IMG/VR virus record: IMGVR_UViG_3300009085_000093
Span: 1-21,752 of that record
DNA: 21,752 bases
Reading direction: 5' to 3' (one strand)
Source: a virus
The translations under genes were made by a program, and so were the position numbers. Shown in pieces: positions 1 to 21,752 of the stretch. The notes beneath the pieces were generated by a model, which saw only the letters and a program-made list of their open reading frames with translations, made no database searches and had not been told where the DNA came from. How positions within the stretch are numbered: the first letter of the stretch is position 1; each line of letters opens with the position of its first letter.

Positions 1-123
1 CGGGTGCTCCTCGACTTCGCGCGGGGTCGGGGGCGCGTCGGACAGGATGGAGCGGGCGCATTCCGGGGAGGGCCCCTCGGCGGGGCGGCGGCATGGGGGG
101 CAGGGGGAGTGGGGGTGCGGCAT
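1..123 (-). CDS. Partial leftward small protein with a CxxC motif (cut by window edge)
   Basis: Reading leftward from an ATG at 123-121, the frame stays open for 41 codons to the window edge. The protein begins MPHPHSPCPPCRRPAEG and contains CPPC followed by another Cys about 14 residues later, which could be part of a zinc-binding site. A GGAGG ribosome binding site lies about 8 bases upstream of the ATG, at 136-132 on the minus strand. A promoter-like pair and an inverted repeat sit just upstream. Family and function are not recognised. Chance open frames are common in DNA this GC-rich, so the ribosome binding site and promoter are the main support. Confidence 0.45.
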   Translation of the reverse strand, partial: MPHPHSPCPPCRRPAEGPSPECARSILSDAPPTPREVEEHP

Positions 124-139
124 CGGGGGGGCCTCCGGT

Positions 140-158
140 CTATGCACAACAGGCATAG
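140..158. promoter_or_regulatory. Inverted repeat, candidate operator
   Basis: CTATGC (140-145) and GCATAG (153-158) form a perfect 6-bp inverted repeat with a 7-base spacer. It overlaps the candidate -10 of the leftward promoter, which is where a repressor would bind. The same GGCATA half-site recurs at 190-195 and 638-643, and in inverted form at 590-595. A helix-turn-helix protein from this region is the likely binder, by inference. Confidence 0.4.
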
Positions 159-181
159 CACGGCTCCCGATTGGGCGTCAA
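152..181 (-). promoter_or_regulatory. Candidate leftward promoter with extended -10
   Basis: On the minus strand a TTGACG -35 (181-176) is followed by an 18-base spacer and a TATGCC -10 (157-152). TGC directly precedes the -10, giving an extended -10 form. It points at the partial gene starting at 123. It is inferred by motif only. Confidence 0.4.
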
Positions 182-239
182 CCACCCGAGGCATATTTTT
201 TCAGAGGCGTCCAGACGGCCGGTAGCTGGCCGCTATTCT

Positions 240-590
240 TCAGCCCTCGTCTGGTGGGACCAGGGACTCAATCAGATCGGACAGGGCGCGCCGCTGCTTC
301 TCGGTCATGCGCGGGAGCGCCATGCGGACCCGGGCGTCGAGTGGGTCCAGGGGGCTGGCGAAGACGATCTCGACCCGGCAGCCGCAGCATCGCGCCCACT
401 TCTCGACGAGTTCCGGATAGGGCCGTTTCAACCCGCGCTCTATCTTCGACACGAAGGTCTGGTGAACCCCCACGCAGGCGGCGACCTCGATCTGGGAGAG
501 CCCGGCCGCCTGCCGGATCCTTCGGAGTTCATGGGCGAAGGTCAACGGGTCCATCCTCCGCATGTAGTACGAGACGAGTGCGTCCGTCAT
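240..590 (-). CDS. XRE-family helix-turn-helix transcriptional regulator
   Basis: This 116-residue protein has a Cro/CI-type helix-turn-helix at about residues 15-58, including LRRIRQAAGLSQIEVAACVG and HQTFVSKIERGLKRP. That is the canonical XRE pattern: LSQ at helix 2, a recognition helix, then KIERG. The C-terminal half has no recognised domain. The ATG at 590 is chosen because GGAGG lies 5-6 bases upstream (minus strand, near 600-594). A second ATG ten codons in lacks such a site. The gene is divergent from the helix-turn-helix gene at 658, and the 67-base gap contains promoter-like and palindromic sequences. This is a typical arrangement for a repressor and its opposing regulator, but which is the repressor cannot be told. 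Confidence 0.85.
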   Translation of the reverse strand: MTDALVSYYMRRMDPLTFAHELRRIRQAAGLSQIEVAACVGVHQTFVSKIERGLKRPYPELVEKWARCCGCRVEIVFASPLDPLDARVRMALPRMTEKQRRALSDLIESLVPPDEG

Positions 591-657
591 ATGCCCTCCG
601 TGGTTGACATCCTCCGTGCGGGATGGTAACCACTATAGGCATACAGGAGATTCGGCC
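591..657. promoter_or_regulatory. Divergent regulatory region between two helix-turn-helix genes
   Basis: This short region separates two divergent regulators. It holds TTGACA at 604-609 (plus strand), the odd palindrome TGGTAACCA at 624-632, and CTATAG followed by GGCATA at 633-643. A TATGCC at 590-595 is the inverted partner of that GGCATA. Rightward, TTGACA has only a poor -10 at 17 bases (TAACCA); TATAGG lies 24 bases away, which is too far. The region very likely holds promoters and operators, but the exact elements are uncertain. AGGAGA at 645-650 is the ribosome binding site of the gene at 658. Confidence 0.5.
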
Positions 658-987
658 ATGCCCTACGCACTCGGACCCGCGATGAAGGCGCTTCGGGAGC
701 GCAAGAATCTGAGCCAGATGGATCTCGTCCGGCTCCTGGACGGAGTTCGCGGCTTCCACCAGGGGAACCTTTCGCGCCTCGAGTCTGGGATCTGGATGCC
801 TGACGCCGGTCAGATGGAGATGCTCCTCCACGCCCTCGGTGCGACGGAGGTCGAGGCGTTCCAGATCCGTGTCCTCGCGAGGCAGGAGGCCGCGGCGCGG
901 CCGGCGAAGACCACCCGAGAGGTCGCCGTCTCCACCCCCACGGATGAAGTCTCGACCCCGTCCGACACTGTCACCGACGCGGCCTAA
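658..987 (+). CDS. XRE-type helix-turn-helix regulator
   Basis: This 109-residue protein has a helix-turn-helix at about residues 5-45. MKALRERKNLSQMDLVRLLD is the first part, and HQGNLSRLESGIWMPDAG is the recognition helix region with the conserved RLESG. A few extra residues (GVRGF) separate helices 2 and 3, unlike a standard XRE domain. The last 30 residues are Ser/Thr/Pro-rich and probably disordered. The ATG at 658 is preferred over an earlier in-frame start because AGGAGA ends 7 bases before it. The TAA stop overlaps, by three bases, the TAG stop of the convergent gene on the other strand. It is probably the counterpart of the divergent regulator at 240-590. Confidence 0.8.
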   Translation: MPYALGPAMKALRERKNLSQMDLVRLLDGVRGFHQGNLSRLESGIWMPDAGQMEMLLHALGATEVEAFQIRVLARQEAAARPAKTTREVAVSTPTDEVSTPSDTVTDAA

Positions 988-1364
988 CGATGCCCAGCGC
1001 CGGGATCGTGCTCCCGCAGGAAGTCGAGCATCGCCTGCCGCAGGTCTTCCGGGGTGTCCGGCTCGTTCGCCAGCCTGACGATGGACGAGGTGATCCCGAC
1101 CCGCTCGGCGTAGTCCGCCTCCGGCCACCGGCTCCTGGCGTAGTCCAGGGCGCGAATCTTGGCCGCGTTCAGCTCGTTCTCGACCTCGAGTCGTACCGCC
1201 TCGAACCGGTCCCGGGAGGCCTCGTAGGCCTCCGTAGTGGACTCCGGCCGCGCCTGCGCCTCGCGGAGTCGCGCCTCCGCCTGGTCCGCCTCTCTCCCGT
1301 CCATCCAGAACCACGCGCCGACGACCACGAGGATCACGGCGGCGGCGGTCAAGACCCAGCGCAT
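984..1364 (-). CDS. Small membrane-anchored protein of unknown function
   Basis: This 126-residue protein starts MRWVLTAAAVILVVVGAWFWM, a single N-terminal hydrophobic segment of about 17 residues. It could be an inner-membrane anchor or an uncleaved signal. The rest is charged and helical, with heptad-like stretches at about residues 26-75 that suggest a coiled coil. The ATG at 1364 is chosen because AAGGAGG is correctly spaced upstream. An upstream GTG at 1370 is part of that ribosome binding site region. The protein would face the cytoplasm or periplasm on a single anchor. Such proteins beside phage repressor genes sometimes act in superinfection exclusion, but nothing in the sequence shows this. 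It is convergent with the helix-turn-helix gene at 658-987. Confidence 0.65.
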   Translation of the reverse strand: MRWVLTAAAVILVVVGAWFWMDGREADQAEARLREAQARPESTTEAYEASRDRFEAVRLEVENELNAAKIRALDYARSRWPEADYAERVGITSSIVRLANEPDTPEDLRQAMLDFLREHDPGAGHR

Positions 1365-1492
1365 CGGCACCTCCTTCCTGCCCGGACAGTACCACAGACG
1401 CCGGCCGACCGGATGGCGCGCGGGGGATCTTCGTGGTCATGCCCACAGGATTACAGGCTGTCAATGTCACTTTCAACGGGGGCCTCGTGACG

Positions 1493-1996
1493 ATGCGTCC
1501 GGTCTGCTGCGACCTCGGCGCCATCGCCGGCGTGCTGCTCGACGAGGTCGCGCGTCGGTGCCCGGCCTACCGCGACAACGCCTTCGCCCGGTGGCTGGGG
1601 GTGGACCGGTCGCTCGTCGGGCACTGGCGGTCGGGGGCCCGTCCGATGCCGGTCGAGGTCCTCCCGCACCTGGCACGCTACTGCGGAGACCCGGAGGCGG
1701 TCTACGGGGATCTCCTCGCCCGGGCAGGGTGCGCGGTCGCCCGGGAGGATCCGGACCCGGACGACCCGGAGGCCGCGATCTCCCGGGTGCGCCTCGAGGT
1801 CGGCCGCCTGCTCGTCTCCTGGGAGGAGGGCGTGCTCGACGGCCGGCTCGACCCGGACGAGGCGACGGCGCTCGTGGACCAGCTCGACACGCTCCGGGTC
1901 GAGGTCTCCCGGTTGCGCGCCGGGCTGCTCACCCGAAGGGCCCGGAAGGCACGGAAGGCACGAAAGGCCGGACCGGGAAGGAGGAACGCGCGATGA
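1493..1996 (+). CDS. Helix-turn-helix regulator-like protein with basic repeat tail
   Basis: This protein of about 167 residues contains a probable helix-turn-helix near residues 27-62 (FARWLGVDRSLVGHWRSGAR followed by a leucine-rich helix), resembling Cro/CI-like DNA-binding domains. Residues 90-145 are acidic and helical, possibly for oligomerisation. The C-terminus is strongly basic, with Arg-Lys-Ala triplets from a 9-bp DNA repeat (1943-1969). Start choice is uncertain. In-frame GTG 1433, ATG 1439 and GTG 1487 lie upstream, but the N-terminus they would add does not look structured, and GGGGG lies about 10 bases before 1493. The stop overlaps the next start (ATGA at 1993-1996), so it probably begins the rightward early operon. 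Confidence 0.6.
   Translation: MRPVCCDLGAIAGVLLDEVARRCPAYRDNAFARWLGVDRSLVGHWRSGARPMPVEVLPHLARYCGDPEAVYGDLLARAGCAVAREDPDPDDPEAAISRVRLEVGRLLVSWEEGVLDGRLDPDEATALVDQLDTLRVEVSRLRAGLLTRRARKARKARKAGPGRRNAR
1943..1969 (+). repeat. Three tandem 9-bp repeats coding for Arg-Lys-Ala
   Basis: CGGAAGGCA occurs at 1943-1951 and 1952-1960, followed by the variant CGAAAGGCC at 1961-1969. The unit is a multiple of three, so it adds a basic tripeptide to the end of the regulator-like protein without changing frame. Confidence 0.8.
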
Positions 1997-2541
1997 TCAT
2001 CCTCGGAATCGACCCGGGGCCCCGGACGTGCGGGGTGGTCTACTACGACTCGGACCGCCGGGAGATCCCACCTCGGCTCGCGGACGGGTGCGCCTCGGAA
2101 TCCAAGCTGGACGACATCCTGTTCAAGATCGGTTTCCTGGGCATCGGCGTGGACCTGGTCGCCGTCGAGCGCCTCCAGTCCTGCGGGCAGTCGGGCGCGG
2201 ACCTGTTCCAGACGTGCGAGGTGGTGGGGCGCATCCAACAGCGGACGCTCGACGCGGGCCTACCGGTCATCCTCCTCTACAGGCGCGAGGTGCTCCGTGC
2301 CCTCGACGTGACCGGGATCGGGAACCGAGACGCGATGGTCCACCAGCGTCTCCTCGAGATGCATGGGGGGAGCCGGCCTGCCGCGGTCGGGACGAAGAAG
2401 GCCCCCGGACCCCTCTACGGCATCACCGGGCACGCCTGGCAGGCCCTCGCGGTCGCGGTGGCGGCCTCCTACCGGCCGGAGCCGTCCTGGGTGCCGGTCG
2501 CCCTCGCCTCCGGGCTCGGGTGCGGGGGGGAGGGGACGTGA
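1993..2541 (+). CDS. RuvC-like Holliday junction resolvase family nuclease
   Basis: This 182-residue protein has an RNase H-like fold of the RuvC type. The first strand is MIILGIDPGPRTCGVVYY, with catalytic Asp7. The second acidic site is Glu59 in LVAVERLQS. The C-terminal helix is GHAWQALAVAVA (from about residue 146). In RuvC the C-terminal helix supplies two metal ligands. Here His147 and Gln150 stand at the expected positions, so the last acid seems to be replaced by Gln. In phages such enzymes resolve branched DNA before packaging or act in recombination. The ATG at 1993 overlaps the preceding TGA and has AGGAGG 8 bases upstream. Long Pro/Arg-rich extensions possible further upstream in frame are rejected. 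Confidence 0.75.
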   Translation: MIILGIDPGPRTCGVVYYDSDRREIPPRLADGCASESKLDDILFKIGFLGIGVDLVAVERLQSCGQSGADLFQTCEVVGRIQQRTLDAGLPVILLYRREVLRALDVTGIGNRDAMVHQRLLEMHGGSRPAAVGTKKAPGPLYGITGHAWQALAVAVAASYRPEPSWVPVALASGLGCGGEGT

Positions 2542-2999
2542 AGCCGCAAGAACGGACGAGAGCGATCCTGGAATCGGGACTCGACCCGGAATCAAAGCTG
2601 ATCGCCATCGTGATCGCGGACCACATGAGCGGGGACGAGTGCTCCGCGTGGCCGAGTATCCCCACCATCGCGCGCATGTCCGGCCTCTGTGAGCGCACCA
2701 TCTACACCCGGACAACGGCGGGCGAAGCCGCAGGCTGGCTCTCCCGGGAGCGGCATGTAGGCTGGAAGTGCCAGCCGTGGCAGATCGCCTTCGACCAACT
2801 GCCCGACCCCTGCACCGGATGCACCCCTGCACGGCATGCATGTGTCGGAAAGCAACACCCCTGCACGGCATGCAGCCCACCCCTGCACCGGATGCAGGGG
2901 TACCCCTGCACGGCATGCAGCCGATCCGACCATGGATCCGACCATGGATCCGACCAGAGAACAACAGCCCGACGCTGCCGCGTCGTGCGTGCGCCCTGA
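2538..2999 (+). CDS. Helix-turn-helix replication protein carrying an internal iteron array
   Basis: This 153-residue protein has a winged helix-turn-helix in residues 1-75. The pattern KLIAIVIADHMS, then WPSIPTIARMSGLCERTIYT and a wing ending GWLSRERHVG, is like the DNA-binding domain of phage replication initiators. After about residue 90 the protein turns into a Cys/His/Pro-rich stretch. This stretch is encoded by five 17-bp DNA repeats followed by 12-bp repeats, so its CxxC pairs are probably a by-product of DNA repeats and not a zinc finger. GTG 2538 overlaps the previous TGA (GTGA) and follows a GGAGGGG ribosome binding site. Having iterons inside the initiator gene recalls the lambda O gene. 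The initiator role is inferred. Confidence 0.7.
   Translation: MKPQERTRAILESGLDPESKLIAIVIADHMSGDECSAWPSIPTIARMSGLCERTIYTRTTAGEAAGWLSRERHVGWKCQPWQIAFDQLPDPCTGCTPARHACVGKQHPCTACSPPLHRMQGYPCTACSRSDHGSDHGSDQRTTARRCRVVRAP
2807..2919 (+). repeat. Five 17-bp direct repeats (iteron-like), candidate replication origin
   Basis: Two variants alternate: CCCCTGCACCGGATGCA at 2807-2823 and 2880-2896, and CCCCTGCACGGCATGCA at 2824-2840, 2858-2874 and 2903-2919. Start-to-start spacings are 17, 34, 22 and 23 bases, so the first three copies keep a 17-base phase. Each copy contains TGCA-N5-TGCA. The copies are read in three different reading frames of the host gene, so they are conserved as DNA, not as peptide. 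This is typical of initiator-binding iterons. Confidence 0.85.
2880..2906. repeat. Hairpin and palindrome inside the iteron array
   Basis: CCCCTGCA (2880-2887) and TGCAGGGG (2893-2900) are perfect 8-bp inverted repeats around a 5-base loop. The 10-bp palindrome GGGGTACCCC (2897-2906) joins this hairpin to the next repeat copy. Only the fourth iteron copy is extended in this way. Confidence 0.8.
2923..2956 (+). repeat. Tandem 12-bp repeats next to the iterons
   Basis: GATCCGACCATG occurs at 2923-2934 and 2935-2946, followed by a partial copy (GATCCGACCA) at 2947-2956. The unit is in frame and encodes Ser-Asp-His-Gly repeats. It lies 3 bases after the last iteron. Confidence 0.85.
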
Positions 3000-3022
3000 A
3001 CAGCCCGAACACGAGGACCACC

Positions 3023-3238
3023 ATGCCAACCCTGCCCCTCCCGACTCCCGACCGCACCGTGACCCTGCCCCTCCCTCTGGCCCTGCGGCTCCTGGGGGCC
3101 CTGGAGAACCACGCCCCGCTCGACGCCCGCGTGCGGCTCGACGGCTCCCTGCGAGACCTCGAGCGCCGGATCCGGGGCGAGCTCGCACGGGGCAGCCCGC
3201 ACCCGCTGGACCCGGAATCGCACCCGCCGGATGCGTGA
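3023..3238 (+). CDS. Small hypothetical protein
   Basis: This 71-residue protein starts MPTLPLPTPDRTVTLPLPLA, with GAGGA 5 bases before the ATG. The N-terminal third is Pro/Leu-rich. The middle (ALRLLGALENHAPLDARVRL, then RDLERRIRGELARG) looks helical and amphipathic. The final residues are Pro/His-rich. No family is recognised. Its stop overlaps the next start in a GTGA, which supports real translation and coupling. It sits between the candidate initiator and the helicase, where phages often place small loading or accessory proteins, but nothing in the sequence shows such a role. Confidence 0.55.
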   Translation: MPTLPLPTPDRTVTLPLPLALRLLGALENHAPLDARVRLDGSLRDLERRIRGELARGSPHPLDPESHPPDA

Positions 3239-3615
3239 AGCCGCCCCTCGACCCTCGCATCCGGATCGTGACCGACCTGTGGAGCGCCGCATTCAAGGCG
3301 AGGTACGGCCGGAAATACGCCTGGGACCTCGGCCTGCACGGGAAGCAGAGCGAGGATCGGAAGGCCGCGCTCCGGGTGATCGCCGTCGCCCGGATCCCGC
3401 TCCCGGAGCACGACGGGGTCGAGGCCCTGTCCCGTACCCGGGACGCGATGGAGGCGTACCTGGACGCCCACGAGCGCTACGTCCTGGACGGGCTCGTCCC
3501 ACCCGAGGCTCAGCCGACCCTCGCCCGGTTCGGCCGTGACGTACAGCGGTGGCTCGGGAGCGGCTCGCCATCGCCGTCCACCTACTCGAACCCGCTGATC
3601 CCGGTGATACGATGA
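3235..3615 (+). CDS. Hypothetical protein of the replication module
   Basis: This 126-residue protein starts at GTG 3235, overlapping the upstream TGA, and ends in an ATGA overlap with the helicase start. The core (LWSAAFKARYGRKYAWDLGL, then EDRKAALRVIAVARIPLP and a helix ending AYLDAHERYVLDGL) has the pattern Trp, Phe-Tyr-Gly, then Lys/Arg-rich helices. This pattern is common in C-terminal domains of phage replisome organisers or helicase loaders that are placed before a DnaB gene. The similarity is weak, so a helicase loader role is only inferred from the pattern and the position. There is no strong ribosome binding site, so expression probably depends on translational coupling. Confidence 0.6.
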   Translation: MKPPLDPRIRIVTDLWSAAFKARYGRKYAWDLGLHGKQSEDRKAALRVIAVARIPLPEHDGVEALSRTRDAMEAYLDAHERYVLDGLVPPEAQPTLARFGRDVQRWLGSGSPSPSTYSNPLIPVIR

Positions 3616-5060
3616 CGACCCCCTTCCCCGACCGCGAGCGCACGTTCCTCGGCATCTGCCTGCTCGACCTGTCGGCCCTGGACCGGACGAAGATCCGGCC
3701 GGAGCACCTGGTCCGGGACCGGCACGCAGTCCTGCTCCGGCACATGCTCGACCTCCGGCGGGCGGGCCGGCTCGAGTCGCCGGACGAGCTCGCGTACAGC
3801 ATCGTCTCCTCCCGGCAGCTCGAGGAGGACGTGGGCGGGCTCGGGTACGCGACGGGCCACGCGGACTCGGCACCGACGGTCGAGGTCCTCCCCTACGTCG
3901 AGCGGCTCATCCTGGAGGACTACCACCGGCGCCAGATCCGGGGTGCCGCCGCCCGGGCACAGGGCCGCATCCAGGAGGGGGACTCGGCGCGCTCGGTGGA
4001 CGCCCAGCTCCGGGCGGACCTGGACGGCGTCCGGGACGTCGGCGAGGACCTGTGCGAGCCGGCCTCCTCGATCGGCGAGGCGGTCTGGAAGCGGCAGGAC
4101 GAACGGCTCCGGAGCGGTCGGACGGCCTACATCCGGTCCGGATGGCGGTCGTGGGACGATGCGGAGGACGGCCAGGGCTGGTCGAGCGAGGGCGTCACGA
4201 TGATCGTCGCCCGTTCGGGGATGGGGAAGACCTCGTTCGTCAACTCGACGGCCGTGCTCATGGCGGCCTCGGGCACCCGGGTCGTCGTCCACGGCACGGA
4301 GACCTCCCGGCAGGCTCGGGTGGACGCGATGGCCTACGGGGTCTCGGGAATCGACCCGCGTCGCTACCACTGGCTCACCCGGCTTCGGGGCGAGGGCAGG
4401 GCCAGGCCGCAGGACGAGGAGGAGCTCGAGGAGCTCGCCCGGCTCCATCACCAGGCCCTCGCCTGGCTGGGCACCCTGCCTCTCCGGGTCTCGGGGGCGG
4501 GCTTGACCGTCGAGGCGATGGCCGCAGAGGTCTCCCGGCTCCACCACGCGGACCTCTGCGACGTGCTCCTCGTGGACTACCTCCAGGACTTCGTCGTGTC
4601 GGTGGGCGTCAAGGTCGGCGAACGGGTCGTCCAGGTGGGCCATGCCTCGGCCACGCTCAAGGCCCTGTCCTCCAGGCTGGGTATCCCCATCCTCGTCGCG
4701 GCGCAGATGTCGGACGAGAAGGAGACCGCCAGGAGTGGACCTCCGCCCGACCCGTTCCCGGAGATGCACCAGATCCAGTGGAGTTCGGGTGCGCACCAGG
4801 ACGCCGAGGAGATCTACGCGCTCAATCGGGGTGAGTACTGGCGGGACCGACTCGGCCAGGCGTACCGACCGGATCGGCATGGGCATCCGGGCGTGCTCGA
4901 GGTCCAGTCCCGTAAGCGCAGGTCGGGCCGCCTCGTCCGCTGGGAGCTGACCTGGGACGGGCCGACCCGATGGGTGGGACCCCGACCGCAGATCGGCAGG
5001 CCCACCGCACCGCCGCCCAGGCCGGAGACGCACGAGGGGGAGGAGGCGGGGGCGTGGTGA
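3612..5060 (+). CDS. DnaB-like replicative DNA helicase
   Basis: This 482-residue protein has the two domains of DnaB helicases. Residues 1-100 match the N-terminal helical domain (RERTFLGICLLDLSALDRTK, RHAVLLRHMLDLRRAG). The RecA-like ATPase domain follows from about residue 175. Walker A is RSGMGKTS at 201-208, an Arg-rich helix follows ETSRQARVDAMAY, and Walker B is LLVDYLQDF with Asp322. It would unwind the phage replication fork as a hexamer. The ATG at 3612 overlaps the previous stop (ATGA), and no strong ribosome binding site is visible. The terminase genes follow within 41 bases, so replication and packaging genes may share a transcript. The length is close to that of typical DnaB proteins. 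Confidence 0.9.
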   Translation: MTTPFPDRERTFLGICLLDLSALDRTKIRPEHLVRDRHAVLLRHMLDLRRAGRLESPDELAYSIVSSRQLEEDVGGLGYATGHADSAPTVEVLPYVERLILEDYHRRQIRGAAARAQGRIQEGDSARSVDAQLRADLDGVRDVGEDLCEPASSIGEAVWKRQDERLRSGRTAYIRSGWRSWDDAEDGQGWSSEGVTMIVARSGMGKTSFVNSTAVLMAASGTRVVVHGTETSRQARVDAMAYGVSGIDPRRYHWLTRLRGEGRARPQDEEELEELARLHHQALAWLGTLPLRVSGAGLTVEAMAAEVSRLHHADLCDVLLVDYLQDFVVSVGVKVGERVVQVGHASATLKALSSRLGIPILVAAQMSDEKETARSGPPPDPFPEMHQIQWSSGAHQDAEEIYALNRGEYWRDRLGQAYRPDRHGHPGVLEVQSRKRRSGRLVRWELTWDGPTRWVGPRPQIGRPTAPPPRPETHEGEEAGAW

Positions 5061-5101
5061 CTCCTACCGCGGCAATATGGTTTGCCCTAAAGGGGATTTG
5101 A

Positions 5102-5533
5102 ATGGCACGAAGAGGGCCACACCTCACGAGGCGGGAGCGGATCCCGGCCAAGGCGATGGTCGCTGCGTACATGCGGCAGGGGCCGCTCACCGAGGCCGTC
5201 GTCACCGAGATCGCGCGGACCCACCACGTCAGCCCCCGGATGGTCTTCGTCTGGCGGAAGGAGATCATCGACGCCTGGAAGGCCGAGGCCGACCTGCTCG
5301 GCGATTCGGGCCAGCGGGCGGACATCCTTGCCCGGGTCCGACAGGACGCCCTCGACGCGAAGGCAGCCGGCGAGTTCCCGTCCGTCATCGCGGCCCGGAA
5401 GCTGGAGGCCGAGATCCTCGGCATCATCCGGCAGCCGCCCGGCGCCCAGGTCCTCGTCAACGTCCAGGTGGACCCCCGGATCGCCGCCATGTCCGACGAG
5501 GAGCTCCGGCAGATCGTGGAGGTGGAGGGGTGA
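5102..5533 (+). CDS. Probable terminase small subunit
   Basis: This 143-residue protein is basic at the N-terminus, with a predicted helix-turn-helix at about residues 18-60 (AKAMVAAYMRQGPLTEAVVT, then HHVSPRMVFVWRKEIIDAWK). A long helix follows, and the C-terminal segment MSDEELRQIVEVEG is of a type common at the ends of small terminase subunits. The small subunit recognises phage DNA and presents it to the large subunit for packaging. AAAGGGG precedes the ATG by 7-8 bases. Its stop overlaps the large subunit start in a GTGA. The assignment rests on domain type plus position directly before the large subunit. Confidence 0.8.
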   Translation: MARRGPHLTRRERIPAKAMVAAYMRQGPLTEAVVTEIARTHHVSPRMVFVWRKEIIDAWKAEADLLGDSGQRADILARVRQDALDAKAAGEFPSVIAARKLEAEILGIIRQPPGAQVLVNVQVDPRIAAMSDEELRQIVEVEG

Positions 5534-7038
5534 CCTCCCAGGCCGCTGCCGAGCTCGCCCGGCGCCAGCGGGAGCGGGAGGAGGAGGCGGCCGCCCGGTG
5601 GCTGGAGTGGTTCGTCCGCTACCTCTGGCCCGTGGTCGAGCCCCGTCGGCCAATCGTCTGGGGCCGGCACATGAGCCTCATCTGCGCCCGGGTGGAGGCC
5701 TCGTATCGGGGCACGCTCGCCGCCCCGGACCTGGTCGTCAACGTGCCCCCGAGGTGCTCGAAGTCCTCCCTCGTGGCCGTCCTGGGACCGGCCTGGTGGT
5801 GGCTGCACCAGCCGGAGGCGCAGTTCCTGGCGCTCACGAAGGCCGACCGGAACGCGGCTCGGGACGCACGGCTCATGCGCCGGGTGGTGAAGTCGGTACC
5901 CTACCGCCGGCTGCTCGCCCGGATGGCCCTGAAGCGGGGCGAGGACCCGGCCTCGACCTGGACCATCCTCGACGACCAGGACCAGGTGCACGACTTCGCC
6001 AACAGCCTGGGAGGGCGGCGGGTGTCGAGCACGACCACGAGCGAGAGCATCACCGGCAGCGGGGCCGACACGCTCATCATCGACGACCCGCACGACGCCG
6101 AGGAGGTCTCCCGATCCTCCCCCGACCAGACGGCCCGCCTGATGCGGGAGGCGCGGACGAAGCTCGACGAGGTCTGGACGTCGCGCTTGAACCCCGGCGG
6201 CCGAATCCAGCTCATCATGCAGCGGCTCCACCAGGCCGACCTCGCGGGGGTGCTCCTCGAGCGCGGTGCGTCCCACCTCGTCCTGCCGTGGGCGTTCGAA
6301 GCGAACCACCCCCACCGATCGCCGGACGACTGGCGCCACGAGGAGGGGGAGCTGCTCGCGCCGGACTGGCTCGGTGCGGACATCCAACAGCGCATCGCGG
6401 ACGCCCCGGCCAGCGTCCGGGCGGGCCAGTACCAGCAACGGCCGACCGCGCAGGAGGGCGGGCTCTTCAAGCGGGCGTGGTTCGGGAAGCGGTACCGGGG
6501 CAACCCGCACGACCTCCAGATGGACGAGTGGGCGATCTCGCTCGACGCCACCTTCAAGGACAAGTCCGACGCCGACTTCGTGGTCTTCGGTGTGTGGGGT
6601 AGGAAGGGTGCCGACCGCTACCGGCTCGGCCACCGTCGCGCCCGGATGAGCTACACCGCGACGAAGCAGGCCCTGCGCGACCTCGCCGCCGAGTGGCCGC
6701 AGGCCGGGGCGAAGCTCGTCGAGGACAAGGCGAACGGGAGCGCGCTCATCGACGACCTGCGCCGCGAGATTCCGGGCCTCATCCCGTTCGAGCCCGGTAG
6801 CCGGTCGAAGTACGAACGCGCCGCGGTCGGCTCCGCACCCCTCGCCGAGGCCGGCAACATCTGGCTCCCCGAGTCCGAGCCGTGGGTGGGCGACTGGATC
6901 GAGGAGCACTGTGCCTTCCCGAACGGCGCGAACGATGACCAGGTCGACGAGTGCAGCCAGATGATGCTCTACTGGCAAGCCCGCGGGTCTTGGGGCGCGA
7001 CCGTCGTACCGCTGCTCCCGGGCGCCTTCGAGGACTGA
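5530..7038 (+). CDS. terL: Terminase large subunit
   Basis: This 502-residue protein packages DNA into proheads. The N-terminal ATPase domain has a terminase-type Walker A, VNVPPRCSKSS at residues 70-80. Walker B is TLIIDDPHD near residue 180, and the coupling region follows (RIQLIMQRLHQADLAG). The C-terminal RNase H-like nuclease domain begins with ISLDATFKDKSDADFVVFG, then VEDKANGSALIDDLRR and a final acidic NDDQVDECSQMM. These supply the expected Asp/Glu metal ligands. GTG 5530 overlaps the small subunit stop and follows a GGAGGTGGAGG stretch. Downstream is a 96-base non-coding gap, the largest in the plus-strand part of the window. Confidence 0.93.
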   Translation: MTSQAAAELARRQREREEEAAARWLEWFVRYLWPVVEPRRPIVWGRHMSLICARVEASYRGTLAAPDLVVNVPPRCSKSSLVAVLGPAWWWLHQPEAQFLALTKADRNAARDARLMRRVVKSVPYRRLLARMALKRGEDPASTWTILDDQDQVHDFANSLGGRRVSSTTTSESITGSGADTLIIDDPHDAEEVSRSSPDQTARLMREARTKLDEVWTSRLNPGGRIQLIMQRLHQADLAGVLLERGASHLVLPWAFEANHPHRSPDDWRHEEGELLAPDWLGADIQQRIADAPASVRAGQYQQRPTAQEGGLFKRAWFGKRYRGNPHDLQMDEWAISLDATFKDKSDADFVVFGVWGRKGADRYRLGHRRARMSYTATKQALRDLAAEWPQAGAKLVEDKANGSALIDDLRREIPGLIPFEPGSRSKYERAAVGSAPLAEAGNIWLPESEPWVGDWIEEHCAFPNGANDDQVDECSQMMLYWQARGSWGATVVPLLPGAFED

Positions 7039-7073
7039 CGACCTGTCGGGACGTTGACCGAATGTCGCAGCCC

Positions 7074-7103
7074 TTGACAACCTGTCACGGGTCGGTTTAG
7101 GGT
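7074..7103 (+). promoter_or_regulatory. Candidate late promoter before the portal gene
   Basis: TTGACA (7074-7079), an 18-base spacer and TAGGGT (7098-7103) form a good -35/-10 pair of the TANNNT type known for actinobacterial housekeeping sigma factors. It lies in the only sizeable gap of the rightward gene run. The predicted transcript start near 7110 leaves a leader of about 25 bases before the proposed portal start at 7135. Confidence 0.55.
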
Positions 7104-7134
7104 GACCGCGTAGGCCCACGAGGCTTGACCCGCG

Positions 7135-9435
7135 ACGGCCCCGAAACCGACACCGACGCCGACCTGGTTCCAGAGACTCCTCGGAGGCCTGGGGCTTTGG
7201 AGGCCGGACCCGTCGCCCGATGCGGAGGACTACGGTGCTGACTACGGCGCGGCGGGGGACCTGCCCCCGCGCTACTCGCCGGACGATGCGGCGTCGGCGG
7301 CCGAGGTCTTCAGCTGGGTCTACGCGGCCATCCTGCGCCGGAGTGCGGCGATGGCCCGGCTGCCGATCCGGGTGTTCAGGTACACCAACGGCAAGCGCGA
7401 GGAGCTGCCCGACCACTGGCTGCTCACGCTCATGGAGCAGCCCTCGACGGTCGTGGACGGCCAGGTCTGGCGCCGGGACCTCTACTGCGACCTGCTGCTC
7501 ACGGGCGACTGCTACGCGAAGGCGGTCAACCCGCCCGGGCTGTCGAAGGGCATCGGCAGCCTGCAGCGGCTGCACCCGAAGCGGGTGACGATCCAGACGG
7601 CCCGCGGGGGCATCGATGCGTACCTGTACGACCTCGGGGGCGAGCGGGCGCGGCTCGACCCGGCCGTCGTCTGCCACGTCCGGCTGCCGAGCTTCCGGAG
7701 CGACCCCGACCAGTTCTTCTACGGGGTCGGTGCGATCCAGCCTCTGAACGACGAGCTGAACGCCGAGGCCGCTGCGGTCATGCGGACGAGGGAGGCCGCC
7801 AAGCGCGGCAGGCCCGACGTCCTCATCAGCCCGAAGGAGGGCGGCCTGACGGACGAACAACGCCGTGGCATCGCCCAGGCCTACGCGCAACTCACCCAGC
7901 GGAGCGGGGGCGCGCTCGTCCTCTCCGGCCAGGTCCAGGTCGACCCGGTGGCCTGGTCGATGCGGGACCTCGAGTTCGCCTCGCTCCGGTCGTACACCCG
8001 GGAGGGCATCCTCGCGGCGCTTGCGGTCCCGCCGGTCGTGATGGGCCTGGAGACGGCCAACTTCGCAACCGCTCGGGAGCAGACGGCGACGTTCTGGTCT
8101 GCGGTCGCCGACGAGGTGACGCTGTTCGATTCGGCGCTGCTCACCCGGGTCCTACGCATCGCCGGGGAGCGAGACACCTACGCCGAGCACGACCTGTCGG
8201 GCATCAAGGCGCTGTCCGCCTGGCGCACCGAGGCCGTCCAGCGGGCGACCTCGCTCTACTTCCTCGGGGTGGACCGGGACGTCGCGCTCGCCTCCGAGGG
8301 CCTCGACGACGTGGTGGAGCTCCAGGCCGAGGCCGACGCCGCCCGCCCGAAGCGCCCCGCGCCAACGGCCCCGAAGCCGCCCGCCGAGGAGGAGCCCGCT
8401 GCCGAACCGGAACCCGACGCCGAGCCGGACGACACCGAGGAGCCAGCCGAGCCCGAGACCGAGGGCGCAACCGCCGACGGCACCGCTGCATGGTGGCTCC
8501 GACTCGCCCCGCCGGCGCAGCGGGACGCACCGGAGCCCACGAGCCCGCCGCCCTGGCCTCCCGAGGGCGAGGAGGCGCGTGGAGCCGAGTGGCGCGGGTT
8601 CGTCGAGCAGCTGCACGACCATGCCGAACGGTCGCTCGCGGCCCGGCTCCGGTCCGCGCTCTCCGACCAGGCCGACCGCGTGGCCGAGGCGCTCGTCGAC
8701 GTGCTGCCTCCGGAGCGCCAGGGGCCGCAGGGCCGGACCCGAGGGTTCTCCGTGGACGCGGTGCTGTCCGCCATCTTCGACCCGGTGCTCGAGGCGACCG
8801 CGTTCGTGGACGCGACCGCGGCCGTCCGCCAGCAGATGATGGAGTCGGCGATCCGGCGTGCGCTCGTCCAGGTGGCCCTGCTCGGCGACTGGGATCCGTC
8901 GCGTGTGGACGGGCTGACCGACGAGGTCCTCGCCGAGAGGATCGTCCAGCAGGCGATGGCGGGGGACGGGTTCGCCGAGGTGACCGACACGACCCGCGCG
9001 GCCGTCCGCGAGCTGCTGCTCCAGGGGCTCGACGAGGGCCAGACCATCGGCGAGATGCAGTGGGCCATCCAGCACGCGGAGGCGTTCAGCCCGACCCGCG
9101 CCCTCCGGATCGCCCGCACCGAGACCACCCGCAGCGTGAACGCGGGAGCGCTCGCCTCCTACGACGCAGCCGCGGCCGAGCTCGGCCAGGCGGTCGACCG
9201 ACAGTGGCTGTCTGCGCGGGATGCCGCGACCCGGCCCGAGCACCTGGCGCTCGACGGCCAGACGGTGGCGAAGGGTGAGGCCTTCCGGGTGCCCGCCGAG
9301 CCCGGTCTGGACCCGGCCTACGTCGGTGCGACCGCCGAGGGCCCGGGGGGGTTCGCACAGCCGGGCCTCGTCTGCAACTGCAGGTGCACCGTGATCCCGG
9401 TGCTACGCGCCGAATCCGCGAAGGAGACAGCATGA
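7135..9435 (+). CDS. Portal protein fused to a MuF-type (SPP1 gp7-like) head morphogenesis domain
   Basis: This is about 766 residues if it starts near 7135. Residues 55-400 are an HK97-type portal: EVFSWVYAAILRRSAAMARL, PDHWLLTLMEQPS, then the DLLLTGDCYAKAV and FYGVGAIQPLNDEL regions. An acidic Pro-rich linker spans about 402-450. The C-terminal part (about 600-762) is MuF-like: RALRIARTETTRSVNAGALA, QWLSARDAATRPEHLALDG, and the final CNCRC at 747-751. The portal ring is the DNA entry channel, and MuF proteins are minor head proteins. The first ATG in frame is 7351, but it would delete conserved portal sequence. No ATG, GTG or TTG exists between the stop at 7126-7128 and 7351. ACG 7135 would give an N-terminus APKPTPTPTWFQRLL after the first residue. 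The end overlaps the protease start. Confidence 0.88.
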   Translation, partial: TAPKPTPTPTWFQRLLGGLGLWRPDPSPDAEDYGADYGAAGDLPPRYSPDDAASAAEVFSWVYAAILRRSAAMARLPIRVFRYTNGKREELPDHWLLTLMEQPSTVVDGQVWRRDLYCDLLLTGDCYAKAVNPPGLSKGIGSLQRLHPKRVTIQTARGGIDAYLYDLGGERARLDPAVVCHVRLPSFRSDPDQFFYGVGAIQPLNDELNAEAAAVMRTREAAKRGRPDVLISPKEGGLTDEQRRGIAQAYAQLTQRSGGALVLSGQVQVDPVAWSMRDLEFASLRSYTREGILAALAVPPVVMGLETANFATAREQTATFWSAVADEVTLFDSALLTRVLRIAGERDTYAEHDLSGIKALSAWRTEAVQRATSLYFLGVDRDVALASEGLDDVVELQAEADAARPKRPAPTAPKPPAEEEPAAEPEPDAEPDDTEEPAEPETEGATADGTAAWWLRLAPPAQRDAPEPTSPPPWPPEGEEARGAEWRGFVEQLHDHAERSLAARLRSALSDQADRVAEALVDVLPPERQGPQGRTRGFSVDAVLSAIFDPVLEATAFVDATAAVRQQMMESAIRRALVQVALLGDWDPSRVDGLTDEVLAERIVQQAMAGDGFAEVTDTTRAAVRELLLQGLDEGQTIGEMQWAIQHAEAFSPTRALRIARTETTRSVNAGALASYDAAAAELGQAVDRQWLSARDAATRPEHLALDGQTVAKGEAFRVPAEPGLDPAYVGATAEGPGGFAQPGLVCNCRCTVIPVLRAESAKETA

Positions 9436-10073
9436 ACGAGCGCACCGCCTTCCTCGTGGTCCGGGCGCTCCGGCCGGACGAGCCCGCACCCGAGGGGTAC
9501 GTCCGCAGTGCCGAGGGCACGACCCTGTTCGTCGCGAGCGAGCCGGTACCCGACCGGTACGAGGACATCGTCGACGCCTCCTGGCTGCTCGACAACTACC
9601 GCCGGAACCCGGTCGTCCTATACGGCCACGATTGGAGCGCGCCTCCCATCGGCCGGGCGGTCCAGATCGAGGTGCGAGACCAGCGGCTCATCGCCGAGGT
9701 CGAGTTCGACACCGAGGACGAGGACTCCGCGCGCATCGCCGGCAAGGTCGAACGCGGGTTCCTGAACGCCGTCAGTGTCGGGTTCCGGCCCGGCCGCGTG
9801 ATCGACCGCTCGCAGCTGCCCGAGGAGGACCCCCGGCACGGGGAGCACGGCGCGGTCCTGTTCGACAACGAGCTCCTCGAGCTGTCGGTCGTCGCGGTGC
9901 CGGCCCTGCCGAGTGCCGAGGCGATCCGTTCCCCCGACCTCCTCCTCGCCGCGGTGCGCGACCGGGCCCGCGAGGAGCCTGCTTTTCTCCGGTCCCTGGA
10001 GGCGGTCATCCTGGCCGCCCCTGCAACCGACACCACGACCACCGACGAATGGTGGTCCACCTGGAGAGTGTGA
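9432..10073 (+). CDS. HK97-type prohead protease (peptidase S78 family)
   Basis: This 213-residue protein is the capsid maturation protease. His66 lies in VVLYGHDWSAPPIGRA and Ser115 in FLNAVSVGFRPGR. The conserved ELLELSVVAVPALPSAEA follows. These are the catalytic His/Ser pattern and the C-terminal signature of S78 proteases. It would cut the capsid scaffold or N-terminal region during prohead maturation and is packaged with the prohead. The ATG at 9432 overlaps the portal stop (ATGA), with AAGGAG 5 bases upstream. An in-frame start at 9384 is rejected for lacking such a site. It lies directly before the capsid gene, as is usual. The C-terminal 40 residues are Ala/Thr-rich and probably act as a propeptide or tether. 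Confidence 0.9.
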   Translation: MNERTAFLVVRALRPDEPAPEGYVRSAEGTTLFVASEPVPDRYEDIVDASWLLDNYRRNPVVLYGHDWSAPPIGRAVQIEVRDQRLIAEVEFDTEDEDSARIAGKVERGFLNAVSVGFRPGRVIDRSQLPEEDPRHGEHGAVLFDNELLELSVVAVPALPSAEAIRSPDLLLAAVRDRAREEPAFLRSLEAVILAAPATDTTTTDEWWSTWRV

Positions 10074-10074
10074 C

Positions 10075-11547
10075 ATGGAACTCAAGTTCGGAACCCAGGC
10101 CGAGGTGGAGGCCACCATCCGAAGCCTCGCCGCGGACCTCGAGACGAAGGACGCGAAGATCTCCGACCTGACCGAGGCCAACCGCCGGGTCAACGAGGCC
10201 CTCGAGGCGGCCAGCCAGCGGGGCGATGCCGCGCCGGTCGCGAAGTACCTCGACAAGAGCGGCAAGGTGATCCTCTGCGGGTTCGACGTGATGCCCGACG
10301 GCTCGCGCGCCCACGACCACGGCGAGGCCACCAAGGCGCAGCCGGTCGCCCACGTCCACGGCTACCTGGACGACCCGAAGCCGGCCGACGACCTCCAGAA
10401 GGAGATCCAGCGGGCGGTGGACACCCGGAACCTCGTCCGCATCATCCAGCTCGGGCTGCACGGGCGCGATCCCGGCTTCCGGCCCCAGACCCCCATCCTC
10501 GACGCCGAGATCGGCCGGCTCGCCGAGCACGCTCCGGAGCCCGTCCGGCGCGCGTTCTCCGACTCGACCAACGCGGGCGCCGAGTGGATCCCGACCGACA
10601 CCCTCCCCGAGGTGGGGCGGGCGATGGAGCAGCTCTACGTCCGGCGCGTGCCGGGCCTGTTCCCCGAGACCCAGGTCGCCCGGGACATCACCCTGCCGAC
10701 GTTCCTGTACGGGTTCACGCCGTACATGCACGCGGTGACCGGTGACGACCCCGCCCGGTACACCAGCTCCTCGGTCTACACCTCGTCCACCTCGACGACC
10801 CTGAAGACCATCGCGGCCCGGACCCAGGTCGGCGAGGACGCGGCCGAAGAGGCGATCGTCCCCGTCGCGCAGATGCTCCGCGAGGCGATGGCCTACGCCC
10901 TCGTGTCCGTCGAGGAGGACGCGATCCTGAACGGCGACACGACCGCGAGCCACGCGGACACCGGGATCGCCACCTGGAATCCCAACACCTTCTGGGCCGC
11001 GGCCCCGGGCGGCGGTGCGACCGACCATCGCCGGGCCTGGATCGGGCTCCGGCACCAGGCGGGCGACGTCTCCAACACGGTCGACCGCTCGACCTTCAGC
11101 GCGGCGACCCTGCTGCTCGACATCGCCCAGGTGGCGGGCGGCGAGGAGCCGAACGCGGTCAAGCTCATCACGAGCCTGAAGTGCGGCATGAAGAACTTCA
11201 GCGGGATCACCCAGGTCCTCTCCATCGCGGACTTCGGGCCCGGCTCCATGATGACCGGCGGCTACCTGTCCCGGATCGCCGGGATGGACGTCATCTACTC
11301 GCGCTTCATGTCGGACGAGCTGAACGCGAGCGGCATCTTCGACGACTCGACCAAGACCTACGGCGCGATGGCCCTCGTCAACGCCGCGGCCTGGCGGCGC
11401 TGGACCCGGTACGGGCTGCGCGTGGCGATGGAGCTCGACGCCACCAGGGGCATCTGGAACCTGTGCGCCAAGCGCCGGATGGACTTCCGGGCGAACGTCG
11501 CAACCGACAAGAGCGTTCGGTACCTCTACAAGATGGCCGTCTCGTAG
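10075..11547 (+). CDS. Major capsid protein (HK97 fold) with long N-terminal region
   Basis: This 490-residue protein fits an HK97-type capsid subunit. Residues 8-48 form a coiled coil (SLAADLETKDAKISDLTEAN), like the scaffold-like delta domain removed by the protease. Residues about 60-105 hold an unusual His-containing segment (HDHG, HVHG). The shell-forming part begins near 150: FSDSTNAGAEWIPTD, the axial EDAILNGDTTASH region, and the C-terminal KTYGAMALVNAAAWRRWTRY, YKMAVS. Position after the protease and size support the call. The true cleavage site is not visible. GGAGAG lies about 7 bases before the ATG, and only one base separates it from the protease stop. It would be the most abundant virion protein. 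Confidence 0.9.
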   Translation: MELKFGTQAEVEATIRSLAADLETKDAKISDLTEANRRVNEALEAASQRGDAAPVAKYLDKSGKVILCGFDVMPDGSRAHDHGEATKAQPVAHVHGYLDDPKPADDLQKEIQRAVDTRNLVRIIQLGLHGRDPGFRPQTPILDAEIGRLAEHAPEPVRRAFSDSTNAGAEWIPTDTLPEVGRAMEQLYVRRVPGLFPETQVARDITLPTFLYGFTPYMHAVTGDDPARYTSSSVYTSSTSTTLKTIAARTQVGEDAAEEAIVPVAQMLREAMAYALVSVEEDAILNGDTTASHADTGIATWNPNTFWAAAPGGGATDHRRAWIGLRHQAGDVSNTVDRSTFSAATLLLDIAQVAGGEEPNAVKLITSLKCGMKNFSGITQVLSIADFGPGSMMTGGYLSRIAGMDVIYSRFMSDELNASGIFDDSTKTYGAMALVNAAAWRRWTRYGLRVAMELDATRGIWNLCAKRRMDFRANVATDKSVRYLYKMAVS

Positions 11548-11581
11548 GCCGTCATCCCCCTCCAACCTGGAGAATCAACAC

Positions 11582-11983
11582 ATGGCTGCCTACCCCGAGG
11601 TCATCCACCTCGAAATCCGGCTGAACGACGGCGCGACGACGGACGAGGACTACTACTTCGCCCCCGTCCTGCCGACCGGAGCCGTCTACAAGGTGCAGAG
11701 CGCGGGCATCCTGCCCATGACCTCTGTCACCGCGAACGCCACGAATAACCGCGTGCTCACCCTATCCGATGGCACGACCACGTTCGGCACCATCACGACC
11801 GACACGGATACCGCCGGGTACGTCTCGCTCACCGCGGGCACCTACGCCGCGATGACGCTCTCGGGCGCCCGCGAGATCAAGGGCGGCACCTCCGTCCTGA
11901 AGCTCGCCTCCGTCCACGGCGGGACCACGACCGGCGTCGCGGACGGCATGTTCGTCGTCGAGCTCGTGAAGATGGGGGCCTGA
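11582..11983 (+). CDS. Small virion protein, candidate capsid decoration protein (copy 1)
   Basis: This 133-residue protein begins MAAYPEVIHLEIRLNDGATT. It is rich in Thr, Gly, Ala and Val with alternating hydrophobic residues, so it is likely an all-beta protein. It has no signal peptide or membrane segment. It is a clear paralogue of the next gene: both share the MAAYPEVIHL start, DEDYY, GAVY, LPMT and SDGTTTFGT. Placement directly after the capsid gene is typical of head decoration or cement proteins that bind the capsid surface, but this function is inferred. TGGAGA precedes the ATG by 8 bases and lies in a small inverted repeat (11560-11572). Confidence 0.75.
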   Translation: MAAYPEVIHLEIRLNDGATTDEDYYFAPVLPTGAVYKVQSAGILPMTSVTANATNNRVLTLSDGTTTFGTITTDTDTAGYVSLTAGTYAAMTLSGAREIKGGTSVLKLASVHGGTTTGVADGMFVVELVKMGA

Positions 11984-11984
11984 C

Positions 11985-12380
11985 ATGGCCGCCTATCCCG
12001 AGGTGATCCACCTCTCTGTGCGCATCAACGACGCACTCACGGTGGACGAGGACTACTACTGCGGGGCCGTCCAGCCCTCCGGTGCGGTCTACCACATCCA
12101 GAGCGCTTCGTTCCTCCCGATGACGACGGTCACGGCCGACGCCGCCGACTACCGCACGCTGACCATCAGCGACGGCACGACGACCTTCGGGACCCTGACC
12201 ACCGAGTCGACCGCGGGCGCGACCTGGACCGCGGGCACGCCCTCGGCCGTGACGCTCTCCGGCAAGTGCGAGATCAAGAGCGGGACGTCGGTCATCAAGA
12301 TCGCGAGCGCCCACGCCGGGTCAACCGGTGCGGTCGCAGACGGTCACCTGGCCTTCGTGCTCGTCAAGCGGGGCGCGTAG
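11985..12380 (+). CDS. Small virion protein, candidate capsid decoration protein (copy 2)
   Basis: This 131-residue paralogue of the preceding gene is separated from it by a single base (TGACATG). Shared blocks run the full length, from MAAYPEVIHL through SDGTTTFGT to a final VLVKRGA against VELVKMGA in copy 1. Differences are concentrated in the middle and include two Cys residues (YYCGAV and GKCEIK) absent from copy 1. It probably has the same all-beta fold and arose by tandem duplication followed by divergence. The two products may form mixed trimers or occupy different capsid sites, by inference only. Confidence 0.75.
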   Translation: MAAYPEVIHLSVRINDALTVDEDYYCGAVQPSGAVYHIQSASFLPMTTVTADAADYRTLTISDGTTTFGTLTTESTAGATWTAGTPSAVTLSGKCEIKSGTSVIKIASAHAGSTGAVADGHLAFVLVKRGA

Positions 12381-12382
12381 CC

Positions 12383-12655
12383 GTGCCCACGCTGCGACTG
12401 GTCCACCCTCATCCCGCCCGGGCCGACGGCTCCTACGAGGGGCCCACCGGCTCGTGGCGGGTGGGGGACGTGCGTGAGGTCTCCGAGGACGAGGCCCGCG
12501 TGCTCCGGGAGGACTGGCCGCCCTGCTTCGAGGTCGTCTCGGTGGTGCCCGGAGCCGCCCGAGACGCCCTCCATCGTCTGGACGCCGAGCCGGTCCGACC
12601 CCGGCCGAACGTCGTCGTGCTGCGGGACCGGAAGCCGAAGCGGAAGGGGAGGTAG
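12383..12655 (+). CDS. Small hypothetical head-region protein
   Basis: This 90-residue protein starts at GTG 12383, two bases after the previous TAG. The first half (MPTLRLVHPHPARADGSYEG, then SWRVGDVREVSEDEARVLRE) looks like a small beta/alpha domain. The last 25 residues are Arg/Lys/Pro-rich, ending KPKRKGR, and could contact DNA or the capsid. Only a weak GGGG-like ribosome binding site is seen, so coupling to the preceding gene is likely. Its place between the decoration genes and the head-tail connector suggests a minor virion or assembly protein. No family is recognised. Confidence 0.6.
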   Translation: MPTLRLVHPHPARADGSYEGPTGSWRVGDVREVSEDEARVLREDWPPCFEVVSVVPGAARDALHRLDAEPVRPRPNVVVLRDRKPKRKGR

Positions 12656-12658
12656 ACC

Positions 12659-13270
12659 GTGGCCGTCCTCACCGCCTCCGAGCTGAAGACCTCCTGGCTC
12701 CAGGGGCTCGCCGGCGTCGGCGAGGACACCTACCTCGGCCTCGTGATCGCCCGAGCCGAGGGGGCGGTCGCCCGCTACCTCGGGTTCCCGTCGGTCGCCG
12801 GGGCGGTGCCCTCGCTCGCGTCCGGCTCGTACACCCGGTACGGGCCCGAGGCGGACTCCGGGATCCGGGTGGAAGGCCGGAACCTGTACCTGGAGCCGCG
12901 GCCGGTCTCGGCCTGCACCCAGGTCTGGGACGACGTGAACGAGGAGTGGGACTCGACCACCCTCGTCGCCACGACCGACTACACCGTGTACCCGTGGGGG
13001 CTGCGCCTGCACCCGGACTCGGCGCACGGCTACTGGTCGACCGAGCCGCACGCCATCAAGGCGACCTTCACGGCCGGCTGGACCCTGTACCCGGTGGACC
13101 TGGTGCAGGCGGTCGGGTCTCTCTGCCGGCACTGGGTCCAGCTCCGAGACCGCCAGGGGTACTCCGCACTGCCGACCCAGGCCGGGAACGCGGGCCTGCG
13201 GGACGAGACCCTGCCCGACCTGGTCAAGGAGCTGCTCGCCGGCCTGCGCCTGCCCTCGGTGCTCCTGTGA
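12659..13270 (+). CDS. Head-tail connector (adaptor) protein
   Basis: This 203-residue protein resembles HK97 gp6/SPP1 gp15-type adaptors that attach under the portal ring. Features are an N-terminal helical part (TASELKTSWLQGLAGVGEDT, LVIARAEGAVARYLGFP), a middle beta region typical of the family (VWDDVNEEW, TDYTVYPWGLRL), and a C-terminal helix with WTLYPVDLVQAVGSLCRHWV. The family is often longer than HK97 gp6 when the beta domain is present, as here. GTG 12659 follows GGGGAGGT by 5 bases. The stop overlaps the next start. The position, downstream of the capsid and before the tail completion genes, agrees. Confidence 0.8.
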   Translation: MAVLTASELKTSWLQGLAGVGEDTYLGLVIARAEGAVARYLGFPSVAGAVPSLASGSYTRYGPEADSGIRVEGRNLYLEPRPVSACTQVWDDVNEEWDSTTLVATTDYTVYPWGLRLHPDSAHGYWSTEPHAIKATFTAGWTLYPVDLVQAVGSLCRHWVQLRDRQGYSALPTQAGNAGLRDETLPDLVKELLAGLRLPSVLL

Positions 13271-13866
13271 CCATGACCCTCCAGGAGTTCGGCGCCCGGC
13301 TGGACCGGCTGGGCAGCGGGGGCCTCGCCGAGGCCATCCGGCCGGTCCTCATCCGTGGGTCCATCCTCGTCCGCGAGTGGGGGACGGCTTCCCTCCAGGC
13401 TACCCATCGGACCCGGACTGGCCGACTACTCGCCTCCATCTCCGGAACGGTCGAGGTCCGGGACGGGTCGCCCGCCATCGTCGCCCGGGCCGGTGGTGCG
13501 GGCGGCCGGGGTACGGTCCGGTACGCCCGCCTCCAGGAGCAGGGCGGTGTCGTCGTCCCCGTCCACGCGAAGATGCTCCGGATCCCGCTCCCCGTGGCCC
13601 TCACGCCGGCCGGGGTCGTGCGGGATGGCCTCGGTGGGGGTCCGCTCCGGGTCATCGCCCCGGATCGGTTCTACTGTCGGCGCTCGAAGGCCGGGAACCT
13701 GCTGCTATTCGAGCGAGCCACCGGTATTCCGTGGTTCGTCCTCCGGTCATCCGTCACCATCCCCGCCCGCCCGTACCTGCGCCCGGCGGTCGAGCGGGTC
13801 GCCCGCGAGTACCTCCGGCCCGCGCTCTCGCAGGCGGTCGTCGGCGCGGTGCGGGGTGCGGCATGA
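13267..13866 (+). CDS. Head-tail joining/tail completion protein (HK97 gp10-like)
   Basis: This protein of about 199 residues is in the slot normally held by HK97 gp10-type neck proteins. Supporting patterns are an N-terminal helical region (LQEFGARLDRLGSGGLAEAI), TRTGRLLASI in the middle, and the C-terminal IPARPYLRPAVERVAREYLR. The last is close to the RPF/Y-LRPA motif of that family. It would act at the neck between connector and tail. GTG 13267 overlaps the previous stop as GTGA. ATG 13273 two codons later is also possible, and neither has a good ribosome binding site. The middle segment (about 90-160) is longer than in the smallest family members. Confidence 0.65.
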   Translation: MTMTLQEFGARLDRLGSGGLAEAIRPVLIRGSILVREWGTASLQATHRTRTGRLLASISGTVEVRDGSPAIVARAGGAGGRGTVRYARLQEQGGVVVPVHAKMLRIPLPVALTPAGVVRDGLGGGPLRVIAPDRFYCRRSKAGNLLLFERATGIPWFVLRSSVTIPARPYLRPAVERVAREYLRPALSQAVVGAVRGAA

Positions 13867-14336
13867 CCACGAACCTCAAGACCGTCCGCGAGGCCGTCCA
13901 GACCAAGCTGCTCGCCATCGGGTCGACCGGGTACTCGTTCCTCGACCTGCGGGCCGTGACCGTGCCCGACGGCGTCAAGGTCGGCCACTACTCCGAGCCG
14001 TGGGCGAGCGGGCAACAGGCCTGCCTGTGGCTCGTCAAGGCGGGCCGGAACCCCGGACCGACCCTCGTCGGCCAGAGCCAGGTGGCAACCTTCGGGCTGC
14101 TCATCTGGTTCCCGGTCGCGTCGGACGACCCGGAGATCCGCGAGGACGGCATCGAGGCGGCCTGGGTGGACCTGACCAAGCGGTTCCGGGCGCAGACGGA
14201 TCGCACGCTCGGGGGCATCGCGCTCGACACGGCGCTCGCGCTCGACGACCACCTCGGCGTGGACGCCACCCACGGCACGGAGCTGTGCGTGATCGCCGTG
14301 ACGGTGACCGTCACCTACCGGGAGGACCTCCCGTAA
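13863..14336 (+). CDS. Probable tail terminator protein
   Basis: This 157-residue protein starts in an ATGA overlap with the preceding gene. It has an alpha-beta pattern: an N-terminal helix (NLKTVREAVQTKLLAIG), strands around LWLVKAG and ATFGLLIWFP, a central helix (IEAAWVDLTKRFRAQ), and a last strand CVIAVTVTVTYRED. This matches the general plan of tail terminator proteins, which cap the tail tube and join it to the head. Function is assigned mainly from fold pattern and position between the neck protein and the tail tube. Its stop overlaps the next ATG by one base. Confidence 0.65.
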   Translation: MTTNLKTVREAVQTKLLAIGSTGYSFLDLRAVTVPDGVKVGHYSEPWASGQQACLWLVKAGRNPGPTLVGQSQVATFGLLIWFPVASDDPEIREDGIEAAWVDLTKRFRAQTDRTLGGIALDTALALDDHLGVDATHGTELCVIAVTVTVTYREDLP

Positions 14337-15118
14337 TGTGGCACTCCTCCTCCTGGCGCTTCCGGGCTCCGATCTCCGTGGACTTCTCGGCGTGGGCGAG
14401 CGGCGCCTCCGACATCCGGGTCACCCTGTCCGCGGCCTGGGACCTGTTCTGGGACAACGTGGCGAGCGACGGGAAGGACGTGCGAGTCACGACCGCCGAC
14501 GGCGCGACCCTCGTCGGCAAGATCTACCTCCAGACCTGGAACTACTCGACGAAGAGCTGCGTGCTCGACATCGAGCAGATCACGCCCTCCAAGGCGTGCC
14601 AGGCCCAGCTCTGGCTCTACTGGGGCAACTCGGCGGCGACCACGGTCTCGACCTCGTTCACCGCGGCGACTCCCGCCACAGGCCGGGTGGAGCTGCTCGC
14701 GCCGTCCTCGAAGTTCAGCCGGATCGGGAACGAGCGCCCGGGAAACGCCCGGACGCTCACCGCGCAGAGCATCACGGACGAGGAGAACCGGTACGTCTTC
14801 CTCGACCTCTCCGGGCTGCTCCGGCCGCTCTGCTCCATCGGGTCGGGCGCGCTCATCGGCGACGAGCTGTCCGAGGTCGTCTCGTCCGTCGTGGACGACC
14901 AGGACGCCGCCGTCGCCACAGCCGCTCCGATCACCTCGCTCCGATTCATCGGATGCGGCCGGGGCAAGGCGGCGATCGTCGCGGTCAAGGTCGACGGAAC
15001 GAAGCTGACGGACGGCAATAACTACGCCGTCCAGCTCTCGTGCCTGACCTCGCCGGGCGCCGAGACCTTCATCGCCCGGTCCACCCTCTACTGCCGCAAC
15101 GTGCGGCCCGCTGCGTAA
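14336..15118 (+). CDS. DUF2341-like protein in the tail gene cluster
   Basis: This 260-residue protein starts MWHSSSWRFRAPISVDFSAW and continues with WDLFWDNVASDGKDVRVTTA, VLDIEQITP and AQLWLYWGNSAATT. These resemble the DUF2341 pattern (Trp-Arg-pro-Ile-thr-Val, DGKDIRvT, WVKV-like strand, iyLYYGN). DUF2341 is often found with carbohydrate-binding or concanavalin-like modules. The rest (about 120-260) is probably beta-rich with no recognised motif. A surface adhesion or virion decoration role is a reasonable inference. Its position between the tail terminator and the tail tube gene is unusual for this type. GGAGG at 14321-14325 is the probable ribosome binding site, within a palindrome. Confidence 0.6.
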   Translation: MWHSSSWRFRAPISVDFSAWASGASDIRVTLSAAWDLFWDNVASDGKDVRVTTADGATLVGKIYLQTWNYSTKSCVLDIEQITPSKACQAQLWLYWGNSAATTVSTSFTAATPATGRVELLAPSSKFSRIGNERPGNARTLTAQSITDEENRYVFLDLSGLLRPLCSIGSGALIGDELSEVVSSVVDDQDAAVATAAPITSLRFIGCGRGKAAIVAVKVDGTKLTDGNNYAVQLSCLTSPGAETFIARSTLYCRNVRPAA

Positions 15119-15132
15119 GGAAAGAGGCTCCC

Positions 15133-16074
15133 ATGACCACCTACTACGGCACCGGCACCTGGCTCGGGTTCGGCGAGGAGTCGCCCTGGGGAACCGCGGT
15201 CGCCCGCACGACCTGGGACCAGGCCGTCTCGGCCGAGCTGCGCCGGACGCCCGAGATCATCCGGGTCCCGCACCTCATCGCCGACACGACCTCCATGATG
15301 TCGAAGGCCAAGCGGCTCATCAAGGAGGACGCCGGCGGGTCGTTCGAGATCCTCATGCGCTACCGGGGCCAGGGGCTCATCCTGAAGTCCATCTTCGGCA
15401 GCGTGACGGACGCCGGCGCGGGCCCGTACACCCACACCTTCAAGCTGGGCGACCCCCGGACGCCGACCGGTCTCACCATCGAGCAGATCATCGGCGACAG
15501 CGGGAACTCCGAGGTCTTCGCCGGCTGCGTGCCGACCAAGGCCACGATGACCTTCAACCCGAACGACTACGCCCGGCTGCGCCTGGACGTGCTCGCGAAG
15601 ACGGCGACGGCCCGGTCGAGCGCGGGCACACCGTCCGCCGGCGACGACGTGCCCATCCTCGGGTCGCACGTCGGGTCCTTCACCTGGAACTCGGTCGCCT
15701 ACGTCCTCCGGAACATGGAGATCACCATCGACCGGAAGTGGGCCCGGCGGGATCTGCTCGGCTCACTCTACACCGCCGAGCCGAAGCCGACCGACCTCGG
15801 GGACGTCCGCGTGCGCCTCACCCTGGACGCCGAGGCTGCCTTCTACACCGCGCTCGTTGCGGGCACCGAGGCGGACGGCACCTGCACGATCACCGACGCG
15901 ACCGACATCCTCGCGGTCACGCTCCACAACGCCTACGTCGCCAGCGTCTCCGAGCCCCTGTCCTCGCACGGGATCGTCTCGCAGACGGTCGAGCTCGTCG
16001 CGCAGTCGGACGGCACCGACGACGGCCTGCAGCTCGTCCTCACGAACCCGGACGCCCTCTACAGCACCCCGTAA
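15133..16074 (+). CDS. Major tail (tail tube) protein
   Basis: This 313-residue protein begins MTTYYGTGTWLGFGEESPWG, then TAVARTTWDQ. That is the characteristic start of siphophage tail tube proteins of the GxGEE-type, followed by a conserved GGSFEILMRYRGQGLILKSI block and FAGCVPTKATMTFNPNDYAR. The second half contains strand-rich segments ending SQTVELVAQSDGTDDGLQLV. It would polymerise in hexameric rings around the tape measure protein to form the tail tube. The ATG at 15133 follows AAAGAGG. The next gene (tail chaperone) follows by 10 bases with a strong ribosome binding site. An upstream in-frame start at 15040 is rejected because it overlaps the previous gene without a ribosome binding site. 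Confidence 0.88.
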   Translation: MTTYYGTGTWLGFGEESPWGTAVARTTWDQAVSAELRRTPEIIRVPHLIADTTSMMSKAKRLIKEDAGGSFEILMRYRGQGLILKSIFGSVTDAGAGPYTHTFKLGDPRTPTGLTIEQIIGDSGNSEVFAGCVPTKATMTFNPNDYARLRLDVLAKTATARSSAGTPSAGDDVPILGSHVGSFTWNSVAYVLRNMEITIDRKWARRDLLGSLYTAEPKPTDLGDVRVRLTLDAEAAFYTALVAGTEADGTCTITDATDILAVTLHNAYVASVSEPLSSHGIVSQTVELVAQSDGTDDGLQLVLTNPDALYSTP

Positions 16075-16084
16075 GGAGGCCACC

Positions 16085-16603
16085 GTGGGCCGAATCGCCA
16101 GCGCACTCACAGAGACCGCCTACCGCGAGGTGGAGCAGGAGGGGGTCGTCTGGCGGCTCCGGCTGCTCGACCCCGCGCTCGCCGTCGAGGCCAGGGCCCT
16201 ACTCGTCATGGTCCGGGAGGTCCTGCCCGACACGCCGGCCCTGCCGGAGGGCGTAGAGCCCCGTCCGGACGTCCAGCGGGCACCGGGACTCGTCGAGGAG
16301 GCGAAGGCCGCCGAGCACCTCGCCCGCATCCTCGGGGCGTGCGTGGTGGGCGCACGGCTCGCGGACGAGACGGAGTGGGAGCAGATCCGGATCGTGCGGA
16401 CGCTCGAGGAGCAGGACCGGGACGCGAAGCCGCCTCGGGTCTGGTACGGCACGCTGTCCGTGGACCTCCGGGCGCTCCTGTTCGCCGAGGCCGTCGCTCA
16501 CATCGTGGAGGCTCGCGGGGCGCTCCGTCCCTTTCGTCGGCCAGCCCCGGACCCTCTTCCTCCTGGACAAGCTGGCGAAGAGGTACGGCGTGCTTCCCCA
16601 TGA
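16085..16603 (+). CDS. Tail assembly chaperone, short product (lambda gpG-like)
   Basis: This 172-residue protein starts at GTG 16085, six bases after AAGGAGG. It is mostly helical and charged (EVEQEGVVWRLRLLDPALAV, LLFAEAVAHIVEARGALRPF). It lies between the tail tube and tape measure genes, where siphophages encode a chaperone made in two lengths by ribosomal frameshifting. The last 20 residues (RRPAPDPLPPGQAGEEVRRA) look non-conserved, as expected for the part after the slip site. A second frame, open to 16748, encodes the extension. The short form would coat the tape measure protein during tail assembly. Confidence 0.8.
   Translation: MGRIASALTETAYREVEQEGVVWRLRLLDPALAVEARALLVMVREVLPDTPALPEGVEPRPDVQRAPGLVEEAKAAEHLARILGACVVGARLADETEWEQIRIVRTLEEQDRDAKPPRVWYGTLSVDLRALLFAEAVAHIVEARGALRPFRRPAPDPLPPGQAGEEVRRASP
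16529..16535 (+). promoter_or_regulatory. Candidate ribosomal frameshift site
   Basis: CCCTTTC is read as CCC TTT C in the gpG-like frame. A +1 slip at either CCC or TTT gives the same protein junction, RP-F-VGQPRT. The new frame is +1 (or -2) relative to the first. The exact slip site is inferred from where coding character switches frame. Confidence 0.5.
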
Positions 16604-16748
16604 GCTGCTCCCCGACCTGCCCGCGTGCGGGGGCTGGGTAGCCTTCGCCCTCGCGGCGGCGTGCTGGGAGCAGGCGGACGAGGAGGCGGCGAACCGGATC
16701 CGAGGGATCAAGGGCGGCGTGCTCCCCGTCGTCGTGATGGGAGGGTGA
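16533..16748 (+). CDS. Frameshifted extension of the tail assembly chaperone (gpT-like)
   Basis: This frame encodes FVGQPRTLFLLDKLAKRYG, then VLPHELLPDLPACGGWVAFA, a Trp-Glu-Gln helix and an end of VLPVVVMGG. It looks fully coding (a helix with LLDKLAKRYG, a conserved Trp) and reaches to five bases before the tape measure start. It has no strong start of its own, only an internal GTG at 16590 that would lose the first part. Fused to the upstream product it would give a protein of about 220 residues, like lambda gpGT, which links the chaperone to the tail tube subunit during assembly. Confidence 0.65.
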   Translation, partial: FVGQPRTLFLLDKLAKRYGVLPHELLPDLPACGGWVAFALAAACWEQADEEAANRIRGIKGGVLPVVVMGG

Positions 16749-16752
16749 CGAG

Positions 16753-18393
16753 ATGAGCGACGTCCTCGAGGTCATCCTCCGGGTGCAGGACGGTGCAAGC
16801 GCCCCCCTACGGGCAGCCGGAGCCGCTGCGGCACAGGCGGCTCCCCAGGTCGCCGGCCTGCAGGCCGGGATGGGCGGGCTCTCCCGGGCGTCCGGGGACA
16901 CGGGGAAGCAACTCCTCGCCCTCAAGATGACCCTGTCCGAACGGCTCGCCCCGGCTCTGATGATGATCTCGCCCGAGCTCGGCACGGCCACGGCGGGGCT
17001 CGGCCGGTTCGCATCGATGGCCTCGCTCGTCGGCGGGGCCGGTGGGGGCATCCTGCTCCCCGTCGCGGCGGCCGTCATGGCACTCGGGGCGGCGTACAAG
17101 TACCTCGCAGGCGAGGCGAAGAAGGCCGAGGACGCACAGAAGAAGGCGGCAGACCAGGCGCAGAGGATGCAGGAAACCGCCCTGACCCGCTCTCGCAAGG
17201 TCGGACTTGCGGGGCTCCGCGCCCAGGTTGCCGAGGGGGAGCTGCCGCAGTCGGCGCTTGACGCCTACCTCGCCCGGATGCAGTCCGAGGCGGACTATGC
17301 GGACGACATCGCCTTCGCCAACGAGCGGCTCGCCAAGGCCCGACGCGACCTCACCCAGGCGACCCAGGAACTTACCGCCGCCGAGGGTGGGGGGGTGACG
17401 GGCGCGGCTTATGCCGAGGTCCAGGCCCGAGTAAACCACCTGACGGAAACGGTCGCCGCGGAGGAGGTCGCCTTCCGGGCGTTGTCCGAGCGGATCGACG
17501 ACCACGCCGCCAACCTCTACTCCGCATCCCAGAAGACGACCGAAGCGACCAAGGAGACCAAGGGGTTCGCCGCAGCGGCCCGGGAGGCTACTGTCGCCGT
17601 CGAGGAGTTCGTCGGGCCGATCAAGGATTGGGACGATGCGGTCGTCGAGCTGGAGCTGGACTCGGCCCGGGCTGCGGACGGCATCGCCGAGCTCGTGGGC
17701 CAGTGGGAACGGCTGCGGGACAAGGGCCTCTCCCTCGGCCAGGCGGCGGTCGGCGGGAACGTGGCGGCCATCGGCTCTCTCCTCGGCGGGGGCCTCGTCG
17801 GCGGCGGCATGGACATCCTCGGGAGCCTGGGGGAGCAGGGGGCGGCTGGGGTCGGCGAGGGGCTGAAGATCTCGTCCAAGTCCATCATCGAGGGGCTGAA
17901 GGAGCTGCCGAAGCTCATCGGCGAGGTGCTCCCCGACCTCGTGGGCGGCATCATGGAGGGGCTCATCGCGGCGATCCCGGTGCTCCTCGAGCAGCTGCCG
18001 ACCGCCCTTCTGGAGCTCGGGTACTACCTCGTGATGGAGCTGCCGCGGGCCATCGCGGAGGCGATCAAGGAGCAGGGCGAGAAGGGGGTCAGGCGAGGCG
18101 CCGGAGCCATTTCCGACCTGTTCGGGGATTCCGGGCTGTTCAGCAGCGTGGCCGATGCGATCTCCAAGGGCGGCTCCTACGCCGAGGGCACGCCCTTCGT
18201 GTCCCGCACCCAGCTCGCCATCGTCCACCAGGGCGAGGAGATCGTCGGCGAGGGGGGCCGGTCCACCCGCGGCGGGCGCATGGGCGGCGGGGTCACCAAC
18301 TACATCACCGGCTACGTCGGCCCCGAGGCGCTCGCCGAGCTCGACCGCCAGATGCGGGCCTATGCCGGACTCGGCCTGACGTGGGGGACCTGA
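16753..18393 (+). CDS. Tape measure protein
   Basis: This 546-residue protein sets tail length. Residues 1-90 are Ala/Gly-rich with amphipathic helices. A hydrophobic segment at about 97-118 (GILLPVAAAVMALGAAYKYL) precedes a charged coiled-coil region to about 250 (KKAEDAQKKAADQAQRMQE). A second hydrophobic helical region lies near 395-432 (MEGLIAAIPVLLEQLPTALL). The C-terminus carries EGTPFVSRTQLAIVHQGEEI, a motif seen at the ends of many tape measure proteins. Using the general rule of about 1.5 angstroms per residue, the tail would be near 80 nm. GGGAGGG lies upstream of the ATG. The hydrophobic stretches fit membrane insertion at DNA injection. Confidence 0.88.
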   Translation: MSDVLEVILRVQDGASAPLRAAGAAAAQAAPQVAGLQAGMGGLSRASGDTGKQLLALKMTLSERLAPALMMISPELGTATAGLGRFASMASLVGGAGGGILLPVAAAVMALGAAYKYLAGEAKKAEDAQKKAADQAQRMQETALTRSRKVGLAGLRAQVAEGELPQSALDAYLARMQSEADYADDIAFANERLAKARRDLTQATQELTAAEGGGVTGAAYAEVQARVNHLTETVAAEEVAFRALSERIDDHAANLYSASQKTTEATKETKGFAAAAREATVAVEEFVGPIKDWDDAVVELELDSARAADGIAELVGQWERLRDKGLSLGQAAVGGNVAAIGSLLGGGLVGGGMDILGSLGEQGAAGVGEGLKISSKSIIEGLKELPKLIGEVLPDLVGGIMEGLIAAIPVLLEQLPTALLELGYYLVMELPRAIAEAIKEQGEKGVRRGAGAISDLFGDSGLFSSVADAISKGGSYAEGTPFVSRTQLAIVHQGEEIVGEGGRSTRGGRMGGGVTNYITGYVGPEALAELDRQMRAYAGLGLTWGT

Positions 18394-18396
18394 CCG

Positions 18397-19254
18397 ATGG
18401 GCTCCCCGACGTTCTATTGGTACCCGGACGGCGGCACGATTGCGGCGTCGAGGGAGGACACCTCGCTCGGCGAGACCCTCACCAGCCTGGAGGAGTGGCA
18501 CGTCGTCGAGCGGGAGGATGCGGTCGGGCTGTCGGGCCGGCAGGGCTGCACGGTCGTCGGGATGCCCCGGACGGCCGTTCGGCTGACCCTGGAGCGGTTC
18601 ACGGACGCCTCGGTCGCCCGCCAGCTCTACGCCCTGGAATCCCACCTGGCGCGCGGGGGCATGTGCGGGTTCGCCGCAGACGCTGACGACGGCTGGTGCG
18701 GGTACGCCGAGAACACCCTCGACCGGGGCGACACCATCATTCAGACCACCGGGAACCTCTGGTACTTCGGTGGGTCGCTCGCGGCGTCGGACCAGCTCGT
18801 CGTGCAGGGCATGGGGCCGGAGGGCAACCGGGAGATCACCACGATCCAGTCGGTCTCCGGCGACCTCATCACCCTGTCCTCCGCGCTCAAGTTCACCTAC
18901 GCCGACCAGGTCGTCATGGTCAGGGCCCGGGACTGCTGGCCCGTCCTCTACTGGCCCGCCTCCCGGCAGGGCTCGCCGGCCCTGTCCACGGTGCGCCGGA
19001 TGCACTGGACCCTGGACCTGACCCTCGAGGAGGACCTCGCGGTCGCGGCGGTGCTCGCCTCGGACGACTCCTCGCAGCTGCTTGGCACGACGACCAACCT
19101 CCGAGGCGTGCCGGTCGGCTCGGTCTCGACCAGCATCCTGAGCGGTGCGACGGTCGGCCCGGCCATCGGGGGCCAGTCGGATCTCGCCGTCTCGCCCGTC
19201 GCCTACGCCGGGAACCTCGCCTCCTCCTACGCCGTCAGATTCGGGAGGCGGTAG
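18397..19254 (+). CDS. Distal tail/minor tail protein
   Basis: This 285-residue protein starts three bases after the tape measure stop. The sequence is beta-rich, with Trp/Tyr-rich strands (MGSPTFYWYPDGGTIAASRE, GNLWYFGGSLAASDQLVVQG, CWPVLYWPASRQG) and few charged helices. The middle (about 65-95) is a short helical region, FTDASVARQLYALESHL. In siphophages the gene after the tape measure usually encodes the distal tail protein ring at the tail tip, and this fits by position and composition. No specific Dit motif was recognised, so the assignment rests on context. Confidence 0.6.
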   Translation: MGSPTFYWYPDGGTIAASREDTSLGETLTSLEEWHVVEREDAVGLSGRQGCTVVGMPRTAVRLTLERFTDASVARQLYALESHLARGGMCGFAADADDGWCGYAENTLDRGDTIIQTTGNLWYFGGSLAASDQLVVQGMGPEGNREITTIQSVSGDLITLSSALKFTYADQVVMVRARDCWPVLYWPASRQGSPALSTVRRMHWTLDLTLEEDLAVAAVLASDDSSQLLGTTTNLRGVPVGSVSTSILSGATVGPAIGGQSDLAVSPVAYAGNLASSYAVRFGRR

Positions 19255-19256
19255 CG

Positions 19257-20747
19257 ATGGCCTGGTCCAGCGCCTTCCTCGCGGCCCTGGGGAGCCGGCA
19301 CTACCGGCCGACCTTCCTGCTCGAGGTCGTCGGGTCGCCGGTCGCCGGCCAGGCGGACGCCTTCGCCTCCCACCCGTCGCTCGGTCCGGATGCGCTGGCG
19401 GGCCTGCCTCGGGTGGGGGGCTCCTCCATCGTCCCGATCTCCTGGCGGCCCGCCTACGGGACCTGGTCCGTCACGGTCCAGGGTGGCGCCATCGCCCGGG
19501 CCGTCGCCCTCCTGCCGCGCGGGGCCGTGGTCCGGCTGCTCATGGGCGCGGCCGGGCTCGACCGGGCGTCGATGGAGCCGGTCGCCCTGGGGATCGTCAG
19601 GAAGCTGTCGGGCACGCCCGGAGCCGTCACCGTTGAGTGCGGGGACCTCCTCTCCGGGCTGACCTGCCGGTGGTCGACCACGGTGTCCACCGGGGACCTG
19701 TTCTACGCGGTCGCGACCTCCACGACCGTCGCCAGCGACTACACGGCCGGCAACTCGACCCTCGTGCTCACCGACGCCTCCGTGCTCCAGAGGCGGTCGG
19801 GCGGCACCGGGGCGGTCTACGTCGAACCTACGGTCGGCGATCCGTTCTACCTGACGTACACGGGCGTCTCGACGAACACGCTCACCGGCGTCTCCTCGAC
19901 GGGAGCGTTCGGCTCTACCGCGGTCAACGCGGCGGCCTCCTCGACCGTCCGAAACGCGGCGTACCTGTACGGGCATCCGTGCGACATCGTGCGGCACGTC
20001 CTGCTCTCGGGCTCCGGGACGACCGACTACGACGTGCTCCCCGATTCCTGGGGCTTCGCCATCCCCGAGGACCTGGTGGACATCGAGGACATCGAGGACT
20101 GGAAGGACCGGCTCGCGGTCTCCTCCGGCACCTACTCCTGGGACCTGGTGACCACCGCGAAGCAGCCGACGGGCCTGTCCTGGCTTCAGACCTACCTCTC
20201 GAACGCGGGCATCTGGCTCGCCTGCAGGCAGGGCCGGATCACGGTCCGGTCGGCGCTGGACATCTCCTCCACGCGCGACATGGAGGAGACGATCACCGAG
20301 GACGACGTCGCCGGCGCCTGGTCGTGGGAGTGGCCCGACCCGCAGATCGCCTTGGAGTACCGCAAGGTCCGGGTCCAGGCGGGGTCGACCACCTACGACA
20401 TCGCCGGCGCGAGCCTGGAGACCCTGCCAGCCCAGGACTGGGCCACCTACGACCTCTCCGACCAGGTCTTCGACAACGAGACCGCCACCTGCACGGAGAC
20501 GTGCCGCAGGCTGGCCCCGTGGGCAACCAAGCTGCCCGAGGTCGTCACCCTGCCGTGCCGGGGCTGGCGGCTCGCGGGCCTCTGCCCGGGCGATCCCGTC
20601 CGGCTCGACCTGCCCCGGCTCGCCGGGCAGCTCACCGGCCGGTCCACCTCTTACGACTCGTGGCCTGCCACGGTCGTTTCCGTGTCCCCCGACTTCTCCC
20701 GCCACCAGACCACTCTCCGGGTGTGGCCGGACCGGGAGTCCCTCTAA
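19257..20747 (+). CDS. Tail tip/hub-like minor tail protein
   Basis: This 496-residue protein starts at ATG 19257, with GGGAGG 10 bases upstream. It is beta-rich throughout: SWRPAYGTWSVTVQGGAIAR, VRLLMGAAGLDRASMEPVAL, an Ala/Ser/Thr-rich stretch near 155-235, and a helix-containing region (EDLVDIEDIEDWKDRLAV). A C-terminal half follows with WLACRQGRITVRSAL and repeated beta strands. Several Cys residues occur at 420-450 (CTETCRRL, LPCRGW, GLCPG). Size and position (second gene after the tape measure) fit a hub or tail-associated protein at the tip. No lysozyme or peptidase motif was found. The exact role is not certain. Confidence 0.6.
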   Translation: MAWSSAFLAALGSRHYRPTFLLEVVGSPVAGQADAFASHPSLGPDALAGLPRVGGSSIVPISWRPAYGTWSVTVQGGAIARAVALLPRGAVVRLLMGAAGLDRASMEPVALGIVRKLSGTPGAVTVECGDLLSGLTCRWSTTVSTGDLFYAVATSTTVASDYTAGNSTLVLTDASVLQRRSGGTGAVYVEPTVGDPFYLTYTGVSTNTLTGVSSTGAFGSTAVNAAASSTVRNAAYLYGHPCDIVRHVLLSGSGTTDYDVLPDSWGFAIPEDLVDIEDIEDWKDRLAVSSGTYSWDLVTTAKQPTGLSWLQTYLSNAGIWLACRQGRITVRSALDISSTRDMEETITEDDVAGAWSWEWPDPQIALEYRKVRVQAGSTTYDIAGASLETLPAQDWATYDLSDQVFDNETATCTETCRRLAPWATKLPEVVTLPCRGWRLAGLCPGDPVRLDLPRLAGQLTGRSTSYDSWPATVVSVSPDFSRHQTTLRVWPDRESL

Positions 20748-20766
20748 CCCGGACGGAGATTCCAAC

Positions 20767-21252
20767 ATGGCCGACTTCATCTTCAACGTCGCGAAGGGCC
20801 GCCTGAACGAGTTCGCCAACCGGGTCAACTCGAACGACCCCTCCGGGAGCGTGCTGCGCGTCCGGCTCTACAAGGTCTTCAGCGGGTCGCAGGACGACTA
20901 CGATAACTGCACCTCGCTCGGCACCTCGACGACCGGCGTGGAGGACATCGCCACCACCACCATCGCCGACTTCACCAACTACGCCGACAAGACCCTCACG
21001 GACAGCGACGTCGGCGCGCTCACCCAGAACGACACCGCCGAGACGCTGTCCTTCGACATCTCGGACATCGTCTGGTCCTCCGCCGGCGGTGCGTCGAATA
21101 ACACGCTCGCCAAGCTGGTGTTCTACTACGACTCGACCGGGTCCGACGGCGACGCCTGCATCCCGCTCGCCGCCTATGACTTCGTGATCACCACGAACGG
21201 CTCCGACCTCCAGGCGACCATCAACGCCTCGGGGCTGTGGACGGCCTCGTAG
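20767..21252 (+). CDS. Small tail-associated structural protein
   Basis: This 161-residue protein begins MADFIFNVAKGRLNEFANRV, then NSNDPSGSVLRVRLYK, and has the block FTNYADKTLTDSDVGALTQN plus AGGASNNTLAKLVFYYDSTG. This is a family seen in the tail gene clusters of several actinobacterial phages and metagenomic siphophages; that is recalled from knowledge and not checked here. The sequence is acidic, Asp/Ser/Thr-rich and probably beta-sandwich. CGGAGA lies before the ATG. Its place after the tip protein suggests a minor virion component, perhaps a fibre or tail-tip accessory. The molecular function is unknown. Confidence 0.65.
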   Translation: MADFIFNVAKGRLNEFANRVNSNDPSGSVLRVRLYKVFSGSQDDYDNCTSLGTSTTGVEDIATTTIADFTNYADKTLTDSDVGALTQNDTAETLSFDISDIVWSSAGGASNNTLAKLVFYYDSTGSDGDACIPLAAYDFVITTNGSDLQATINASGLWTAS

Positions 21253-21269
21253 CCGGGAGGGGTGACCCC

Positions 21270-21656
21270 ATGACACCCGAGAGTCTCGCCCTCGCGGCGC
21301 GCATCCGGCCCTGCACCAAGTGGCCGGTCGGGACACGGATCTACCGGCCGGTCCGCCGGGCGTGGGTCGAGGAGCGAGACGCGGAGGGGCTCGTCGTCAA
21401 GGCGGCGGGCGAGGAGGACGTGGTCGAGGTCTACACCGTGACGGCGGTGGACCCGGACGGCACGGTCCACGCGAAGGGAGCCGGGCACGACCTGTGCGCC
21501 CGGGTCATGCCCGCGGGATTCGGGGTGCCCGACCTGGACGACAAGGCGACCGTGGAAGCCCTGGCGACCGAGGCGAAGCTGGACCCCGCGAAGGCGACGG
21601 CCGAGGACGTGGCGACCGCCTTGGAAGCCGCCGCCCTCGCCGAGAAGGAGGGCTGA
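21270..21656 (+). CDS. Hypothetical tail-region protein
   Basis: This 128-residue protein starts at ATG 21270, with GGGAGGGG about 7 bases upstream; an in-frame start at 21237 is rejected. Residues 1-85 appear to form a beta-rich domain (WPVGTRIYRPVRRAWVEERD, EDVVEVYTVTAVDPDG). Residues 88-128 hold two short helices, LDDKATVEALATEAKLD and AKATAEDVATALEAAALAEK, like the short helical repeats seen at the ends of other phage structural proteins. Its stop is directly followed by a GTG start, so it is co-translated with the last gene. No family is recognised. Confidence 0.6.
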   Translation: MTPESLALAARIRPCTKWPVGTRIYRPVRRAWVEERDAEGLVVKAAGEEDVVEVYTVTAVDPDGTVHAKGAGHDLCARVMPAGFGVPDLDDKATVEALATEAKLDPAKATAEDVATALEAAALAEKEG

Positions 21657-21752
21657 GTGGCTACCCCCACCAAGCCCATCGAGTTCGCCTTCTCGAATCT
21701 GGCGGCGTTGTCCGATAACACCCTGACCGCGATGACCCAGATCACCGCATAC
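21657..21752 (+). CDS. Start of a further tail-region gene (cut by window end)
   Basis: GTG at 21657 directly follows the previous TGA, with AAGGAGG five bases upstream. The open frame continues to the window end (32 codons): MATPTKPIEFAFSNLAALSD followed by NTLTAMTQITAY. The strong ribosome binding site supports a real start. In a siphophage at this point a tail fibre or receptor-binding protein would be expected, but the visible part is too short to tell. Confidence 0.6.
   Translation, partial: MATPTKPIEFAFSNLAALSDNTLTAMTQITAY

Follow-up and report, generated by a model that had tools for sequence, protein, structure and literature searches.

The window, that is, the whole 21.7-kb stretch of viral DNA analysed here (21,752 nucleotides, 71% GC; IMG/VR record IMGVR_UViG_3300009085_000093), most probably has a lambda-type phage origin of replication that lies within the gene of its own initiator, with putative dimer binding at iterons, opening of adjacent 12-mers, and loading of DnaB; we set the probability of this reading at about 0.86. 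The original prediction, made from the letters alone, had named the same gene as a candidate lambda O/ori-type origin with its own initiator. Such an intragenic origin with a putative initiator is now strongly supported at the sequence level by the HTH_36 and PHROG 391 assignments of the encoded protein, the dnaB-like gene downstream, and the occurrence of the array in relatives. The features of the region are collected in Table 1.

Table 1. Features of the putative replication region of the window (positions are those of the window).
Feature	Position	Strand	Basis or remark
RuvC-like Holliday junction resolvase, upstream neighbour	1990–2541	+	PHROG 1770, 4.9e-6
Putative replication initiator, 153 residues	2538–2999	+	GTG start overlaps the stop of the upstream RuvC-like gene
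Iteron 1, CCCCTGCACCGGATGCA	2807–2823	+	motif scan
Iteron 2, CCCCTGCACGGCATGCA	2824–2840	+	motif scan
17-bp slot, no recognisable iteron, possibly a decayed copy	2841–2857	+	spacing 34 = 2 × 17
Iteron 3, CCCCTGCACGGCATGCAG	2858–2875	+	motif scan
Iteron 4, ACCCCTGCA-CCGGA-TGCAGGGGT, perfect 9-bp arms	2879–2901	+	motif scan
Iteron 5, CCCCTGCACGGCATGCAG	2903–2920	+	motif scan
12-mer 1, GATCCGACCATG, putative opening element	2923–2934	+	tandem repeat, relatives' matrix, L493
12-mer 2, GATCCGACCATG	2935–2946	+	tandem repeat, relatives' matrix
12-mer 3, GATCCGACCAGA, partial	2947–2958	+	tandem repeat
Small ORF, 71 aa, no assigned function	3023–3238	+	coding backed by third-position GC
Small ORF, 126 aa, without family match	3235–3615	+	third-position GC, family searches
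DnaB-like replicative helicase	3612–5060	+	DnaB_C 4.7e-22, DnaB 7.8e-5, PHROG 19 3.3e-35

The array at 2807–2920 consists of five copies of CCCCTGCA-N5-TGCA, all located inside the initiator gene, where they occupy codons 92–124. The TGCA-N5-TGCA cores start at 2811, 2828, 2862, 2884, and 2907, giving spacings of 17, 34, 22, and 23 bp, and CCCC precedes every copy. As originally described, the units are near-identical variants differing by a GC swap, the spacer being CCGGA in copies 1 and 4 and CGGCA in copies 2, 3, and 5, and the first three keep a 17-bp phase, the second spacing being twice 17. In the relative L035 (17-17-22-23-22), the counterpart of the slot between copies 2 and 3 holds an iteron copy. 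Every unit forms an inverted repeat of the type CTGCA-N5-TGCAG, without mismatch in copies 3, 4, and 5, whereas copies 1 and 2 deviate at the end of one arm; the iterons are thus dyad sites and not direct repeats only. The longer form, CCTGCA-N5-TGCAGG, is complete in copy 4 and imperfect in the other copies; the left arm and its CCCC are the constant part of the units. Neither this dyad symmetry nor the adjacent 12-bp repeats had been part of the original prediction. A motif search of the whole window with CTGCACNGNATGCAG, allowing up to two mismatches, gave seven matches against 0.34 expected, a number reached in none of 100 shuffles, and the array proved to be confined to one place, a single exact TGCA-N5-TGCA being present elsewhere in the 21.7 kb, at 7562. 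A lone near-copy with one mismatch, CTGCACGGGAAGCAG, lies at 3334–3348 within the 126-aa ORF. The GC skew around 2.8 kb, proposed earlier as a check, does reach its minimum for the first 8 kb (−0.18) at 2751–3250, yet this is weak as evidence for an origin.

The putative initiator is composed of a winged helix-turn-helix (HTH) part (codons ~1–88) followed by an iteron-encoded, probably disordered tail. Its N-terminal part matches HTH_36 (E = 6.3e-7, 29.5 bits against a curated cut-off of 25), and its top PHROG match is PHROG 391, 'replication initiation O-like' (7e-8); its classification among the HTH_36/PHROG 391 O-like phage initiators is thus supported by sequence profiles. Profile searches of the same protein gave no match to Phage_rep_O and none to the Rep_3 initiator domain at E up to 1. 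The AlphaFold2 model, built from 13 sequences, contains a confident winged helix at residues ~3–88 and a tail of pLDDT ~50–60, unstructured where the iterons are encoded. With this model, Foldseek against predicted viral proteins returned phage HTH proteins and one phage O protein; the fold search of the PDB gave no match at E ≤ 0.001, the structures returned being generic winged helices, and sequence comparison with solved structures likewise gave generic HTH matches only. The protein stops ~29 residues past the start of the last iteron and contains no C-terminal domain of the kind usual in its relatives, though not strictly defining for them. The arginine that opens the recognition helix, R53, does not vary among 13 aligned members of the TGCA class. 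Arginine occupies position 53 in 21 of the 22 members with at least three GCA-N5-TGC sites versus 28 of the 48 without them, the two sets sharing descent and being partly selected. In the viral_contigs collection no tblastn-confirmed relative of either the initiator or DnaB was found.

To the left of the replication genes lies a temperate-phage regulatory region with a repressor-like gene (240–590, − strand), a second regulator (622–987, + strand), and a CII-like gene (1433–1996, + strand); no tRNA or Rfam match was found anywhere in the window. No helicase loader was recognised in the window by profile searches including PHROG: the 126-aa ORF has no family match that would make it a P-type loader, and a phage DnaB is present instead. 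Judging from its position, the product of this ORF is a possible candidate for a helicase-loading partner. It was also considered as the missing C-terminal part of the initiator and rejected, as it shows no similarity to the protein of L493, the closest initiator relative found, or to ORFs of the loci examined. It is also worth mentioning that the frame 2836–3615 is open from within the iterons to the end of the 126-aa ORF, and a frameshift would join the HTH part to it; third-position GC favours separate genes over such a fusion of 2538–2999 with the open frame.

Virus and genome collections were scanned for TGCA-N5-TGCA arrays, and HTH-like ORFs were sought up to 2.5 kb from them with an iterated profile that started from four seeds, one of them the window; the counts refer to the matches listed. 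Among these, at least 26 HTH-like ORFs lie near arrays, and all 26 contain the array, directly 3' of the HTH codons. Several of these ORFs being near-identical, they amount to nearer fifteen independent cases. Most arrays among the matches listed are other repeats, outside HTH-like genes. The members of the TGCA class range from 40% GC (L118) to 75% GC (L156, Micromonospora), their arrays fall in several frames, and their spacing is built of 17- and 22–23-bp steps, as in L035 or in L062 (17-36-17-22-22). Relatives chosen without regard to the motif have other dyads at the same place and with like spacing, e.g., GGTG-N9-CACC or CGCA-N5-TGCG, and Pseudomonas phage PP9W2 has GGCA-N5-TGCC dyads spaced 16-17-23-22. 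In this motif-unselected panel a dyad is significant (p ≤ 0.02 against shuffles) in about one third of the genes, the exact-match test finding none in the rest. The search in related phages suggested with the original prediction located TGCA-N5-TGCA arrays in the same place of very divergent initiators, and other dyads there in other relatives. The GGTG-N9-CACC class occurs in the same position of the HTH_36 initiators of L292, L293, L295, L297, and L337. In Neolewinella persica (L168, L180, L196, L259), TGCA-N5-TGCA arrays are present on several contigs, next to which the profile found no HTH_36-like ORF. When searched in whole genomes, PF13730 also draws unrelated HTH regulators.

The iterons are followed by a second module, a 12-bp tandem at 2923–2958 that begins 10 bp, or one helical turn, past the midpoint of the last iteron. 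At that position the relatives carry strand-specific GAACCRTCA tandems repeated every 10–13 bp, in all three frames and independent of the iteron sequence. The tandem, again strand-specific, is found in most relatives, and in L035, L322, L326, L331, L345, and L347 a 12-bp tandem stands beside the iterons, as in the window. GAACC-type 8-mers were counted in 77 HTH-distinct genes: past the HTH at least one is present in 27 of 74, compared with 0 of 77 upstream of the HTH and 1 of 73 further downstream, and they are confined to one strand. In many genes the GAACCRTCA copies are spread over different frames, and in GC-rich phages they use rare codons: where they are read as E-P-S, Ser is TCA in 12 of 17 cases versus 44 of 600 elsewhere in the same ORFs, and Glu is GAA in 28 of 30 versus 120 of 493. 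In a split-half test on a non-redundant panel (<45% HTH identity), 65% of the members exceeded the 95% control level, compared with 4% for the opposite strand; as the consensus of these very loci served to seed the matrix, the figures test generality and not blind discovery. In a collection-wide tandem scan, 91 of the at least 118 places listed lie 3' of the HTH in the same HTH-like ORF, at a median of 153 nt from it and in frames 70/16/5 among the matches listed; several of the remaining places listed represent the tails of initiators truncated at a contig border, and some are simple repeats. In the GCA class, 12 of 16 genes leave a gap of 4–5 bp behind the last GCA-N5-TGC core, among them the initiator gene of the window with 4 bp.

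The 12-mers of the window are, we infer, a diverged version of the GAACCRTCA element. With a matrix from whose training the window was excluded, the best tandem match in the window, over both strands, is at 2923, and its other tandem repeats have negative scores; the score at 2923 is reached somewhere in 22 of 100 shuffled whole windows, so that by itself it is no proof and only suggestive, and the identification is carried by the position and by L493. The latter was found by a direct scan for GAWCCGACC tandems, in which 1 of 29 matches, L493 itself, fell in an initiator gene, the rest being mostly coding repeats of the Glu-Pro-Thr type. Its initiator begins with MNPQDRTR, compared with MKPQERTR in the window (pairwise E = 2e-17), and its gene (L493:5550–6785) encodes 412 aa, with the C-terminal part within the same ORF. 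L493 keeps the GATCCGACCAT repeats, with the tandem GATCCGACCATGATCCGACCATTGATCCGACC at the place of the window 12-mer, and in both phages the tandem starts 10 bp from the last dyad centre. The L493 iterons are CGTCA-N3-TGACG, spaced 57, 22, 23, and 22 bp, and its recognition helix differs from that of the window. Between these two phages, then, the iterons and the helix changed while the 12-mers stayed, a contrast that rests on one relative, itself found via the 12-mer. Given that the repeats are retained with different iterons and in different hosts, they may be read by a conserved replication protein or else by the initiator itself, through a second surface. By analogy with plasmid origins the 12-bp tandem would be a DNA-opening, DUE-like element, and the GAACCRTCA element is generally somewhat AT-richer than its surroundings. 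Against an origin at this place counts that there is no strong AT-rich tract, the 60 bp past the last iteron being 38% AT versus 29% for the window, with a duplex stability that is modestly low only; the missing C-terminal domain and the absence of a recognised helicase loader point the same way.

Other explanations of the iterons were weighed against these data. The claim that the DNA and not the peptide is selected held up well: the iteron coordinates modulo 3 are 0, 2, 0, 1, and 0, i.e., all three reading frames are used as had been stated, copies 1, 3, and 5 giving PCTGC or PCTAC, copy 2 PARHA, and copy 4 LHRM; third-position GC, 0.83 in the gene frame over 2538–2800, is flat (0.61/0.72/0.73) across the repeats, and relatives translate the same DNA as TPAxxA, PLHxMQ, or PCxxC. 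The TPAxxA and PLHxMQ readings, together with the disordered model at this place, indicate that the CxxC pairs are a by-product, as suspected from the start, and because the iterons and 12-mers lie in codons of a disordered linker, their DNA can be selected without harm to the protein. It is hardly credible that the iterons are kept as protein, in the form of a Cys-rich (CxxC) or Pro-Ala linker: the common PCTxC frame of three copies and a sub-threshold C1-domain match (0.073) are consistent with it, but two copies fall in other frames, the TPAxxA and PLHxMQ peptides of relatives have no Cys, and the coding signal is lost where the model is disordered. An operator by which the HTH protein would repress or road-block transcription of its own operon, with replication starting elsewhere, is very improbable. 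An HTH protein beside dyad sites does suit autoregulation, and the scan that found no promoter-like match is weak at high GC; however, the sites are mid-gene, 270–380 bp past the start, their spacing is helically constrained, a second repeat adjoins them, DnaB is encoded nearby, and the nearest families are replication initiators.

With the iterons taken as the origin, the 12-bp repeats could still be an unrelated slippage repeat of this phage, which we regard as unlikely. There are 2.8 copies only, their sequence departs from the common GAACCRTCA, and the shuffled windows attain the score as stated above, yet they are the top tandem match of the window, their distance to the last iteron is as in the relatives, and L493 combines the same repeats with different iterons. 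Rather improbable is an action of the GAACCRTCA/GATCCGACC repeats in RNA, for instance as the site at which a factor for termination or antitermination binds the early transcript; their strand specificity and 10–13-nt spacing would fit this, but strand specificity is equally expected from the recognition of single-stranded DNA, and the element starts at a fixed distance, about one helical turn, from the last DNA iteron and is generally somewhat AT-richer than its surroundings.

According to the preferred reading, an origin of the lambda type, winged-helix dimers of the 2538–2999 product would occupy the five dyad iterons and build up an O-some-like complex. This complex would strain the adjacent 12-mers, where duplex opening and/or a grip on one of the strands would take place and where the phage DnaB would be loaded. 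Plasmid Rep proteins and their 13-mers (PMC4081077) provide the analogy on which the suggested opening of the 12-mers, or their binding as a single strand, is based. We consider the chances even that the origins of phages with HTH_36 initiators are in general two-part, composed of fast-evolving iterons, read by the recognition helix, and a slow strand-specific 10–13-bp tandem (GAACCRTCA; in the window GATCCGACCATG) about one helical turn off, the latter being an undescribed opening or helicase-loading signal across several bacterial phyla. What may be new is the 12-mer in its general form; the plan of an intragenic origin is already known. A limited open-access search found no published account of the GAACCRTCA repeat, the text matches to the 9-mer being primers and unrelated papers, and to our knowledge no GAACCRTCA-type tandem beside phage iterons has been described. 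For phages without studied relatives this offers a rule for finding origins: an HTH_36 gene, dyads at 17 and 22–24 bp, and a GAACCRTCA-type tandem 10–11 bp from the last dyad centre. Comparison of the window with L493 separates the target of the recognition helix from what something else reads, and makes DNA opening and DnaB loading in such phages a testable question.

Among known systems, iteron plasmids such as RK2 are not known to have the origin within the initiator gene. In RK2 (TrfA, DUE 13-mers) the iterons adjoin a short tandem repeat as in the window, a comparison of how the two would work only, since plasmid Rep proteins are two-winged-helix initiators and the 13-mers are AT-rich. 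Rep proteins of iteron plasmids bind one strand of the DUE repeats sequence-specifically (PMC4081077). The HTH_36/PHROG 391 O-like initiators of Pseudomonas phages PP9W2 and phi2 and Vibrio phage vB_VpM-pA2SJ1 have an N-terminal HTH followed by dyads, as in the window, and phages of this group carry the 10–13-bp GAACCRTCA-type tandem past the iterons, in the position of the window tandem; the window differs by the TGCA half-site, the diverged GATCCGACC 12-mer, and the lack of a C-terminal domain in the ORF. Repeats within the O-like gene of Pseudomonas phage MD8 were published as a lambda-type origin, and the accessible part of that paper describes neither an iteron class nor a second element (PMC8508860). 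The lambda ori in O and the O gene of Stx phages likewise place the origin inside the initiator gene, with four to six inverted-repeat iterons ~20–24 bp apart. The annotated lambda iterons (TCCCTC-N5-GAGGGA, 17 bp, 6-5-6, spaced 20/24/23, codons 117–139 of O) have the 6-bp arms and 5-bp spacer of CCTGCA-N5-TGCAGG and the same bias towards a constant left and a variable right arm, and in both systems an N-terminal DNA-binding domain precedes the iteron-coded linker and a flanking element lies downstream. The inverted repeat is what lambda O needs, O proteins are dimers, and the minimal unwinding unit of lambda ori is composed of the iterons and the adjacent AT-rich tract (PMC7466680). In the window the iteron sequence is different, a 12-bp tandem replaces the strong AT-rich tract, and the phage encodes a DnaB of its own and no recognised P protein. 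As the protein family also differs by profile (HTH_36 and no Phage_rep_O in the window, lambda O unmatched by the HTH profile), the region is proposed to work like lambda ori, not to encode lambda O.
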